Shown here piece after piece: positions 1 to 64,000 of a stretch of 64,000 bases of DNA. Location of the stretch: positions 62,001 to 126,000 of the forward strand of contig NZ_QQZY01000008.1 of assembly GCF_003351045.1 (NCBI RefSeq). The letters are read 5' to 3'. Under the pieces are notes generated by a model. It saw nothing but the letters and a program-made list of their open reading frames with translations, made no database searches and had not been told where the DNA came from. Source of the DNA: Gaiella occulta (GTDB lineage: Bacteria > Actinomycetota > Thermoleophilia > Gaiellales > Gaiellaceae). The translations under genes were made by a program, and so were the position numbers. Position 1 is the first letter of the stretch. Each line of letters begins with the position of its first letter.

Positions 1-164
1 ACGACCGCAAGGCACGGCAGCTCGCCTCGTTCGTCGGCCCCGTCTCCCCCCCCACCCTGCTCGTCGTACGACGGCCGGGCAGGGTCCTGACCCGCATCGA
101 GGGCACGGTCGACAGCACGATCGTCGCGCAGGCCGCGCACGACGCCGGCGCCCGCCGCCGTTGA
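1..164 (+). CDS. C-terminal fragment of a thioredoxin-like protein (partial)
   Basis: The frame is open from the window edge and stops with TGA at 162-164. It gives about 53 residues with the pattern SPPTLLVV, then a short turn with RPGR, then a RIEG segment and a final helix. This resembles the end of a thioredoxin fold: cis-proline, a beta strand, a glycine turn, a beta strand and the last helix. The active-site CxxC would lie before the window, so redox activity cannot be judged. The stop overlaps the TTG start of the next gene, which suggests co-transcription. The fold assignment is inference from a short stretch. Confidence 0.45.
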   Translation, partial: DRKARQLASFVGPVSPPTLLVVRRPGRVLTRIEGTVDSTIVAQAAHDAGARRR

Positions 165-448
165 GCACAGGCCCCCTCGACCCACCGCGGGCGGAGCCGA
201 TCCCGGTCGACTCCGCCCACGCGCTCTTCGACTACGAGGTGCGGCGCGATGGCCGGGTCGTCGCGCATCTGCGCGCCGTGCAGTCCCCGGGGGGCGTGAC
301 CGTCGAGACGGAGGTCTACCCGGTCGGCAGCCGCCCCACGGACATGCCGGTCGCGCGGCCGATCACCTTCACCTCGCCCGACCAGGCACGCCGCTTCGCC
401 GACGAGGCGCTGACGGCGCTCGAGTACCTGAACTGCACCGTCGCCTGA
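161..448 (+). CDS. Small hypothetical protein, 95 aa
   Basis: I do not recognise this family. The TTG start shares bases with the TGA stop of the upstream gene (TTGA), an arrangement typical of translational coupling. The protein is soluble-looking, with no signal peptide or membrane segment. A beta-rich middle is followed by a C-terminal helix containing TSPDQARRFADEAL. It ends 7 bp before the convergent pilB stop. Codon use is strongly GC3-biased like the neighbours, which supports real coding. The function is unknown. Confidence 0.55.
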   Translation: MSTGPLDPPRAEPIPVDSAHALFDYEVRRDGRVVAHLRAVQSPGGVTVETEVYPVGSRPTDMPVARPITFTSPDQARRFADEALTALEYLNCTVA

Positions 449-455
449 GGCTCTC

Positions 456-2240
456 TCAGAAGGTGGCGACGACGCGCGCCAGCTCTTCCAGCGACGTGAG
501 GCCGGCCGCTGCCTTTGCGATGCCGTCGTCCCACAGCGAGCGCATACCGGCCGCGGCCGCGGCCCGCTCGATCTCCTCGCGATGGGCGTTCTGCGACGCG
601 AGCGCCTCGAGCTGGTCGTCCATCACGAGCAGCTGGAAGATCCCGACGCGGCCCTTGTAGCCGGTGCGGTTGCAGCGTGGGCAGCCGGCCTTGCGATACA
701 GCACCATGCCCTCGCGCGCGGCGGCCATGTCGGGCGAGATGCGCGCCGCCATCAGCTCCTCGGCGGTCGGCGCGTACATCTCGCAGCAGTTCGCGCACAG
801 CCTGCGCGCGAGCCGCTGCGCGAGCACCGCGGACACGGCGGAGCCGGTCAGAAACGGCTCCACGCCCATCTCGTTGAGGCGCGTCAGCGCGCCGGGCGCA
901 TCGTTCGTGTGCAGCGTCGAGAGCACGAAGTGGCCGGTCAGCGCCGACTCGATCGCCATCTTGGCCGTCTCGGCATCGCGAATCTCGCCTACCATGATCA
1001 CGTCGGGATCGGAGCGAAGGATGGAGCGCAGCGCCGCCGCGAACGTCATGTCGGCCTTCACGTTGATCTGCACCTGGTTGACGCCGTGCAGCCGGTACTC
1101 GACCGGGTCCTCGACCGTGATGATGTTGATCTCGGGCCGGTTGATCTCCGCGAGCGCCGCATAGAGCGTCGTCGACTTGCCCGAGCCGGTCGGGCCCGTG
1201 ACGAGCAGCGCGCCGGTCGGCCGGCGGATGATCTCGCTCAGCTTCCCGCGCATCGCCTCGGAGAGGCCGAGCGACTCGAGCGTCGGCGTCTTGCGCGACT
1301 TGTCGATGAGACGCATGACGACCTGCTCGCCCTCCACGGTCGGCAGCACCGCGACGCGGATGTCGAGCATGCGCCCGACGGCCCGCGCGTTGAGGGAGAT
1401 GCGGCCGTCCTGCGGCTTGCGGCGCTCGGCGATGTCGAGCTTGGCGAGCACCTTCAGTCGCGTGGTGACGCCGTTGGCCATCCGCTTCGGGATGCGCTGC
1501 GCCTCCGTGAGCACGCCGTCGATGCGCACGCGCACGAGCAACGCGTCCTCCTGCGGCTCGAAGTGGATGTCGCTCGCGCCGTCGACCGCCGCCTGCATGA
1601 CGATCGAGTTGACGAGACGCACGAGCGGCGCGTCGGAGACGCCGTCGTCGACCTCGAGGTCGTCGTCGTCCTCGACCACCTCGAAGTCGTCCATCGCGGA
1701 CTGGGTCTCGAGCACTTCCGACCGGCGGGCGATGCGCTCGAGCTCGACGAGGATGTCGTCCCGGCTCGCGACGCCGATCTCGAGCTGGTAGCGCGTCGCG
1801 AGCCGCAGCTCGTCGATGCCCTGGATGTTGCCCGGGTCAGCGACGGCGACCCGCATGCGCTCGCCGGTGCGCGAGAGCGGGACGGCGACGACGCGCTGCA
1901 GCGTCTTGAGCGGTATCAGATCCGCGGCGCTCGGCGAGACGCGATCCTCCGCGAGGTCGATGAACGGCAGGCCGAATCGGCGCGCGAGCGAGCGCGCGAT
2001 GCCATCCGGCTGTGCCAGGCCCTCGGCCTGAAGCGCCTCCGCGAGCGATCCCGCGCCCGCGCGGCCGCGCACGGCCGCGAGGCGGTCGCGCGGAATCAGC
2101 TCGGTGGCCGCGACGAGATCGGCGACGAGATCTGCGAGCGTCTCGAAGCCTCGCGCGCGGTCGAATGCGGCCTGCGGCGTCCCGGCGCGCCGGCCGCGGT
2201 CGGTGAACCTACGCAGCGGCCCTGCCGGCTCGAAGCTCAC
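456..2240 (-). CDS. pilB: Type IV pilus assembly / secretion ATPase PilB (GspE family)
   Basis: This is the hexameric cytoplasmic ATPase that powers pilin polymerisation. The 594-aa length is normal for PilB. An N-terminal T2SSE-type domain occupies about residues 30-170. The motor core carries Walker A GPTGSGKST near residue 350 and a Walker B with DVIMVGEIRD near 410. Two CxxC pairs near 482 and 520 form the family's zinc-binding tetracysteine site. The start is GTG at 2240, 3 bp after the stop of the prepilin peptidase gene. It is the last gene of the pilus operon. A related but distinct ATPase, PilT, sits at the head of the same operon, so extension and retraction motors are both encoded here. 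Confidence 0.95.
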   Translation of the reverse strand: MSFEPAGPLRRFTDRGRRAGTPQAAFDRARGFETLADLVADLVAATELIPRDRLAAVRGRAGAGSLAEALQAEGLAQPDGIARSLARRFGLPFIDLAEDRVSPSAADLIPLKTLQRVVAVPLSRTGERMRVAVADPGNIQGIDELRLATRYQLEIGVASRDDILVELERIARRSEVLETQSAMDDFEVVEDDDDLEVDDGVSDAPLVRLVNSIVMQAAVDGASDIHFEPQEDALLVRVRIDGVLTEAQRIPKRMANGVTTRLKVLAKLDIAERRKPQDGRISLNARAVGRMLDIRVAVLPTVEGEQVVMRLIDKSRKTPTLESLGLSEAMRGKLSEIIRRPTGALLVTGPTGSGKSTTLYAALAEINRPEINIITVEDPVEYRLHGVNQVQINVKADMTFAAALRSILRSDPDVIMVGEIRDAETAKMAIESALTGHFVLSTLHTNDAPGALTRLNEMGVEPFLTGSAVSAVLAQRLARRLCANCCEMYAPTAEELMAARISPDMAAAREGMVLYRKAGCPRCNRTGYKGRVGIFQLLVMDDQLEALASQNAHREEIERAAAAAGMRSLWDDGIAKAAAGLTSLEELARVVATF

Positions 2241-2243
2241 GAC

Positions 2244-2996
2244 CTAGCCGCCGCCGAGGCCGAGATACGCATCGAGGAGCGCGTCGCCCCAGAAGAGCGC
2301 CGCCACCGCTCCGAGCGCGAGGAAGGGGACGAGCGGGATCGCCATCCTGCGCGCCCCGGACCCGTGCCGCGCGAGCAGGACGAGGGACGGCACGAGAGCC
2401 GCGAGGAAGCCCGCCATCAACGCGACCGTGACGTTCCGGCCGAGCATCGCACCGAGCAGCAGCGCGAGCTTGACGTCGCCCATGCCGAGCCCCTGCGGGT
2501 GGACGAGAGCGGCGACGAGGAGGAAGCCGGACGCGCCGAGCGCCGCGGCCAGCCACTCCACGCTCGGGTCGATCGCCGTGTGGGCGACGAGGGCGATCGC
2601 GGCGGCCGGGATCACGATCCGGTTCGGGACGAGGCGGTAGCGGAGGTCGGCGGCCGAGAGTGTGACGAGGACGACCAGAAAGAACGACGCGAGCGCCGCG
2701 TACGCCGTCGGCCCGTAGACGAGCACGCCGGCGGCGACGAGCCCGGCCGTTAGCGCCTCGACTGCCGGGTAGAGAGGAGAGATGCGGGCATGGCAGCTAC
2801 GGCAGCGACCGCGGAGGAGCAGGTACGAGACGATCGGGATGTTGTCGCGGGCGACGATCGGCGTGCCGCACGCCGTGCAGCTCGAGCGCGGCTTCGACAC
2901 GGAGCGGCGCAGCGGCACCCGTGCGGCGACGACGTTGGCGAAGCTGCCGAAGGCGAGGGCCGGCGGCAGCACGAGAGCGGCGAGGGCGACGTTCAC
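2244..2996 (-). CDS. pilD: Prepilin peptidase / N-methyltransferase PilD
   Basis: This polytopic membrane aspartyl protease cleaves the leader of type IV prepilins and methylates the new N-terminus. The 250-aa product has an N-terminal segment containing GSFANVVAARVP, then two CxxC pairs (CTAC and CRSC), as in the cysteine-containing class that usually carries both peptidase and methylase activity. The two catalytic aspartates are in AADLRYRLVPN and in the GMGDVKL motif. I set the start at GTG 2996, immediately before NVALAALVLPP. Longer in-frame extensions upstream are antisense to the previous gene's frame and lack family similarity. The substrates are the three prepilin-like proteins encoded just upstream. 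Confidence 0.93.
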   Translation of the reverse strand: MNVALAALVLPPALAFGSFANVVAARVPLRRSVSKPRSSCTACGTPIVARDNIPIVSYLLLRGRCRSCHARISPLYPAVEALTAGLVAAGVLVYGPTAYAALASFFLVVLVTLSAADLRYRLVPNRIVIPAAAIALVAHTAIDPSVEWLAAALGASGFLLVAALVHPQGLGMGDVKLALLLGAMLGRNVTVALMAGFLAALVPSLVLLARHGSGARRMAIPLVPFLALGAVAALFWGDALLDAYLGLGGG

Positions 2997-3055
2997 ACCC
3001 GTGGTATCGGCAGTCCGGTCCCTGCGGTTGAGCGGGCTCGCGCGAGGGGACGCCG

Positions 3056-4420
3056 CTACGGCTTGATCTCGCGGAAGAAGTCGACCGTGTAGGCGTCGTC
3101 GATCGAGGGGAACCACGGCGGCGGAAGGTAGAGCAGCGTGTCGTCGTAGTTGTAGACACGCGTCGTGAACATGCTCATGTAGCCGCCCTTGTTCGTCGCG
3201 GTGGAGCCCGTGAACGTCATCGTGCCGTTGTGGCTGCCCGAGCCGCTCCAGGAGCGCCACTGCCCGTTCTGCGCCAGCGTTCCGGCCCGCCAGCTCAGGT
3301 TCGTCGGGGCCCATTCGGCGATGATCATGTCGTTGGAGGCGATCAGGCCGACCACGTCCGTTCCGGGCGTTACGGGCCCGATGTCGTTCGCGACGACGAG
3401 CTCGTCGTTCGAGGCGACGGTGACGCGTCCCTTCACCTGTCCCTGCACGATCACCGTCTGGGCGAAGTACATCGCGCCGTTGGCCGGGACGGTGTAGTTC
3501 GTCGCCGTGCCGCACGTCGGCTGCACGGCCGCGACGTGTTTCGAGCCCACGCGCGTGCAGCGCTGCAGGTTGAAGGTGCCGTCGGAGAGGAACGTCACGC
3601 GCCAGGCGTCGACGGAGGCGTCGTTCCACGAGCGCGACGACAGGCCCGCGGCTCTCTCGATGTCGACGAGCGACGCGAGGAAGCTCTGGAAGTTGATCGG
3701 GTTCTTGATCTGCGTCCGGATCGTCGACCGGCCGTAGGTCTTCGCTCCGTCCTGAAGGGTCGGCGGCCCGTACACGTTGCCCTCGGCGTAGACGTTCGCG
3801 TGCGCGACGCCGTAGTGCGTGACGTTGTGCTTGACGCCGTTGGCGTCGATGCCCGCGTAGATCTTCCCGAACGTCGACGCGGACGAGCCGTACGTGATGT
3901 CGCTGTTCGCGAGCATCTGGAAGTCGGCGATCGACGAGGGGCGGATACGCGCCTCGAGCGACCGCATGTCGGTCGTGCTGCCCGTCTTCCTTCCGGTCGC
4001 GAAGATCTGCACTTCCTCCGAGCCGGCGCTCGGCGACACGATCTGCAGGTTGTACTCGTAGCCGTTGGGAAGCTGCTTCCACGTGTCCTTGCCGTTCGGG
4101 TACGTCCAGCTGTTGCTGTAGGTCCAGGTCGAGCCCGCGGTCACGTCGGCGCCGGCCGGCGGGCGGCGCGTCGACTCGCCCGCGTGGACCATGTGCAGGT
4201 AGTAGGCGCGATCGTCGACGAGCTTCGCGAGGTAGTCGTCCAGCCCGGCCTCCGCCGCCTGGAACGAGGCGCTGCTCCAGACCGCGTGCGCGCTCCGGTC
4301 GGATTCGCTCCCCACGATGTCGACGAGCGTGACGCTGAGCAGCGCGAGCACCGAGGTCAGCAGCACGACGAGCACCATCGCGACCCCTTCCTCACGGCGC
4401 AGCAGCTTCGCGATTCTCAT
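3056..4420 (-). CDS. PilX-like pilus assembly protein with N-terminal membrane helix
   Basis: The 454-aa product begins MRIAKLLRREEGVAMVLVV, a short basic leader followed by a class III-like hydrophobic helix as in the PilX N-terminal family. The rest is a long periplasmic or surface domain rich in Ser, Thr, Tyr and Trp, with recurring beta-strand patterns such as GTMTFTGSTATNKGG. The position after the leader is not the typical Phe-Thr-Leu-Ile-Glu, so cleavage by PilD is possible but less certain. The ATG start overlaps the stop of the upstream minor pilin gene (ATGA). It probably acts as a minor pilin or tip component. The exact role is not determined by the sequence. Confidence 0.8.
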   Translation of the reverse strand: MRIAKLLRREEGVAMVLVVLLTSVLALLSVTLVDIVGSESDRSAHAVWSSASFQAAEAGLDDYLAKLVDDRAYYLHMVHAGESTRRPPAGADVTAGSTWTYSNSWTYPNGKDTWKQLPNGYEYNLQIVSPSAGSEEVQIFATGRKTGSTTDMRSLEARIRPSSIADFQMLANSDITYGSSASTFGKIYAGIDANGVKHNVTHYGVAHANVYAEGNVYGPPTLQDGAKTYGRSTIRTQIKNPINFQSFLASLVDIERAAGLSSRSWNDASVDAWRVTFLSDGTFNLQRCTRVGSKHVAAVQPTCGTATNYTVPANGAMYFAQTVIVQGQVKGRVTVASNDELVVANDIGPVTPGTDVVGLIASNDMIIAEWAPTNLSWRAGTLAQNGQWRSWSGSGSHNGTMTFTGSTATNKGGYMSMFTTRVYNYDDTLLYLPPPWFPSIDDAYTVDFFREIKP

Positions 4421-5013
4421 GGCGCAGACCTCAGGCTCACGCTCGTCGAGTACGTGTACTGCCGCCCGGGCGAGGCCTTGGTGGCGACGGTGAAGCTGAT
4501 CCGCACCGTGCGCACGTTCGCTGCGACGGTGGTGGGGGCGTTCGCGGCGTCGAGATAGGTGAACGGGCTCGCGTTCGTGATCGAGTCGACGACGAGGCCG
4601 TAGGCGCCGAGCGCGGGGAAGATCCACGGGGCGCCGTCGGTGTCGCTGCTCGTCGCCATCGCCCGCTCGAGGCGGCCGCTGCCGACCCTGTAGGCGATGC
4701 GGCGCAGGTGGAACGGCTGCGCGCGGTCGGGAGAGAGGAACTGGAGCGCCGTCCCCGTCGCGACCTCGATCGGCGCCGTCGCGCCGTCGCCCGAATACGC
4801 CTGCCGCACCTCGGCGGCGAGCCGGTCGATCGCCGCCCGCAGCTCGGTCTGCGTCACGTCCTGCTCCTGGATCTCCGTGCTGTGCCGGATGGTGGTGCTG
4901 AGCAGCGCGGAGAACGACCCGACGAGCAGCCCGATGATCGCGAGCACGACGAGCATCTCGGTCAGCGTGAAGGCGGTCTCGCCGCGCAGCCTGGTGAGGA
5001 GGCGGCTGCTCAC
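4417..5013 (-). CDS. Type IV minor pilin (PilW/PulJ-like)
   Basis: The 198-aa product has a classic prepilin signature: a short leader ending before FTLTEMLVVLAIIGLLVG, with Glu at +5 of the mature form. The hydrophobic helix is followed by a helical region (TQTELRAAIDRLAAEVRQA) and a beta-rich C-terminal domain, as in PulJ/PilW minor pilins. The residue before Phe is Ala where Gly is usual, so processing may be less efficient. The GTG start at 5013 overlaps the upstream pilin stop (GTGA), and its own stop overlaps the next start (ATGA). This indicates stoichiometric translation with its neighbours. Confidence 0.85.
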   Translation of the reverse strand: MSSRLLTRLRGETAFTLTEMLVVLAIIGLLVGSFSALLSTTIRHSTEIQEQDVTQTELRAAIDRLAAEVRQAYSGDGATAPIEVATGTALQFLSPDRAQPFHLRRIAYRVGSGRLERAMATSSDTDGAPWIFPALGAYGLVVDSITNASPFTYLDAANAPTTVAANVRTVRISFTVATKASPGRQYTYSTSVSLRSAP

Positions 5014-7406
5014 GGCGGGCACGTGTTGCTGTTGTACTGGAGGGTGAAGCTCTGCGTGGTCGTTCCCGAGGTGACCGTGATCGTGTTCGTCCTGCTCTTG
5101 CCCGCGGTCGAGGCGCAGTTCCAGGCCTTGGCGACGTACGTGTCCGACGCGGCCGGGACGTTCGTGAAGGAGACCTGGCCGCTCGCGTTCGTGGTGCCGC
5201 TGTAGCTCAGCCCCTCCGGGCCGCCCGTCATCGTCACGGGAACGCCGGCGCCGACATTCGTGCCCTTGTTGTTCTTGACGGTGAAGAGGACGGTCGCGCG
5301 CACCGGCAGCGTCAGCGTCACGGTCGCGGTCGATCCGCTCGACGGAATCGTGAACGTCGTCGAGGCGCCGGCCGCGCCCTTCGTCGCCTGGATCGTGTAG
5401 GTGCCCGTGCCCGCCGGCAGGCTCGTGTTGCTGTAGGAGCCGCTCGCGTTCGTGCTGCCGCTGGCGACGGTGCCGCCGACGGGGCCGCCGCTGACGGTGA
5501 TCGCGGCGCCGTTCGAGAACGGCCCGGCCGAGCCCCAGCGCACGGTCGCGTTGACCGTGCCGACGGGCAGGTTGAGCGTGAGCGCCGCCGTGGATCCGTT
5601 CGCCGGCAGGGTGAACGTGCCGGAGACGCTCTGGCCGGCCTTCGTGGCGGTGATCGTGTAGGAGGCCGTCGTGCCCGCCGGGAGGGTGTCGCTGAAGACG
5701 CCGCTCGCGTTGGTCGTGCCGGACACGGAGACCGCGTTCGGGCCACCGCTGACCGTGATCGTGGCGCCGCTCGCCGCAAGCACTCCGCCGTAGGTGACGG
5801 TCGCGTCGAGCGTTCCCGTCGGGAGCGCAACGACGACGTTCGTCGTCGCGTTCGCCGCGACGGACGCGGTCGACGAGCCGCTGACGCCGTTCTTCGTCGC
5901 CGTGATCGTGTAGCCGGAGCCGACGGGGACGTTCAGGAACGTCACCTGGCCGGAGCCGTCGGTCGACCCGGTGACGGAGATCCCGTTCGGACCGCCGCTG
6001 AGCGTGACGCAGTTCGCGCAGCTCGCGAGCGGCGTGTCCCAGTTGACGGTCGCGACGATCGTGCCGGTCGGTGGCGGCGGCAGCGTGACGGTCACGTTGG
6101 TGGTCGTGCCGGCGGTCACCGACGCCGTCGTGCTCGCGGTCGCGCTGCCCTTGGTCGCCGTCACCGTGTAGCCGGCCCCCTCGGGGGCGGCGAACGAGAC
6201 GTCGCCATTCGAATCGGTCGTGCCCGACAGGGAGACGCCGTTGGGGCCGCCCGTGACGTCGACCGTGGCAGCGGGCACGTTGAGGCCGAGCTGCTTCACG
6301 TTCACGGCGAGCGTGCCGGACGGGCAGGCCCCCCAGGTGAGCACGAACGTCGTGGTGAGGTCCGTCGGATAGTTGTCCGGGACGTAGCGCGGAGCCGGAT
6401 CGGCGCACTGGCCGTTGGCCTTGAGCCCCTTGACGGTGTAGGTGACGCCGGGGACGATCGGATCTCCCCCGAGCTCCGTGAGCGTCGCCGAGCCGCCGGT
6501 GACGACGATCGTCTCGGTGACACCGGTGAGGCCGGACGTCACCTTGACGGTCGCCGTACCGGTATACGGGCTGCCGTTCGCGTTGACCATCTGCAGGATG
6601 ATCGAGACCGGCTTGAAGATCCTGATCGCCGTGCTCACCGTCTGGCTCGGCGAGAGCTGCAGGTGGGCGGCCGCCGCCGGCGGCACGTCCCCGGGGAACG
6701 TCACGTAGCCCGTGTCGCTGACGGTGAGGTCGTAGTACGCGGTCGGGCCGGTGAGCGGGTTCGGCGTCAGCGCCGCGAACGAGACCGTGCCGCTCGAGTC
6801 GGTGACGTCCGTGCGGGAGGGGCTGGGGCCGTTGGCGATCGTGACCGAAGCCCCGGGCACGGGAGTCAGCAGGGCGTAGTCGAGCACCTGCACGTTGACG
6901 ATCGCGTTGTTGATGCCGCCGTAGGGCGCGCGGGCGGGCGGCGCGATGTTCGTGACGACGCGCGTCAACTGCTTCCCGTCACGCGCGCGAGTGACCGTGA
7001 CCGTCACCCTCTTGTAGTTCGCGCCCGTCGCGTAGCTCGTCGGGATCGGGTCGTTCACGTACGAGATCTGCGTCGAGACCGTGGCCGTGAGCCCGTCTTG
7101 CGTCACCGTCCTCGACGCCGCCACCGTTCCGGGCGGGTTCCCGCCGACGGTGCCGACGTCGTCGTAGGGCAGCCGACGGATCGACTCGACCTGGTCGTTT
7201 GCGATCTGTTCGGCGACCGTACGCTCGCGCGACACCGTGTGGGCAGCGATCGAGGACGTGAGCACGCCCGCGAGCGACGTCGCGACGCCGACGAAGATCG
7301 CCATCGCGAGCACCGTCTCGATCAGCGTGAAGCCGTGCTCGCGGGCAAGCGGACGGCGCCGACCGCCTGCGCGGAGGTGCGCGCATCGCGTCGATGTCGT
7401 GCCCAC
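5010..7406 (-). CDS. Large pilin-like protein with tandem Ig/carboxypeptidase-regulatory-like repeats
   Basis: The product is 798 aa from GTG 7406. It has a prepilin site, EHG before FTLIETVLAMAIF, so PilD should process it. A pilin-like globular part extends to about residue 155. After it come five clear and two divergent repeats of roughly 75-90 aa. Each contains a variant of GGPNGVSVSGTT, then a short strand, a Pro/Gly turn and YTVTATK. Such repeats are typical of surface stalk or adhesin domains of the CarboxypepD_reg / Big type. An alternative ATG at 7469 would add 21 residues, but those codons have clearly lower GC3 and contain a hairpin, so I prefer 7406. It is far longer than an ordinary pilin. 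I infer an adhesive minor pilin. Confidence 0.85.
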   Translation of the reverse strand: MGTTSTRCAHLRAGGRRRPLAREHGFTLIETVLAMAIFVGVATSLAGVLTSSIAAHTVSRERTVAEQIANDQVESIRRLPYDDVGTVGGNPPGTVAASRTVTQDGLTATVSTQISYVNDPIPTSYATGANYKRVTVTVTRARDGKQLTRVVTNIAPPARAPYGGINNAIVNVQVLDYALLTPVPGASVTIANGPSPSRTDVTDSSGTVSFAALTPNPLTGPTAYYDLTVSDTGYVTFPGDVPPAAAAHLQLSPSQTVSTAIRIFKPVSIILQMVNANGSPYTGTATVKVTSGLTGVTETIVVTGGSATLTELGGDPIVPGVTYTVKGLKANGQCADPAPRYVPDNYPTDLTTTFVLTWGACPSGTLAVNVKQLGLNVPAATVDVTGGPNGVSLSGTTDSNGDVSFAAPEGAGYTVTATKGSATASTTASVTAGTTTNVTVTLPPPPTGTIVATVNWDTPLASCANCVTLSGGPNGISVTGSTDGSGQVTFLNVPVGSGYTITATKNGVSGSSTASVAANATTNVVVALPTGTLDATVTYGGVLAASGATITVSGGPNAVSVSGTTNASGVFSDTLPAGTTASYTITATKAGQSVSGTFTLPANGSTAALTLNLPVGTVNATVRWGSAGPFSNGAAITVSGGPVGGTVASGSTNASGSYSNTSLPAGTGTYTIQATKGAAGASTTFTIPSSGSTATVTLTLPVRATVLFTVKNNKGTNVGAGVPVTMTGGPEGLSYSGTTNASGQVSFTNVPAASDTYVAKAWNCASTAGKSRTNTITVTSGTTTQSFTLQYNSNTCPP

Positions 7407-7441
7407 GGGCTCACGATCGGAGGCGACACGATTGCCGGAAA

Positions 7442-7455
7442 CCCCCTTCCGGGGG
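7442..7455 (-). promoter_or_regulatory. Short GC hairpin between pilT and the large pilin gene
   Basis: On the minus strand the sequence is CCCCC, the tetraloop GGAA, then GGGGG, lying in the 69-bp gap between the pilT stop and the GTG start chosen for the large pilin. A GNRA-type tetraloop on a five-pair GC stem is stable and may act as an RNA processing or attenuation site that adjusts pilin output relative to PilT. There is no U-tract, so it is not a standard terminator. Confidence 0.35.
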
Positions 7456-7475
7456 ATGTCCGCACCCATATGGGC

Positions 7476-8648
7476 CTACCGGAGCCCGGATCCGAAGCGC
7501 TGCACGGCCGTGGCCCGATCGCGCGCGCTCTCGCCACGGCCGCCGTTCTCGGCGGCGTGCTCCCTCTGCAGCTTGTCCTTCTCGGCCCGCTCGAGCGCGA
7601 CGAGGAAGTCGTGCCGGTTCGTCGATGCGTTCGCGGCGACGTCGGGCTCGACGACGCCTGCGAGCACGAGGTCGATCAGCGACTGGGCGAACGTCTGCAT
7701 CTGGAAGAACTCGCCGGCGGCGATCGCGTCGGAGATCTCGTTGGGCCGGTTCTCGCGGATGAGGTCGGCGATGCGCGCGTTCGTCACCATCACCTCGACG
7801 GCGGGCACGCGCCCGCCGTCGGCGCGCACCAGCAGGCGCTGGCTGATGACGCCGCGCAGCGTGCCGGCGAGGATGGAGCGCACCTGCTGCTGCTTGCCCG
7901 GCGGGAAGAGCTCGATCATGCGCCCGACCGTCTCGGCGGCGTCGATCGTGTGCAGCGTCGAGAAGACGAGGTGGCCGGACTCGGCCGCCTGCAGGGCGGT
8001 GTGCGCGGTCTCGGTGTCGCGCAGCTCGCCGATCAGGATGACGTCGGGGTCCTGGCGCAGCACACGGCGCAGCGCCTGCTCGAAGCTCTCCGTGTCGAGG
8101 CCGACCTCGCGCTGGTTGACGATGCAGCCGCGGTCGGGGTGCAGGATCTCGATCGGATCCTCGATCGTGACGATGTGCTGGCGCCGGGTGCGGTTGACGT
8201 GGTCGAGCATGGACGCGAGCGTCGTCGTCTTGCCGGAGCCGGTGGCGCCGGTGACGAGCACGAGGCCGCGCCGCTCCTCGGCGAGGCGGGAGACGCCCGG
8301 CGGCAGGCCGAGCGCCGCGAAGTCGGGGATCTCGCTCGGGATCGCCCGGAAGGCGAACGAGACGGCGCCGCGCTGCCGGAAGCCGTTGACGCGGAAGCGC
8401 GGGAGCGTCGGGTGCGCGAACGCGATGTCGAGGTCGCCGGTCTCCTCGAACAGCTCGCGGCGCCGGGGCGCGATCTGCGTGACGGCATCGAGCACGTCCT
8501 CGAGGTCGGACTCCGTCAGAGCGGGCACGTCGTGCATCTGCTCGAGGTCGCCGTCGAGCCTGACGACCGGCGGCTGGCCGAGCTTGAGGTGGACGTCGCT
8601 GGCGCCGCCGTCGACGGCGCGCCGAAGGAGGGCGATGAGATCGATCAC
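7476..8648 (-). CDS. pilT: Twitching motility retraction ATPase PilT
   Basis: This cytoplasmic ATPase depolymerises type IV pili. The 390-aa length and the N-terminal sequence containing GGASDVHLKLGQPP are typical. Walker A GATGSGKTTT lies near residue 135, and the Asp-box/Walker B region contains DPDVILIGELRD. A His box contains FSTLHTIDAAETV. The PilT-specific C-terminal region has NARIADLIREN, equivalent to the AIRNLIRE motif required for retraction. The start is GTG 8648. It heads the minus-strand pilus operon, which continues through the pilins to pilB. Its presence implies retractable pili and thus twitching or DNA uptake rather than a pure secretion pseudopilus. Confidence 0.95.
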   Translation of the reverse strand: MIDLIALLRRAVDGGASDVHLKLGQPPVVRLDGDLEQMHDVPALTESDLEDVLDAVTQIAPRRRELFEETGDLDIAFAHPTLPRFRVNGFRQRGAVSFAFRAIPSEIPDFAALGLPPGVSRLAEERRGLVLVTGATGSGKTTTLASMLDHVNRTRRQHIVTIEDPIEILHPDRGCIVNQREVGLDTESFEQALRRVLRQDPDVILIGELRDTETAHTALQAAESGHLVFSTLHTIDAAETVGRMIELFPPGKQQQVRSILAGTLRGVISQRLLVRADGGRVPAVEVMVTNARIADLIRENRPNEISDAIAAGEFFQMQTFAQSLIDLVLAGVVEPDVAANASTNRHDFLVALERAEKDKLQREHAAENGGRGESARDRATAVQRFGSGLR

Positions 8649-8700
8649 GGCCGACTCTGCATCGGCAGCGAGCCTCGATTGCTTTAGAGCGCCGTGGGCT

Positions 8701-9828
8701 CTACGCGCGCGCCCTGCGGGCGATCAGCCGCAGCGGCGCCCGGGCGAGGCCGCGGGCCTCGTCGGGATGGCCGACGTCTCCGCGCAGCAGCCCGGCGACG
8801 ACGCCGAAGACCCCGGGTGAACGGGCGGCCCAGAAGCAGAGCGCCGGACTGCGGTCGAGAGCGCGCTTGGCGGCCCAGGAGGCGCCGGCATGGTGGTCGA
8901 GCGCGGCGGCGAGCGCTCGCGGGTAGTCGCCGATCGCCTCCGCGAGGATCGCCTCCGCCGCAAGGCGCGCCGAGGTGAACGCCTCGTACATGCCGTCGCC
9001 GGAGAGCGGGTCGACGAGCCCGGCGGCGTCCCCGACGAGGAGGACGCGATCCGCCGCCGGCGTCGCCCGGCCGGGGCGGCGCATGGGGAGCCGGTGGCCG
9101 CGCACCTCGGCGAGCGCCGCCGGGGCGACGCCGTGCGCCCGGGCGAGGCGGGCGAGATGGTCGCGCAGCAGCGGGCCCTCGCTCCCCCAGCCGCCGACGC
9201 CGAGGTTCGCGTGGTCGCCCTTGGGGAACACCCAGCCGTACCCGCCGGCCGGCTGGCCGAGCTCGACGACGGCAGTCCGTTCGTAGCGCTCGCGGGGCAG
9301 CGCCTCCCAGGCGACGTTTCCCTCGAGCGCGACGCCGTGCTCGATGCCGCCGGCGAGACCGGCAGAGCGTACGACGACGCCGTTCGCCCCGTCTGCGCCG
9401 ACGATCGCGCCCGCGTGGACACGTACGCCGCCGACGGTGGCCGAGACGCCGTCGCGGCCGATTTCGACGTCGTCGACCCGCGACCCGTCGCGGAAGTCGG
9501 CGCCCGCGGCCTGGGCCTGCTCGGCGAGGTAGGCGTCGAGGCGGCGCCGCCGGGTCATCAGGATCAGCGGCGACTCGCTCGCGCGGGTGAACGAGCGTCC
9601 GAAGCGCAGGCGCAGCTCGAAGCGGTCGACGACGTGCTCGACCACGGCCGAGACGTCGCACGGCGCCTGGCGCAGCGCCCGCCCGGTGAGGCCGCCGCCG
9701 CACGGCTTGTCGCGCGGGAAGCGGGCGCGGTCGGCGAGCAGCACGCGCGCGCCGGCGCGGGCGAGGTGGATCGCCGTGGCCGATCCGGCCGGGCCCGCGC
9801 CGACGACGAGGACGTCGTGCCGCTCCAC
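8701..9828 (-). CDS. Geranylgeranyl reductase family FAD-dependent oxidoreductase
   Basis: The 375-aa flavoprotein has an N-terminal dinucleotide site VVGAGPAGSATA, followed by the family signature KPCGGGLTGRAL. A second FAD-contacting motif reads LLVGDAAGLVDPLSGDGMYEA. This architecture belongs to the geranylgeranyl-reductase / digeranylgeranylglycerophospholipid-reductase group, which saturates isoprenoid chains such as those of quinones or lipids. The GTG start at 9828 has no obvious Shine-Dalgarno. The gene is divergent from tRNA-Tyr and 52 bp downstream of pilT, so it appears to be its own unit. The specific substrate cannot be deduced. Related proteins act on menaquinone, carotenoid or lipid side chains. 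Confidence 0.8.
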   Translation of the reverse strand: MERHDVLVVGAGPAGSATAIHLARAGARVLLADRARFPRDKPCGGGLTGRALRQAPCDVSAVVEHVVDRFELRLRFGRSFTRASESPLILMTRRRRLDAYLAEQAQAAGADFRDGSRVDDVEIGRDGVSATVGGVRVHAGAIVGADGANGVVVRSAGLAGGIEHGVALEGNVAWEALPRERYERTAVVELGQPAGGYGWVFPKGDHANLGVGGWGSEGPLLRDHLARLARAHGVAPAALAEVRGHRLPMRRPGRATPAADRVLLVGDAAGLVDPLSGDGMYEAFTSARLAAEAILAEAIGDYPRALAAALDHHAGASWAAKRALDRSPALCFWAARSPGVFGVVAGLLRGDVGHPDEARGLARAPLRLIARRARA

Positions 9829-9892
9829 GCCGCGATTCTACGGCGAGGGGCCGAAGCTGCCGCCCACCCGCGTCCGGCCGCGGAGAGGCGGC

Positions 9893-9898
9893 TACAAT
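9893..9898 (+). promoter_or_regulatory. -10 element upstream of tRNA-Tyr
   Basis: TACAAT lies 12 bp before the first base of the tRNA, a good position and sequence for a sigma-70-type -10 box. No convincing -35 hexamer is visible 16-18 bp upstream. Confidence 0.45.
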
Positions 9899-9910
9899 GC
9901 CGGCTCGCTC

Positions 9911-9992
9911 GCAGGGGTTCCCGAGTGGCCAAAGGGGGCGGGCTGTAAACCCGCTGGCTCAGCCTTCAGAGGTTCGAATCCTCTCCCCTGCA
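9911..9992 (+). tRNA. tRNA-Tyr (anticodon GTA)
   Basis: The 82-nt gene folds as a class II tRNA. Acceptor GCAGGGG (9911-9917) pairs with CCCCTGC (9985-9991), with discriminator A at 9992. The anticodon stem GCGGG/CCCGC encloses loop CTGTAAA with anticodon GTA at 9945-9947. An extended variable arm follows, and the T arm contains GGTTCGAATCC. CCA is not encoded. Confidence 0.95.
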
Positions 9993-9993
9993 T

Positions 9994-10032
9994 CGGCGGT
10001 GGGGATCGGGCACAGCTCGATCCCCACCGCCG
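9994..10032 (+). terminator. 15-bp perfect hairpin after tRNA-Tyr
   Basis: Arms at 9994-10008 and 10018-10032 are exact reverse complements (15 bp) with a 9-nt loop, starting one base after the tRNA. There is no T-run after the stem. It probably stops transcription or protects the tRNA 3' side, and it insulates the following riboswitch-controlled operon. Confidence 0.6.
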
Positions 10033-10053
10033 CTGCCGTCCACCCGCACGCCG

Positions 10054-10059
10054 TATACT
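10054..10059 (+). promoter_or_regulatory. -10 element for the bluB-cobT operon leader
   Basis: TATACT lies just upstream of the cobalamin riboswitch, predicting transcription from about 10066. The region 17 bp upstream lies inside the tRNA terminator hairpin and has no clear -35 hexamer. Confidence 0.45.
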
Positions 10060-10065
10060 CGCTTT

Positions 10066-10241
10066 GCCCGGAAGACCTCCGGGCGACATGGAACTCAGCG
10101 AAGCCCGGTGCGATTCCGGCGCTGTCCCGCAACTGTGATGCCCCTTCGGGGGATGAGCCAGGCCGCCTGAGCCATGTCGACGGACACGACCCTCGGAGGA
10201 AGGGCGGTTCGTGCAGCGGTGAAGCTGCCGGGCTCTCCCCG
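10066..10241 (+). ncRNA. Cobalamin riboswitch (bluB-cobT operon)
   Basis: The leader contains the conserved core: CCCGGTGCGATTCCGGCGC at 10104-10122, then CCCGCAACTGTGATG, then a GAGCCAGG-type element at 10155-10162. An outer stem is visible as GACATGG (10085-10091) with CCATGTC (10172-10178). The aptamer is followed at once by an intrinsic terminator. The switch should therefore stop transcription of the late cobalamin genes when adenosylcobalamin is plentiful. The interior bases match the cobalamin family consensus by eye. The exact ends are approximate. Confidence 0.92.
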
Positions 10242-10266
10242 ATCCTCCCGAAACGGAGGATTTTTC
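10242..10266 (+). terminator. Riboswitch-controlled intrinsic terminator
   Basis: ATCCTCC (10242-10248) pairs with GGAGGAT (10255-10261) around a 6-nt loop, and TTTTT follows. This is a textbook rho-independent terminator placed between the cobalamin aptamer and the first gene. It marks this switch as acting at the transcription level, unlike the other two cobalamin switches in the window. Confidence 0.88.
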
Positions 10267-10372
10267 TTGGCTCGAGGCAGGATCGCCGTAGCCCTGGCCG
10301 GCAGAGGATGCCTGTGCTGATGGTGCAGGGAGTACGGAGCCCCGCCCGCAAGCGCCCGCACGCGGAGCGCCT

Positions 10373-12226
10373 GTGAGCGCGTCTCGCGATCGGATCGCGC
10401 GGCCGTCGCTTCCGGACGGCTTCGACGACTCGCGCGCGCGGGAGCGCGCCGACGACCCGACCGGTTGGCGGTTCTCCGATCCCGAGCGCGCGGCAGTCTG
10501 GCGGGCGATCGCCGAGCGGCGCGACATCCGCCGCTTCCGGCCCGACCCGCTGCCCGACGAGCTGCTGCTCCGTCTCCTCGAGGCTGCCCACCAGGCGCCG
10601 TCGGTCGGACTGATGCAGCCGTGGCGGTTCGTCGTCGTCCGCAGCGAGGAGACGAGGGCCGCGATGCAGGCGATCGCCCTGCGGGAGAGGCTGCGGCAGG
10701 GAGAGAGCTTCGACGGGCGCGCGCGGGAGTTCCTCGCCCTCAAGCTCGAAGGCATCCGCGAGGCCCCGCTGAGCCTCTGCGTCTGCTGCGACCGCGGCGC
10801 AGACGACGAGGAGGTGCTGGGCCGGCACACGATCCGCGACGCGGACATCTACTCGACCTGCCTCGCGATCGAGAACCTCTGGCTCGCGGCGCGCGCCGAG
10901 GGGGTCGGCGTCGGCTGGGTCTCCTTCTACCGCGCCGAGGACGTGCAGGATCTGCTCGGCCTCCCCGCCCGCGTCGTCCCTGTCGCCTGGCTCTGTGTCG
11001 GCTACCCCGACGAGCGACCGGTGCGGCCCGGCCTCGAGGCGGCGGGCTGGGGCAGGCGCCTCCCGCTCGACGAACTCGTGTTCGTCGAGCGCTGGGGCCG
11101 CTCCCTCGACACGCGGCGCGCGCCCGCTCGTCGCACGGACGGACCGGAGAGCGAGCCGGCCGCGCTCCCGGAATGGTGGCGCAGGCTCGCGTCAGCTGTG
11201 CGACCGGGCGATCCGGTAGCGGCGCTGCGGGTGCGAGACGCCTCGGACGACCTCGTGAAGCCGACCGGCAGCCTCGGGGCGCTCGAGACGCTCGCCGAGC
11301 AGTTCGGGCTCGTGACCGGCGCGCCGCCTCCTGCCACGCCGCGGGCGGGAGTGCTCGTGCTCGCGGCCGACCACGGCATCGCCGCCCGCGGGGTGAGCCT
11401 CTACCCGAGCAGCGTCTCGGCGCAGGTGGCGGCGGCCGCCGCGCGGGGAGAGACGGCGATCGGCGTGCTCGCGCGCGCGCTCGGAGCCGAGCTCGTCGTC
11501 GCGGACGTCGGCCTCGCCGGGCCGCGACCGCGAGGAGTTCTCGACCGCCGCGTCGCGGAGGGAAGCGCGGACATGAGCGTCGGCCCGGCGCTCGAGCCGG
11601 CGATGCTGCAGCAGGCCGTGGAGACCGGCTACGAGCTTGCGTCCGACCTTGCCGCACGCTGCGACATGCTGCTCGTGGGCGAGATCGGGATCGGCAACAC
11701 GACCGCCGCGAGCGCGCTCCTCTCGGCGCTCACGGGCCTGCCCGCGACGGAGACCTGCGGCCGCGGAACGGGCATCGATGCGCAGATGCTCCTGCGCAAG
11801 CAGGAGCTCGTCGCGACTGCGCTCGCCGTGAACGGGCTGCCCGCCGCCGGCGACCCGCTCGAATGCCTGCGCCGCGTCGGCGGGTTGGAGCTCGCCGCGC
11901 TCGCCGGCGCGCTGCTCGGAGCCGCGGCCGCTCGCAGGCCCGTGCTGCTGGACGGCTTCGCGACGGGGGTCGTCGCACTCGCCGCGTACCGGACGGTGCC
12001 CGCGCTGCGCGACTACCTGGTCGCAGGCCACCGCTCCGCCGAGCCCGCCCACGCCCGCGTGCTCGTCGAGCTCGGTCTCGAGCCGCTGCTCGACCTGCGG
12101 CTGCGCCTGGGAGAGGCGAGCGGCGCCGCGCTCGCGCTGCCGCTCGTCGGACTCGCCGGGCGCTTACACGCCGAGATGGCCCGCTTCGACGAGGCAAACG
12201 TCGAGCGGGCGAAGGGGATGGCGTGA
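10373..12226 (+). CDS. bluB-cobT: BluB-CobT fusion: DMB synthase + NaMN:DMB phosphoribosyltransferase
   Basis: The 617-aa protein joins two enzymes. Residues about 30-225 are BluB, the flavin-destroying nitroreductase-fold enzyme that makes 5,6-dimethylbenzimidazole (DMB) from FMNH2 and O2. Its hallmarks are RRDIRRFRPDPLPDE and APSVGLMQPWRFVV. Residues about 265-617 are CobT, which couples DMB to nicotinate mononucleotide to give alpha-ribazole phosphate. Hallmarks are KPTGSLGALE, ADHGIAARGVS and GEIGIGNTTAAS. The GTG start at 10373 has GGAG 5 nt upstream. Fusion would channel the sparingly soluble DMB directly into the loop. The gene is under the upstream cobalamin riboswitch and leads the loop-assembly operon. 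BluB requires O2, so the pathway is aerobic. Confidence 0.93.
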   Translation: MSASRDRIARPSLPDGFDDSRARERADDPTGWRFSDPERAAVWRAIAERRDIRRFRPDPLPDELLLRLLEAAHQAPSVGLMQPWRFVVVRSEETRAAMQAIALRERLRQGESFDGRAREFLALKLEGIREAPLSLCVCCDRGADDEEVLGRHTIRDADIYSTCLAIENLWLAARAEGVGVGWVSFYRAEDVQDLLGLPARVVPVAWLCVGYPDERPVRPGLEAAGWGRRLPLDELVFVERWGRSLDTRRAPARRTDGPESEPAALPEWWRRLASAVRPGDPVAALRVRDASDDLVKPTGSLGALETLAEQFGLVTGAPPPATPRAGVLVLAADHGIAARGVSLYPSSVSAQVAAAAARGETAIGVLARALGAELVVADVGLAGPRPRGVLDRRVAEGSADMSVGPALEPAMLQQAVETGYELASDLAARCDMLLVGEIGIGNTTAASALLSALTGLPATETCGRGTGIDAQMLLRKQELVATALAVNGLPAAGDPLECLRRVGGLELAALAGALLGAAAARRPVLLDGFATGVVALAAYRTVPALRDYLVAGHRSAEPAHARVLVELGLEPLLDLRLRLGEASGAALALPLVGLAGRLHAEMARFDEANVERAKGMA

Positions 12227-12281
12227 GCTGCCAGCCGCAAGCGCAGCGGGGCGTGCGGGCGCGCCGCGAGGTCGGCTTCCG

Positions 12282-12827
12282 ATGGCGCTGACCTTCCTCC
12301 TCGGCGGCGCACGCAGCGGCAAGTCGCTGCTGGCGGTCCGGCTCGCGGCCGCGAGCGGAGCCCCGGTGGCGTTCATCGCGACGGCCGAGTCCCGCGACGA
12401 GGAGATGGCAGAGCGGATCCGGCGCCACCGGGAAGAGCGGCCGGCCGACTGGCGCACGATCGAGGAGCCCGCCGACCTGCTCTCGGCGCTTGCGGCCGCG
12501 TCGGCGGACGAGACCGTCGTCGTCGACTGCCTCTCGCTCTGGGTCGCGAACCTGCTCGAGCGCTCGCACTCCGAGCGCGAGATCGAGGAGCTGGCGCAGC
12601 GCGCTGCCGAAGGCGCAGCCTCCCGGTCGGCGGCAACGATCGCCGTCAGCAGCGAGGTCGGCTTCGGCATCGTGCCGTCGAACGAGCTGGCGCGCTCCTA
12701 CCGGGATGTCCTCGGGCGCGTCAACCACACCTGGGCGCAGGCGGCGCAGCGCTCGGCGCTCGTTGTCGCAGGCTCGCTCCTGTCGCTTGCCGCCGTCTCC
12801 TCCGTCTTCCCCGAGATCGATGGCTGA
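12282..12827 (+). CDS. cobU: Adenosylcobinamide kinase / guanylyltransferase
   Basis: CobU/CobP phosphorylates adenosylcobinamide and transfers GMP to it, giving AdoCbi-GDP. The 181-aa length is normal. The P-loop GGARSGKS lies at residues 7-14, followed by IATAESRDEEMAERIRRHRE with the guanylylated-His region. VVVDCLSLWVANLL is the Walker B region, and the C-terminal part has EVGFGIVPSNELARSYRD, all family hallmarks. ATG 12282 is preceded by a GAGGT Shine-Dalgarno. The 55-bp gap after bluB-cobT is the only gap of note in this unit. The end overlaps the cbiZ start by 8 bp. Confidence 0.95.
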   Translation: MALTFLLGGARSGKSLLAVRLAAASGAPVAFIATAESRDEEMAERIRRHREERPADWRTIEEPADLLSALAAASADETVVVDCLSLWVANLLERSHSEREIEELAQRAAEGAASRSAATIAVSSEVGFGIVPSNELARSYRDVLGRVNHTWAQAAQRSALVVAGSLLSLAAVSSVFPEIDG

Positions 12828-13521
12828 CGCCGGCCCCCCGACCCTGGAGGTTCACGAAGGCGCGCTGCCGTCCGGGCTGCTCGGCATCCTCCGTGCCGGG
12901 TTTCCGCCGGGCGTGCGGGCGATCTCGTCGGCCGTGGTGGGCGGCGGCATCACCTGCCCTTCCTGGTTCCTGAACGCCGGCGTGCGCGCCGACTACTCGC
13001 GCGACGATCCCGACCGACACCTGGCGGAGGTGGCCGAGCGGCTCGGCTACCCCGGTGAGGGCATAGGGATGCTCACAGCCGCGCCGGTCGAGCGGGTTCG
13101 CAGCGCCGACGACGGGGGAGTGCGGGTCTGGGCCACGGTCGGCATTCGCGACCCGCTGTGGGCGGCCAGGCAGCGGGAGCTCGGCGCTCGCGCCGGACAC
13201 GCCTACACACCCGGCACGATCAACATCCTCGCCTGGGTTCCGGCCGCCCTGGTCGATGCCGCGCTCGTGAACGCGATCGCCACCGCGACGGAGGCGAAGT
13301 CGCAGGCGCTGTTCGAGCGCGGCGTGGCGGGAACCGGCACCGCGACAGACGCACTCTGCATCGCCTGTCTGCAATCCGGGGCGTTCCGTGAGCGATTCTG
13401 CGGGCCGGCGTCGCGGTGGGGCGCGAGGCTCGCTCGCGCCGTGCACGCCGCGGTCACAGACGGCATCGACGACTGGCAGGCGCGGAACGGCACACACACG
13501 GTCGAGGCGGTCTCCGGCTAG
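12820..13521 (+). CDS. cbiZ: Adenosylcobinamide amidohydrolase CbiZ
   Basis: CbiZ cleaves the aminopropanol arm from adenosylcobinamide (or pseudo-B12-type corrinoids) to give adenosylcobyric acid, so that salvaged precursors can be rebuilt with DMB. The 233-aa product shows the family pattern ISSAVVGGGI near residue 35, NAGVRADYSRDDP, GMLTAAPVE and HTYTPGTINI-like AYTPGTINILAWV. It also has GTATDALCIAC, a conserved GT-TDA segment. The ATG start sits inside the end of cobU, and the stop TAG overlaps the GTG of cobS. Its coexistence with full de novo genes suggests remodelling of imported corrinoids as well as synthesis. Confidence 0.88.
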   Translation: MADAGPPTLEVHEGALPSGLLGILRAGFPPGVRAISSAVVGGGITCPSWFLNAGVRADYSRDDPDRHLAEVAERLGYPGEGIGMLTAAPVERVRSADDGGVRVWATVGIRDPLWAARQRELGARAGHAYTPGTINILAWVPAALVDAALVNAIATATEAKSQALFERGVAGTGTATDALCIACLQSGAFRERFCGPASRWGARLARAVHAAVTDGIDDWQARNGTHTVEAVSG

Positions 13522-14216
13522 TGCGCGCCGCGTTCGGCTTCCTGACCGTCCTCCCCGCGCGCGGCGAGCCGTCGGCCGCGTCGATGCGCTCCTTTCCGCT
13601 CGTCGGCTGCGTGGTGGGTCTCCTCGTCGGCGGCGTCTGGCTCGCCGCGTCCTCGTGGTGGGGCGCCTGGGTCGCCGCCTGCCTCGCGCTCGCCGTCGAT
13701 CTCGCGCTGACGGGGCTCCTCCACGTGGACGGGCTCGCCGACAGCGCCGACGGTCTTCTCGCGCCGATGGATCGGGGACGGCGGCTGGAGGTCATGCGCC
13801 TTCCGGATGTCGGCGCCTTCGCTGTCGCCGCGGTCGCCGCGGTGCTCCTCACGCGGACGGCCGCGCTCGCAGAGCAGCAGCCCTCGGTCGGACTCGTCGT
13901 CGCGCTCTGGTGCGCGTCGCGTACGGCGATGGCGTTTGCCCCCTCGGTGCTTCCCTACGCGCGTCGCGAGGGCCTTGCCTCGAGGTTCCTGGGCGCCGGC
14001 TGGTGGCCGGCCTACGGCTTCGCCCTCGCAGCGGGGATCGCCTGGTCGACCGTCGGCGCGCGCGGCCTCGCGTCGGTCGCCGCCGCCGCCGCCGGTTGCG
14101 CCGTGGTCGCTCTGCTCGGCTTCCGGCGTCTCGGCGGCTTCACGGGCGACGTGCTCGGGGCAATGGGGATCGTCGGAGAGACGGTCGGGCTCGTCGTCGC
14201 GGCGGGTCGCTGGTGA
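13521..14216 (+). CDS. cobS: Adenosylcobinamide-GDP ribazoletransferase (cobalamin synthase)
   Basis: CobS is the membrane enzyme that joins AdoCbi-GDP to alpha-ribazole (phosphate). The product is 231 aa with six to seven hydrophobic segments. The signature TGLLHVDGLADSADGL carries the conserved aspartates near residue 60-75. The C-terminal GFTGDVLGAMG motif is typical. The GTG start at 13521 shares bases with the cbiZ stop. The stop overlaps the cbiB GTG (GTGA). It may act at the membrane together with CbiB, which is encoded next. Confidence 0.94.
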   Translation: MRAAFGFLTVLPARGEPSAASMRSFPLVGCVVGLLVGGVWLAASSWWGAWVAACLALAVDLALTGLLHVDGLADSADGLLAPMDRGRRLEVMRLPDVGAFAVAAVAAVLLTRTAALAEQQPSVGLVVALWCASRTAMAFAPSVLPYARREGLASRFLGAGWWPAYGFALAAGIAWSTVGARGLASVAAAAAGCAVVALLGFRRLGGFTGDVLGAMGIVGETVGLVVAAGRW

Positions 14217-15109
14217 GAGCGATCTCGACGGCGGCAGGGCTTGCCCTCGACGAGCTGCTGGGAGAGCCCCCGGCGCGGGTTCATCCCGTCGCGCTGTTCG
14301 GCCGGCTCATGACCCGGATCGAGCGCCGGCTCTACGGCGATTCGCGGGCACGAGGATCGCTCCACGCGCTCGGCGGAGTCTCCCTGGGCTTGCTCGCCGG
14401 GCGGACGCTCCGCTCATCCGCGGTCGCCTGCTGGCTCGCGTGCGCCGGACGCATGCTGCGCCGCTCGGCGCTCGAGATCGCGGAGGCGCTCGAGCGCGGG
14501 GAGACGGACCGCGCTCGGCTGCTCCTGCCGGCGCTCGTCGGCCGCCGACCCGACGCGCTCGACGATGCCGCGATCGCACGGGCCGTCGTGGAGTCGCTGG
14601 CCGAGAACACCGTCGACGCAATCGTCGCACCTGCCGTCTGGACGCTCGTCGCGGGCGCACCCGGCGCGCTCGCACACCGCGCCACGAACACGATGGACGC
14701 GATGGTCGGGCACCGCAACGCGCGCTACAGGCGCTACGGCTGGGCGAGCGCACGCCTCGACGACGCCGCCGCCTGGCTGCCGGCGCGGCTGACCGCCCTG
14801 CTCGTCGCCACCGTTCGGCCGCGTCAGGCCCGAGCCGTTCTGCGCGCCGTTCGCGAGGACGCGCCCCATCACCCGTCGCCGAACGCGGGCGTCGGCGAAG
14901 CGGCGTTCGCCGCCGCCCTCGGCATCACGCTCGGCGGAGCAACCGACTACGGCGACCGGGTCGAGCAGCGCCCGTTGCTCGGGACGGGGACGCAGCCGAC
15001 CACCGCGGACATCCGCCGCGCCGTCACGCTCTCCCGCCAGGCCGAGCTCGCGCTGGCGCTGGGCCTCCTCGGCGTCGGCGTGACCAGGGCTCTGCGGAGG
15101 CGCCGGTGA
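14213..15109 (+). CDS. cbiB: Adenosylcobinamide-phosphate synthase CbiB/CobD
   Basis: This membrane protein attaches (R)-1-amino-2-propanol phosphate to adenosylcobyric acid. The 298-aa product carries GLALDELLGEPPARVHPV near the N-terminus, the conserved ARAVVESLAENTVDAIVAP segment, TNTMDAMVGHRN and a Pro-rich SPNAGVGEAAFA motif. All are standard for CbiB. The GTG start overlaps the cobS stop (GTGA), and the stop overlaps the next GTG in the same way. It works immediately after CobQ and needs the aminopropanol arm made by the adjacent PLP enzyme. Confidence 0.94.
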   Translation: MRAISTAAGLALDELLGEPPARVHPVALFGRLMTRIERRLYGDSRARGSLHALGGVSLGLLAGRTLRSSAVACWLACAGRMLRRSALEIAEALERGETDRARLLLPALVGRRPDALDDAAIARAVVESLAENTVDAIVAPAVWTLVAGAPGALAHRATNTMDAMVGHRNARYRRYGWASARLDDAAAWLPARLTALLVATVRPRQARAVLRAVREDAPHHPSPNAGVGEAAFAAALGITLGGATDYGDRVEQRPLLGTGTQPTTADIRRAVTLSRQAELALALGLLGVGVTRALRRRR

Positions 15110-16026
15110 TATCGCCGGCGGGAATCCACGGCGGTGACGTCGAAGCCGTCGCGCGCTCGCTCGGCGTCCCGCCCGACTCACTGCTCGACCTCTCCGCGAG
15201 CCTCAACCCGGCGGCCCCGAACCCAGGTCCGCTCCTCGCCCGCCACCTCCCGGCGATCGTGCGCTACCCCGATCCCACGCGAGCCACCGCCGCCCTCGCG
15301 GACGCCCTCGGAGTCGACGGGAGCCGGCTGCTTCTCACCAACGGCGGGGCCGAGGCGATCGCCCTCGTCGCCCGCCTGCACCCGGCCGGCTGGGTCGAGG
15401 ACCCCGAGTTCTCCCTCTACCGGCGGCACCTGACGGAGATCCGCCCGGGAGGACCGCGCTGGCGCTCCAACCCGCGCAACCCGACCGGACTGCTCGCCGA
15501 CCCGAGCGAGCACGCCTCGGTCTGGGACGAGGCCTTCTACCCGCTCGCCACCGGCGCCTGGACGCGCGGCGATCGGGACGCGATCGTCGTCGGCTCGCTC
15601 ACGAAGCTCCTGCGCTGCCCCGGGCTCAGGATCGGGTACCTCCTCGTACCCGACGGAGACGACGTCGAGCGCTTCGCAGCGCTTCAACCCCGCTGGTCGC
15701 TCAACGGTCTCGCAGCGGCGGCCCTCCCGGACATGCTCGAGCAGGTCGACCTGCCGGCGTGGGCGGCGGAGGTCTCACGGCTTCGCCTGCAGCTGCACGA
15801 GCTTCTGCTTCGTCACGGGCTGATGCCGCTCCCGTCCGACTCCAACTGGCTCCTCGTCCGCGGCGAGCCGCGTCTGCGCGAGCTCCTCGCGCCGCACGGG
15901 GTGCTCGTCCGCGACTGCTCCAGCTTCGACCTTCCCGGAGTCGCTCGCATCGCCGTGCCGGACGCCGACGGGCTGGAGCGGCTCGACCGGGCACTCGCCT
16001 GCGCCCTCTGGGAGAACCGGCGATGA
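15106..16026 (+). CDS. Threonine-phosphate decarboxylase-like PLP enzyme (CobD/CobC type)
   Basis: The class I/II aminotransferase-fold protein has 306 aa. N-terminal GIHGGDVEAVARSLG and LDLSASLNPAAPNP match CobD of Salmonella and CobC of Pseudomonas. PLP contacts include NPRNPTGLL and the Schiff-base lysine in VGSLTKLLRCPGLRIGY, about residue 169. The C-terminal VRDCSSF corresponds to the phosphate-binding arginine region. It is predicted to decarboxylate L-threonine phosphate to aminopropanol phosphate, which CbiB uses. It is slightly short for the family. No PduX-type threonine kinase is visible nearby, so the source of threonine phosphate is open. Confidence 0.88.
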   Translation: MISPAGIHGGDVEAVARSLGVPPDSLLDLSASLNPAAPNPGPLLARHLPAIVRYPDPTRATAALADALGVDGSRLLLTNGGAEAIALVARLHPAGWVEDPEFSLYRRHLTEIRPGGPRWRSNPRNPTGLLADPSEHASVWDEAFYPLATGAWTRGDRDAIVVGSLTKLLRCPGLRIGYLLVPDGDDVERFAALQPRWSLNGLAAAALPDMLEQVDLPAWAAEVSRLRLQLHELLLRHGLMPLPSDSNWLLVRGEPRLRELLAPHGVLVRDCSSFDLPGVARIAVPDADGLERLDRALACALWENRR

Positions 16027-16478
16027 TCTCGGAGCAGCCGCTTGCCGCCGTCCTTCTCGACGTCGGCGGCACCCTCGTCCAGGAAGCCGCGCCGACCGCG
16101 CCCGTGGACCGGCTCGTCGCGCGGCTGCTCCCCGCGGTGCGCGAGGACATCGAATGGCTCGCGAGCCGCTACCGGCTCGGCGCGGTGACGAACACCTCGG
16201 TCATGACCGAGACGGACGTCAGGCGCCTGCTCGACACCGTGGGCGTCGGCCGGCACCTCGAGGTCGTCGTCACGTCGGTCGACGTCGGCGTCGCGAAACC
16301 CGACCCGCTCCCGATCCAGGTCGCGCTGGAGCGCCTCGGTGTCGCTGCCGCCGCGTCGCTCTACGTCGGCGACCGGGAAAGCGACCGCATCGCCGCAACC
16401 GCTGCCGGCTGCGGGTACGCGCCGATCGACGGGACACTCCGGGAGACGATCGCCCGGCATCTCGCGCAGCGCAGGTAG
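16023..16478 (+). CDS. HAD-family hydrolase at the end of the cob unit
   Basis: The product has 151 aa and overlaps the preceding gene (ATGA). HAD motif I appears as LLDVGGTL, where the second aspartate of DxDxT is replaced by Gly. Motif II appears as AVTNTSV, motif III is the lysine in VGVAKPDPLP, and motif IV is LYVGDRESDRIAA. It resembles haloacid-dehalogenase-like phosphatases with a minimal cap. Replacement of the general-acid aspartate is seen in some non-phosphatase or weak HAD proteins. Context suggests a phosphatase for alpha-ribazole phosphate, cobalamin phosphate or a side product. A separate CobC-type phosphatase is encoded in unit C. The role is inference. Confidence 0.7.
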   Translation: MISEQPLAAVLLDVGGTLVQEAAPTAPVDRLVARLLPAVREDIEWLASRYRLGAVTNTSVMTETDVRRLLDTVGVGRHLEVVVTSVDVGVAKPDPLPIQVALERLGVAAAASLYVGDRESDRIAATAAGCGYAPIDGTLRETIARHLAQRR

Positions 16479-16519
16479 CCGCGTTCGCGCCCGGGCCGGC
16501 GTCGACGGGCGCCGGCTCG

Positions 16520-16547
16520 TTGCAGAAGCGGGCGCGCAACGTATAGA
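16520..16547 (+). promoter_or_regulatory. Promoter of the cbtBA-cob unit with palindrome over the -10
   Basis: TTGCAG (16520-16525) and TATAGA (16542-16547) are separated by 16 bp and precede the second cobalamin riboswitch. A perfect 7-bp inverted repeat, GCGCAAC (16534-16540) and GTTGCGC (16548-16554), spans the -10 element. This suggests a protein operator in addition to the riboswitch. Confidence 0.55.
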
Positions 16548-16554
16548 GTTGCGC

Positions 16555-16712
16555 TCGTTAGGGTGACGGTGCGAGGAAGCCGGTGCGAGTCCGGCGTGGT
16601 CGCGCCACTGTGACCGGAGAGCGCTCTCCCTCGAGGCCACTGTCCGAGAGGGTGGGAAGGCGGGAGAAGCGCGGAGATCCGGAAGCCAGGAGACTCGACC
16701 GTCGCTGACACC
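16555..16712 (+). ncRNA. Cobalamin riboswitch (cbtB unit)
   Basis: This is a classic cobalamin aptamer: ACGGTGCGAGGAAGCCGGTG starts at 16566, followed by GAGTCCGGCG, the CGCGCCACTGTGACCGG core and GGAAGCCAGGAGACTCG near the 3' end. It is close in sequence to the third switch on the minus strand. No terminator follows. Instead a small hairpin sits directly before the Shine-Dalgarno of cbtB, so control of translation is likely. Confidence 0.95.
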
Positions 16713-16718
16713 GCTGTA

Positions 16719-16742
16719 CGGGACGCGTAATCCCGAGGAGGT
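16719..16742 (+). promoter_or_regulatory. Putative translational expression platform before cbtB
   Basis: CGGGA (16719-16723) and TCCCG (16731-16735) form a 5-bp hairpin with a 7-nt loop. The ribosome binding site AGGAGGT (16736-16742) abuts the stem, 4 nt before the cbtB ATG. The same hairpin plus Shine-Dalgarno follows the riboswitch at 36741-36757 on the other strand. Confidence 0.5.
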
Positions 16743-16746
16743 TCTC

Positions 16747-16968
16747 ATGTCGAACGTCACTCTCGCTCCTTCGCTCGCTTCCGAGGCGACGTATCCTCCG
16801 TCCGTCTCTCTGCGCGAGCTGCTGCCGTGGGCGATCCTCGGCGCAGCGCTGCTGATGCTCGTCTACGTCGTCGGCGTCGACCAGGGCGCGGTCTCGATCG
16901 TGCCGGGCAGCTGGCTGCACGAGTTCGCGCACGACGGCCGCCATCTGCTCGGCTTCCCCTGTCACTGA
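16747..16968 (+). CDS. cbtB: Cobalt transporter small subunit CbtB
   Basis: The 73-aa protein has one membrane segment (WAILGAALLMLVYVVGVDQGA) and a C-terminal His-rich tail with HEFAHDGRHLLGFPCH. This arrangement defines CbtB, the small partner of the CbtA cobalt permease, and the histidines are the presumed metal site. It directly follows a cobalamin riboswitch and has a strong AGGAGGT Shine-Dalgarno. CbtA starts 12 bp downstream. Control by cobalamin fits a role in supplying cobalt for corrin synthesis. Confidence 0.93.
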   Translation: MSNVTLAPSLASEATYPPSVSLRELLPWAILGAALLMLVYVVGVDQGAVSIVPGSWLHEFAHDGRHLLGFPCH

Positions 16969-16980
16969 CAGGGGCGAAGA

Positions 16981-17745
16981 GTGCTTCGCAACCTGCTCGT
17001 CTGCGGGCTGGCCGCCGGCGTCTGCGCCGGCTCGCTCGCCACCGGCTTCGCCGAGCTCGCCGGAGAGCCGGCCGTCAACCAGGCGATCGCCTTCGAACAC
17101 GCGCAGGCGGCGGCCGCCGGCGCGCCTCACGAGGCCGCGGTCGTCTCGCGCGGCGTCCAGCGGAGCATCGGGCTGCTCGCCGGATCGGTCGTCTACGGGC
17201 TCGCGCTCGGCGGCCTCTTCGCGCTGGCGTTCGCCGCCGTCTACGGACGGGTCGGGCGGGCGAGCCCCGCGAGGACGGCGCTGTGGCTCGCCGCGGCCGC
17301 GTTCCTCGTCGTGTTCCTCGTGCCGTTCGTGAAGTACCCGGCAAGCCCGCCCGCCGCGACGAATCCCGACACGATCGGCCAGCGAACCGCATTGTACGGC
17401 GTGATGATCGCCGTCTCGCTGTTCGCGGCCGTGACCGCCGTGCGACTCCGCGGCCGGCTGAGCAAACGTCGATCAGCCGCAACCGCCACCCTGCTCGCCG
17501 CTGCCTCCTACGTCCTCGTGGTCGTGGCGGCAGGGCTGGCGCTCCCGGGAACCGATGAGGTGCCGGCGACCTTTCCGGCGGTCACCCTCTGGCGGTTCCG
17601 CGAGGCCGCCGTCGGCACGCAGCTCGTGATGTGGAGCACGATCGGGCTGGTCTTCGCGGCAGGCGCACAACGTGTGATGGCACGCGTGGCAAGCGGCATG
17701 CAGCCATCGGCCACCTCCCCCGGCAGCCCTGCTGCGACAGAGTGA
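16981..17745 (+). CDS. cbtA: Cobalt transporter CbtA
   Basis: The 254-aa integral membrane protein has about six hydrophobic segments. It starts with GTG and LRNLLVCGLAAGVCAGSLATGF, typical of CbtA. Conserved features include the acidic residue in GFAELAGEP, VVSRGVQRSIGL and PFVKYPASPPA followed by the NPDTIGQRT segment. It is predicted to import Co2+ together with CbtB. The next gene, cobG, starts 10 bp downstream, so cobalt uptake and ring synthesis are co-expressed under one riboswitch. Confidence 0.92.
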   Translation: MLRNLLVCGLAAGVCAGSLATGFAELAGEPAVNQAIAFEHAQAAAAGAPHEAAVVSRGVQRSIGLLAGSVVYGLALGGLFALAFAAVYGRVGRASPARTALWLAAAAFLVVFLVPFVKYPASPPAATNPDTIGQRTALYGVMIAVSLFAAVTAVRLRGRLSKRRSAATATLLAAASYVLVVVAAGLALPGTDEVPATFPAVTLWRFREAAVGTQLVMWSTIGLVFAAGAQRVMARVASGMQPSATSPGSPAATE

Positions 17746-17755
17746 CGAGGCCGGC

Positions 17756-19066
17756 GTGACCGTTGCAGCGAATGAGCCTGCCGCCCGCTCTCCGCTCGGA
17801 CTCGGCCCGCCGCGTCCCCTTGCGACGCGAGCCGACGACGACCGCTGCCCCGGCGTGCTGGCCCTGCACGAGGCCGAGGACGGCCTGCTTGCACGCATCC
17901 GCCTTCCGGGCGGCCGTGTCTCCGCGGACCAGCTGGACGCCGTGGCGGCGCTGGCCCGCCACGGGAACGGGCTCGTCGAGATCACGTCTCGCGCAAGCCT
18001 TCAGGTGCGCGGTCTCCGCGCCGAGGCCGGCCAGACGGCCGCGCGGGTGCTCCGAGCCGCCGGGCTCCTGCCCTCGGCATCCCACGAGCGGGTGCGCAAC
18101 GTGCTCGCGAGCCCGCTCGCGGGACGGCATCCGCTCGCGCTCGCCCCCACCGACCAGCTCGTGGACGAGCTCGACCGAGGGCTCTGCGCCGACGCCGCTC
18201 TCGGCGGGCTTCCGGGCAAGTTCCTGTTCGCAGTGGACGACGGAAGCGGTGCCGTGGCCGACCAGCCGGCCGACGTGGCGCTGGTCGTCGAGCCGCCGGC
18301 CGGCGGGACGCCCGACCCGTGCTTGAGGCTGGTGGTCGCCGGCTTCCCGACGAGCGTGCGCACGACACCGTCCGACGCCGTGGCGGCGGCCCTGGACGCC
18401 GCGCGCGCGTTCCTCGAGGTGCGGGCCGAGAGCGGCAGCCGAGCATGGCGCGTGTGGGAGCTTCCCGGTGGAGCGCGGAGCGTCGTGCAACGCCTCGGCG
18501 CAGATGTGGAGCCGGTCGCCGCCCCCGGGGGGCGCGGCGGGGCCGTTCGCATTCCCGGCGTGTGCGAGCAGCGCGACGGGCGGCTGGCGGTGACGGCGCT
18601 CGCACCGCTCGGCCGGCTCGAGCGCGGCGCCGTCTCCGCACTCGCCGCCGCCGTGCGCCGGCCAGGCAGCGAGGCACGGATCTCCCCCTGGCGCACCGTT
18701 ACCGTCGTCGATGTCGCTCGCGAAGATGTCGAATCGCTCGTTCGCGACCTCCGGCGGCTCGGACTCGTGGTCTCCCCGGACTCCGGCTGGCAGGGCCTCT
18801 CCGCCTGCGCCGGGCTCGGCGCCTGTGCGAGAGCTCGGGTCGACGTGCGTGCCGCGGCGCGGGGCCGCGCGCTGGTTCGCGCCGCCGGCGCCCCGGACGA
18901 GCACTGGTCGGCCTGCGAGCGGCGCTGCGGGGAGCCTCGAGGCGTCCCGGTGAGCGTGGTCGCGGCCGGAGAGGTCATCGTCGTGGCCTCGGCGGGCCGG
19001 CGCGTCGAGGCGACGACCGCCGAAGAGGCGCTGGCCGCGCTTGCGGCCGGGGTGCCGGCATCGTGA
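17756..19066 (+). CDS. cobG: Precorrin-3B synthase CobG
   Basis: CobG is the O2-using monooxygenase that hydroxylates precorrin-3A at C-20 before ring contraction. The 436-aa product has two nitrite/sulfite-reductase ferredoxin-like half domains, at about 45-110 and 280-345. A C-terminal [4Fe-4S] site is visible as SACAGLGAC and SACERRCG. The N-terminal [24 protein letters not shown]-like start and [11 protein letters not shown] are typical. The GTG start follows cbtA by 10 bp and the stop overlaps cobH (GTGA). It marks the aerobic branch of corrin synthesis. Confidence 0.9.
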
Positions 19067-19689
19067 CCGCGTACGTGCGTGACGGGAGCGAGATCTACCG
19101 CCGCTCGTTCGCGATCATCCGCGCCGAGGCCGACCTCTCCGGGCTCGACCCGGCGCTCGCGCGGGCCGTCGTACGGATGATCCACGCCTGCGGCATGGTC
19201 GACCTCACGCGCGACGTCGCCGCGTCGAGCGGCTTCGCGGCCGCGACGGTCGCGGCGCTCGCGGGCGGCGCCCCGATTCTCTGCGATACCGCGATGGTCG
19301 CATCGGGCATCACACGCTCGCGCCTGCCTGCCGCGAATGACGTGGTCTGCACGCTCTCCGACCCGGACGTCCCTCGTCTCGCGGCCGAGCTCGGGACGAC
19401 GCGCACGGCGGCGGCTCTCGAGCTCTGGCGAGACCGCCTCGACGGCGCCGTCGTCGTCATAGGAAACGCTCCCACCGCCCTCTTCCGGCTGCTGGAGCTG
19501 ATCGAGGAGGGGGCTGGCCGGCCTGCGGCCGTGGTCGGCGTCCCCGTCGGCTTCGTCGGCGCGGCGGAGTCGAAGATCGAATTGGCACGACACCCCGCGG
19601 CGCTCGAGCACATCGTCGTCCACGGGCGCCGTGGCGGCAGTGCGATTGCGGCCGCAGCGGTCAACGCCCTCGCGAGCGAGAGAGAGTGA
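19063..19689 (+). CDS. cobH: Precorrin-8X methylmutase CobH/CbiC
   Basis: CobH moves the C-11 methyl group to C-12, giving hydrogenobyrinic acid. The product is 208 aa, the usual length. The catalytic histidine lies in [13 protein letters not shown] near residue 43. Further conserved parts are [31 protein letters not shown] and [15 protein letters not shown]. The GTG start shares bases with the cobG stop, and the stop overlaps the GTG of cobIJ. Confidence 0.95.
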
Positions 19690-21203
19690 GCCCACCCGAC
19701 CGACGGAGGGACGCGCCGCTGCTGTTCGGCGTCGGACTCGGGCCCGGTGATCCGGAGCTGGTGACGCTCAAGGCGCGTCGTGTGATCGAGACATCGGACG
19801 TCGTCGCCTACCCCATGGCGCGCCATGGAGAGAGCGTCGCGCGACGGATCGCCGCGCCCTACCTGCGCGGAGACCAGACCGAGATCGCGATGACATATCC
19901 CGTCACGACCGAGGCGACCGATCACCCGGGCGGATATGAGGCGGCGCTGCACGAGTTCTACGACGCAAGCGCCGCCGAGATCGCCCGCCACCTCGACGCC
20001 GGGCGCTCGGTGGCGGTGCTCTGCGAAGGAGATCCCTTCCTCTACGGCAGCTACATGTACCTTCACGAGCGCCTCGCCGGCCGCTACCCCACGGAGGTCG
20101 TTCCGGGCGTGACGTCGTTCAGCGCCGCCGCGGCGGCGGCGGGGTCACCGCTCGTGAAGCGCGACGACGTGCTCACCATTCTCCCCGGCACGCTCCCGGC
20201 GCAGGTGATCGCGAGCCGTCTGCGCACGACTGACGCGGCGGTCGTCATCAAGCTCGGACGTTCGTTCGCCGCCGTGCGGGGCGCGGCGGAGCGGGCGGGC
20301 GTGGCGGATCGAGCCATCTATGTCGAGCGGGCAAGCTCGCCGCAGGAGCACATCGCGGCACTGCGCGACGTCGACGGAGACGTCCCCTACATGTCGCTCG
20401 TGCTGGTCCCGACCACCTCTGGCGGGCAGCGCGCGCCCGACGTCTCGCGCCCGGGTGAGGTCGCAGTCGTCGGACTCGGCCCAGCGGGCCCGGAGTGGTT
20501 GACGCCGGAGGCGGGGGCCGCGCTCGCCGAGGCCGAGGAGCTCGTCGGGTACACGACCTACCTCGACCGGGTGGCCAGGCGCCCCGGCCAGCATCGGCAT
20601 GGAAGCGACAACCGCGACGAGGCTCGACGTGCACGCCAGGCCCTGCAGCTGGCGGCGAGCGGCAGGCGCGTCGCGGTCGTGTCCTCCGGCGATCCCGGGA
20701 TCTTCGCGATGGCGGCCGCCGTCCTCGAAGCCGTCGAGGAGGGCGGCTCCGCGTTCGCTCACATCCGCGTGCGCATCGTGCCCGGCCTGTCGGCGATGCA
20801 GGTCGCGGCGGCGCGCGTCGGGGCACCACTCGGCCACGACTTCTGCGTCGTCTCGCTCTCCGACCAGCTCAAGCCGTGGGCGGCGATCGAGCGCCGGCTC
20901 GAGGCGGCCGGCGCCGCGGATCTCGTCCTGGCGCTCTACAACCCGGCGTCCCGCACGCGGAGGGAGCAGCTCGAGCGTGCGCGGACGGTGCTGCTGCGCC
21001 ACCGCGCCGCGGAGACCCCGGTCGTGGTGGCCCGGGACGTCGGTGGACGGGAGGAGAACGTCACGGTCTCCACGCTCGCGGGCTTCGATGCCGCGCAGGT
21101 CGACATGCGGACGCTCCTCTTGATCGGTTCCTCGACGACCCGGGTGATCGAGGCGACGCAGGGATCGCCTCGCGTGTACACACCGCGCCACTACCCCGCG
21201 TGA
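19686..21203 (+). CDS. cobIJ: CobI-CobJ fusion: precorrin-2 C20- and precorrin-3B C17-methyltransferase
   Basis: Two SAM-dependent tetrapyrrole methylases are joined in 505 aa. Residues about 12-250 are CobI, with [16 protein letters not shown], the [11 protein letters not shown] loop and [14 protein letters not shown]. Residues about 258-505 are CobJ, with [36 protein letters not shown] and [18 protein letters not shown]. The same fusion is known in mycobacteria. CobI methylates C-20 and CobJ methylates C-17 with ring contraction, so the fusion skips over CobG's product exchange. The 3' end overlaps the convergent cobK by 13 bp. Confidence 0.95.
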
Positions 21204-21940
21204 ACCGTCTCCCGCAGCCAGGAGAGCGCGCCGGCGACAGAGCTGACCGCCGGTACGTCCAGGCGCGGAGGTCTGCGCACGACGATGACCGGCAGTCCAC
21301 GACGCCGGGCGGCATCGAGCTTGGGCTGCGTGTGCGCACCGCCGCTGTCCTTCGTGACGAGGAGGTCGATTTGCTTGCCGTCCATCAAGGCGAGCTCGTT
21401 CTCCAGGAGATAGGGGCCGCGATCGAGCAGGAGCTCGTGCCGCGGGGGAAGCGGCGGATCGGGCGGATCGACGCAGCGGACGAGGAACCACGCGGAGCGC
21501 ACGACCGCGAACGCGGCGAGTCCCTGGCGACCCGTCGTGAGCAGCACGCGCCGGCCGAGCCGCGGAACGAGCTCGGCGGCGTGGCTCAGGTCGTCGACCC
21601 AGTGCCAGCAGTCTCCGGGCGCCTCGCTCCAACCCGGCCGCTCGAGCCGGAGGAGCGGCACGCCGGCGGCTGGGCACGCCTGCGCCGCCGACGCCGAGAT
21701 CCGCTCCGCGAAAGGATGGGTCGCGTCGACGACCGCGGCGACGCCGCGCTCGGCGAGCCACCGCGCCAGACCGGCGGGGCCGCCGAAGCCGCCGATCCGC
21801 ACCTCGCCGGCGGGAAGCCGTGGCCGCGCCACCCGCCCTGCGAGCGAAGAGACGACGGAGACCCCGGCACGATCGAGCGCCGCTGCGAGATCCCGCGCCT
21901 CGGCGGTGCCCCCGAGCACCAGCACGCAAGCGCTGCTCAT
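21191..21940 (-). CDS. cobK: Precorrin-6A reductase CobK
   Basis: CobK reduces precorrin-6A to 6B with NADPH. The product has 249 aa. The N-terminal nucleotide site is VLVLGGTAEARDLAAAL, followed by GEVRIGGFGG, then AVVDATHPFAERIS and LLTTGRQGLAAF. The C-terminal LLVTKDSGGAHTQPKLDAA motif is diagnostic. It is the only minus-strand gene in the middle of the plus-strand cob unit. Its 3' end overlaps cobIJ and its start lies 14 bp from the divergent cbiD start. A local inversion would explain this. It then needs its own promoter, which must lie inside cbiD. Confidence 0.95.
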   Translation of the reverse strand: MSSACVLVLGGTAEARDLAAALDRAGVSVVSSLAGRVARPRLPAGEVRIGGFGGPAGLARWLAERGVAAVVDATHPFAERISASAAQACPAAGVPLLRLERPGWSEAPGDCWHWVDDLSHAAELVPRLGRRVLLTTGRQGLAAFAVVRSAWFLVRCVDPPDPPLPPRHELLLDRGPYLLENELALMDGKQIDLLVTKDSGGAHTQPKLDAARRRGLPVIVVRRPPRLDVPAVSSVAGALSWLRETVHAG

Positions 21941-21954
21941 CGTGTGAGGGCGGC

Positions 21955-23040
21955 GTGAGCGGCGGGCGACCGCTGCGGCGAGGATGGACGACAGGCGCCT
22001 GCGCGACCGCGGCGACGAGCGCCGCCTATCAGGCCCTGCTCACGGGGGAGTTCCCCGATCCGGTCACGATCACGCTGCCGGGCGGGCAGCAGCCGGCGTT
22101 CGCGCTCGCCTTCGAGCGCCTCGAGGAGGGAAGCGCGACGGCCGGCGTCGTCAAGGACGCCGGCGACGACCCCGACGTCACGCACGGCGCGCTCGTGCTC
22201 GCGACGGTGCGGCCCGGCGAGGTCGGCTCGGGAGTGACGTTCAGGGCGGGCGAGGGCGTCGGCGTCGTGACGCTGCCCGGACTGCCGCTGCCGGTCGGCG
22301 AGCCGGCGATCAATCCCGTCCCGCGACAGATGATGGGCGAGGCCGTCGCCCAGGTGAGCGCGCGGCACGGCGGCAGCGGCGACGTGGTGGTGGAAGTCGG
22401 GGTCGAGGGCGGCGAGCAGCTCGCGCGGCGCACCTGGAACTCCCGGCTCGGGATCGTCGGCGGCATCTCGATCCTCGGCACGACCGGCATCGTGATCCCG
22501 TACTCCTGCTCGGCGTGGATCGCGTCCATCCGACGCGGGATCGACGTTGCACGGGCCGTCGGATACCCGCATGTGATCGCTGCGACAGGCGACACATCCG
22601 AGCGGGCCGCACAGGCACGGTACGGGCTCCCGGACACCGCTCTCCTCGACATGGGCGACTTCGCCGGCGCGCTGCTCAAGTACCTCGCCCGCCATCCGCT
22701 GCCGAAGCTGACCCTCGCCGGCGGCTTCGCGAAGCTGTCGAAGCTGGCAGCAGGTCACCTCGACCTCCATTCCGGGCGCTCCCAGGTGGACATGGAACGG
22801 CTCGCCGCCGCCGCTCTCCAAGCAGGTGCGACGGCGAGCCTGGCCGCGTCGATCGGCGAGGCGAACACGGCGCTCCATGCGCTCGAGCTCGCCGCCGCAG
22901 AGGGCGTGCCGCTCGCCGACGAGATCGCCGGCGGCGCGCTGGGCACCGCGCTCGCGGTGCTCGCGAGCGCTCCGATCGCCGTCGAGGTGCTCGTCGTGGA
23001 TCGAGCCGGCCGCATCGTGGGGAGCGCCGGAGCGCTGTGA
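21955..23040 (+). CDS. cbiD: Cobalt-precorrin-5B C1-methyltransferase CbiD
   Basis: CbiD methylates C-1 of the ring. The product has 361 aa from GTG 21955, placing the conserved LRRGWTTGACATAATSAAY at the N-terminus. Other family blocks are VVKDAGDDPDVTHG, PAINPVPRQM, GGISILGTTGIVIPYS and ATGDTSERAA. CbiD belongs to the oxygen-independent, cobalt-early pathway, but it is embedded here among aerobic enzymes. No cobF and no cbiG are visible, so CbiD presumably supplies C-1 methylation on a metal-free intermediate. GC-rich inverted sequence fills the 71-bp gap to the convergent cobM. Confidence 0.92.
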   Translation: MSGGRPLRRGWTTGACATAATSAAYQALLTGEFPDPVTITLPGGQQPAFALAFERLEEGSATAGVVKDAGDDPDVTHGALVLATVRPGEVGSGVTFRAGEGVGVVTLPGLPLPVGEPAINPVPRQMMGEAVAQVSARHGGSGDVVVEVGVEGGEQLARRTWNSRLGIVGGISILGTTGIVIPYSCSAWIASIRRGIDVARAVGYPHVIAATGDTSERAAQARYGLPDTALLDMGDFAGALLKYLARHPLPKLTLAGGFAKLSKLAAGHLDLHSGRSQVDMERLAAAALQAGATASLAASIGEANTALHALELAAAEGVPLADEIAGGALGTALAVLASAPIAVEVLVVDRAGRIVGSAGAL

Positions 23041-23111
23041 CGGGGCGTTCCCGCGGGCGGCCCGCGCGGGCATCGAGACGGCGGCCGAGAGCTGCGGCAG
23101 ACGCGGGAGGG

Positions 23112-23879
23112 TCACGGCCCGACCTCCTCCCCGTCGCCCCCGCGCACGCGCATGCTCGAGTAGAGGTGGCTGTCGCAGAACTCCCGGGACGCCAGCACTC
23201 GCCCGACGACGATCACCGCGGTACGCCGTATGCCCGCGCGCCGGGTCGCGCCGGCGATGGTGGAGAGCGTGCCACGGATGACGACCTCGTCGGGCCAGCT
23301 CGCGCGCGCGACGACGGCGGCAGGGCACGCCGGGCCGTATGCAGGCTCGAGCAGCGCGACGATCTTCTCGATCGCCTGGACCGCGAGGTGGAGAACGAGA
23401 GTCGCGCCGTGCGCAGCGAGCGAGGCGAGCTCCTCGCCGTCAGGGAGCGGAGTGGCGCGGTCGCCGTGGCGCGTGAGGATCACGGTCTGGGAGACGCCCG
23501 GGAGGGTGAGCTCCTGCCGCAGCGCCGCTGCCGCGGCCGCGAACGCCGGCACGCCGGGCGTGACGTCCCAGGGGATACCGAGCTCGTCGAGCCGGCGCAT
23601 CTGCTCGCCGGCCGCGCTGTAGATCGAGAGGTCGCCCGAATGCAGGCGCGCGACGTCTTCGCCGCGCTCGTGCGCCGCCTGCAGCTGCGCGACGATCTCG
23701 TCGAGGGCAAGGTGCTGCGTGTCGACGAGGCGGGCGCCCGGCGGCGCGTGGGCGAGCACCTCGGTCGGAACGAGCGCTCCGGCGTAGAGGCAGACGGAGC
23801 TGTGCGCGATCAACCGCTGCGCCCGCAGCGTGAGGAGGTCGGCCGCGCCCGGCCCCGCGCCGATGAAGTGCACCGTCAC
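23112..23879 (-). CDS. cobM: Precorrin-4 C11-methyltransferase CobM
   Basis: This SAM-dependent tetrapyrrole methylase has 255 aa. It begins with GTG at 23879, then TVHFIGAGPGAADLLTLRAQRL. CobM/CbiF hallmarks include SVCLYAGALVP, LHSGDLSIYSAAGEQMRRL, WDVTPGVPAFAAAAA and the LPGVSQTVILTR segment. It is the last gene of minus-strand unit C, and its start overlaps the cobL stop (GTGA). An in-frame upstream extension is only an antisense-like read-through of cobL. Confidence 0.95.
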   Translation of the reverse strand: MTVHFIGAGPGAADLLTLRAQRLIAHSSVCLYAGALVPTEVLAHAPPGARLVDTQHLALDEIVAQLQAAHERGEDVARLHSGDLSIYSAAGEQMRRLDELGIPWDVTPGVPAFAAAAAALRQELTLPGVSQTVILTRHGDRATPLPDGEELASLAAHGATLVLHLAVQAIEKIVALLEPAYGPACPAAVVARASWPDEVVIRGTLSTIAGATRRAGIRRTAVIVVGRVLASREFCDSHLYSSMRVRGGDGEEVGP

Positions 23880-25090
23880 TCCCCCTCCTTCCTCGCCGAC
23901 CACTGGACGACGGGCAGCTGGGGTCGCCAGCTCGTGAATCCTCCGACCGGCTCTGCCCGGCTGACGGCGATGCGGACGAGTCGTCCGCCATGCGCGGCAC
24001 ACGCGGCCTGGAGCACCTGCTCTCCCTCGAGCGTCACGGCGTTGGCGACGATGCGCCCGCCCGGCCGCAGCTCCCGCCAGCAGCTGTCGAGCAGCCCGGG
24101 CGTCGTGAGCCCCCCGCCGACGAAGACGGCGTCGGGCCGGTCGAGGCCCACGAGCGCACGGGGTGCCTTGCCGCAGACGACCTCGATCGTCGGGACGCCG
24201 AGCACACGGGCGTTTCGCACCGCCCGCTCGGCGCGGTCGGCGCGTGCCTCGACGGCGATCGCGCGGGCCGTCGCCTCCGCGCGCAGCCACTCGATCGCGA
24301 TCGAGCCACTCCCGGCGCCGACGTCCCAGAGCAGCTCGCCTGGCATCGGCGCGAGCACGGCGAGAGTGATCGCGCGCACCTCCTGCTTGGTCAGCAGGCC
24401 GTCGTTCTCGTACGCGCTGTCGCGCAGGCCCGGCGTACACGCGAGCGGCGAGGTTCCGGGAGCGGCGCGGCACTCCACCGCCACCGCGTGAAGCGTGCGC
24501 ACGGAGCGCTCGCCCCACTCCTCCGCGGTGCTGTCGACGATCCGCTCGTCGGGGCCGCCGAGCTGCTCGAGCACGACGAGCCGGCTTGGACCGAACCCCC
24601 GCTCGCGCAGGACGCGGGCAACCTCTCGCGCGCCCTGCTCGCCGGCGACGTAGACGATCACGCGGCGGCCGGGTTGCAGGAGGCGCGCAAGAGCCTCGAC
24701 CGGGCGGGCAACCGCGCTGACGAGCTCCGTCTCCGCGCTCGGCCAGCCGAGCCGGGCGCATGCGAACGCGAACGCGGATGGATGCGGATGCACCGTGAGC
24801 CGATCGCGGTCGATCCGCCTCGCGAGCGTCGCGCCGATGCCGTGGAGCATCGGATCACCGCTCGAAAGGATGCACACGGGGCCGGCGCGACCGGCCACGA
24901 GCTCCTCGACGAGCCCGTCGATCGGCGTTGGCCATGGACGCCGGACGGCAGCCGTGGGCGGGACGAGCGCGAGCTGCCGCTCGGAGCCGACGATCAGCTC
25001 GGCCGAGAGCACGGCGGCACGGGCGGCCTCGCAGAGCCCGTTCCAGCCGTCGGCGCCGATCCCGACCACGGTGAGCGGCGCCCGGCTCAC
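23876..25090 (-). CDS. cobL: Precorrin-6B methyltransferase CobL (CbiE-CbiT fusion)
   Basis: CobL methylates C-5 and C-15 and decarboxylates the C-12 acetate. The 404-aa product joins an N-terminal CbiE-like domain (residues 5-205; VVGIGADGWNGL, ILSSGDPMLHGIGATL) to a C-terminal CbiT domain (about 215-400). The latter has GLLTKQEVRAITLAVLAP, a SAM-binding WDVGAGSGSIAIEW and VFVGGGLTTPGLLD. The GTG start overlaps the cobB stop, and the stop overlaps cobM. This fused form belongs to the aerobic pathway and occurs widely in actinomycetes. Confidence 0.95.
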   Translation of the reverse strand: MSRAPLTVVGIGADGWNGLCEAARAAVLSAELIVGSERQLALVPPTAAVRRPWPTPIDGLVEELVAGRAGPVCILSSGDPMLHGIGATLARRIDRDRLTVHPHPSAFAFACARLGWPSAETELVSAVARPVEALARLLQPGRRVIVYVAGEQGAREVARVLRERGFGPSRLVVLEQLGGPDERIVDSTAEEWGERSVRTLHAVAVECRAAPGTSPLACTPGLRDSAYENDGLLTKQEVRAITLAVLAPMPGELLWDVGAGSGSIAIEWLRAEATARAIAVEARADRAERAVRNARVLGVPTIEVVCGKAPRALVGLDRPDAVFVGGGLTTPGLLDSCWRELRPGGRIVANAVTLEGEQVLQAACAAHGGRLVRIAVSRAEPVGGFTSWRPQLPVVQWSARKEGE

Positions 25091-26496
25091 GAGCTCTCCC
25101 GTTCGGTGTGGACCGCGTCCGTTCGCTCGCGACTCGTAGCGACGGAGCCGGCCCGGCGCGCCGCGCGGGCGAATCTGAGCGCGAGGTGAGGGTACGCCGC
25201 CCAGTGGAGGTGGAGGTAGCTCGCGTGGATCGAGCCGGACGCGAAGCCCTCCCGCCGTTCGCTTCCGCGCGCGGCGAGCGTCCAGGCCGCGCCGCTCTCG
25301 CCGTGCGGCGGATCGACCCGCGAGTAGTGGAACTCGTGTCCCCGGAAGCGCTCGTCCGCCCGCGCGTACGCGGTGCTCGTGACGGTCGTCGCCTCCCGGT
25401 AGCCGAGCGTGAGACGGCTCGTCATCCGCGCGCGTGCGGGAAGCACGCCGCACATCTCGTTGCCGTCGAGGTCGGAGCAGAGATAGAGCAGGCCGCCGCA
25501 CTCGGCGAGGATCGGATGCCCGGCGCGCGCGAACGCCGCGATCTCCTCGCGAAGCGAGACGTTGGCCGCAAGCTCGGCGCCGAAGACCTCGGGAAAGCCG
25601 CCGGCGAGGACGAGCGCTCCGACGCCGTCGGGCAGCCGCTCGTCGTGGAGGGGGTCGAACGGCAGCAGCTCGGCTCCGGCAGCGGCCAGCAGCTCGAGGT
25701 TCTCCTCGTAGTGGAACGAGAACGCCGGTCCGCGGGCGATCCCGATGCGCGCTCCCGGCGCCGCCGGCTCGCCGGGCTCGGGGCTCCACGCCGGGCCGTC
25801 GAGCGCCGGGGCGCCGTGGGCGAGCGCCAGCACCGCGTCGAGGTCGGCGTGCGAGGCGATCCCGGCTGCGAGCGCGTCGAGCGCCGACATCGTGCGCGCC
25901 GCGCGCTCGCCGGCCGGCACCAGTCCGAGATGACGCTCCGGCGCGCTGACCTTGCCGTCGCGACGCAGCGCGCCGACGACGGGGAGGCCGAGCGGCGCGA
26001 TCGCCTCGCGCAGCAACTGCTCGTGCGTGTCCGATCCGATGCGGTTGAGGATCACGCCGGCGATCGCGAGAGCGGGGTCGAACGTCCGGTAGCCGTGCAC
26101 GATCGCGGCGACCGAGCGGGCCATCGAGGACGCGTCGACCACGAGGAGCACGGGAGCGTGCAGGAGCTTGGCGACGTGCGCCGTCGAGGCGAGCTCACCG
26201 CGGCCCGAGACGCCGTCGAACAGGCCCATGACACCCTCGATCACGGCGACGTCGGCGCCCGCCGCGCCGTGGCGCACGAGCGGAGCGACGAGATCGGGCC
26301 CGCTGAGGAAGGCATCGAGATTCCGGCCGGGCCGCCCTGAGGCGAGGGCGTGGTAGGTCGGATCGATGTAGTCGGGGCCCACCTTGAAGCCCTGGACACG
26401 CAGTCCGCGGGCGCGGAGCGCGCCGATCAGGCCGCAGGCGACACTCGTCTTGCCGGCGCCGGAGCTCGTCCCGGCGATGACGACGCGCGGGATCAC
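25087..26496 (-). CDS. cobB: Hydrogenobyrinic/cobyrinic acid a,c-diamide synthase CobB
   Basis: This amidates the a and c carboxylates with glutamine and ATP. It has 469 aa with an N-terminal dethiobiotin-synthetase-like ATPase (VVIAGTSSGAGKTSV, QGFKVGPDYIDPTYH, VIEGVMGLFDG) and a C-terminal class I-like glutaminase. The nucleophilic Cys lies in HPILAECGGLLYLC, and the paired His is in the SIHASYLHLHW region. GTG at 26496 gives a GTGA overlap with the upstream stop. GTG 26499 is also possible, but its GGAGG spacing is too short. In this late-insertion pathway the substrate is probably the metal-free hydrogenobyrinic acid. Confidence 0.93.
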   Translation of the reverse strand: MIPRVVIAGTSSGAGKTSVACGLIGALRARGLRVQGFKVGPDYIDPTYHALASGRPGRNLDAFLSGPDLVAPLVRHGAAGADVAVIEGVMGLFDGVSGRGELASTAHVAKLLHAPVLLVVDASSMARSVAAIVHGYRTFDPALAIAGVILNRIGSDTHEQLLREAIAPLGLPVVGALRRDGKVSAPERHLGLVPAGERAARTMSALDALAAGIASHADLDAVLALAHGAPALDGPAWSPEPGEPAAPGARIGIARGPAFSFHYEENLELLAAAGAELLPFDPLHDERLPDGVGALVLAGGFPEVFGAELAANVSLREEIAAFARAGHPILAECGGLLYLCSDLDGNEMCGVLPARARMTSRLTLGYREATTVTSTAYARADERFRGHEFHYSRVDPPHGESGAAWTLAARGSERREGFASGSIHASYLHLHWAAYPHLALRFARAARRAGSVATSRERTDAVHTERESS

Positions 26497-27455
26497 CACA
26501 CCTCCACGCAGGTCGATGTCGGAACGGTCGCCGGCAGCTCCGCGACGGCGCGCTCTGTCAGCCGCATGCGCCCGCCGTTCCCGCCGGCGCCCGCGCTCCA
26601 GGTGAGGCAGGGAACGGGATCGCCGTCGTGGATGCCCGTGCGCGGATCGCAGCCGTGGTCGGGACAGACGCGCAGCGTGCCCCCCGCGCGCATGACCGCA
26701 CGGGCGAGCGGCGTGACGAGCTCGCGGTCGATCCGCTCGATCGCGGCGACCTTCGCGGCCGGGTTGCGCCGGTGCGACGCCTCGTCCGGTGCACCGACAT
26801 GGACGACGACCTGCTTCGCGCCCCGTGCCATCGCCTCGAGGGCGCTCGCCGCCTTCGCCTCGAGGTCGGTGTCGAGCGATCCCGTGGCGCCGTCGGGCAC
26901 GACGACATCCGCGCCCATGAGGCGCGCGACGCCGGCGGCGGCACCGCGGGCCGCGACGACGACCGTCGCCGGCCCGAGCAGGCGCGGCGGCAGCGCCCCC
27001 TCGGCCCACACGCGCAGGCCCTCGCGCGCGGCGATCGGCAGCGGCGGAGGGCCCGTGAGGAGCAGGCGATGCTCGCCGATGGGCTGGACGGAGTGCCGGG
27101 GCGCGGCGGCCCGAAGCTCGTCGGCGGCGCGCCCGACGCTCGTCTCTTCGGCTCTCCCGCCGTCGGCGGCAACGACGTCGACACGCCACGCTCGCTGCCC
27201 TTCCGCAAGCGGGACGTCGCGCGCCGCGGCCTCGATCATGCCGCGGTCGACGGGGACAGCGGGCGTCCAGCCGAGCAGCACGGGGATCGCCGTCTCCGAG
27301 CCCGCCGGCAGCCCGGCCGGGACCGTCCGTACGCGGCTGAGCGTACCAGCCGCCGCAAGCTCGTCGAGAGCCGGCGTCCGCGCCCGCTCGAGGCTCGTCG
27401 CCGTCGCTCCCCCGGGCTCGCTCGCGCCGTCGAGGATGACGAGGACCGCTACCAC
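26493..27455 (-). CDS. ApgM-like metalloenzyme (cofactor-independent phosphoglycerate mutase family)
   Basis: The 320-aa protein belongs to the alkaline-phosphatase superfamily and matches the archaeal-type phosphoglycerate mutase ApgM. The signs are an N-terminal VILDGASEP with a metal-binding Asp, PAGSETAIPVLLGWTP with the phosphorylatable Ser, and DGATGSLDTDLEAKAASALEAM. Also present are VHVGAPDEASHRRNPAAKV and VCPDHGCDPRTGIHDGDPVP. All metal ligands seem retained. It lies between cobO and cobB with 7- and 4-bp overlaps, so it is part of the cobalamin operon rather than glycolysis. Plausible roles are making L-threonine phosphate or acting on ribazole phosphate. Neither is proved. Confidence 0.75.
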   Translation of the reverse strand: MVAVLVILDGASEPGGATATSLERARTPALDELAAAGTLSRVRTVPAGLPAGSETAIPVLLGWTPAVPVDRGMIEAAARDVPLAEGQRAWRVDVVAADGGRAEETSVGRAADELRAAAPRHSVQPIGEHRLLLTGPPPLPIAAREGLRVWAEGALPPRLLGPATVVVAARGAAAGVARLMGADVVVPDGATGSLDTDLEAKAASALEAMARGAKQVVVHVGAPDEASHRRNPAAKVAAIERIDRELVTPLARAVMRAGGTLRVCPDHGCDPRTGIHDGDPVPCLTWSAGAGGNGGRMRLTERAVAELPATVPTSTCVEVW

Positions 27456-28081
27456 TCGATCCCCTGCTGGGCGCGGATCCCTGCGTCCATCGGATGCTTG
27501 ACCTTGACCACCTCGGAGACGAGATCGGCGGCGGCGACGAGATCCTGCGGCGCGTTGCGGCCGGTCAGGATCACGTGCTGGAACCCTGGACGGCCGCGCA
27601 GCGTGGCGAGCACGTCGTCGAGGTCTATCCAGCCCCAGTTGATCGGGTAGGTGATCTCGTCGAGCAGCAGGAACTCGTAGCGCTGCTCCGCGATGGCCAG
27701 CTTGACCCCTTCCCATCCTTCGCGCGCGAGGTCGGCCGACTCCTCGAGATCGCGGGAGAGCCACGACCACCCGTTCCCCATCTTCTCCCAGTCGATGCCG
27801 CCGAGTGCGGCTGCCGCCTTCGCCTCGCCAACCTTCCACTTCCCCGACTTCACGAACTGGAAGACGCCGCAGCGGTACCCACGGGCCCAGGAGCGCAGCA
27901 GCATGCCGAAGGCAGAGGTGCTCTTGCCCTTGCCATGGCCGGTGAGGACGACGACGAGCGGGCGGTCACGGGGCTTGCGCCGTTTCGGCTCGGCGCTTCC
28001 CTCGTCGCCCGGCCGGTGCGGCACGTCGACCTCTCCGCTGCCGTGCCGGGCGAGTGGTTCCTGGATGGATGGTTCGATCAT
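27449..28081 (-). CDS. cobO: Cob(I)yrinic acid a,c-diamide adenosyltransferase CobO
   Basis: CobO transfers the 5'-deoxyadenosyl group of ATP to Co(I). It has 210 aa. The P-loop GHGKGKST near residue 48 uses the unusual GxxxGKxT form of BtuR/CobO. FQFVKSGKWKVGEAKAA, LLLDEITYPINWGWID and HVILTGRNAPQ are diagnostic. A charged N-terminal extension of about 38 residues precedes the core. The ATG overlaps the chelatase stop (ATGA), which couples cobalt insertion to adenosylation. Confidence 0.95.
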   Translation of the reverse strand: MIEPSIQEPLARHGSGEVDVPHRPGDEGSAEPKRRKPRDRPLVVVLTGHGKGKSTSAFGMLLRSWARGYRCGVFQFVKSGKWKVGEAKAAAALGGIDWEKMGNGWSWLSRDLEESADLAREGWEGVKLAIAEQRYEFLLLDEITYPINWGWIDLDDVLATLRGRPGFQHVILTGRNAPQDLVAAADLVSEVVKVKHPMDAGIRAQQGIEW

Positions 28082-29985
28082 GCCGCTCTCCTGGAGGTCG
28101 CTCGTGGGGCTACGAGGGTGTGGACGCGGCCGCCTGCCGCCGCTGCGAGCGCGCCGGCAAGGCCGAGGCGAACCGGCCCGTCCTCGCTGTCGATGACGTG
28201 CACGGCCGACGCGGCCCGGCCGAGAAGGAGCGAGGCGCGACGGACCTCGCCGCGGTCATCCGGGACACGCCCGTCGGTGAGCACGACGGCGATCGCGCGG
28301 CGGGCGGGATCGCGCGCGTGCTCGCGCCGGATCAGCCGCTCTGCTGCGAGGAGCCCTGAGGCAAGCGGCGTGCGCCCACCCGCCGCGAGCTCTCGAATCG
28401 CCGCCGCGGCGCGCTCGACCGGGGCGCCCGGCTCGACGATGATCTGCGCGCCTCCGTCCCGGAAGGCGATGATCGCGACGCGGTCGCGGCGCGCGTAGGC
28501 GTCACGCAGCAGCGCGAGCAGTGCGCCCTTGACGCGCGCGAGGCGCCGGCGGGCGCCCATCGAGCCGCTCGCGTCGACGACGAGGCAGAGGAGCACGCCC
28601 TCGCGGCCCGAGCGGACGTGCTCGTGCAGCGAGCCTGCGCGACCGTGCGCCAGCTGCTCGCGCAGCGTGGCGACGATCGCCAGGTCGTCGCTACCGGGCG
28701 GCGCCGGGCGGCTGTCGATCATGCCGGCGGACGGCCCGCCGGCGCGGGCGCGGCGGCCCGCCGGCCCGCTGCCGGTGCCCGTGAGCACGAGCGCCTGGAG
28801 CGGCACCGCCGCGCCGGCCGGGGCGTCGCGGCGGTCGCGCGCGGGCGCGCGGGGATCGGGTTGCTCCACGGCGGCTCCCCCGTTCCCCGAAGGCCCGGCA
28901 GCGCCGGCGGGTCCGTCCGCGGACGAGTCGGGGGTCGGCGTGCGCGGAGCGCCGCTCGGGCGGCTGGGGGGCCCGTCATCCGGGTCGCGGTCGCCGAGCG
29001 CCCGCTCGAGCTCGTTCTCGACCGCGCCGCTGTGACCGTCGAGCGGGTCGCGCCGGAGGCGGTGGGCGAGCGCGAGGCGTGCGGCCCGCCGGACGTGGCT
29101 CTCGTCGACTGCATCGGCGGCGTCGAGCGCTGCAAGCGCGCGCGCGGCACGGGCACAGACGATGTCGCCCCGGATGCCGTCGATCCCGAGCTTTGCGCAG
29201 GCCGACGTGATGCGCAGAAGCTCGCGCTCGGGCAGCGCGACGCGGGGAAGGCGCTCGCGGGCCGCGGCGATCCGTCGTGCCAGCGATTCCTCCTTCTCCC
29301 TCCACCGGGCGCAGAAGCCCGACGGGTCCTGGTCGAAGGCCATGCGCCGGCGCACGATCTCCGAGCGGGTGCCGGGATCCTTCGAGGCGCTGACCTCGAC
29401 ACCGAGCCCGAAGCGGTCGAGCAGCTGGGGACGGAGCTCGCCCTCCTCGACGTTCATCGTCCCGACGAGGATGAAGCGTGCGGCGTGCGACGCGGAGATC
29501 GCTTCGCGCTCGACGCGGGCGACTCCCGAGGCGGCCGCGTCGAGGAGTGCATCGACGAGGTGGTCGGGCAGCAGGTTGACCTCGTCGACGTAGAGGATTC
29601 CCTGGTGTGCGCGGGCGAGCAGGCCCGGCTCGAACGCCTGCTCGCCGGCGAGCGCGCGACCGAGATCGAGGGATCCGACGAGCCGGTCGAGCGTCGCCCC
29701 GAGCGGAAGCTCGACGAGCGCCACCGGGCGCGGCGCCGTCGGCGCATCCGCGGGGATGCGACCGCCTGGGGCGAGCTCCCCCGGCGCGAATGCGAACGGC
29801 TGCTCGGCGGCGGCGATCACGGGCGGCAGCAGCGGCGTGAGCCCGCGGACGGCGGTGGACTTCGCGCTGCCGCGCTCCCCGCGTACGAGTACGCCGCCGA
29901 CGTCCGGGGCGACGGCGTTGACGAGCAGCGCTTCGACGAGGGCGTCCTGGCCGACGATCGCGCTGAGCGGGAAGGCAAGGCTCAC
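28078..29985 (-). CDS. ChlI/ChlD-type chelatase ATPase (putative cobaltochelatase subunit)
   Basis: The 635-aa protein fuses an AAA+ ChlI-like motor (residues about 8-330) to a ChlD-like C-terminus. The motor has VRGERGSAKSTAV as Walker A, ILYVDEVNLLPDHLVDALLD as Walker B, and ARFILVGTMNVEEGELRPQLLDRFG. A Pro/Gly/Ala-rich acidic linker (about 345-430) leads to a von Willebrand A domain with a MIDAS motif CLVVDASGSMGA. Mycobacterial cobalamin operons carry a similar gene next to cobO. In this setting it should drive ATP-dependent cobalt insertion with CobN, replacing the separate CobS and CobT chelatase proteins. Mg-chelatase activity is unlikely because no chlorophyll genes are present. Confidence 0.85.
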   Translation of the reverse strand: MSLAFPLSAIVGQDALVEALLVNAVAPDVGGVLVRGERGSAKSTAVRGLTPLLPPVIAAAEQPFAFAPGELAPGGRIPADAPTAPRPVALVELPLGATLDRLVGSLDLGRALAGEQAFEPGLLARAHQGILYVDEVNLLPDHLVDALLDAAASGVARVEREAISASHAARFILVGTMNVEEGELRPQLLDRFGLGVEVSASKDPGTRSEIVRRRMAFDQDPSGFCARWREKEESLARRIAAARERLPRVALPERELLRITSACAKLGIDGIRGDIVCARAARALAALDAADAVDESHVRRAARLALAHRLRRDPLDGHSGAVENELERALGDRDPDDGPPSRPSGAPRTPTPDSSADGPAGAAGPSGNGGAAVEQPDPRAPARDRRDAPAGAAVPLQALVLTGTGSGPAGRRARAGGPSAGMIDSRPAPPGSDDLAIVATLREQLAHGRAGSLHEHVRSGREGVLLCLVVDASGSMGARRRLARVKGALLALLRDAYARRDRVAIIAFRDGGAQIIVEPGAPVERAAAAIRELAAGGRTPLASGLLAAERLIRREHARDPARRAIAVVLTDGRVPDDRGEVRRASLLLGRAASAVHVIDSEDGPVRLGLAGALAAAAGGRVHTLVAPRATSRRAA

Positions 29986-30725
29986 CGGGCGACCTCGCTT
30001 GCGACCGCGCAGCGCACGTCGAGCGCGGCGACGGCTCCGATGACGAGCACGAGCGGGGCACGCAGACCGTCCGCGGCGATCGCGTCGGGGAGGGCGGCGA
30101 GCGTCGAGCGCACCTCGCGCTGGCCCGCAAGCGTGGCCTCCTGCACGGCTGCGGCGGGGGTGTCGGCCGCGCGGCCCGCCTGCAGCAGCCGGCGGGTGAC
30201 CAGGCCGGCGGTGGCCGCCCCCATCAGCACGACGAGCGTGTCGACCGCGGCGAGCGCGCTCCAGTCGTGGCCGTCGAGTCCCGCCGCGTGCGCCGTCATG
30301 ACCGCGAACGACCTGGCCGCTTCCCGGTGCGTGACCGGGATCCCGGCCGCCGCGGGCCCGGCGAGCGCCGAGCTGATGCCGGGGACGAGCTCGAACTCGA
30401 TCCCGGCCGCCGCGAGCGCGATGGCCTCCTCGCCGCCGCGGCCGAACACGAACGGGTCGCCGCCCTTGAGGCGCACGACGTCCAGCCCCGACCGCGCGCG
30501 CGAGATGAGGATGCGATTGATCTCCTCCTGGGCTACCGAGGCCTTCCCGGGGCGCTTGGAGACATCGACCAGCTCGGTACCGGGACGGCAGCCGGCGAGC
30601 ACGTCGGGCCCCACGAGGCGGTCGTGCACGATGACGTCCGCCGCCGCGATCAGGCGCGCCGCCCTCACCGTCAGCAGATCCGCGTCGCCCGGTCCCGCGC
30701 CGACCAGGTGGATACGGCCGCTCAC
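29982..30725 (-). CDS. cobA: Uroporphyrinogen-III C-methyltransferase CobA
   Basis: CobA makes precorrin-2 from uroporphyrinogen III, the entry step. The 247-aa single-domain form has GAGPGDADLLTVRAARL, ADVIVHDRLV, KRPGKASVAQEEINRIL, VRLKGGDPFVFGRGGEEA and ELVPGISSALAGPAAAGIPVTHR. No CysG dehydrogenase/ferrochelatase domain is attached, consistent with the corrin branch rather than siroheme. It overlaps cobN (GTGA) upstream and the chelatase gene downstream. Confidence 0.95.
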   Translation of the reverse strand: MSGRIHLVGAGPGDADLLTVRAARLIAAADVIVHDRLVGPDVLAGCRPGTELVDVSKRPGKASVAQEEINRILISRARSGLDVVRLKGGDPFVFGRGGEEAIALAAAGIEFELVPGISSALAGPAAAGIPVTHREAARSFAVMTAHAAGLDGHDWSALAAVDTLVVLMGAATAGLVTRRLLQAGRAADTPAAAVQEATLAGQREVRSTLAALPDAIAADGLRAPLVLVIGAVAALDVRCAVASEVAR

Positions 30726-33700
30726 GCCCCCGCCTCCTCGAGCTCTCCCTCGAGGCGCAGGTAGCGCTCGCGAATGCCCGAGAGCGTGGCGGCGTCCGGA
30801 TGCGCCCAGAGGCCGCGATCCGACGCCTCGAGCAGGCGCTCCGCGATCGCGCGCGCGGCCCATGGATTCGACCGCGACATGAACTCGGCGACATCGGGAT
30901 CGAGGAGGTAGCGCTCGGCGATCTGCTCGTACATCCAGTCCTCGGCGACGCCCGTCGTCGCGTCGTAGCCGAACAGGTAGTCGACCGTTGCCGAGAGCTC
31001 GGCCGCTCCCTTGTAGCCGTGGCGGATCATCGAGGCGATCCAGCGCGGGTTGTCGACGCGCGCCCGGAAGACACGGCGCGTCTCCTCGGCGAGCGTGCGC
31101 GCGACGACCCGGGAGGGGTCGGAGCTGTCGCCGAGGTACGCGGCCGGCTCGCGGCCGCTGAGCGCTCTCACCGTCGCCACCATCCCGCCGTGGAACTGGT
31201 AGTAGTCGTCCGAGTCGAGGATGTCGTGCTCGCGCGAGTCGATGTTCTTGACGGCGACCTCGATGCGCGCGTAGCAGGCTCGCATCGCCTCGGCTGCCGG
31301 CGCCCCGTCGTGCCCGCGGCCGTACGCGTGACCGCTCCAGGCCTCGTAGACCTCGGCAATGTCGCCCTCGTCGCGCCAGTCGCGTGCGTCGATGAGCTGG
31401 AGCAGCCCGGCGCCGTAGGCTCCGGGCTTCGAGCCGAACACGCGGATCGTCGCCTGCCGCCACGCGGCCGTGCCGCCCAGCTCGGCGGCGAGCCGCTCGG
31501 TGTCCTCGCGCGCGTGGGCGGCCACGAAGTTCTCGGCCGCCGGCTCATCGAGCGCGGCGACCTTCGCGACGGCATCGTCGATGAGCTGGACGAGGTGTGG
31601 GAACGCGTCGCGGAAGAACCCGGAGATGCGCACCGTCACGTCGATGCGCGGGCGCCCGAGCTCGCCGATCGGCACGACCTCGAGCCCCGTCACGCGCTGC
31701 GACTCGGGATGCCAGGTCGGGCGAACGCCGAGCAAGGCGAGGATCTCGGCGACGTCGTCTCCCTGGGTGCGCATGGCGGAGGTGCCCCAGGCGACGAGTC
31801 CGACCATGCGAGGAAGCTCGCCCGTCTCGGCACGGTGGCGATCGAGCAGCGCCTCGGCGAGCCGCCGGCCCACGTCCCAGGAGAGCTCGGAGGGCAGGGC
31901 GCGGGGATCGACGGAGTAGAAGTTGCGCCCGGTCGGAAGCACGTCGACGCGGCCGCGCGTCGGACTCCCCGAAGGCCCTGCCGGAACGTGGCGGCCGTGC
32001 AGGGCGGCGAGCACGTTGCCGACCTCCGCATGGGTGCCCCGAATCCGCGGCACGACCTCGCAGGCGGCGAAGCGCAGCGAGCGCTCGACACCGTCGTCGC
32101 GGCGGCCGAGAGTCGCCTCGCACACTGTCCCGACGGCGGCAGCGTCCCAGCCGCGGGCGTCGAGCGCCGCGAGCAGCGCGGCCTGCGCCGCCTCCAGCCG
32201 ATCCACGAGATCGCCGGCGCTTCCCGCCGGGCCGCGGAACCGTTCGAGCAGCCCTCTCGGCCGGTCGGGCGCCGGTGCGCCGGGGGCGGCGACGAGGGCG
32301 GGCTCGTCGAGGCCGAACGCGGCTCCGATGGCGCGCCGCAGACCGGGGACGTCGCCGGAGCCGAGGCGCAGCACCGCGGCGACGAGACCCCGCAGCTGCT
32401 CCCCCTCCGGTGCCACGCCGAGGACGTGGAGACCGTCCTTGACCTGGATGTCCTTGACCTCGCACAGATAGCCGTCGATGTGCTCGACGAGCGCGCCCAC
32501 GTCGTCGGGCCGCTCGTCCACGCCGAGGTCTGTTTGCAGGTTTGCACGCTCGATCGCGGACCAGATGCGGGCGGCGAGCGCGGGAAGCTTCGTCGGGTCG
32601 AGCACCTCGAGCCGCGCGTACTCGTCGAGCAGGGACTCGAGCTCGGCGAGCTCGTCGTAGGTCTCGGCGCGCATCATCGGCGGGACGAGATGGTCGACGA
32701 CGACCGCGTGCGCGCGGCGCTTGGCCTGCACTCCCTCGCCCGGGTCGTTGACGACGAACGGGTAGATGAGCGGGATGTCGCCGAGCGCCGCGTCGGGAGC
32801 GCAGGCCGGCGAGAGCGCGAGCATCTTGCCCGGTAGCCATTCGAGCGTGCCGTGCTTGCCGAGGTGGATGATCGCGTCCGCGCCCCACTTCCCGTCCAGC
32901 CACCAGTAGCAGGCGAGGTAGTGGTGCGTCGGAGGCAGCTTCGGGTCGTGGTAGATGCCGACCGGATCCTCGCCGTAGCCTCGCGGCGGCTGGATCGCGA
33001 CGAGCACGTTCCCGAGCTCGAGCCCGGTGATGACGAAGTCCTCGCCGTCGACGTAGTGCTCGCCGGGCGGCGGCCCCCAACGCTCCTCGATCGCCTCGCG
33101 CAACGCGGCCGGAAGCCGCGCGTAGCGCGCGAGGTACTCGTCGACATGAAGCCGCAGGGGCGCAGCGGCGAGCTGGTCGTCGGTGAGGAACTCGGGGTCG
33201 TGGCCCCCTGCCGCGATCAGCGCGTGCATGAGCTCGTCGCCGTGCGCGAAGGGGCGCTCGACCCGCATCCCGTCCGCGTGCAGCGCATCGAGCAGGCGCA
33301 GCGCGCTCGCCGGGGTGTCGAGGCCGACGGCCATGCCGACGCGGGCGTGCCGGGTCGGGAAGCTCGTCAGGAGGATGGCGACGCGGCGCTCGCCGGGAGG
33401 CGTGAACCGCAGGCGCGCGCTGCGCACCGCGAGGTGCGCGACGCGCGCGCAGCGCTCGGGGTCCGGGACGTAGCGGGGTACCGGCACACCGACGGGGGAT
33501 TCCCCCGCGTCGCGCTCCTTGAACGAGATGACGCCGCCGAGGAGGCGCCCGTCGAACTCGGGGATCGCGACCTGCGTCGCCGCGTCGAGCGGCGACAGGC
33601 CCGTGTCCGACGCCTCCCAGGCGGCGCGCGAGGCAGTCGCGCAGACCGCCTGGATCACCGGGACGTCGAGCGCCGCGAGAGCCGCGGCATCCCACTCCTG

Positions 33701-34486
33701 CCACTGCTCGCCCACCCCTTCGCCCGCGGCGGCCGCGGCGTCACCGGCCGCCGAGCCTCCGGTGGCGAGCATCGTCGTCAACAGCGCATCGACATGACCG
33801 TCGAGCAGCGCCAGCGCAGGCACGCTGCCGTCCGCGCCACGGCGCAGCGTGTAGCTCCACACCGCGAGCGCGTTTCCGCCGGCAGCCTCGATCGCGGCGC
33901 AGAGCGCATCGACGAAGGCGGTGTTGCCGGTCAGGCGGTGCGACCGGTAGAAGCAGATCGCCACCGTCGGGCGATCGCGATCGCGACGCTCGAGCGCGCG
34001 CTCGAGCGGGACGTCGCCCTCGCCCGGCAGGTAGACGCCGAGATCGGGCACCTCATGCGGCGCCTCGAACCCATACCCCTCGAGCAGGAAGGTGTCCGCC
34101 AGGAACCGCAACAGCTGCTCGACGTTCCCGACATCGCCGTGGCGGAGGTACTCGCCGGCCTGGGCGACCGCGCCGGCCGGAGCCAGCGAGAGCCCGGTCA
34201 TCTCCGCGTCGGGCTCGGCCTCGCCGCCCAGCGCGAGCAGCGCGATACCCTGCTCCGCGCAGCGGGCTCTGAGGAGGTCGAAGCCCTCCGGCCAGCCGCG
34301 GCGGCCGCCCAAAATGCGGCAGAGCACGACGCGCGCTCCGTCGAGGACGTCGCCGACGAACGCCGAGTGGTCGGAGGAGGCGCTCGGGTTCGCACAGCGC
34401 ACGGCGGGGAAGCCCTGCGGTAGCCGCTCGACTGCCGCGGCCGTCGCGAGGATCTCGGTGTCCGCGGTCGTCACGAAGCGCAGCAC
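30722..34486 (-). CDS. cobN: Cobaltochelatase large subunit CobN
   Basis: CobN is the porphyrin-binding subunit that inserts Co2+ into hydrogenobyrinic acid a,c-diamide. The 1254-aa length is typical. Conserved parts include TVAICFYRSHRLTGNTAFVDAL, PIQAV-like VIQAVCATASRAAW, a catalytic HLGKHGTLEWLPGK with paired histidines near residue 555, and DVTVRISGFFRDAFPH. The C-terminal DSDDYYQFHGGMVATV and NPRWIASMIRHGYKGAAE are also typical. The GTG start lies inside the cobQ end (16-bp overlap). Its motor partner is the ChlID-type protein two genes downstream. Confidence 0.96.
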   Translation of the reverse strand: MLRFVTTADTEILATAAAVERLPQGFPAVRCANPSASSDHSAFVGDVLDGARVVLCRILGGRRGWPEGFDLLRARCAEQGIALLALGGEAEPDAEMTGLSLAPAGAVAQAGEYLRHGDVGNVEQLLRFLADTFLLEGYGFEAPHEVPDLGVYLPGEGDVPLERALERRDRDRPTVAICFYRSHRLTGNTAFVDALCAAIEAAGGNALAVWSYTLRRGADGSVPALALLDGHVDALLTTMLATGGSAAGDAAAAAGEGVGEQWQEWDAAALAALDVPVIQAVCATASRAAWEASDTGLSPLDAATQVAIPEFDGRLLGGVISFKERDAGESPVGVPVPRYVPDPERCARVAHLAVRSARLRFTPPGERRVAILLTSFPTRHARVGMAVGLDTPASALRLLDALHADGMRVERPFAHGDELMHALIAAGGHDPEFLTDDQLAAAPLRLHVDEYLARYARLPAALREAIEERWGPPPGEHYVDGEDFVITGLELGNVLVAIQPPRGYGEDPVGIYHDPKLPPTHHYLACYWWLDGKWGADAIIHLGKHGTLEWLPGKMLALSPACAPDAALGDIPLIYPFVVNDPGEGVQAKRRAHAVVVDHLVPPMMRAETYDELAELESLLDEYARLEVLDPTKLPALAARIWSAIERANLQTDLGVDERPDDVGALVEHIDGYLCEVKDIQVKDGLHVLGVAPEGEQLRGLVAAVLRLGSGDVPGLRRAIGAAFGLDEPALVAAPGAPAPDRPRGLLERFRGPAGSAGDLVDRLEAAQAALLAALDARGWDAAAVGTVCEATLGRRDDGVERSLRFAACEVVPRIRGTHAEVGNVLAALHGRHVPAGPSGSPTRGRVDVLPTGRNFYSVDPRALPSELSWDVGRRLAEALLDRHRAETGELPRMVGLVAWGTSAMRTQGDDVAEILALLGVRPTWHPESQRVTGLEVVPIGELGRPRIDVTVRISGFFRDAFPHLVQLIDDAVAKVAALDEPAAENFVAAHAREDTERLAAELGGTAAWRQATIRVFGSKPGAYGAGLLQLIDARDWRDEGDIAEVYEAWSGHAYGRGHDGAPAAEAMRACYARIEVAVKNIDSREHDILDSDDYYQFHGGMVATVRALSGREPAAYLGDSSDPSRVVARTLAEETRRVFRARVDNPRWIASMIRHGYKGAAELSATVDYLFGYDATTGVAEDWMYEQIAERYLLDPDVAEFMSRSNPWAARAIAERLLEASDRGLWAHPDAATLSGIRERYLRLEGELEEAGA

Positions 34487-35994
34487 GAGCTCACCTCCGT
34501 CCTGATCGTCGGCAGCTCCGCGGGCACTCCGCCGTCGATGAGCGCGGCGAGACGCGCCGTGTCGAGATGTCGCGCCACGAGGTCACCGAGCGCGTCGAGC
34601 CGGGTCTCACGGGCACTCGCGAACGACGTCGTCCCGGGAACGAAGCGCCGCCCACGCGCGGCTGCGACCCGCGCGAGCAACGCGCGCCGCAGCTCGTCCT
34701 GCTCCAGCGCGCCGTGCCAGGACGTCCCGATCACGGCGCCGACCCGGCAGCCGTCGGGCTCTCCGTCGTCGGCGGCGAGGAGCGGCTCACCGCCGCGGCG
34801 CTCGACGCGGCCGTGGCGGATCTCGTAGCCGCTCGCCCTGGTGCCGAGCCACGGACAGCTTCCGGCGCGCCGTCGCAGGAGCTTCTCCGCCGCGAACGTC
34901 GTGACCACCGGCAGTAGGCCGAGCCCGTCGACCTCGCCGCCGCGCGACTCGACCTCGTCGAAGATCCGCTCGCCGAGCAGCTGGTATCCGCCGCAGATGC
35001 CGAGGATCGGCGCCCCGGCGGCTGCGCGGGCGACGATCGCCCGGTCGAGCCCGGCGGCGCGCAGGCGCGCGAGGTCGTCGACGGTCGCCTTCGTCCCGGG
35101 CACGACGAGCAGATCGGCACGCTCGACGTCGGCGGCCGAGCGCGTGAACCGAACCCGCACGCCGGGCTCCGCCGCGAGCGCGTCGAGGTCGGTGAAGTTG
35201 CTCATCCAGCGCAGGCGCAGCACGGCGATGTCGATCGTGTCCCCTGCTGCCGGCGCCTCGGGGCGTGACGCCTCGAGCGACAGCGAGTCCTCGGCGTCCA
35301 TCCAGAGATCCTCGACCCAGGGCAGCACGCCGAAGGTGGGGCGGCCCGTGAGCTTCTCGATCTGGGTGAGCCCGGGAGAGAGGATCGCGGCGTCGCCGCG
35401 GAACTTGTTGATCACGAAGCCCGCGACGTGCGCCTGATCGTCCGGGTCGAGGAGCGCCAGCGAGCCGTAGAGCGAGGCGAATACGCCGCCGCGATCGATG
35501 TCGCCCACGAGCAGCACCGGCAGGCCGGCGGCGCGCGCGAGCCCCATGTTCGTGAGATCCGCCTGGCGCAGGTTGATCTCCGCCGGGCTCCCGGCCCCTT
35601 CGCAGACGACGACGTCGTACCGTTCACGGAGGTCTGCGAGAGCGGCGGCGACGATCGGGCGCAGGTCGTCCTTGAGCAGCTGGTAGGAGCGTGCGTCGAC
35701 GTCGGCATACGGCCGGCCCATCACGATGACCTGGCTGTGGCGGTCGCCGGACGGCTTGATCAGCACGGGGTTCATCGCCGTCTCCGGCTCGATCCCGGCG
35801 GCCGCCGCCTGCACTGCCTGGGCGCGACCGATCTCGCCGCCGTCGAGCGTGACGACGGAGTTGAGCGCCATGTTCTGCGCCTTGAAGGGGGCGACGCGCA
35901 CTCCGGCACGACGCAACCAGCGGCAGAGTCCCGCGCTGACCACCGACTTCCCCGCGTCCGAGTGCGTCCCGCAGACGAGCAGCGCGCCCTTCAT
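34471..35994 (-). CDS. cobQ: Cobyric acid synthase CobQ
   Basis: CobQ amidates the b, d, e and g side chains of adenosylcobyrinic acid diamide. It has 507 aa. The ATPase half has LVCGTHSDAGKSVVSAGL, VAPFKAQNMALNS, VVCEGAGSPAEINL and LVGDIDRGGVFAS. The glutaminase half has LLVVPGTKATVDDL and the nucleophile in ILGICGGYQLLG. The partner His is in the RASGYEIRHGR / TSWHGALEQDE region. ATG 35994 overlaps a 28-codon ORF stop (ATGA). A longer in-frame extension upstream lacks similarity to the family and was rejected. Confidence 0.96.
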   Translation of the reverse strand: MKGALLVCGTHSDAGKSVVSAGLCRWLRRAGVRVAPFKAQNMALNSVVTLDGGEIGRAQAVQAAAAGIEPETAMNPVLIKPSGDRHSQVIVMGRPYADVDARSYQLLKDDLRPIVAAALADLRERYDVVVCEGAGSPAEINLRQADLTNMGLARAAGLPVLLVGDIDRGGVFASLYGSLALLDPDDQAHVAGFVINKFRGDAAILSPGLTQIEKLTGRPTFGVLPWVEDLWMDAEDSLSLEASRPEAPAAGDTIDIAVLRLRWMSNFTDLDALAAEPGVRVRFTRSAADVERADLLVVPGTKATVDDLARLRAAGLDRAIVARAAAGAPILGICGGYQLLGERIFDEVESRGGEVDGLGLLPVVTTFAAEKLLRRRAGSCPWLGTRASGYEIRHGRVERRGGEPLLAADDGEPDGCRVGAVIGTSWHGALEQDELRRALLARVAAARGRRFVPGTTSFASARETRLDALGDLVARHLDTARLAALIDGGVPAELPTIRTEVSSCCAS

Positions 35995-36077
35995 CGCGTG
36001 GCTCGCTCGAAGGGGCGCGCCGTGCCCGGCACGAGGTCGGCCGCGCGGCGGCCTCCGATGAACGTGCCGGGAATCAC
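35991..36077 (-). CDS. 28-codon ORF bridging cobC and cobQ
   Basis: GTG at 36077 overlaps the cobC stop (GTGA), and the TGA at 35991-35993 overlaps the cobQ start (ATGA). The ORF therefore fills the only gap between the two genes with the same 4-bp couplings used throughout the operon. The peptide contains VIPGTFIGGRRAADLVPGTA and a basic C-terminus. I recognise no family. It may be a translational coupler, a true small protein, or the scar of a larger gene. Confidence 0.45.
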   Translation of the reverse strand: MIPGTFIGGRRAADLVPGTARPFERATR

Positions 36078-36655
36078 GTGGATGCCTTCGTGGGAAGCGG
36101 ACAGTTGGCCCGAGCGACGATCCAGCGCCCGTCGCGGGCATGCAGCTCGGTGACGGCGAGAGGGGCGGCGTCGATGCGCCAGAACGACGCGAACGGCGCG
36201 CCGAGGACGTGCACGAGTGCCGCCTTCACCACTTCCGCATGCGTGATCGCTACGGCCGGGTCGTCGAGGACGGCCTGGCCGTCGAGCCAGCGCGCGACGC
36301 GCACCGCGAATGCCGCGAGCGTCTCGCCGCCGTGCGGTGACGAGTGCGGGTCGGTCATCCAGAGGGAGACCGCCTCCGGCTCGTGCGCGTGGACATCGGC
36401 GAGCGTCCGCCCCGACCATGACCCGAAGTCGCATTCGGCGATCGCCGGCTCGACGCATTCGGCGAGGCCGGCCGCGCGTGCCGTCTCGCGGCAGCGAACC
36501 GCCGGGCTCGAGAGCACCTCGCAACGCCGGGGCAGCGCCGTGGCGAGCCGGCTGGCGGCGACCCTCCCTCGTTCGTCGAGCGATTCGTCGCAGGGAAAGG
36601 CGAACGAGCGCGTGGCAGCGGTGGATGCGTGACACACGAGGAGCAGACGCCTCAC
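36074..36655 (-). CDS. cobC: CobC-like histidine phosphatase (alpha-ribazole phosphatase candidate)
   Basis: The 193-aa product belongs to the histidine phosphatase superfamily. The catalytic His is in LLLVCHAST at residues 4-12, where the usual RHG reads CHA. Other family features are VLSSPAVRCRETARA, the acidic CDFGSWSGRTL and AVAITHAEVVKAAL with the second His. In cobalamin operons such enzymes dephosphorylate alpha-ribazole phosphate or adenosylcobalamin phosphate. GTG 36655 gives a GTGA overlap with the leader ORF and starts right at the conserved strand. ATG 36709 would add 18 unconserved residues and lacks a ribosome site. Loss of the first Arg is notable, but variants with C/A-H-A occur in the family. 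Confidence 0.72.
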   Translation of the reverse strand: MRRLLLVCHASTAATRSFAFPCDESLDERGRVAASRLATALPRRCEVLSSPAVRCRETARAAGLAECVEPAIAECDFGSWSGRTLADVHAHEPEAVSLWMTDPHSSPHGGETLAAFAVRVARWLDGQAVLDDPAVAITHAEVVKAALVHVLGAPFASFWRIDAAPLAVTELHARDGRWIVARANCPLPTKAST

Positions 36656-36729
36656 CGGCAGCCGGAAGACGCCGGAGGCGCTGCGATCCGTGGTCCGAGG
36701 GTCGGACATGTCACTGGCGCCACGTGCAT
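36652..36729 (-). CDS. 25-aa leader ORF after the third cobalamin riboswitch
   Basis: ATG 36729 has the strongest Shine-Dalgarno in the operon, GAGGAGGT 4 nt upstream. The ORF ends with TGA overlapping a GTG that starts cobC (GTGA). The peptide begins MHVAPVTCPTLGPRI. Because the riboswitch hairpin abuts this ribosome site, the switch would gate translation of this peptide and, by coupling, of cobC. No family is recognised. Confidence 0.5.
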   Translation of the reverse strand: MHVAPVTCPTLGPRIAAPPASSGCR

Positions 36730-36732
36730 CAC

Positions 36733-36757
36733 TACCTCCTCGGGATCATGCGTCCCG
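36733..36757 (-). promoter_or_regulatory. Putative translational expression platform of the third cobalamin riboswitch
   Basis: On the minus strand CGGGA and TCCCG (plus positions 36753-36757 and 36741-36745) form a 5-bp stem with a 7-nt loop, followed immediately by AGGAGGT. Size, stem and distance equal those of the cbtB leader at 16719-16742, which supports a shared translational control device. Confidence 0.5.
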
Positions 36758-36767
36758 GTCATCGGAA

Positions 36768-36935
36768 GGGCTCGCGGCGGGTGAGTCTCCTGACTTCCGG
36801 CTCTGCGCTCGTCCCGCCTTCCAGCCTTTCGGCCGTGGCTTCGTGGGAGTCGCTCCCCGGTTACAGTGGCGCGACCGTCCCGGATTCCCACCGGGTTCCT
36901 CGCACCGCCACGCTGGCTAACGGGGTCAGGCTAAC
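36768..36935 (-). ncRNA. Cobalamin riboswitch (cobC-cobQ-cobN unit)
   Basis: Read on the minus strand, the leader has GCGGTGCGAGGAACCCGGTG, then GAATCCGGGACGGTCGCGCC, the CACTGTAACCGGGG core and GGAAGTCAGGAGACTCACCC at the 3' side. It parallels the switch at 16555-16712 nearly block by block. It should repress the long unit C (leader ORF to cobM) in the presence of adenosylcobalamin. Its 5' end lies about 30 bp from the thiE stop. Confidence 0.95.
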
Positions 36936-36966
36936 AGGCGCGACCCGACGCCGCAACGCGCGATCG

Positions 36967-38368
<1,402 letters not shown>

Positions 38369-38584
38369 TCAGCCTCCCTGGGTTGCGACCACGATCTCGA
38401 CTCGCCGGCCGGGCTCGAGGCGGACGGAGCTCCATGCGCTGCGGGCCAGCACCTCGCCGTCGAGGGCGACGGCAACGCCACGCCCGTCGCCGGGGAGACC
38501 GAGCACGCGCACGAGGTCAGTGACGCTCTGGCCGGCCGAGAGCTGGAACGGCGAGCCGTTGAGAACGATCTCGATCTGGGTCAT
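38369..38584 (-). CDS. thiS: Sulfur carrier protein ThiS
   Basis: The 71-aa ubiquitin-like protein ends in the required Gly-Gly (VATQGG) that is thiocarboxylated. MTQIEIVLNGSPFQL and RVEIVVATQGG are typical. The ATG lies 68 bp inside the 3' end of thiO in another frame. thiG begins 3 bp downstream. No ThiF adenylating enzyme is visible here, so a shared activating enzyme elsewhere is likely. Confidence 0.93.
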   Translation of the reverse strand: MTQIEIVLNGSPFQLSAGQSVTDLVRVLGLPGDGRGVAVALDGEVLARSAWSSVRLEPGRRVEIVVATQGG

Positions 38585-39695
38585 GTCGGCTCCGGTATCG
38601 ATCCGGGGTGAACGGGGCGACGAGCGCGGGGAGTTGTCCGTGCTCCACGAGCCGGACGACGGCCTCGGCGGTGGTCGGCGCGAGCAGGATGCCGTTTCGG
38701 TGGTGGGCGCAGGCGACGACCAGGCCGGGAGCGATCTCGCCGATCAGCGGCGCGTTGTCCGGAGCGGTGGGCCGAAAGCCGACTCCCGCCTCCGCCAGCG
38801 TCCACTCGCTCATTGCGGGCACCATCCGGAGGCCTTCCTCGAGGAGCTGGAAGGTTCCGCCTGCGGTCGCCGTGGAGTCGAATCCCTGCTCTTCGACGGT
38901 GGCGCCGAGAACGACCTCGCCGCTCGAGCGACGGAAGACGTACACCTGCTCGCTCTGGAGCAGCATGCTCGGGAGAGCCTCCGCGCGCAGGCGAAGGATC
39001 TGGCCTTTGACGGGTCGAACGGGAAGCTCCACGGGTGAGGCGATCGTCCCCGCCCATGCGCCCGCGGCGAGCACCACCGTGCCGGCGAGGAGCGTCTCGG
39101 CGCCCGACCGAACCCCGATCACGCGGCCGCCGGCCATGGCGAGGGAGTCGACACGTGCCCGCCGCAACAGACCGCCCCGTCGCCGCGTCGCTTCGCGCAA
39201 GGCGGCGACGAGAGCACGGGGATCGACCTGCGCGTCGGCCGGCGCGTGGATCCCCGCTGCAACACGGGGCGAGAGCAGCGGCTCGCGCTCGCGGCACTCC
39301 GAGCCACGCAACCAGGCGACGTCGAGCCGAAGCGCCTGCCGCAGGAGCTGGAAGCGGCGCCGAAGCGCCTCGAGCTGGTCGCGGTCGAGCGCGACCGAAA
39401 GCGATCCGACACGGCGGAAGCCGATCGCGGTCGCGGCCTCCGCCTCCAGCATCGCCACGAACGCGGGATAGCCGGCGAGCGCTTCGCGAGCGAGCAGGAC
39501 GAGCTGTTCCTGCCCGTAGTCGGCCTCGATCGCCGGCGAGAGCATGCCGGCCGAGACACGCCACGCCGCCTCGGGCTCCTCCGCGTCGAGCACCGTGACC
39601 GTGCAGCCCGCACGCAGCAGCCGCCACGCGATCGCGAGGCCGATCGGACCGCCGCCGATGACCGCGACGTCCGGTCGCCGTGGCCGCCGGGTCAT
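38517..39695 (-). CDS. thiO: Glycine oxidase ThiO
   Basis: ThiO oxidises glycine with O2 to the imine used for thiazole. The 392-aa D-amino-acid-oxidase-fold protein has VAVIGGGPIGLAIAWRLLRAG, then SAGMLSPAIEADY, VVLAAGAWAG and VRPVKGQILRLRAE. The C-terminal VVACAHHRNGILLAPTTA is also typical. ATG 39695 overlaps a small-ORF stop (ATGA). The normal C-terminal FTPDRY is followed by about 25 extra basic residues that overlap thiS by 68 bp. O2-dependent ThiO agrees with an aerobic organism. Confidence 0.94.
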   Translation of the reverse strand: MTRRPRRPDVAVIGGGPIGLAIAWRLLRAGCTVTVLDAEEPEAAWRVSAGMLSPAIEADYGQEQLVLLAREALAGYPAFVAMLEAEAATAIGFRRVGSLSVALDRDQLEALRRRFQLLRQALRLDVAWLRGSECREREPLLSPRVAAGIHAPADAQVDPRALVAALREATRRRGGLLRRARVDSLAMAGGRVIGVRSGAETLLAGTVVLAAGAWAGTIASPVELPVRPVKGQILRLRAEALPSMLLQSEQVYVFRRSSGEVVLGATVEEQGFDSTATAGGTFQLLEEGLRMVPAMSEWTLAEAGVGFRPTAPDNAPLIGEIAPGLVVACAHHRNGILLAPTTAEAVVRLVEHGQLPALVAPFTPDRYRSRHDPDRDRSQRLAVPALGRPERH

Positions 39696-39916
39696 GCGCG
39701 TGTGGACGGCGGCGCGAGCGGTTGGCTGGCGCCGCGGATCGCGGGGAGACGCGCAGCCGGGACCGCGAGCGCCGCCGCGATCGGGAAGCTCGGGATCGAT
39801 GCGCCGGACCGCGCCGGCGCGGCTGGAGGAGCCGGAACGGAAAGGCCGGGCGCGTACGGCCGCTCGGCGTCGTAGCCGCGCAACCGCAGCGCATGACCGG
39901 GCAGCCTCGGTCTCAT
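39692..39916 (-). CDS. 74-aa Pro/Ala-rich ORF between thiD and thiO
   Basis: The ATG at 39916 overlaps the thiD stop (ATGA) and the TGA overlaps the thiO start (ATGA), so the ORF exactly fills the space with the operon's usual couplings. The peptide is 74 aa, rich in Pro, Ala and Arg, with a weakly hydrophobic patch (FPIAAALAVPAARLPAI). No family is recognised. It may be a small accessory protein, or an ORF retained to keep ribosomes moving. Confidence 0.45.
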   Translation of the reverse strand: MRPRLPGHALRLRGYDAERPYAPGLSVPAPPAAPARSGASIPSFPIAAALAVPAARLPAIRGASQPLAPPSTRA

Positions 39917-40686
39917 CGCGCCACCACCGCGGCGCCGACGTTCACGGGGCCAGGGCCACCGCCCAGATCCTCCAGCCCGCACGCGACCGCGCGAGCGGCC
40001 AGCGCACGGGCGGCGACCGCCGCGTCGAACGGTGCGTATCCCTGCGCCAGATACACGGCCAGCGCCGCCGAGTGCGCGCATCCGGAGCCGTGAGTCGCGC
40101 CGCTTGCATGAAGCGGCCCCTCGATCGGCCGGAGCCCGCTCGCGTCGTGGAACCAATCCACCCCGTCCTCGTCACCGCCGGTGACGACGACCGAGCCCGG
40201 GCCGAGAGAATGAACCGCCGCGGCGGCCGCTTCCGCGTCCAGCGACAGGTCTCCGGCGAGCACCCTGGCCTCGGCGAGATTCGGTGTCGCCAGTGTCGCA
40301 AGCGGGAGCAGCCGCTCCCGCAGGGCGTCCACCGCGTCCTCGGCCAGCAGACGAGCGCCGCTCGTGGCGACCATCACCGGGTCAATGACCACCGGGCGGT
40401 CGAGCTCTGCCAGCTCGTCCGCCACGACCTCGACGATCCCGGCGGCCGCGAGCATCCCCACCTTCACCGCGTCCACGCCGATGTCGCCTACGACGGCACG
40501 AATCTGCGCCCTCACGAACCAGGGCGGCACCTCGTGAACCGCCTCCACACCCTGCGTGTGCTGCGCGGTCAGCGCCGTCAGCGCCGTCATGCCGTGCACA
40601 CCGAGGGCAGCGAATACCTTCAGGTCGGCCTGGATCCCGGCGCCGCCGCCCGAATCGGAGCCGGCAACAGACAACAAACGCACCAC
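39913..40686 (-). CDS. thiD: Hydroxymethylpyrimidine (phosphate) kinase ThiD
   Basis: ThiD phosphorylates HMP and HMP-P. The 257-aa ribokinase-fold protein has [22 protein letters not shown], the [17 protein letters not shown] block, [24 protein letters not shown] and [24 protein letters not shown] with the anion hole and catalytic Asp region. The usual catalytic GTGC reads GSGC with the following residue being Ala-His rather than Asp-Cys. The GTG start follows a TPP riboswitch directly. Confidence 0.92.
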
Positions 40687-40692
40687 GAGCGA

Positions 40693-40777
40693 CTCCCTCC
40701 GCTGGCATTACCCAGATCAGGTTCACGGGTCCCGAGCGACGCTCGATCTCAGCCCTGTCAGGGCACCCCGGTAGCCA
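40693..40777 (-). ncRNA. TPP riboswitch (thiD unit)
   Basis: On the minus strand the THI box shows GGGGTGCCC, CAGGGCTGAGA, a variable hairpin, ACCCGTGAACCTGATCTGGG and TAATGCCAGCGGAGGGA. It ends within about 10 nt of the thiD GTG, so the GGAGGGA tail doubles as Shine-Dalgarno and translation control is likely. TAGGCT at 40779-40784 is a candidate -10. Confidence 0.96.
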
Positions 40778-40803
40778 CAGCCTAGACCCTCCACCCCGCC
40801 CAC

Positions 40804-40891
40804 CGCAATCGGGGTCGCTCCGCGTCGAGCCGCCACCCGCGCGGGGACGCCCGGCGCAGCCGTGAGGGCACGATGCTCCGTCCCGATTGCG
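40804..40891. repeat. Long-range inverted repeat after thiC
   Basis: CGCAATCGGG (40804-40813) and CCCGATTGCG (40882-40891) are perfect 10-bp inverted arms 68 bp apart, in the non-coding stretch between the thiC stop and the thiD leader. It may be a terminator-like fold for thiC or a mini mobile-element scar. Nothing else is recognisable in this stretch. Confidence 0.35.
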
Positions 40892-40928
40892 CCTCTGGAG
40901 ACAGCTCCGCCGAGACACGACACGGGCG

Positions 40929-42396
<1,468 letters not shown>

Positions 42397-42405
42397 GAAG
42401 TCACG

Positions 42406-42411
42406 AGTATA
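42406..42411 (-). promoter_or_regulatory. -10 element of the thiC leader
   Basis: The minus-strand hexamer TATACT lies about 10 bp before the TPP riboswitch. The -35 position would fall at the nadA stop and shows no consensus hexamer. Confidence 0.5.
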
Positions 42412-42427
42412 TCGGCCCTCGGGGCCG

Positions 42428-43360
42428 TCAGCCGATCGCGACCATGCGCTCGATCGCCCGGCGGGCGCGGGCGGCGATCTCCGGCTCGACGGTGACCTGG
42501 TGGCGCCCGTGGCGCAGCGAGTCGCGGAGCTTGTGGAGCGTGATCATCTTCATGTACCTGCAGACGGCATCTGCGCGGACGGGCTCGAAGCGCTTGCCGG
42601 GCGCCTCACGGCTGAGCCGGTGGAGGATCCCCACCTCCGTCGCTACGAGGAAGCGCTCCTTCGGCGATTGCCGGGCGAACGTGATCATGCTCTCGGTCGA
42701 GAGGATCTGCGTGCGCTCGGTCGCGAAGGCCATCGCCTGGCTCGCGCAGCCGCACTCGGGGTGGACGAGCAGCTCGGCGTCCGGGGCCTCCTCGTGCCAG
42801 CGCTCGATGTCGGCGGGGCGGATGCCGGCGTGCACGTGACACTCGCCCATCCAGATGTTCAGCTTGCGGCCGGTCTCGCGCTCGAGCCAGAGGCCGAGGA
42901 ACAGATCCGGCAGGAAGAGGATCTCCCTGTCGGCGGGGACGGCGTCGATCACCTGCCTGGCGTTGCCGGAGGTGCAGCAGTAGTCGCTCTCCGCCTTCAC
43001 CTCGGCGCTCGTGTTGACGTACGAGACGACGACCGCCCCGGGGTGCTCGGCTTTCCACGCGCGCAGCTGCTCGGCGGTTATCGAGGCGGCGAGCGAGCAG
43101 CCCGCGTCGAGGTCGGGGATCAGCACCGTCTTCTCCGGCGCGAGGATCGCCGCCGTCTCGGCCATGAAGTGCACGCCGCAGAACACGATCACGCCGGCGT
43201 CCGTCGCCGCTGCCCGGCGCGAGAGCCCGAGCGAGTCGCCGACGTAGTCGGCCACGTCCTGCACCTCCGGCACCTGGTAGTTGTGCGCGAGGATGACGGC
43301 GTTGCGCTCGCGGGCGAGCGCCCGCACTTCCTCTTGTAGCGTCGACACGGCCGCGGTCAC
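42428..43360 (-). CDS. nadA: Quinolinate synthase NadA
   Basis: NadA condenses iminoaspartate with dihydroxyacetone phosphate to quinolinate. The 310-aa product contains [46 protein letters not shown] and CTSGNA. Also present are GECHVHAGI and [12 protein letters not shown] with the cluster-binding cysteines. The GTG start overlaps the nadC stop (GTGA). It closes the nadBCA operon. Confidence 0.96.
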
Positions 43361-44172
43361 GGCAGAACCTCCAGGGAGACGTCGAGGGCGCGTGCGGAGT
43401 GTGTGAGCGCGCCGATGGAGATGAAGTCGACGCCCGTCTCGGCAACGGCGCGGACGGTGTCGATCGTGATGCCGCCGGATGCCTCGAGCTCCACCCGTCC
43501 GGCGGCGAGCCGGACGGCGTCCGCGAGCTGCGAGGTCGTCATGTTGTCGAGCAGGATGCGATCGGCGCCGGCCTCGAGCGCCTCGCGCACCTGGTCGAGC
43601 GTCTCGCACTCGACCTCCACCGGGAAGCCGCCGGCGGCGGCGCCTGCGACTGCCTGCCGGATGCCGCCGCCCAGGCGCAGGTGGTTGTCCTTGATCAGGA
43701 TCCCGTCGTAGAGGCCGAAGCGGTGGTTCGTGCCGCCCCCGCGGCGCACCGCCTCCTTTTCCAGCGCGCGCAGGCCCGGCGTGGTCTTGCGCGTGTCGAG
43801 GACCCTCGCCCCCGTCCCCCGCACCGCGTCCACGTAGCGCCGTGTCAGCGTCGCGATGCCGGACAGCCGGCCGAGCAGGTTGAGCGCGAGCCGCTCGCCG
43901 GCGAAGATCGCGCGCGCGTCGCCCTCGATGCGGGCGAGCTCGCACGGCTCGAGCAGGTCGCCGTCGGCGCGGAGCGCCTCGATCGACACTTCCGGGTCGA
44001 GCTCGCGGAAGACCGCCCCGGCGACGTCGAGGCCGCAGACGACGCCTCGCTCCTTGAGCAGCAGGCTCGCCCGGCAGCGCGTGCCGGCAGGGATCACCGC
44101 CTCGCTCGTGAGGTCGTTCGCGCCGACGTCCTCGGCGAGCCAGTCGCGGATGTCGGCGACCGTCAGCTCCAT
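43357..44172 (-). CDS. nadC: Nicotinate-nucleotide pyrophosphorylase (carboxylating) NadC
   Basis: NadC converts quinolinate and PRPP to nicotinate mononucleotide. The product has 271 aa with [70 protein letters not shown] and [34 protein letters not shown] 44172 overlaps the nadB stop by 10 bp. Its product is also the ribosyl donor for the CobT domain of the cobalamin pathway. Confidence 0.97.
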
Positions 44173-45578
44173 CGCTCCAGGGCGGGCGGCCTGCCCGGTC
44201 GCAGGACGGTGTGCACTCCGGCGAGGCCGGTGTCCTCGTGCGGGTAGTCGGCCCGGAAGTGCCCGCCGCGCGACTCGCGCCGGGCGAGCGCACACTCCGC
44301 GACGAGCCGAGCCAGGAGCGCCGGCGAGTCCCGGAGCCGCACGAGCCCGGCCTCGTCGCGGACGAGCCCCGCGTGCTCCCAGACGGCGCGGCGCACGTCG
44401 TCGTCGACGACTCCCATGCCATCGGGCGGCGACTCGCGACCGGACGCCGCGGCCGGGCCGGACGCGCCGCTGCCGGCCAGCGCGGCGAGCGCGGCGCGGC
44501 GTCCGAACACGAGGCATTCGAGCAGCGAGTTCGAGGCGAGCCGGTTGGCGCCGTGCACGCCCGTGCACGCGCACTCGCCGGCGGCGTAGAGGCCCGGCAC
44601 CTCCGTCCGGCCGTCGACGTCCGTGACGACACCGCCCATCGTGTAGTGCGCCGCAGGCGCGATCGGCACCGGGTCCAGCGCCGGGTCGTGGCCGGCCTCG
44701 ACGAGCCGGCGCATCAACGACGGGAAGCGGTCTCGATCGATCGGGCGCAGATCGAGCAGCACCGTGCCACGCTCGGCCACCGCGCGCGCGACGACGTCGC
44801 GCGGCGCGAGCTCGTCCGTGAAGCGGCGCCCCTCCTCGTCGAGGAGCAGGGCTCCCTCTCCGCGCAGCGCCTCGCTGAGGAGGAAGCCCGAGCCCCGGAG
44901 GGCGGTCGGATGGAACTGCACGAACTCGAGGTCGGCGACGGCCGCCCCGGCGCAATAGGCCAGCGCGATCCCCTCGCCGAGCGAGCCGAGCGGATTCGTC
45001 GTGCGCGCCCACAGCGCCGCGCAGCCGCCCGCCGCGAGCACCGTCGCCGTGGCGCGGACCTCCCGCCGCTCCGTGCGGAATCCCTCGCCGGGCTCGAGCG
45101 CCGTCACACGCTCGCGCTCGGCGAGGTCGATCGCCGGGTGCGCGAGCACGTGCCGGGCGAGCGTCTCCGAGATCCGCCGCCCCGTGTCGGCCCCGTCCAC
45201 GTGCAGCACCCGGCGCCGCGAGTGCCCACCCTCGAGCCCGGGCTCGTCGTCGAAGCGGACGCCCAGCGCACGCAGATCCTCGATGCGCGCCGCGGCGTCC
45301 TCGGTCAGCACGCGCACCGCGCTCTCACGGCACAGACCGCGCCCGGCCGCGATCGTGTCGCGGAAGTGCAGCCGCGGCGCGTCGTCCGCGCCGACCGCCG
45401 CCGCCACGCCGCCCTGCGCGTGGTAGCTCGCGGAGGCGAGGATCGGCCCCTTCGCCGCGACGAGAACACGAGCGCCCTGCGCCGCGGCCGTCAACGCCGC
45501 CGTCAGCCCCGCGATCCCGGCGCCGACGACGGCGAGGTCGTAGCGATCCGATGCGGGTGCGGGTGGGGGAGCAGGCAT
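44163..45578 (-). CDS. nadB: L-aspartate oxidase NadB
   Basis: NadB oxidises aspartate to iminoaspartate using FAD. The 471-aa product has [38 protein letters not shown], then the catalytic [16 protein letters not shown] and [53 protein letters not shown]-like parts are conserved. I chose ATG 45578, directly before [23 protein letters not shown] 45626 is possible but places the palindromic operator inside the gene. The C-terminal succinate-dehydrogenase-like helical domain is complete. Confidence 0.95.
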
Positions 45579-45583
45579 TCGAA

Positions 45584-45608
45584 GGTTTCTGACTCTTAGT
45601 CGAAAACC
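45584..45608. promoter_or_regulatory. Palindromic operator-like site before nadB
   Basis: GGTTT, GACT, CTT, AGTC, AAACC form a two-part inverted repeat centred at 45596, 5 bp upstream of the nadB ATG. A protein operator for NAD-responsive repression (NrtR- or NiaR-like) would be placed here. The half-site GACT/AGTC is suggestive only. As RNA it could also fold over the ribosome binding region. Confidence 0.45.
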
Positions 45609-45710
45609 GTGCGGGAAGTGTACCACGGGCCATGACCCCTGCGGCGCGGCTGCACGCGCGCCGGCTCGCCCACGCCGCAGGGCAGACGGGAAGAGGCGCC
45701 GACAAACGGC

Positions 45711-45716
45711 TATCCT
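45711..45716 (+). promoter_or_regulatory. -10 element upstream of tRNA-Thr
   Basis: TATCCT lies 9 bp upstream of the tRNA start. No clear -35 is visible. Confidence 0.35.
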
Positions 45717-45725
45717 CCGATCCTT

Positions 45726-45798
45726 GCCCTCTTAGCTCAGTTGGTAGAGCACCTCCATGGTAAGGAGGGGGTCGGCGGTTCGAGTCCGCCAGAGGGCT
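45726..45798 (+). tRNA. tRNA-Thr (anticodon GGT)
   Basis: The acceptor GCCCTCT (45726-45732) pairs with AGAGGGC (45791-45797), with discriminator T at 45798. The D arm has TAGCTCAGTTGGTAGAGC, the anticodon stem CCTCC/GGAGG holds loop ATGGTAA with anticodon GGT, and the T arm has GGCGGTTCGAGTCCGCC. CCA is not encoded. Mobile-element remains begin directly downstream. Confidence 0.95.
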
Positions 45799-46229
45799 TC
45801 GCAAACTTCCTGCTAATCATGGAGTTTTGGTTCGGATTTGTTTGCAGATGGCCCCGTATGTGGTGGGTATGGAGCTGTTTATGGAGCTTTCAGGTTTTCG
45901 AGGACTCCCATCTCGCTCCAAAACTGGCAACAGACTGTCCCATCAGGTGGTGCTGACCAGCCAACAAGTGATGGAGCTGATGGAGCGTTCTCGAGTCTCT
46001 CGGCAACGCAGAACCCCCGACTCGAAGTCAGGGGTGGAGTTGGAATTGACCCGCCTATGCGGAGCTACGCATAGGCGGGGCTATGACGAGTTCGGGGCTA
46101 TGCGGAGTCGGGCCGACGGCGGGACCCGAAGTGCTCTCTCGCTGAGGGTTGGCCCGGCTGACTCGTTGCCGGGGCTGCGCATAGTCCGGATGCTCCTTCC
46201 GGTGTTGTCGTTCCGGAAAGGAGCACTAC
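45799..46229. other. Non-coding, AT-richer left flank of the recombinase element
   Basis: This 431-bp stretch has no convincing gene. It is visibly richer in A/T (for example GGAGTTTTGGTTCGGATTTG) than any neighbour, and its short open frames lack codon bias. It holds several TGGAGCTG-type repeats, a strong 12-bp inverted repeat (46050-46079) and a family of CTATGCGnAG decamers. It is probably the left end of the RIT-type element together with foreign DNA inserted beside tRNA-Thr. Confidence 0.6.
46050..46184. repeat. Inverted repeat and CTATGCG-family decamer cluster
   Basis: Perfect 12-bp arms CCCGCCTATGCG (46050-46061) and CGCATAGGCGGG (46068-46079) surround a 6-nt spacer. Decamers related to CTATGCGGAG occur at 46055 (+), 46065 (-, CTACGCATAG), 46081 (+, CTATGACGAG), 46098 (+) and 46175 (-, CTGCGCATAG). 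Direct copies GGGGCTATGaCGAG and GGGGCTATGcGGAG lie at 46077 and 46094. Repeated, partly palindromic sites beside recombinase genes look like recombinase-binding sites at an element end. Confidence 0.6.
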
Positions 46230-47153
46230 GTGTCAGTCGAATTGTGGACCCTCGAAACGCTGGTCGAGGCGTACAAGCAGCATCAGCGCCGCACGCGCGG
46301 GCTGCGTGAGCAGACGCTGCACGGTTACGAGCGCTTCGTGCGGCTGTTCGTCCGCGCGGCCCTCGGTGATGATCCGATCGATCCAGGGCAGCTCGGCCCC
46401 GCCGACGTCGTCGGGTTCATGGCCGCGATGCGGTGGCGCTTCTCTCCCCGCTCGATGAAGGCGGTTCGTACCGCGCTGCGCTCGTTCTTTCGTTTCCTGC
46501 GCGTCGAGGGGCTGTGCGACGAGCGGCTCGAGGCGGCGCTCCCGAGGGTCGCGTATTGGCGGCTGTCGATGCTTCCTCGCTGCCTGAGCGACGAGCAGCT
46601 GGCGCTGGTGCTCGCGTCGCTGGATGCGTCGAGGCCGTGCGGGCGCAGGGACCGAGCGATCGTGGTCTGTCTGGCGAGCTTGGGCCTGCGACCGGGTGAG
46701 CTCGCCGACCTGCGGCTCGAGGACATCGACTGGCGCGCCGGCACCATCCTGCTGCGCGAGCGCAAGACCCGCCGCGGCGCCGTGCTGCCGCTTCCGCGCG
46801 AGGCCGGCCGGGCGGTCGTCGCCTATCTGCGCGAGGAGCGCCCGGCGACCAAAGAGCGGCGCGTGTTCGTGCAGCAGCTGGGAGCGCGTCGCGGCCGACC
46901 GCTGACGGGCAACGCCGTCTCGGGCGTCGTCGTGCGGGCGCTTCGGCGCGGCGGAGTCGAGGCGCCGCTCGCGGGTGCCTACGTCTTGCGCCACACGGTG
47001 GCGAGCCGGCTGGTGCGGCGAGGGGCGAGCCTGAAGGAGGTCGCCGACTTGCTCGGCCACCGCGCGCTCGACACGACGACGATCTACGCCAAACTCGATC
47101 TGGCGGCGCTGCGCGAGGTCGCGCTTCCCTGGCCGCAGAAGGTGACCCGGTAA
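46230..47153 (+). CDS. Tyrosine recombinase, first of trio (RitA-like)
   Basis: The 307-aa phage-integrase-family protein has a core-binding SAM-like domain (about 10-95) and a catalytic domain (about 115-300). The catalytic residues are present: Arg in SLGLRPGELADL, Lys in RERKTRR, the His-x-x-Arg of YVLRHTVASRL, His in LLGHRALDTT and Tyr in TIYAKLD. GTG 46230 has AAGGAG 7 nt upstream. The stop TAA overlaps the position where the next recombinase should start. The sequence looks intact, so it could still bind or act. Confidence 0.85.
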   Translation: MSVELWTLETLVEAYKQHQRRTRGLREQTLHGYERFVRLFVRAALGDDPIDPGQLGPADVVGFMAAMRWRFSPRSMKAVRTALRSFFRFLRVEGLCDERLEAALPRVAYWRLSMLPRCLSDEQLALVLASLDASRPCGRRDRAIVVCLASLGLRPGELADLRLEDIDWRAGTILLRERKTRRGAVLPLPREAGRAVVAYLREERPATKERRVFVQQLGARRGRPLTGNAVSGVVVRALRRGGVEAPLAGAYVLRHTVASRLVRRGASLKEVADLLGHRALDTTTIYAKLDLAALREVALPWPQKVTR

Positions 47154-48103
47154 CGGCGCCGAGCTTCCTGCCGCTGGTCGACGACTACCTTGCCTACCGG
47201 CGCGGGCTGGGTTTCGCGCTGGAGACGCCGGCCTGGCTTTTGCGCGACTTCGCCCGCTACGCCGACTGGAGCGGACACCGGGGGCCGCTGACGAGCGGGC
47301 TCGCGGTCGGCTGGGCGCTCTCTTCGCGCTCGAGCGATCCGGCCCAGCCCGCTCGGCGGCTGGCGGCGGTGCGCCAATTTGCCCGCTACCTGGCGCTGCT
47401 CGAGCCGGCGACCGAGGTGCCGCCGGACGGGCTGCTCGGCCGGGTGCCGCACCGCCGGCGGGCGCACATCTTTAGCGAGGTCGAGCTCGCCGCGCTCCTG
47501 CGTGAGGCGAGCCTGCTGCTGCCCCGGCGCGGGCTGCGCCCGCGCACCTACGTGACCTTCTTCTCGCTGCTCGTCTCGACCGGGCTGCGGCTGTCGGAGG
47601 CGTGCCAGCTCGACTGCGGCGACGTCGACCTCGACGCCGGCGTCCTCACCATTCGGGAAGGCAAGTTCCGCAAGAGCCGTCTCGTCCCGCTGCATCCGAG
47701 CGCCGCCGCGGCGCTCGCCCGCTACGCCGCCGAGCGTGACCGATGCTGCGACCCGGTCGAGCCCGGCCGCTTCTTCCGCACCGAGCGCGCCCCGGCGCTC
47801 ACCGCCGCGGCGGTCGAGAAGACGTTCAGCCGGATCGGGCAGCGGCTCGGCTGGACCGCGCAGGGGCGGGCATGCCGCCCGCGGATCCACGACCTGCGCC
47901 ACACCTTCGCCGTCCGCCGGCTGCTTGGCTGGTACGAGGAAGGCGCCGATCTCGAGCGCAAGCTACTCGCCCTCTCCACCTACCTCGGCCACGCCAAGGT
48001 CAGCGACACCTACTGGTACCTGACCGGCGTCCCCGAGCTGCTGGCGATCGCCGCGCAGCGCTTCGAGCGCTACGCCCGAGCCGAGCAAGGAGGCACATCA
48101 TGA
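47150..48103 (+). CDS. Tyrosine recombinase, second of trio (RitB-like), start codon lost
   Basis: The frame from 47150 encodes 317 aa with an N-terminal LPLVDDYLAYRRGLGFALET that matches the usual start of this family. The first codon is GTA (47150-47152), overlapping the TAA stop of the first gene. A GTG start in a GTGA overlap would differ by one G-to-A change. No ATG, GTG or TTG lies upstream of TTG 47240 in this frame. Catalytic parts are present: STGLRLSEACQLDC, FRKSRLVPLH, RIHDLRHTFAVRRL, LGHAKVSDTYWYL. It is either translated poorly from a weak codon or is a pseudogene. Confidence 0.7.
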   Translation, partial: VTAPSFLPLVDDYLAYRRGLGFALETPAWLLRDFARYADWSGHRGPLTSGLAVGWALSSRSSDPAQPARRLAAVRQFARYLALLEPATEVPPDGLLGRVPHRRRAHIFSEVELAALLREASLLLPRRGLRPRTYVTFFSLLVSTGLRLSEACQLDCGDVDLDAGVLTIREGKFRKSRLVPLHPSAAAALARYAAERDRCCDPVEPGRFFRTERAPALTAAAVEKTFSRIGQRLGWTAQGRACRPRIHDLRHTFAVRRLLGWYEEGADLERKLLALSTYLGHAKVSDTYWYLTGVPELLAIAAQRFERYARAEQGGTS

Positions 48104-48763
48104 GCCCGACACCGGCCGGCTTCCCGGCGCTGCTACAGGAGTTCTTCCAGCGGCGCCTGCTCGCCGAGCGCGGCGCCAGCGCGCACACGATCGCGAGCTA
48201 CCGCGACACCTTCAAGCTGCTGCTCCGCTACGCCGAGCAGCGCACCGGACGGACAGCGTCGGCGCTGACCCTCGACGACCTCGACGCGCCGCTGGTGCTC
48301 GACTTCCTCGACCACCTCGAGCAAGCGCGCGGCAATTCGCCGCGCACGCGCAACCTCCGCCTGACCGCGATCCGCTCCTTCATGCGCCACGCCTCCCTCC
48401 GCGATCCCGCCGCGCTGCCGATCGCCCAGCGCGTGCTTGCCATCTCGCCAAACGCTTCGACCGGCCCGCGCTCGACTTCCTCTCCCGCGCCGAGGTCGAG
48501 GCGCTGCTCGACGCATCCGACCCCACCAGCTGGAGCGGCCAGCGCGACGCCGTCCTGCTCGCCGTGCTCTACAACAGCGGCGCCCGCGTCTCCGAGCTCG
48601 TCGGCCTGCGCGTCGCCGACCTGCTCCTCGACCGCGCCTCCGCCCTCCACCTCCACGGCAAAGGGCGCAAGGAGCGCATCGTCCCGCTCTGGAAGAGCAC
48701 CGCCGCGAAGCTGCGCGCCTGGCTTCGGCGCATCGACCAAAGCCCCGACGCGCCCGTCTTGTC
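48100..48763 (+). pseudogene. Tyrosine recombinase, third of trio (RitC-like), frameshifted and truncated
   Basis: ATG 48100 overlaps the second gene (ATGA) and follows AAGGAGG. The first 115 residues read as a core-binding domain with GASAHTIASYRDTFKLLLRY. At about 48447-48456 one base is missing. Homology then continues in another frame with KRFDRPALDFLSRAEVEALL, YNSGARVSELVGLRVADLL and GKGRKERIVPLWKS. It stops at SPDAPVL, before the HxxR, His and Tyr catalytic residues. The gene is therefore dead. Confidence 0.8.
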
Positions 48764-49903
48764 CTGCCAGCGCTTCACGTTGCGTTGGGTGTAGCGGACG
48801 ATCTCGATCATGCTCTCGCACGGGTTCGTCGACGAGAGGGTCGCGGCGAGGTTGCCGGTGATCCCGAGCCGCATCAACGTCAGGGTGTCGTCCAGGCCTT
48901 CGCGGAGCGAGCCGGCGGCGTCAGGCCATGTCTGCTCGAGTTCGCCGGCGAGGAGTTGCAGCCGCTGCGCGGCCAGCAGCGGATCGGTCAGCGACCAGGC
49001 CGCCCTGACCCGGACGCGGACCGTGTCGCGGTCGCGTTCGGGCAGCAGATCGGTGACGTTGCGCTCCTTGTGGCGGTGGCAGCGCTGCACCAGCGCGTGC
49101 TCGCCGAAGACGTCCTTGGTCGCGCGCCTGAGCGCCCTGGCGCCGTCGATGACGAACAGGATCGCCTGCTCGGGATCGAGGCCGCGGTCGACGAGATCGG
49201 CCAGCAGCGCCCGCGCGAGCGTGGCGTTCTCCGTCGAGCCTTCCCACAGCCCGAGCGGGATCTTGACGCCGTCAGTCGTGATGCCGAGTGCGACGACGTG
49301 CGTGCGCTCGGCGATCTCCAGGCCGTCGAGCATCATCACCGCCAGCCGCACGTCGTCCAGCCGGCGCGACATCAGCTCACCAAGCGCGGTGCGCGTGCGC
49401 TCGATGAACATGTCCGAGACCGCGGTCTTCCCGGTCGACGACGACGCCTCTTCGACTGCGCCGCCGACGGGCTCGCCGACGCGGGCGAACTTGCGGGTCG
49501 AGATACCGGCGAGCATCCGGTCCATCACCGCCCGCGTCAACGGATCGCGGTCGGCGAAATACTCGTAGCTCTCAACCGGCAGCTCGCGTTCGCCGTCGGC
49601 CGTACGCATCCGCGGGCGGCGGACAGCGACCCGCCGGCCGCCCAACGTCATCGACCCGTCCTCGTGGCCGTGCCGGACCGCGACGCGACCAGGGTCGTGC
49701 TTGCCCTTGACGCCCACGACCTCATCGACCTCGAGCTCCATCAACTCGTACACGACGCCCAGCCCGACGCCGACGCTCAGCGCGAGCAGACCCTCCCTCG
49801 CTGCCCCAACGAGCTCGCCCAGCGCCTCCTGCATTCGCGGCGGGAGCGCACTCTCCGACGCCCGCCCAGTCGTAACGACCTGGCCGACAAGTACCTTCTT
49901 CAC
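48569..49903 (-). pseudogene. IS256 (mutator) family transposase, C-terminally truncated
   Basis: The open frame runs to 48569, but only 49903 to about 48761 matches the family. The DDE residues are present: Asp in LAVMMLDGLEI, Asp in ILFVIDGARALRRA and Glu in LSSTNPCESMIE. The conserved VQRCHRHKERNVTD and RNVKRWQD are present. After RWQD the usual DGxMRLRWTAAGM and final helix are replaced by an antisense read of the RitC remnant. The GTG start has AGGAGG upstream. About 30-40 residues and the right terminal repeat are missing, so transposition in cis is unlikely. Confidence 0.85.
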
Positions 49904-50147
49904 GGCGGTTCCTCCTGTCTCGATGGACTTCAGACACCCGTCACGGTCACAGCAAGACCGGACAAGGCGGGAGGACCGCCATTCAAAGTTCTACGAGATC
50001 TCGGACAACCTCGAGGTGTGACGCGAACGTTCGTAACCACTCGGGTCGCGAGCACGCGACATGGCCGGGGATACTGAATCCGGTGATAGATAGCCACCAA
50101 TCCCGATCCTCAGTCGGCCCCTTTCGCCGATGACGCATGAGGCAACG
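49904..50147. other. Non-coding stretch between IS remnant and catabolic operon
   Basis: This contains the transposase ribosome site (AGGAGG on the minus strand) and probably the remaining IS end at about 49970-50020. I cannot define a terminal inverted repeat because its partner is gone. No gene or tRNA fragment is seen, and no second copy of the tRNA-Thr 3' end. Confidence 0.4.
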
Positions 50148-50948
50148 TCAGCCGGGCCGCTGGACCCCCTGCCGTCCGTTCGCGAGCAGGTCGCGGAAGT
50201 CGTCGATCGCGCCGGACGGGGCAAGCGCGAAGCTCGGGCCTCGACTAGGCTCGAGACCGGTGAGTTCGTGGATCCGAACCCATGACTCGCTCGACTTGAG
50301 TGTGACGGCCACGGAGTTCACGACCGGCGCGTGCCCGACGGTCAGGCCCCGTTCACCCCGCAGCAGCAGCGACGGAAGCGCACCTGCGGGAACAATGACG
50401 TCGGCACCGTCATCGACGATCGGTTGGACGAGTTCGGAAAAGCGGGCGAGCATCCGGGTGAGTGCCTGCTCGTCGCCGGCGAATGATGCGGCGAAGTCCT
50501 CGACGACAACTCCGAGTCCGACGACGTGGGAGATGCGACCGGAGAGACCGTAAAGGTCGGCCTGCTCCAGGTGCCACCGCTCGAACACCGGGTCGATCGT
50601 CACCAGTCCGATGTTCCGCCCAATCTGCGCGGCCCAGTGCAGGGACGTCTCGCCGAGGCCGACCACCGGGATCGCAAGCGCCGATCGTGCCTCGTAGAGC
50701 CCGGGATCCTGGAAGTGCCCCATCACGAAGGCGTCGTAGCCCTGGACTGAGGCCTCGAGCGCGTTGTCGATGGCGAGCGCTGCGCACCTGAACTCGGTGA
50801 GCCGCCCGAAGTGGCGGTCGCCGGGTGCGATGCCGTGGACGTCGACGGTGGTACCGGCATCCGCGATGTCGTTCAGGTACTCGCCCAGGCGCGCGAGATA
50901 CGGCTCGTTCTGGACGGGGTCGACGAAGCTCTGCCACCAGATCTGCAT
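50148..50948 (-). CDS. Aspartate/glutamate (hydantoin) racemase-family protein lacking both catalytic cysteines
   Basis: The 266-aa product has the two-domain Asp/Glu racemase fold: QIWWQSFVDPV at the start, YDAFVMGHFQDPGLYEAR near residue 70-87, PVVGLGETSLHWA, and GADVIVPAGALPSLL near 185-200. In hydantoin and aspartate racemases the two active-site Cys lie in the segments that here read MGHFQ and PAGA. Both are replaced. It may bind a ligand, or use another chemistry such as decarboxylation or isomerisation. ATG 50948 has AGGAGG 8 nt upstream. It is the last gene of the operon, 94 bp after the flavoprotein. Confidence 0.75.
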   Translation of the reverse strand: MQIWWQSFVDPVQNEPYLARLGEYLNDIADAGTTVDVHGIAPGDRHFGRLTEFRCAALAIDNALEASVQGYDAFVMGHFQDPGLYEARSALAIPVVGLGETSLHWAAQIGRNIGLVTIDPVFERWHLEQADLYGLSGRISHVVGLGVVVEDFAASFAGDEQALTRMLARFSELVQPIVDDGADVIVPAGALPSLLLRGERGLTVGHAPVVNSVAVTLKSSESWVRIHELTGLEPSRGPSFALAPSGAIDDFRDLLANGRQGVQRPG

Positions 50949-51042
50949 GTGTCATTCCTCCTGGGGCTCGGCCGCCCCACCTTGTCGTTTGAGAGCCACA
51001 CCGAAACGTCCCGCAACACGCGCGGTCGTGGGCGTGGCCCGG

Positions 51043-53070
51043 CTAGAGCGCACGTCCAAGCGCCTCGGCCTCGTGGATGACCGCGAGTGTCGTGCGCGGG
51101 GACCGCGCATCGCCGACGAGTCTCACCGCCTTGCCTTCGGCGCGCAGCCCGTTGAAGAGGGCGTCCTGACGTACGCGCTGCATGGCGAGCACGATCGAGT
51201 CCACCTCCTCGATCACCGACGCCTCTCCTCCCCAGACGTCGTCGAGGACGACGCGACGAGCTTCGATCGAGCCGATGTCGTGCCAGATCGTCAGCTCGAC
51301 GCCCAGGCGACGCAGGCGAGGCATCACGTGCGGCAGCTCGAGCTCGACCGCCGCCTCGGCACCGATCGTCGGGGCGGGCGTCACGATGTGCACCCGGGCT
51401 CCTGCCGTGGCGAGCACCTCGGCGAGCCCGAGGGGCGCGTAGGTGCCGGTCTCGTCCGCGATGACGACCCGGTGCCCGAAGGATCGTGGATCCCGTCGCG
51501 CACGCTCGAGCGCAGCGCCGAGTCCCTGGACAGGCGCGCCGTGGATCCCGGGGATCCCAGCTCTCTCTGGGCGGCGCGCACTGACTCCGGTCTCATCCCA
51601 GCTCGCGCCGGTTGCGACGACGAACGTGTCAGCCGACATGGCAAGGAGGCTCCCGACGTCCAGCGCGATACCGGTCTCGAGCCGCCCTTCGCAGCGTTCG
51701 ATCGCAGCGACGAGGTCGTCCACCGCGCGGCACCAACTTTCACGCGTCGGCAGCCAGGCGATCTCGCGCAGGTGCCCCCCGGGCTCGTTCTCTCGCTCGA
51801 TCACGGTGACGTCGTGGCCCCGGGCCGCGGCGGTAGCAGCGACGCGAAGCCCCGCGGGCCCGGCGCCGATCACGACGATCCTGCGGGGGACGTCCACCCG
51901 GGTCAGCGACCCGACGCCCCAACGCTCCTCGCGTCCGGTCGTCGGATTCACGACGCAGGCGACCTCGATGCCGCGGAGCGCACGGCCGACGCAGACGTTC
52001 GCTCCAACGCACCGGCTCGTCTCGGCGCCGCGCCCTTCCCTCGCCTTGCGGATGAGATGCGGATCGGCGAGGTGCGCTCTCGTCATCGCGACCACGTCGG
52101 CATCGCCCGCGGCGACGGCCCGTGCGGCCATGCGCAGATCGACGACGCGCCCTGCGACGAACACGGCGGCACGGTCGCCGACCGCGCGCTTCGCGGAGGC
52201 GGCTGCTGCGAGGGCGTGGTTCTCGGGCACGCTCATCGACGCGATCGTCATGTACTCGGCGTGCGACGCCCCGATCGACACGTCGAAGAAGTCGTAGATC
52301 GCGGCGTCGACGAGGACGGCGAGCTGCGCCAGGGTCTCATCGATCGTGATGCCTGCGGGGCCGATGCACTCGTCGTACGTCAGGGCAAGGCCGAGCGGGA
52401 GATCGTCTCCCACCTCTGTCCGGATTGCGGCGCCGATCTCCAAAGCCAGCCTGCAGCGCCTCTCGACGCTGCCGCCGTACTGGTCGTCGCGCCGGTTGTA
52501 GAACGGGCTGAGGAACTGCCCGACAAGCCACCCGTGCGCACCGTGCACCTCGACGCCGTGGAGCCCGCCGTCCCGCATGTTGCGGGCGGAGCAGGCGAAG
52601 TCGCGAACCAGCTGGGCGATCTCTTCGACGGCGAGCGGCTCGGGCATCTCTCCCCCGGGCGACGGCACGTGCGACGGCGCGCGTACCGGGGCCCAGTGGT
52701 CGAGCCCGACGGTGCTGGATCCCATCCCGCCCCCTGCCACAAGCTGAGCGAAGAGTCGGGTCGGGTGCTCGGCGAGAGCAGCGGTGAGCTCCTGGAACCG
52801 CTGGACAGTCTCCGTGTCGTAGGCCGCGATCGCACCGGGGAACGGTGTCTCGCTGAGCGGGCTGGCGCTGAGCTGTTCGGTGAAGAGGAGCCCGACGCCG
52901 CCCAGCGCGCGCTCGCGATAGAAGGCCAGGTGCCGGTTCCCGAGGTGCCCGCCGCTGCCGTATCGCAGCGTCGTGGCGGAGCACATGACGCGGTTCGGCA
53001 GGATGGCGGCCCGGAGCTCCAGCGGCTGCCAGAGTGCGTCGAGTTCGCCGTCCGGGAGCTGGTCAGGCAC
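51043..53070 (-). CDS. Old-yellow-enzyme / dienoyl-CoA-reductase-type flavoprotein, N-methylproline-demethylase-like
   Basis: The 675-aa three-part protein has an FMN TIM barrel (about 10-350; RAAILPNRVMCSATT, HGWLVGQFLSPFYNRRDDQYGGS). An Fe-S segment (about 345-375) and a C-terminal FAD/NAD(P) module (about 390-670; VVIGAGPAGLRVAATAAARG) follow, as in trimethylamine dehydrogenase and 2,4-dienoyl-CoA reductase. The Fe-S segment reads CVGANVC and later VACVVNPTTGRE. One ligand of the usual CxxCxxxC is Ala, a pattern I recall from N-methylproline demethylases. GTG 53070 gives an 8-bp overlap with ald. In context it may remove an N-methyl group from the imported substrate. Confidence 0.75.
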   Translation of the reverse strand: MPDQLPDGELDALWQPLELRAAILPNRVMCSATTLRYGSGGHLGNRHLAFYRERALGGVGLLFTEQLSASPLSETPFPGAIAAYDTETVQRFQELTAALAEHPTRLFAQLVAGGGMGSSTVGLDHWAPVRAPSHVPSPGGEMPEPLAVEEIAQLVRDFACSARNMRDGGLHGVEVHGAHGWLVGQFLSPFYNRRDDQYGGSVERRCRLALEIGAAIRTEVGDDLPLGLALTYDECIGPAGITIDETLAQLAVLVDAAIYDFFDVSIGASHAEYMTIASMSVPENHALAAAASAKRAVGDRAAVFVAGRVVDLRMAARAVAAGDADVVAMTRAHLADPHLIRKAREGRGAETSRCVGANVCVGRALRGIEVACVVNPTTGREERWGVGSLTRVDVPRRIVVIGAGPAGLRVAATAAARGHDVTVIERENEPGGHLREIAWLPTRESWCRAVDDLVAAIERCEGRLETGIALDVGSLLAMSADTFVVATGASWDETGVSARRPERAGIPGIHGAPVQGLGAALERARRDPRSFGHRVVIADETGTYAPLGLAEVLATAGARVHIVTPAPTIGAEAAVELELPHVMPRLRRLGVELTIWHDIGSIEARRVVLDDVWGGEASVIEEVDSIVLAMQRVRQDALFNGLRAEGKAVRLVGDARSPRTTLAVIHEAEALGRAL

Positions 53071-54232
53071 CGTGGGCCAGCGAGGCTGCAACGGCGTGCG
53101 GGCGCCTCGTTCCCGTTCCGGCGAGGACGGTCGACAGCGCCTCGAACGGCAGGCCGTGAGCGTCCGCAACAGCCTGGTGTGTGATCACGCCACGTGCGAC
53201 GTTGACGCCGGCCGCAAGGGGCGCCAGCCGGTCGATGGCCGCCTCGATGCCCTCTCGGGCGATCAGCTCGATGTAGGGGAAGGTGGCGTTCGTGAGCGCC
53301 CTCGTGGAGGTCACGGGGACGGCACCCGGCATGTTCGCGACGCAGTAGTGCACGATGCCGTCGACCTCGTACACCGGGTCGTCGTGCGTCGTGGGGCGCG
53401 AGGTCTCGAAGCAGCCGCCCTGGTCGATCGCAACGTCGACGAGAACGGCGCCCGGCTTCATCGACGCAAGGATCTCGCGGGTGACGAGCTTCGGCGCAAG
53501 CGCCCCTGGCACCAGCACCGCTCCGATCACCATGTCGGCGTCGCTGATCGCGTGCTCTATCTCGAGGCGACTCGACATCGCCAGCTGCGCGCGCCCGTCC
53601 AGCATAGTCTCGAGTGCGCGTATCCGGTCGACGGACTGGTCGAGGACGAGGACGTGCGCGCGCATCCCGGATGCGATGAGAGCGGCGTTGTATCCGACGA
53701 TCCCGCCCCCCAGGATGACGACCTTGGCCGGAGGCACACCGGGGACACCGCCGAGCAGGATGCCGCGGCCGCCCCGCGCCTTCTCCAGCGACGTCGCCCC
53801 CATCTGCGGCGCCAGCCTCCCCGCGACCTCGCTCATCGGCGCGAGCAGTGGGAGCCGGCCATCCGGCAACTGCACGGTCTCGTAGGCGATCGCGGTCGTG
53901 CCGGACTCGAGGAGCGCGCGGGTGAGAGGCTCGTCGGCAGCGATGTGGAGGTAGGTGAACACCACGAGCTCCTCCCGGAGAAGCGGGTACTCCTGCGGGA
54001 TCGGCTCCTTCACCTTCAGGAGTAGCTCCGCGTCGGACCAGACGTCCTCGGCAGTCGGTGCGATGTGCGCGCTGGCGGCGCGGTAGTCGTCATCGGAGAA
54101 GCCGGAGCCCTCGCCGGCGGCGGTCTCCACCGTGACCTGATGACCGCTTGAGGTGAGCTCGAGGGCGCCGGCGGGCGTGAGCGCGACGCGGAACTCTTTC
54201 CGCTTGATCTCCCTGGGGATCCCGATCCTCAC
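53063..54232 (-). CDS. ald: Alanine dehydrogenase Ald
   Basis: This NAD-linked enzyme interconverts alanine with pyruvate and ammonium. The 389-aa product has IGIPREIKRKEFRVALTPAGA, LLLKVKEPIPQEY, FTYLHIAAD, then PLLAPMSEVAGRLAPQMGA and the NAD site VVILGGGIVGYNAALIASGM. YCVANMPGAVPVTSTRALTNATFPY is the typical C-terminal block. It is longer than usual by a short C-terminal tail. The GTG start overlaps the ABC ATPase stop (GTGA). Beside a class III aminotransferase it would regenerate pyruvate as amino acceptor. Confidence 0.93.
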   Translation of the reverse strand: MRIGIPREIKRKEFRVALTPAGALELTSSGHQVTVETAAGEGSGFSDDDYRAASAHIAPTAEDVWSDAELLLKVKEPIPQEYPLLREELVVFTYLHIAADEPLTRALLESGTTAIAYETVQLPDGRLPLLAPMSEVAGRLAPQMGATSLEKARGGRGILLGGVPGVPPAKVVILGGGIVGYNAALIASGMRAHVLVLDQSVDRIRALETMLDGRAQLAMSSRLEIEHAISDADMVIGAVLVPGALAPKLVTREILASMKPGAVLVDVAIDQGGCFETSRPTTHDDPVYEVDGIVHYCVANMPGAVPVTSTRALTNATFPYIELIAREGIEAAIDRLAPLAAGVNVARGVITHQAVADAHGLPFEALSTVLAGTGTRRPHAVAASLAHGA

Positions 54233-56049
54233 GCGCCCGCCCCCCCGGCGAGAGGCTGGGCCACGATGTCCGTCACGGTCGCGAGCCCCGCAAGCGTCGG
54301 CGTGTCCGCGATCAGCTCCCGCGTGTAAGGGTGCTCGGGGTGGCCGATCACGCTCGCGGTGATCCCGCTCTCGACGACGTGGCCCTCGCTGAGCACCATC
54401 ACCCGGTCTGCGATCGTCCTGACAAGGGCGAGGTTGTGGGTGACAAAGAGGATCGCCAGGTCTTCCTGCTGACGCAGGTCGTCGAGGAGTTGGATGATCG
54501 CCGCCTGCACCGAGACGTCGAGCGCCGAGGTGATCTCGTCGCAGATGAGCACCTCCGGCTCGCACGCGAGTGCGCGTGCGACCGCAACGCGCTGTCGCTC
54601 TCCACCGGAGAGCTCGTCCGGGTAGGCAGACGCGATGGCGGACGGGAGCGAGACGCGCTCGAGCGCGCGGTTCACGCGCTCTGCCGTCTCACGACCACGG
54701 AGCCCGAAGAAGTGCTCAATCGGGACGCCCACGATCTGGCCGATCGTGTGTCGCGGGTTGAGGGAGTTGTACGGGCTCTGGAAGATGTACTGGAGCCCAC
54801 GGCGGCTCTTGGCCGGACGCTTGCGCACGTCCGCGCTCGCGACGTCGCCCTTGAAGACGACCTCCCCGCTCCGAGGGAGGTGGAGCCCCATGATCGCCCG
54901 CGAGAGCGTGGTCTTCCCCGAGCCGGACTCGCCGACGAGCGCCAGACACTCGCGGGGCCTCAGCTCCAGGGAGGCGTCGTGGAGGACGTGCCTGTCCCCG
55001 TGGAAGGCGTTGAGCGCTCGCACGACGAGCACCGGTTCGGCCGTGGCCTTGGCCGCATCGGGGACGATCACGAGCTTGAGATCGAACTCGGCGACCTCCG
55101 CAGCGCGGAAGCAGGCCACGTCGTGGTTCGGCTCGAGCTGAACGTTCGGAGGCTCGGCGTCACGGCAGCTGGCAAGAGCGTCGGCGCAGCGGGGCGCGAA
55201 GACGCAACCCTCGGGTCGACGGCCTGGTGGAGGGACGTGGCCCGGGATCGCCTCGAGGGCGAGCCGGGCGGAGATGTCCGGGATCGCCTCGACGAGCCGG
55301 CGCGTGTACGGGTGGCCAGGACGGGTGAAGAGGCGCTTCACCGGCCCGGACTCGATCATCCTGCCCGCGTACATCACGAGCACGCGGTGGGCCAGCACCG
55401 AGACGGCAGCGAGGTCGTGGCTGACGTACACCGCACCGACGTTGTGCTCCCGGCAGAGGTCGCGCACGGTCTCGAGGACGTGCGCCTGGGTGGTGACGTC
55501 GAGACCTGTCGTCGGTTCGTCGAGGACGATCATCTTGGGTCGGAGCAGGAACGCCATGGCGATGCAGACGCGCTGCTGCTGGCCGCCGGAGAGCTGATGC
55601 GGGTACCGCCGCAGGAACGCGCCGTCCGCGGGTAGCGTGACCTCCCCGAGCGTCTCGCGGACGCGTTCGAGGACCTCGTCCGATGTCGCCGACCGCCGGT
55701 GTGTCTCGATCACCTCGACCAGCTGCGTGCCGATCGTCAGCGCGGGGTTAAGGGCCGCGGCGGGGTCCTGGGGGACGTACGAGATGCTGCTCCCTCGGGC
55801 CGCGCGGACCTCGACGACCGACCTGCCGAGCATCTCCTGACCGTCGATGCGCACCGAGCCGTCCGCGATACGCGTTCCCCGCTTCGCATGACCGAGTAAC
55901 GCGAGCGCCACCGTTGTCTTGCCGGACCCTGACTCGCCGACGATGCCGACGACCTCGCCACGTCCGACCGAGAACGAGACGTCCTTCACGATCTCCTGGC
56001 CGCCGGGGTGCAGCTCGACCCGGAGCTCCGAGACCTCGAGTGCGGTCAC
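54229..56049 (-). CDS. Fused peptide-type ABC transporter ATPase (DppD-DppF-like)
   Basis: The 606-aa protein contains two complete ATPase domains. The first (about 1-310) has GESGSGKTTVALALLG, PHQLSGGQQQRVCIAMA, VLDEPTTGLDV and the oligopeptide-transporter C-terminal PEGCVFAPRCADALASC with cysteines for an Fe-S-like site. The second (about 345-600) has GESGSGKTTLSRAIMG, PDELSGGERQRVAVARAL and ICDEITSALDV. It powers the adjacent permease pair. The GTG start overlaps the permease stop. The Fe-S-like motif is present only in the first half. Confidence 0.93.
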   Translation of the reverse strand: MTALEVSELRVELHPGGQEIVKDVSFSVGRGEVVGIVGESGSGKTTVALALLGHAKRGTRIADGSVRIDGQEMLGRSVVEVRAARGSSISYVPQDPAAALNPALTIGTQLVEVIETHRRSATSDEVLERVRETLGEVTLPADGAFLRRYPHQLSGGQQQRVCIAMAFLLRPKMIVLDEPTTGLDVTTQAHVLETVRDLCREHNVGAVYVSHDLAAVSVLAHRVLVMYAGRMIESGPVKRLFTRPGHPYTRRLVEAIPDISARLALEAIPGHVPPPGRRPEGCVFAPRCADALASCRDAEPPNVQLEPNHDVACFRAAEVAEFDLKLVIVPDAAKATAEPVLVVRALNAFHGDRHVLHDASLELRPRECLALVGESGSGKTTLSRAIMGLHLPRSGEVVFKGDVASADVRKRPAKSRRGLQYIFQSPYNSLNPRHTIGQIVGVPIEHFFGLRGRETAERVNRALERVSLPSAIASAYPDELSGGERQRVAVARALACEPEVLICDEITSALDVSVQAAIIQLLDDLRQQEDLAILFVTHNLALVRTIADRVMVLSEGHVVESGITASVIGHPEHPYTRELIADTPTLAGLATVTDIVAQPLAGGAGA

Positions 56050-56939
56050 CGCGCACCTCCCTCGCGGTCGACCCCTGCTATCGTCCGGGCGATCCCTTCG
56101 GCGATGAAGTTGGTCGCTATCGCGAACAGGCCGATGCACACGGCCGGGACGAGGATCGGCCACGGCTGGAGCGTCAGGATGCTCCTGTTCTCGTTGATCA
56201 TCAGGCCCCAGTCGGCGTTCGGCGGCTGGATGCCGAAGCCCAGGAAGCTGATCGCAGCGATCAGAGCGATCGACCACGTCAGGCGGAGCCCGTACTCGAC
56301 CATCAGAGGCGTCGTGACGTTCGGGAGGATCTCGCGGGTCAGGATCTTCCACCTCGAGAGCCCGATCAGCTCCGCGGATTCGACGTACTCGCGGTGGACG
56401 ATGTCGGAGGTGATGCCGCGTACGACCCGTGCCACTTGAGGGACCCACGCGAGCGCCACCAGGACGACGATGAGCCCGAGCTTCGGGCCGAGCAGCGAGA
56501 CGAAGAGGAGCACGAAGACGATCTGGGGGAACGCGAGGATGATGTCCATGCTGCGCATCAGCAGGTCGTCGGCGATCGTCCGGGTATAGGCGGCGAACAG
56601 CCCGACCGCCGCGCCGACCACGACCCCGAGCGTGGCGGCCGAGAAGGACATCCAGAGAACGCTTCTCCCTCCCCACAGAACACGCGAGAGCACGTCGTGG
56701 CCGAGATAGTCCGTCCCGAGGAGGAAGTCGCCCGACGGACCCTGCGCCGGAAGGCCGATCACGTCATCGGGGTTGTGGGGTGCCACGAAGGGGCCGATCA
56801 GCGCCAGCAGGACAACGAAGAGGAGCAGCCCGAGGCCGAGGCGGACCCTGCCGTACCGGAGCGACCGACGCACTGTCCGGAGGCGCTTGCGTTGGCCAAT
56901 CGGCGTCGCGGACTCGACGGCGATGGGAGCCGCGCTCAT
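56046..56939 (-). CDS. ABC transporter permease, DppC type
   Basis: The 297-aa membrane protein has the N-terminal extra segment LGLLLFVVLLALIGPFVAP, then GTDYLGHDVLSRVLWGGRSVLW. The EAA coupling loop EYVESAELIGLSRWKILTREILPN is followed by WGLMINENR. Six transmembrane helices are expected. ATG 56939 overlaps the other permease stop (ATGA). It pairs with the DppB-type permease to form the transmembrane channel. Confidence 0.93.
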   Translation of the reverse strand: MSAAPIAVESATPIGQRKRLRTVRRSLRYGRVRLGLGLLLFVVLLALIGPFVAPHNPDDVIGLPAQGPSGDFLLGTDYLGHDVLSRVLWGGRSVLWMSFSAATLGVVVGAAVGLFAAYTRTIADDLLMRSMDIILAFPQIVFVLLFVSLLGPKLGLIVVLVALAWVPQVARVVRGITSDIVHREYVESAELIGLSRWKILTREILPNVTTPLMVEYGLRLTWSIALIAAISFLGFGIQPPNADWGLMINENRSILTLQPWPILVPAVCIGLFAIATNFIAEGIARTIAGVDREGGAR

Positions 56940-57994
56940 GCGCGCCGGGTCCTCAGGCGAGGGACGAGCAGGACCGTGAGCAGATCGGCGACGAGATTCA
57001 CGACGACGTAGACCGACGCCAGCAGCAGGACGATCGCCTGCACCACTGGGAGATCTCGACCGGCCACGGCCGTCGTGAGGGCGCTGCCGAGACCGGGATA
57101 GGCGAACAGGTACTCGATCGCCACTATGCCTCCGGTCAGGTAGATGAGCGTGAGCGCCGAACCCTGGACGACCGGGACGAGCGAGTTGCGCAGGGCGTGC
57201 CGGCGTACGACCACCCGCTCCGGGAGTCCCTTTAGGCGAGCCATCTGGATGAAATCGGACTCAAGCACGTCGATCATCGCGGCACGCTGGAGGCGCGTCA
57301 GGTACGGCAGAACCGCGAGCACGAGGGTCAGAACCGGTAGCGCAAGTTCCTTCGGGTGGGTGAAGGCCGCACCTCCCGACGGGATCAGGGCGACCGTCGG
57401 CAGCACCTTGAACACCGTCGTGCCGAGGAGGATCAGGAGTCCGAGCCCGATCACGAACTCCGGCAGGGCGGTCAGGACGAGGAAGATGCCCTGGGTCGCG
57501 TGGTCGAGTGGGCGGTCGCGCCGAACTGCGCCGACCGAGCCCATGACGACGGCAAGCGGGATGGCGATGAGCGCGGACGAGAGCACGAGTGCCAGGGATG
57601 CCAGCCCTCGATCGATCAGCAGCGAGCTGACCGACTGCGGAGAGGTGAGGGACTGGCCGAGCGAGCCGGTCAGCACGTTCCCGAGCCAGGTGAGGTACTG
57701 GTCGAGCAGCGACTGGTCAAGGCCCAGCTGCTTGCGCAGCTCGTCGAGCTGCTCGGGAGTTGCGGTGTGGCCCAGAATCTGGACCGCCGGGTCTCCCGGG
57801 AGTGCCTGCGTCGCGAGAAAGATCAGGACAGAGACGCCGAACAGCACGAGGAGGCTGAGGAGCGCGCGCCGCAGGATCCACACAAGCATCGCCGTCCTGG
57901 GAGACCGTGCTCCCGAGATGACGGGCCCCGGAGACTCGATCAGAGTCTCCGGGGTAAGCAGCTGCTGCTCTCCGCCAGCCATGGCTCGCGTCAC
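56936..57994 (-). CDS. ABC transporter permease, DppB type
   Basis: The 352-aa product has the typical ILRRALLSLLVLFGVSVLIFL near residue 40, PGDPAVQILG, an EAA-like loop SDFIQMARLKGLPERVVVRRHALRNSL and GGIVAIEYLFAYPGLGSAL. The 35 residues before the first helix are longer than usual, so a start at ATG 57979-57982 (MAGGEQQ) is also possible. It lies 15 bp after the binding protein gene. Confidence 0.93.
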   Translation of the reverse strand: MTRAMAGGEQQLLTPETLIESPGPVISGARSPRTAMLVWILRRALLSLLVLFGVSVLIFLATQALPGDPAVQILGHTATPEQLDELRKQLGLDQSLLDQYLTWLGNVLTGSLGQSLTSPQSVSSLLIDRGLASLALVLSSALIAIPLAVVMGSVGAVRRDRPLDHATQGIFLVLTALPEFVIGLGLLILLGTTVFKVLPTVALIPSGGAAFTHPKELALPVLTLVLAVLPYLTRLQRAAMIDVLESDFIQMARLKGLPERVVVRRHALRNSLVPVVQGSALTLIYLTGGIVAIEYLFAYPGLGSALTTAVAGRDLPVVQAIVLLLASVYVVVNLVADLLTVLLVPRLRTRRA

Positions 57995-58009
57995 CGTGCC
58001 CGCAGCGAT

Positions 58010-59578
58010 CTACTTGAAGTAGAGCTTGTGCAGCTGGCAGCGGTTGAGCCCCCAGGCCGTCTTGTCGATCGGCTGGATGCCACCGACTTTCTTGGAGTAG
58101 GCGTCGACCGAGTTCTGGAACGACCAGATGATGTAGCCGCCCCGGTCGTACTGGACCTTCTGCATCGCGTGCACGATCGACGCACGCTTGTTCTTGTCGA
58201 GCGTCTTCGACGCCTGGCCGTAGAGCTTGTTGAAGGTCGGATCGTTGAAGTGCGTCGTGTTGACGACGTTCGCGCCCGGGCCGTCGGCGATCGACGCGAC
58301 GACAAGGTACGGCAGGCCCACCCAGAAGTCGATCGCAAACGGCCACTTGCCGTACCGGGAGAAGTACGTGCCCGGATCGACCTTGCGCACCGTGATGTTG
58401 ATCCCGGCGGCCTTCGCGTTCTGGGCGAGCACCTGGCAGGCCTCGACGATGCCGGCCGCGATCGGTGAGGTGACGAGCTCGAGCTTCAGGTTCGTCTGCC
58501 CCGCCTGCTTGAGGAGGCTCTTCGCCTTCTCGATGTCCTGATCACGGGTGAATGCGGCACTGAACGATGGGTCGAACCGCCCATACGTGTCGGCCGCCGG
58601 CGAGCCCTGGCCGTACAGCGCACTCGCGATCGCCTGCTTGCGGTTCATCGCGAGCCGGATGGCCTGGCGCACCCGCACGTCGGTGAACGGAGCGACGTCC
58701 ACCCGCATGGTGATCGGGTTCCACCCACCGGTCGGAGAGACCGCGACCTGGACCCCGGACTGCCCCTTGAGCTGTGCGACGCTCGGGTAGGGGACCTGGT
58801 TGATCACGTCCACCTGGCCCGAGATCAGCGCGTTCACGCGTGCCGTGTCGTCCGGGAGCTCTGTCATGACGAGCTGGTCGGCGTACGCCGGGGTACCGTG
58901 GTAGTTCTCGAACCGCGTGAGCACAGTCTGGCGGGCAGGCTGGAAGCTCTTGAAGCGCCAGGGACCCGTGCTGACCGGCTTCTTCGGGTCGTACCCGACC
59001 GGCACGAGGTAGACGATGTCGCTCAGCAGGTAGTCGAAGAACGACTGCGGCGTCTTGAGGACAAAGCGAACCGTCCGCTTGTCGAGCTTCTTCGTCTGCT
59101 TGAGGTCGATCGCCGTGAGCTGGCCGGCAGCGGTGGCACCAGACTTGGGGTCGAGGAGCCGCTTGATCGAGAAGAGCAAGTCGTCGGCGGTCGCCGTCTT
59201 CCCGTTGTGGAACTCGACGCCCTGCTTGAGCCGGACCGTCCACACGTCCGCCGTTGCGTTCGGCTTGAACTCGTCGGCGAGGAAGTCGTCATGCAAGCGG
59301 AACTGTCCGTCGAGGAACGGGACGGTCTCGTAGAACGCCTGCCCACGCACGGTCGCGGACGGCCCGTTAATGTGCGCCATGTCGAAGTCGTCGGTCGGGG
59401 AGCCACCCGCGATCCCGACGCGGAGCGTTCCGCCGCGCTTCGCAGCCGGTGCAAAGCCCCGTGAGAGAGCAGCCCGCGCAGCGTCGCTGCCCAGGCCGCC
59501 GAGAAACGCACCCGAGCCGAGCACGATCACTCCGGCTGCTCCTGCGCGAACTACTTCGCGTCGCGTTAGATCCGTCAT
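58010..59578 (-). CDS. Solute-binding protein family 5 with Tat signal
   Basis: This is an extracellular substrate receptor of the peptide/opine/nickel class (522 aa). The N-terminus MTDLTRREVVRAGAAGVIVL is a twin-arginine signal ending near GSDAARAA. There is no lipobox Cys. Family marks include GGTLRVGIAGGSPTDDFD, EVWTVRLKQGVEFHNGKTATADDLLFSI-like parts and VSTGPWRFKSF. ATG 59578 lies 6 nt after GGAGGA; ATG 59584 would touch it. Tat export implies folding in the cytoplasm, possibly with a cofactor or metal. The substrate is unknown but probably an amine or small peptide. Confidence 0.92.
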   Translation of the reverse strand: MTDLTRREVVRAGAAGVIVLGSGAFLGGLGSDAARAALSRGFAPAAKRGGTLRVGIAGGSPTDDFDMAHINGPSATVRGQAFYETVPFLDGQFRLHDDFLADEFKPNATADVWTVRLKQGVEFHNGKTATADDLLFSIKRLLDPKSGATAAGQLTAIDLKQTKKLDKRTVRFVLKTPQSFFDYLLSDIVYLVPVGYDPKKPVSTGPWRFKSFQPARQTVLTRFENYHGTPAYADQLVMTELPDDTARVNALISGQVDVINQVPYPSVAQLKGQSGVQVAVSPTGGWNPITMRVDVAPFTDVRVRQAIRLAMNRKQAIASALYGQGSPAADTYGRFDPSFSAAFTRDQDIEKAKSLLKQAGQTNLKLELVTSPIAAGIVEACQVLAQNAKAAGINITVRKVDPGTYFSRYGKWPFAIDFWVGLPYLVVASIADGPGANVVNTTHFNDPTFNKLYGQASKTLDKNKRASIVHAMQKVQYDRGGYIIWSFQNSVDAYSKKVGGIQPIDKTAWGLNRCQLHKLYFK

Positions 59579-59666
59579 CAGCATTCCTCCAGTGGTGAGT
59601 GGGCCTGGTGCGAGTCAGACGGAGCGCGCCCGCCTGTGTTGGCGCATGCCGATGGAACGGGGCCCG

Positions 59667-61169
59667 TCACGGGAACATCAGCTCCCGGGGACCCGTCTTC
59701 TGGATGACCGTCTTGTTCTCCTGGAACTCGTGCAGGGCCTCGGGGCCCATCTCGCGGCCGATGCCGCTCATCCCGTACCCACCGTGCGGGGTCTCCGGGA
59801 ACATCGCAAGCCACTCGTTGACCCAGATCATCCCCGCCCGAACCTCACAGGTGACACGGTCGACGACCTCGATATCGCGTGTCCACACGCCGGCGGCCAG
59901 ACCGAACGTCGTCGCGTTCGCACGCTCGATCGCCTCGGAGAGGTCGCTGTAGCGGCCGACCGTCACCACGGGGCCGAAGATCTCGTCCTGGGCGAGGCGC
60001 ATAGACTCGTCCACGTTGTCGAAGATCGTCGGCCCGACGAAGTAACCGGTCTCGAGGTTGCCGGTGAGGCGCTCGCCTCCGTAGATCAGGTCGGCGCCCT
60101 CCTGCTTGCCCAGCTCGACGTACGAGAGGACGCGCTCCATCTGATCACGGCTGATGAGCGGGCCGATCTGCGTGTCGTCGCTCGTCGGACGCCCAACGCG
60201 CAGCCGGCTCGCCGCGGCGACGAACCGCTCGAGGAAGTCGTCCGCGATTACCTCGTGCAGGAGCAGGCGCGACGACGCGTTGCAGACCTGCCCCGTGTTG
60301 AAAAAGATCCCGAAGATCGCCGCGTCGACGGCGCCCTCGATATCGGCGTCCTCGTGGACGATCATCGGAGACTTCCCGCCCAGCTCGAGGGCGACGCGCT
60401 TCATGGTGGGCGCGCAGGCCTCCATGACGCGCGCCCCTGTGCCGGTGGAGCCGGTGAACGAGACGACCGCCACATCCGGGTGCGAGCAGAGTCGTGCTCC
60501 GACCGGGCTCCCGGGACCGGTGTCCGTCACGACGTTGAACACGCCTGCCGGGAACTCGAGCTCTTCGAACGCCCGTGCGAGCTCGAGCGCCGTGAGGGGC
60601 GTCTGCGGTGCCGGCTTGAGGACGATCGGACAGCCGGCGGCCAGCGCGGGCGCAGCCTTCTGGGCGGCAATCAGCAGCGGGAAGTTCCAGGGGGTGATGA
60701 TCCCCGCAACCCCAGCCGGCTCCTTCAGCGTGTATGCAAACAGGTCGGGACGGAGCCCGGGGATAGTGCGCCCGCCGACGCCCACATCCCGGACCAGCCC
60801 CGAGAAGTAGTCGAAGAAGTCGGCTGCGAAGAGGACATCGAACCGTGCCCAGGCAACCGGCTTCCCCGCCTCGGCCGACACGAGCCTCGTGAGGTCGTCG
60901 ATGTGGTCGCGGAGCCAGTCGGCGACGCCCCGGAGCATGTGCTGCCTCCGGGCGCCGGGGATGTCCCACCAGCTGCGGGAGCGATAGACCTCGAGGGCCG
61001 CCGCGATCGCGCGGTCTGCGTCCTCCTCAGCCCCACGCGGGAACAGGCCGATAGGCTCACCCGTGGCCGGGTTCTCCCGTTCGAACGTCTCACCCGTCGA
61101 GGACGGCTCCCAAGCACCGCCGATGAAGAGCTTGTGCTCGTGGACGGCCGGGGTCGTTATGGTCGACAT
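59667..61169 (-). CDS. NAD(P)-dependent aldehyde dehydrogenase
   Basis: The 500-aa ALDH-superfamily enzyme has the NAD-binding ITPWNFPLLIAAQKAAPALAAG and VVSFTGSTGTGARVM. The general base is in LELGGKSPMIV near residue 260, and the nucleophilic Cys in FFNTGQVCNASSRL near 295. The C-terminal part has MFPETPHGGYGMSGIGREMG. Its closest group by motif is betaine/aminobutyraldehyde dehydrogenases. ATG 61169 follows a GAGAGG ribosome site 14 bp after the aminotransferase. It would oxidise the aldehyde produced by that aminotransferase. Confidence 0.93.
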   Translation of the reverse strand: MSTITTPAVHEHKLFIGGAWEPSSTGETFERENPATGEPIGLFPRGAEEDADRAIAAALEVYRSRSWWDIPGARRQHMLRGVADWLRDHIDDLTRLVSAEAGKPVAWARFDVLFAADFFDYFSGLVRDVGVGGRTIPGLRPDLFAYTLKEPAGVAGIITPWNFPLLIAAQKAAPALAAGCPIVLKPAPQTPLTALELARAFEELEFPAGVFNVVTDTGPGSPVGARLCSHPDVAVVSFTGSTGTGARVMEACAPTMKRVALELGGKSPMIVHEDADIEGAVDAAIFGIFFNTGQVCNASSRLLLHEVIADDFLERFVAAASRLRVGRPTSDDTQIGPLISRDQMERVLSYVELGKQEGADLIYGGERLTGNLETGYFVGPTIFDNVDESMRLAQDEIFGPVVTVGRYSDLSEAIERANATTFGLAAGVWTRDIEVVDRVTCEVRAGMIWVNEWLAMFPETPHGGYGMSGIGREMGPEALHEFQENKTVIQKTGPRELMFP

Positions 61170-61183
61170 CTCGCCTCTCACTC

Positions 61184-62629
61184 CTAGTCGCAGTACTTGT
61201 CGAGCTCCGACAGGCCCTTGTCGAGTGCCGCCAAACCGAAGTCGATGTCGGACTTGGTGGCGACGAACGCGGTCGCCAGCCGGATGCTGTTGGGCAGGAA
61301 CGCGCCGATCGCGACGCCCTCGTCGTAGGCGATCTTCCCGACGACCGCGCTCGCGGGCACTTCCTCGGTCTTCGCGTAGGTCGAGTAGCGGTCGACCGAG
61401 ACGAACGGCTCGTGCGTCTCCTTGTTGCGGACGAGCTCGAGCGACCACATGAGGCCGCGGCCCGACGCCAGGCCAACGCAGGGATGCCGCTCCTGGAGGT
61501 CCATCAACCCGCTGCCGAGGTGCCCGCCGAGGTCGCGGACGCGCTCGAGGATGTTCTCCTCGAGCATCGCCTCGAGGTTGCCGCACACGGCCGCCATCCC
61601 GAGCGGGTGCGAGCCGAAGGTGCTCATCGTATTGAAGCGCCACTGGTCGAAGAACTCGGTGACCTCCTTCGACAGCACAACGCCCGCGGCCGGCAGCGAC
61701 GAGGAGCTGAGCCCCTTGGCCACGGCCATGATGTCCGGCGTGACGTCGTAGACCTTGTAGCCGAACCACTCGCCGAGGCGCCCGAACCCGGTCATGACCT
61801 CGTCGTCGAGCCACAAGACGTTCAGGCGCTTGGTCATCTCGCGGACCTGCGGGAAGTACTCCTTGGGCGGGTGGATCATCCCGGCGCCCTGTGCGGGCTC
61901 GGTGATGAACCCGGCGACCGTCTCCGGGCCGATCGAGCTGATCAGGTGCTCGGTCGCCTTGACGCATGCCAGCGTCCCGTTCTCGTCCTTGCAGTTAGGG
62001 TACGAATGCCCGATCGGGCAGCGGTAGCAGTGCGGTGCAGGCGCGTAGTGGTAGTTCGCCGAGGGGGCGTCCGGCACGTCCAGGTGGACGGGCTCGCCGC
62101 TCCCCGAGGCGAGGCTCGAGCGGTACCCGCGCATGCCGTTGGCGCCCGAGAGGGCGTTTGTCCAACCGTGGTAGTCGTACGTGCGAGTGACGATGTTGCG
62201 GCGCCCGGTGTAGAGCTTCGCGAACAGCACCATGTTCTCCACCGCCTCGGTGCCGGTCGAGAGAAACCGGATCCGGCCCGCCCACTCGCCGACGCCGATG
62301 TCCTCCATGATCAGCTTCGCGGCGCGGGCTCGGTACTCGGTCGTCAGGCCCTCCCAGACGTACCCGAACTTGTCCGTCGCCTCCCGGATCGCCTCGACGA
62401 TCTTCGGGTGCCGGTGGCCCATGTTGACGCAGATGAGCTGGTTGGCGAAGTCGAAGATCCGGCGCCCGTCCGCCATCGTGACGTAGCACCCGTCGGCGCT
62501 CTCGACCACGTTCGACCGGTACTCATCCTTCGTCGCGAGGACGTGGAAGACGTACTGCTCGTCCCACTCGCGCACCTGATCCCAGTCGGTCTCGGCACTC
62601 GCTGGCGTCTGCACTTCCATCTTGGACAT
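61184..62629 (-). CDS. Class III (omega-amino) aminotransferase, taurine:pyruvate-like
   Basis: The 481-aa PLP enzyme has DFANQLICVNMGHRHPKIVEA, RFLSTGTEAVENMVLFAKLYTG, YDYHGWTNALSG and LNVLWLDDEVMTGFGRLG. The Schiff-base lysine is in MAVAKGLSSSSLPAAGVVLS, near residue 300. A cysteine-containing insert HCYRCPIGHSYPNC is characteristic of the taurine:pyruvate and related transaminases. Next to alanine dehydrogenase and ALDH it should take an amino group from a terminal amine to pyruvate. ATG 62629 follows GGGAGG. It is the first gene of the operon. Confidence 0.9.
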   Translation of the reverse strand: MSKMEVQTPASAETDWDQVREWDEQYVFHVLATKDEYRSNVVESADGCYVTMADGRRIFDFANQLICVNMGHRHPKIVEAIREATDKFGYVWEGLTTEYRARAAKLIMEDIGVGEWAGRIRFLSTGTEAVENMVLFAKLYTGRRNIVTRTYDYHGWTNALSGANGMRGYRSSLASGSGEPVHLDVPDAPSANYHYAPAPHCYRCPIGHSYPNCKDENGTLACVKATEHLISSIGPETVAGFITEPAQGAGMIHPPKEYFPQVREMTKRLNVLWLDDEVMTGFGRLGEWFGYKVYDVTPDIMAVAKGLSSSSLPAAGVVLSKEVTEFFDQWRFNTMSTFGSHPLGMAAVCGNLEAMLEENILERVRDLGGHLGSGLMDLQERHPCVGLASGRGLMWSLELVRNKETHEPFVSVDRYSTYAKTEEVPASAVVGKIAYDEGVAIGAFLPNSIRLATAFVATKSDIDFGLAALDKGLSELDKYCD

Positions 62630-62723
62630 CGGACCTCCCGACGGTCACGGACGAGGGTTGGCGCGTGATCCCGGATCCGCGAACGACCCGGGACCGCCGC
62701 GCACCGGAGGTGTGATGCGCGCA

Positions 62724-62752
62724 AGTATCAGACCGTCCTGTGCATTTGTCAA
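62724..62752 (-). promoter_or_regulatory. Strong promoter of the catabolic operon
   Basis: On the minus strand a perfect -35 TTGACA (plus 62747-62752) and a -10 GATACT (plus 62724-62729) are separated by 17 bp. This is the best sigma-70-like promoter in the window. The -35 lies inside a repeated operator-like site, so the divergent TetR protein could block it. Confidence 0.7.
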
Positions 62753-62831
62753 GGAAGTCGCCAGGGACAGTAGCCTTCCCCCTGTTCAGAGAGCCTGTGA
62801 CAGGCTTCTTGTTCCTGTCCGTTTGTCAAGG
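62736..62831. promoter_or_regulatory. Operator-like repeats between the aminotransferase and tetR genes
   Basis: Two 19-bp direct repeats, TCCTGTGCATTTGTCAAGG (62736-62754) and TCCTGTCCGTTTGTCAAGG (62813-62831), match at 17 of 19 bases and are 77 bp apart. Between them AGCCTG-TGA-CAGGCT (62792-62806) is a perfect 6-bp palindrome. One repeat covers the operon's -35 and the other lies 20 bp before the tetR ATG. This layout fits joint autorepression and operon repression by looping. Confidence 0.6.
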
Positions 62832-62850
62832 TAGGGTCGTCCAGGTACCA

Positions 62851-63531
62851 ATGGCGAACAGCGCGCAGCCCGGCAAGCCATCCAGCCGCTCGAGGATCAC
62901 CCGCGGCCAGGGCCGCGAGGCCCTCTGTCGAGCGCTCCCCCGCGTCGTCGCGCGAGACGGCTTCGACGGCGTCACGTTCCGCTCGGTCGCTGCCGAGGCC
63001 GGCGTCACCCACGGCCTCGCCTCGTACCACTTCGGGACCAGAGAGTCGATGATCCATGAGGCACTGAAGTGGGCCGTCGAGCACACGCTCGAGGCGACCC
63101 ACCTCGCCGCGCCGACGGGCGAGATCGAACACTTTGCCGCTGATGTACCGCGGGCGCTGAGCGAGCGCCCAGAGGACGCAATCTTCCAGTTCGAGGTCCT
63201 GCTCCGAGCGCTCCGCAGCCCCGATCTGCGCGAAGACGTGCGCAAGAGCTACGACGACTACGTCGAAGCGATCTCGAAGTCGCTGAGCGCCCTCGGCGTC
63301 GAAGGGAAGGCCGTCGCACGACTCGTGTTCGCGGCGCTGGATGGGCTCACGTTGCAGCAGTTGCTCTACGAGGGCACGGATCGAACCGAGGAGACACTCG
63401 GAGCGCTCCGCCAAATCCTGTCTCTGCTTGCTCATCCATCCAGTGGCGCTCCGGGCGTCGGACTCGCGGCCCCCCACAGCGCAGACCGTCCACGCCCCGG
63501 GACCCAAGAGCTGCCCTCAACGCGCGTTTGA
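62851..63531 (+). CDS. TetR-family transcriptional regulator
   Basis: The 226-aa protein has an N-terminal helix-turn-helix: REALCRALPRVVARDGFDGV, then TFRSVAAEAGVTHGLASYHF followed by GTRESMIHEAL. The C-terminal part is helical and would hold the ligand pocket and dimer face. I set the start at ATG 62851, since longer versions run through the operator repeat. It is divergent from the catabolic operon and is its probable ligand-responsive repressor. The stop overlaps the next ORF (TGATG). Confidence 0.88.
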   Translation: MANSAQPGKPSSRSRITRGQGREALCRALPRVVARDGFDGVTFRSVAAEAGVTHGLASYHFGTRESMIHEALKWAVEHTLEATHLAAPTGEIEHFAADVPRALSERPEDAIFQFEVLLRALRSPDLREDVRKSYDDYVEAISKSLSALGVEGKAVARLVFAALDGLTLQQLLYEGTDRTEETLGALRQILSLLAHPSSGAPGVGLAAPHSADRPRPGTQELPSTRV

Positions 63532-63992
63532 TGTTCTACGTCCCCTTCCCCCGTCAGAATGCCGACACGCGAAGAGCGGCCGTAGTCGCAGCGAAGGTTG
63601 CTGCGCGTGGAGTCAACGGCGTCTCGCGAGAGCTCGGGCAGGTAAGGCGAGCCATCGAGGAGCCGGACGGTTTTGCCGAGGCGGCTGCCCGAATCGGTTC
63701 CCTGCTCGGATTCGACACCGCGGCCGTAGGACCGGCCGCGGTGTGGCAGATCCACGACGCCCCGGGTGACGGGGACGACCAGGGCAGAAGCTGGACAATC
63801 GCGGGACCGGACGACGCAGTAGTAGGTGAGCTCGCCGGAGCGGTGAACCGTCTCAGAGCGCTGCTAGAGGAGCTTCGCTGGCGGACGCGGCTCCCTCGAA
63901 CGCTCGTCGAGCTCACGATCGAACGTGGCTTCTCGCGTCATGATCTGTCGACGGGGTACCTCGTGAAACGTGTCACGGGACGGATGCGATGA
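63531..63992 (+). CDS. Hypothetical protein downstream of tetR
   Basis: The 153-aa product starts at ATG 63531, sharing bases with the tetR stop. TTG 63528 is an alternative. It has helical stretches (RRAAVVAAKVAARGVNGVS, GAVNRLRALLEELRWRT) and no membrane segment. I recognise no family. The stop overlaps a following ATG (ATGA), so it lies in a tetR-led operon leaving the window. Confidence 0.5.
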   Translation: MFYVPFPRQNADTRRAAVVAAKVAARGVNGVSRELGQVRRAIEEPDGFAEAAARIGSLLGFDTAAVGPAAVWQIHDAPGDGDDQGRSWTIAGPDDAVVGELAGAVNRLRALLEELRWRTRLPRTLVELTIERGFSRHDLSTGYLVKRVTGRMR

Positions 63993-64000
63993 GCGTGCAC
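63989..64000 (+). CDS. Start of a further gene (partial)
   Basis: ATG 63989 overlaps the previous TGA (ATGA). Only four codons are in the window, so nothing can be said of its product. Confidence 0.3.

Follow-up and report, generated by a model that had tools for sequence, protein, structure and literature searches.

The cluster of short repeats at positions 46050-46184 of the window, the 64-kb stretch of Gaiella occulta DNA (64,000 nucleotides) analysed here, is the left, palindrome-bearing ('long') end of a decayed RIT (recombinase-in-trio) element. As read from the sequences of RIT ends in related elements, the inserted unit comprises the element itself, bounded at both ends by the series of decamers A3-A4...A5, together with a 6-bp sequence X6' and a 20-bp palindrome, and it is flanked by 6-bp copies of a sequence X6. 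We consider it likely that a RIT circle has the order right end-X6'-palindrome-X6-left end, and that it would thereby hold two dif-like cores, either able to integrate.

RIT elements have been described as three adjacent tyrosine-recombinase genes, ritA-ritB-ritC, spanning about 3.5 kb, with a 28-9-bp inverted repeat and an overlapping palindromic sequence flanking ritA and ritC, ends that vary in sequence, and end features that do not fit usual recombinase sites (PMC3414803). Terminal repeats of 34 bp have also been given, with the remark that RIT transposition had, to the knowledge of those authors, not been reproduced in the laboratory (PMC10214605). Part of the RIT end structure, the one-sided palindrome included, may already be in print. 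In the passages of the first account considered here, however, a one-sided palindrome, X6 copies, a target-set side, A5 and its phasing are not given (PMC3414803). Furthermore, the copy in the window differs from RITs as published in being truncated. Its surroundings and genes are as follows.

45726-45798: tRNA-Thr, upstream of the RIT remnant
46192..46224, plus strand: predicted stem-loop over the presumed ritA ribosome-binding site (z -2.33; 5/200 shuffles fold as well; weak)
46230..47153, plus strand: ritA, tyrosine recombinase, 307 aa (Phage_integrase, 3.1e-27)
47132..48103, plus strand: ritB, tyrosine recombinase, open frame overlapping ritA (Phage_integrase, 1.9e-21)
48100..48768, plus strand: ritC remnant, frame broken near 48444, ending where the IS256 remnant begins
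48769..49903, minus strand: IS256-family transposase remnant joined to the ritC remnant (NF033543, 1.1e-54, profile positions 3-318 of 338)

The window copy has the three adjacent recombinase genes, running in one direction with short overlaps (4 bp between ritB and ritC), that define a RIT, and relatedness to known RITs is borne out by RitA, which matches an integrase on a plasmid of Aromatoleum aromaticum EbN1 at 42.3% over 97% of the query; three identical RIT copies are described in that strain (PMC3414803). RitA is closer to its four nearest relatives (73-79% to L006, L007, L062 and L063), and a match at E 1e-30 was present in 1 of 102 other genomes of the family. No in-frame ATG, GTG or TTG start for ritB was found between 47090 and 47240. 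The ritC gene and the IS256-type transposase are both truncated at their shared junction, and neither the remainder of ritC nor the right end of the element was found in the window; because these parts are gone, the window copy is probably immobile. A search of the Gaiella occulta genome found no second RIT copy, the other matches being recombinases at 31-39%, one of them ritB itself. The target of the window copy was not identified, a plasmid search with the flank 45842-45895 giving zero matches. That flank was also considered as target DNA in genomes of the family and rejected, since they match it as sequence downstream of tRNA-Thr. The same segment is conserved downstream of tRNA-Thr (GGT) in 9 other family genomes; by eye, the ten loci that carry it have the whole tRNA alongside in three, only its 3' half in six and none in one, partial copies recalling an attachment site used by some other integrating element.

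Within 135 bp upstream of the first recombinase, the preliminary description had reported five related decamers in both orientations and a perfect inverted repeat, and all of them were located again at 46050-46184, the decamers lying within two mismatches of CTATGCGGAG.

46050-46079: perfect 12-bp inverted repeat CCCGCCTATGCG-GAGCTA-CGCATAGGCGGG
46049..46054, plus strand: outer X6 (ACCCGC), a 6-bp spacer separating the palindrome from the host flank, at an offset common to 54 long ends of other elements
46055..46074, palindromic: 20-bp palindrome of CTATGCGGAG and CTACGCATAG, two decamers tail to tail, 9/10 pairs, positioned as in long ends of other RITs; decamer 1 starts at 46055 (plus strand, 0 mismatches to CTATGCGGAG) and decamer 2 at 46065 (minus strand, 1 mismatch)
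46075..46080, plus strand: inner X6' (GCGGGG), between palindrome and element, at the offset of other RIT ends
46081..46090, plus strand: decamer 3, A3 (CTATGACGAG, 2 mismatches), the outermost decamer of the terminal repeat, at the offset of other RIT ends
46098..46107, plus strand: decamer 4, A4 (CTATGCGGAG, 0 mismatches), starting 17 bp past the A3 start, spaced as in other RIT ends
46175..46184, minus strand: decamer 5, inverted A5 (CTATGCGCAG, 1 mismatch), 94 bp from the A3 start, a phased distance

The density of decamers is exceptional for the window, where no other 135-bp stretch holds more than three; in 60 first-order random 64-kb sequences the maximum was 2 (37 times), 3 (22 times) or 4 (once). 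The inverted repeat by itself is weak evidence, because the window holds five perfect 12-bp repeats with 3-10-base loops (mean 0.5 and maximum 4 in 40 random sequences). Nor is there enrichment across the window of the 11-base sequence GGGGCTATGCG, which at 2 mismatches has 23 matches against 29.8 expected. The repeat is a composite, made up of the 20-bp palindrome at 46055-46074 and five of the six spacer bases on each side (46049-46054 and 46075-46080), the reverse complement of the outer X6, GCGGGT, agreeing with the inner GCGGGG at 5/6 bases. Recurrence of the layout at other RIT ends, as read from their sequences, is stronger evidence than these window statistics.

That recurrence was sought in genome contigs scanned with RitA, which gave 55 loci. 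The motif proposed to mark the element end could have been absent from other elements; it is present upstream of ritA, with decamers likewise placed, in five relatives of interest (L006, L007, L008, L009 and L012; RitA 60-78%), and in a wider set it recurs, with diverged decamers, in 55 elements having both ends. The cluster thus describes RIT end structure, as had been supposed, with one amendment: the palindrome usually stands at a single end, which may be the left or the right one, and does not belong invariably to the left end. Across several phyla the order at RIT ends is the 20-bp palindrome (two decamers tail to tail), the 6-bp X6, A3, 7 bp and A4, with an inverted A5 further in at helically phased distances, and the decamers occur also beyond ritC, in mirror image and adjoining target DNA. 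L006 has decamers at both ends in mirror image, and these ends enclose room for only three recombinase frames. Most end-to-end lengths in the relatives are about 3.1-3.5 kb (L034, 3.7; L015, 3.8; L024, 4.3). The element of L008 sits within a gene, the flank of which matches Y2_Tnp, and only one of its junctions bears the palindrome; the outer palindrome is absent from L009 and L012, and the single visible junction of L009, which is palindrome-free, is by eye the other side of the gene motif of L008. Some ends depart from the common layout in other ways. L006 has palindromes at both ends (4811-4842 and 7953-7984), in direct repeat, as if the element had inserted into a resident palindrome, and L165 is alike; TTAGTCCAA lies outside a RIT end, adjacent to it in L011 and L147 and about 90-100 bp off in L177 and L178; and in L118 (about 3174) and L140 (about 7139) a RIT-like palindrome is followed by an apparent 7-bp rather than 6-bp spacer.

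Pairing of ends was scored from 101 ritA hits in 93 loci, which yielded 55 elements with both terminal repeats and 46 hits without a usable pair, a shortfall that weighs against the model. By construction of the search, these 55 elements carry A3 and A4 at both ends; X6 (6 bp), the 20-bp block and an outer 6-bp block were then read at fixed offsets from A3, and a block with at least 6/10 pairs was called palindromic. The palindrome occurs at exactly one end in 41 of the 55 elements (left in 20, right in 21), a rule that was first noticed in part of the set later counted. Many of the elements are related (L117, which is among the 55 and was excluded from the flank, A4-resemblance and A5 analyses, duplicates L007), so the counts overstate the number of independent events. 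The remainder have the palindrome at both ends (5) or neither (6), or have one end off the contig (3); the first two groups count against the model, and flank pairing may explain some of these exceptions, not all. Palindromy scores are bimodal: 54 ends score 6-10 pairs, and the other 53 score 0-5 (lowest 1). Furthermore, 8-10 of 10 pairs are palindromic at 48 of 107 ends, as against 0.13% of 1576 control positions, 3.8% of which reach 6.

On either side of the palindrome stands a copy of X6, the two being inverted and often imperfect, and X6 is found again at the other junction. The three copies agree at 4.8-5.0 of 6 bases on average, the largest shuffled mean being 2.8, and agreement is closest at the last two bases, positions 5-6 (95-100%). 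Among the 41 one-sided elements, the three copies are all identical in 11, two of three are identical in 17, and all differ in 13, a class that counts against the model; the inner X6 is unlike the outer one in 23. A second set, consisting of sixteen plasmid loci with L162 and L163, was run through a fixed pipeline and gave 20 ritA hits, 12 of them with both ends. The raw output for these 12 was 5 one-sided, 3 both and 4 neither, corrected by eye to 7, 1 and 4, because two of the 'both' cases were chance palindromes in target DNA without a decamer; three of the four 'neither' elements (L177, L178 and L179) are related. X6 positions 5-6 agree in 7/7 of the one-sided elements. The support from this set is weaker than that from the first. 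Its other eight hits were unpaired or at an edge (L162, L163, L164 on the minus strand, L178 on the minus strand, L167, L171, L174 and L176); L162 and L163, which failed in the pipeline, are one-sided when read by hand, and no paired terminal repeat was found on re-examination of L167, L171, L174 and L176.

At 93 ends, palindrome halves match the element's own A4 at 8.2 of 10 positions (shuffled mean 6.3, largest 6.7), a closer resemblance than that to A3 (7.3; shuffled 5.7). An inverted A5 matching at 8/10 or better is present at 93 of 108 ends, versus 5 of 108 in direct orientation, and its distances from A3 fall into clusters at 63, 72, 83, 95, 105, 116 and 139 bp, about 11 bp, or one helical turn, apart. 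Random cluster centres equal this phasing in 0.14% of trials (null p 0.0014), a figure that excludes the single distance of 121 and uses a coarser period grid for the null than for the observed clusters, which slightly favours significance. We infer that A5 must sit on one face of the helix for complex formation.

Flanking DNA was compared for 40 one-sided elements (the 41 less the duplicate), oriented so that the target X6 reads 5'-X6-3'. In 59 of 67 pairs with homologous flanks the match is on the same side and the same strand, and 33 of these 59 have the palindrome at opposite ends of the element; by this comparison, the side of the palindrome follows the target, not the element. Six of the eight non-conforming pairs involve L094, for which we take the shared sequence to be that of an adjacent RIT gene, and the other two are L019-L098 and L022-L096; the last is of true opposite polarity at the same gene motif (ISAzo13-type), two bases out of register, and counts against the model. 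Target reading frames cross the palindrome-free junction in several elements. In a Pfam scan of flank pieces from 20 elements, 17 match mobile-element families (five IS66, four phage integrase, two Mutator/IS256, two IstB, two ISAzo13, one Y2 transposase and one IS4/5), which is not a rate because the pieces were chosen by eye; the other three match ParB, a histidine-kinase ATPase and, weakly and below the cut-off, a helix-turn-helix. Four IS66 pieces from the 5' side reach the junction at profile position 270; the matches of the two Mutator pieces end at 254 and 255, and those of both IstB pieces at 160. Three integrase pieces lie at the HDLR box: two of them match up to the junction, at position 133, and the third falls five residues short of it. 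Insertion is thus close to codon-precise within a target family. Many insertions lie at conserved codons in genes of other mobile elements, namely IS66, IS256-type, IstB, ISAzo13-type, Y2 transposase and tyrosine recombinases, those of RITs among them.

A natural empty site is found in Mesorhizobium. Plasmids p_2 and p_3 of M. huakuii carry the recombinase gene uninterrupted; TCGTCA occurs there once, the palindrome is absent, and identity over the joined flanks is 98.8%. In Mesorhizobium AR02 this target holds, in copy L142, the element and three copies of TCGTCA. A RIT at the equivalent site in AR02, L141, has the opposite orientation to L142; the target side that bears the palindrome is the same in both. 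A third near-identical AR02 copy, L143, lies in a related gene. Relative to the element, the imperfect palindrome points the same way in all three. The host RIT behaves in the same way, its four insertions (in L141, L142, L162 and L163) being alike in palindrome orientation; three of these four are at one site, which we take to be a group II intron. Over the two lineages, the orientation is kept in 7/7 insertions, which are not fully independent, whether the palindrome lies left or right. For this reason the palindrome seems to be inherited as part of the moving unit, where the proposed circle would have it separate the right end from the left. A rule drawn from L021 and L139, that the palindrome side holds the X6 of the target, was dropped, since in L141 the short side has the empty-site TCGTCA and the palindrome side GCGACA.

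A scheme that would accommodate this anatomy begins with binding of the decamers by RitA, RitB and RitC. One palindrome half, X6 and A3 would together form a dif-like core, with inverted decamers around a 6-bp crossover region in which cleavage would fall, and the phased A5 would fold back to complete the complex. Excision would join the two outer junctions and leave the target with a single X6, as in the empty targets, and in the excised circle the palindrome would lie between the right and left ends, giving two outward-read cores, palindrome-X6-left end and palindrome-X6-right end. Either core could then recombine with a target X6, whose last two bases appear to need matching; with either core usable, the element would enter in either orientation and the palindrome would keep a constant side of the target. 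Reading of the palindrome, A3/A4 and the helically phased A5 by the complex may be what calls for three recombinases. A scan of the loci other than L164-L179 for circle or tandem junctions, which those with diverged decamers would escape, was negative, and this counts against the model. L028 and L050, two near-identical insertions from one Ideonella assembly, carry the X6-palindrome-X6 unit in opposite directions, and the exchange of outer and inner X6 between them needs an inversion of the palindrome unit that the simple model does not require.

The palindrome and its inverted X6 might instead arise afresh with every insertion, as through fold-back copying of an end, and so be a replicative footprint and not a part of the element. 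The X6 copies do resemble one another and, where it is known, the target, and many elements have a 32-bp X6-palindrome-X6 unit that comes close to a perfect inverted repeat; yet the asymmetric bases of the palindrome hold one orientation to the element in every Mesorhizobium insertion of both lineages, and the inner X6 so often departs from the outer one, that we regard this origin as quite unlikely. It is very unlikely that the palindrome is a property of the target, with RITs inserting beside pre-existing dif-like palindromes, as might be expected from the direct-repeat palindromes at both ends of L006 and L165. The empty site without a palindrome refutes that explanation for the Mesorhizobium case, and elsewhere the palindrome halves track the A4 of their own element and target frames run across the palindrome-free junction. 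A purely regulatory role for the decamers, as operator or promoter of ritA and with no part in recombination, is hardly credible: they do lie just upstream of ritA, where the predicted stem-loop, itself a possible means of translational control of ritA, covers the presumed ribosome-binding site, but their mirror images stand beyond ritC against target DNA, and a sigma-70 scan of 45950-46260 gave no promoter-like site.

A change of side could also come about by inversion of the integrated element in place, through recombination of an outer junction with the inner core, in lieu of excision and re-entry by either core. Three cores would permit this, and RITs could in principle invert in place. 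Consistent with such events, L010, L091 and L105 on the palindrome side, and L047 and L110 on the short side, each have matching sequence outward of A3 at their two ends, over 72-156 bp with at most 2 mismatches and with the palindrome included, a pattern suggesting mixed orientations or assembly effects; as assembly effects, these contigs would lose their force. For Mesorhizobium, simple inversion in place was rejected, because it would not invert the palindrome relative to the target, which is how we read the two opposite orientations of the element there. As a general account of the side change it is fairly improbable, and excision with re-entry by either core remains the preferred reading.

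Several well-known systems share parts of this layout. XerCD/dif sites have inverted arms around a 6-bp spacer; Tn916-type elements have one recombinase and coupling sequences of about 6 bp that may differ between junctions; and Tn554 encodes the recombinases TnpA and TnpB together with TnpC. The proposed RIT cores resemble XerCD/dif in their inverted arms and 6-bp spacer, and differ in that two cores share one palindrome and in that the spacer varies with target and element. They are like Tn916-type elements in their junction sequences of about 6 bp, whereas in the latter no palindrome is shared between the ends. Strand-biased circularizing integrative elements (SEs) and Tn554 are similar in having more than one tyrosine recombinase and 6-bp sequences passed between target and element at junctions; SEs differ in having four core genes, and a portable palindrome is not described for them in the passages of that report considered here (PMC10214605).

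On balance, we lean towards regarding RITs as a class of tyrosine-recombinase transposons in which the two attachment cores of the circular form share one portable palindrome, so that integration could take place in both orientations, the target deciding on which side the palindrome comes to lie. The layout gives exact ends for RITs, a candidate crossover region and a concrete circle junction to seek, and it offers a possible reason why RIT ends seemed to vary. Insertions at conserved codons in the genes of other mobile elements suggest that RITs live partly on other mobile DNA, and some of their insertions lie in an apparent group II intron. The sequences compared here suggest that the portable palindrome lets each element enter one target site in either direction.
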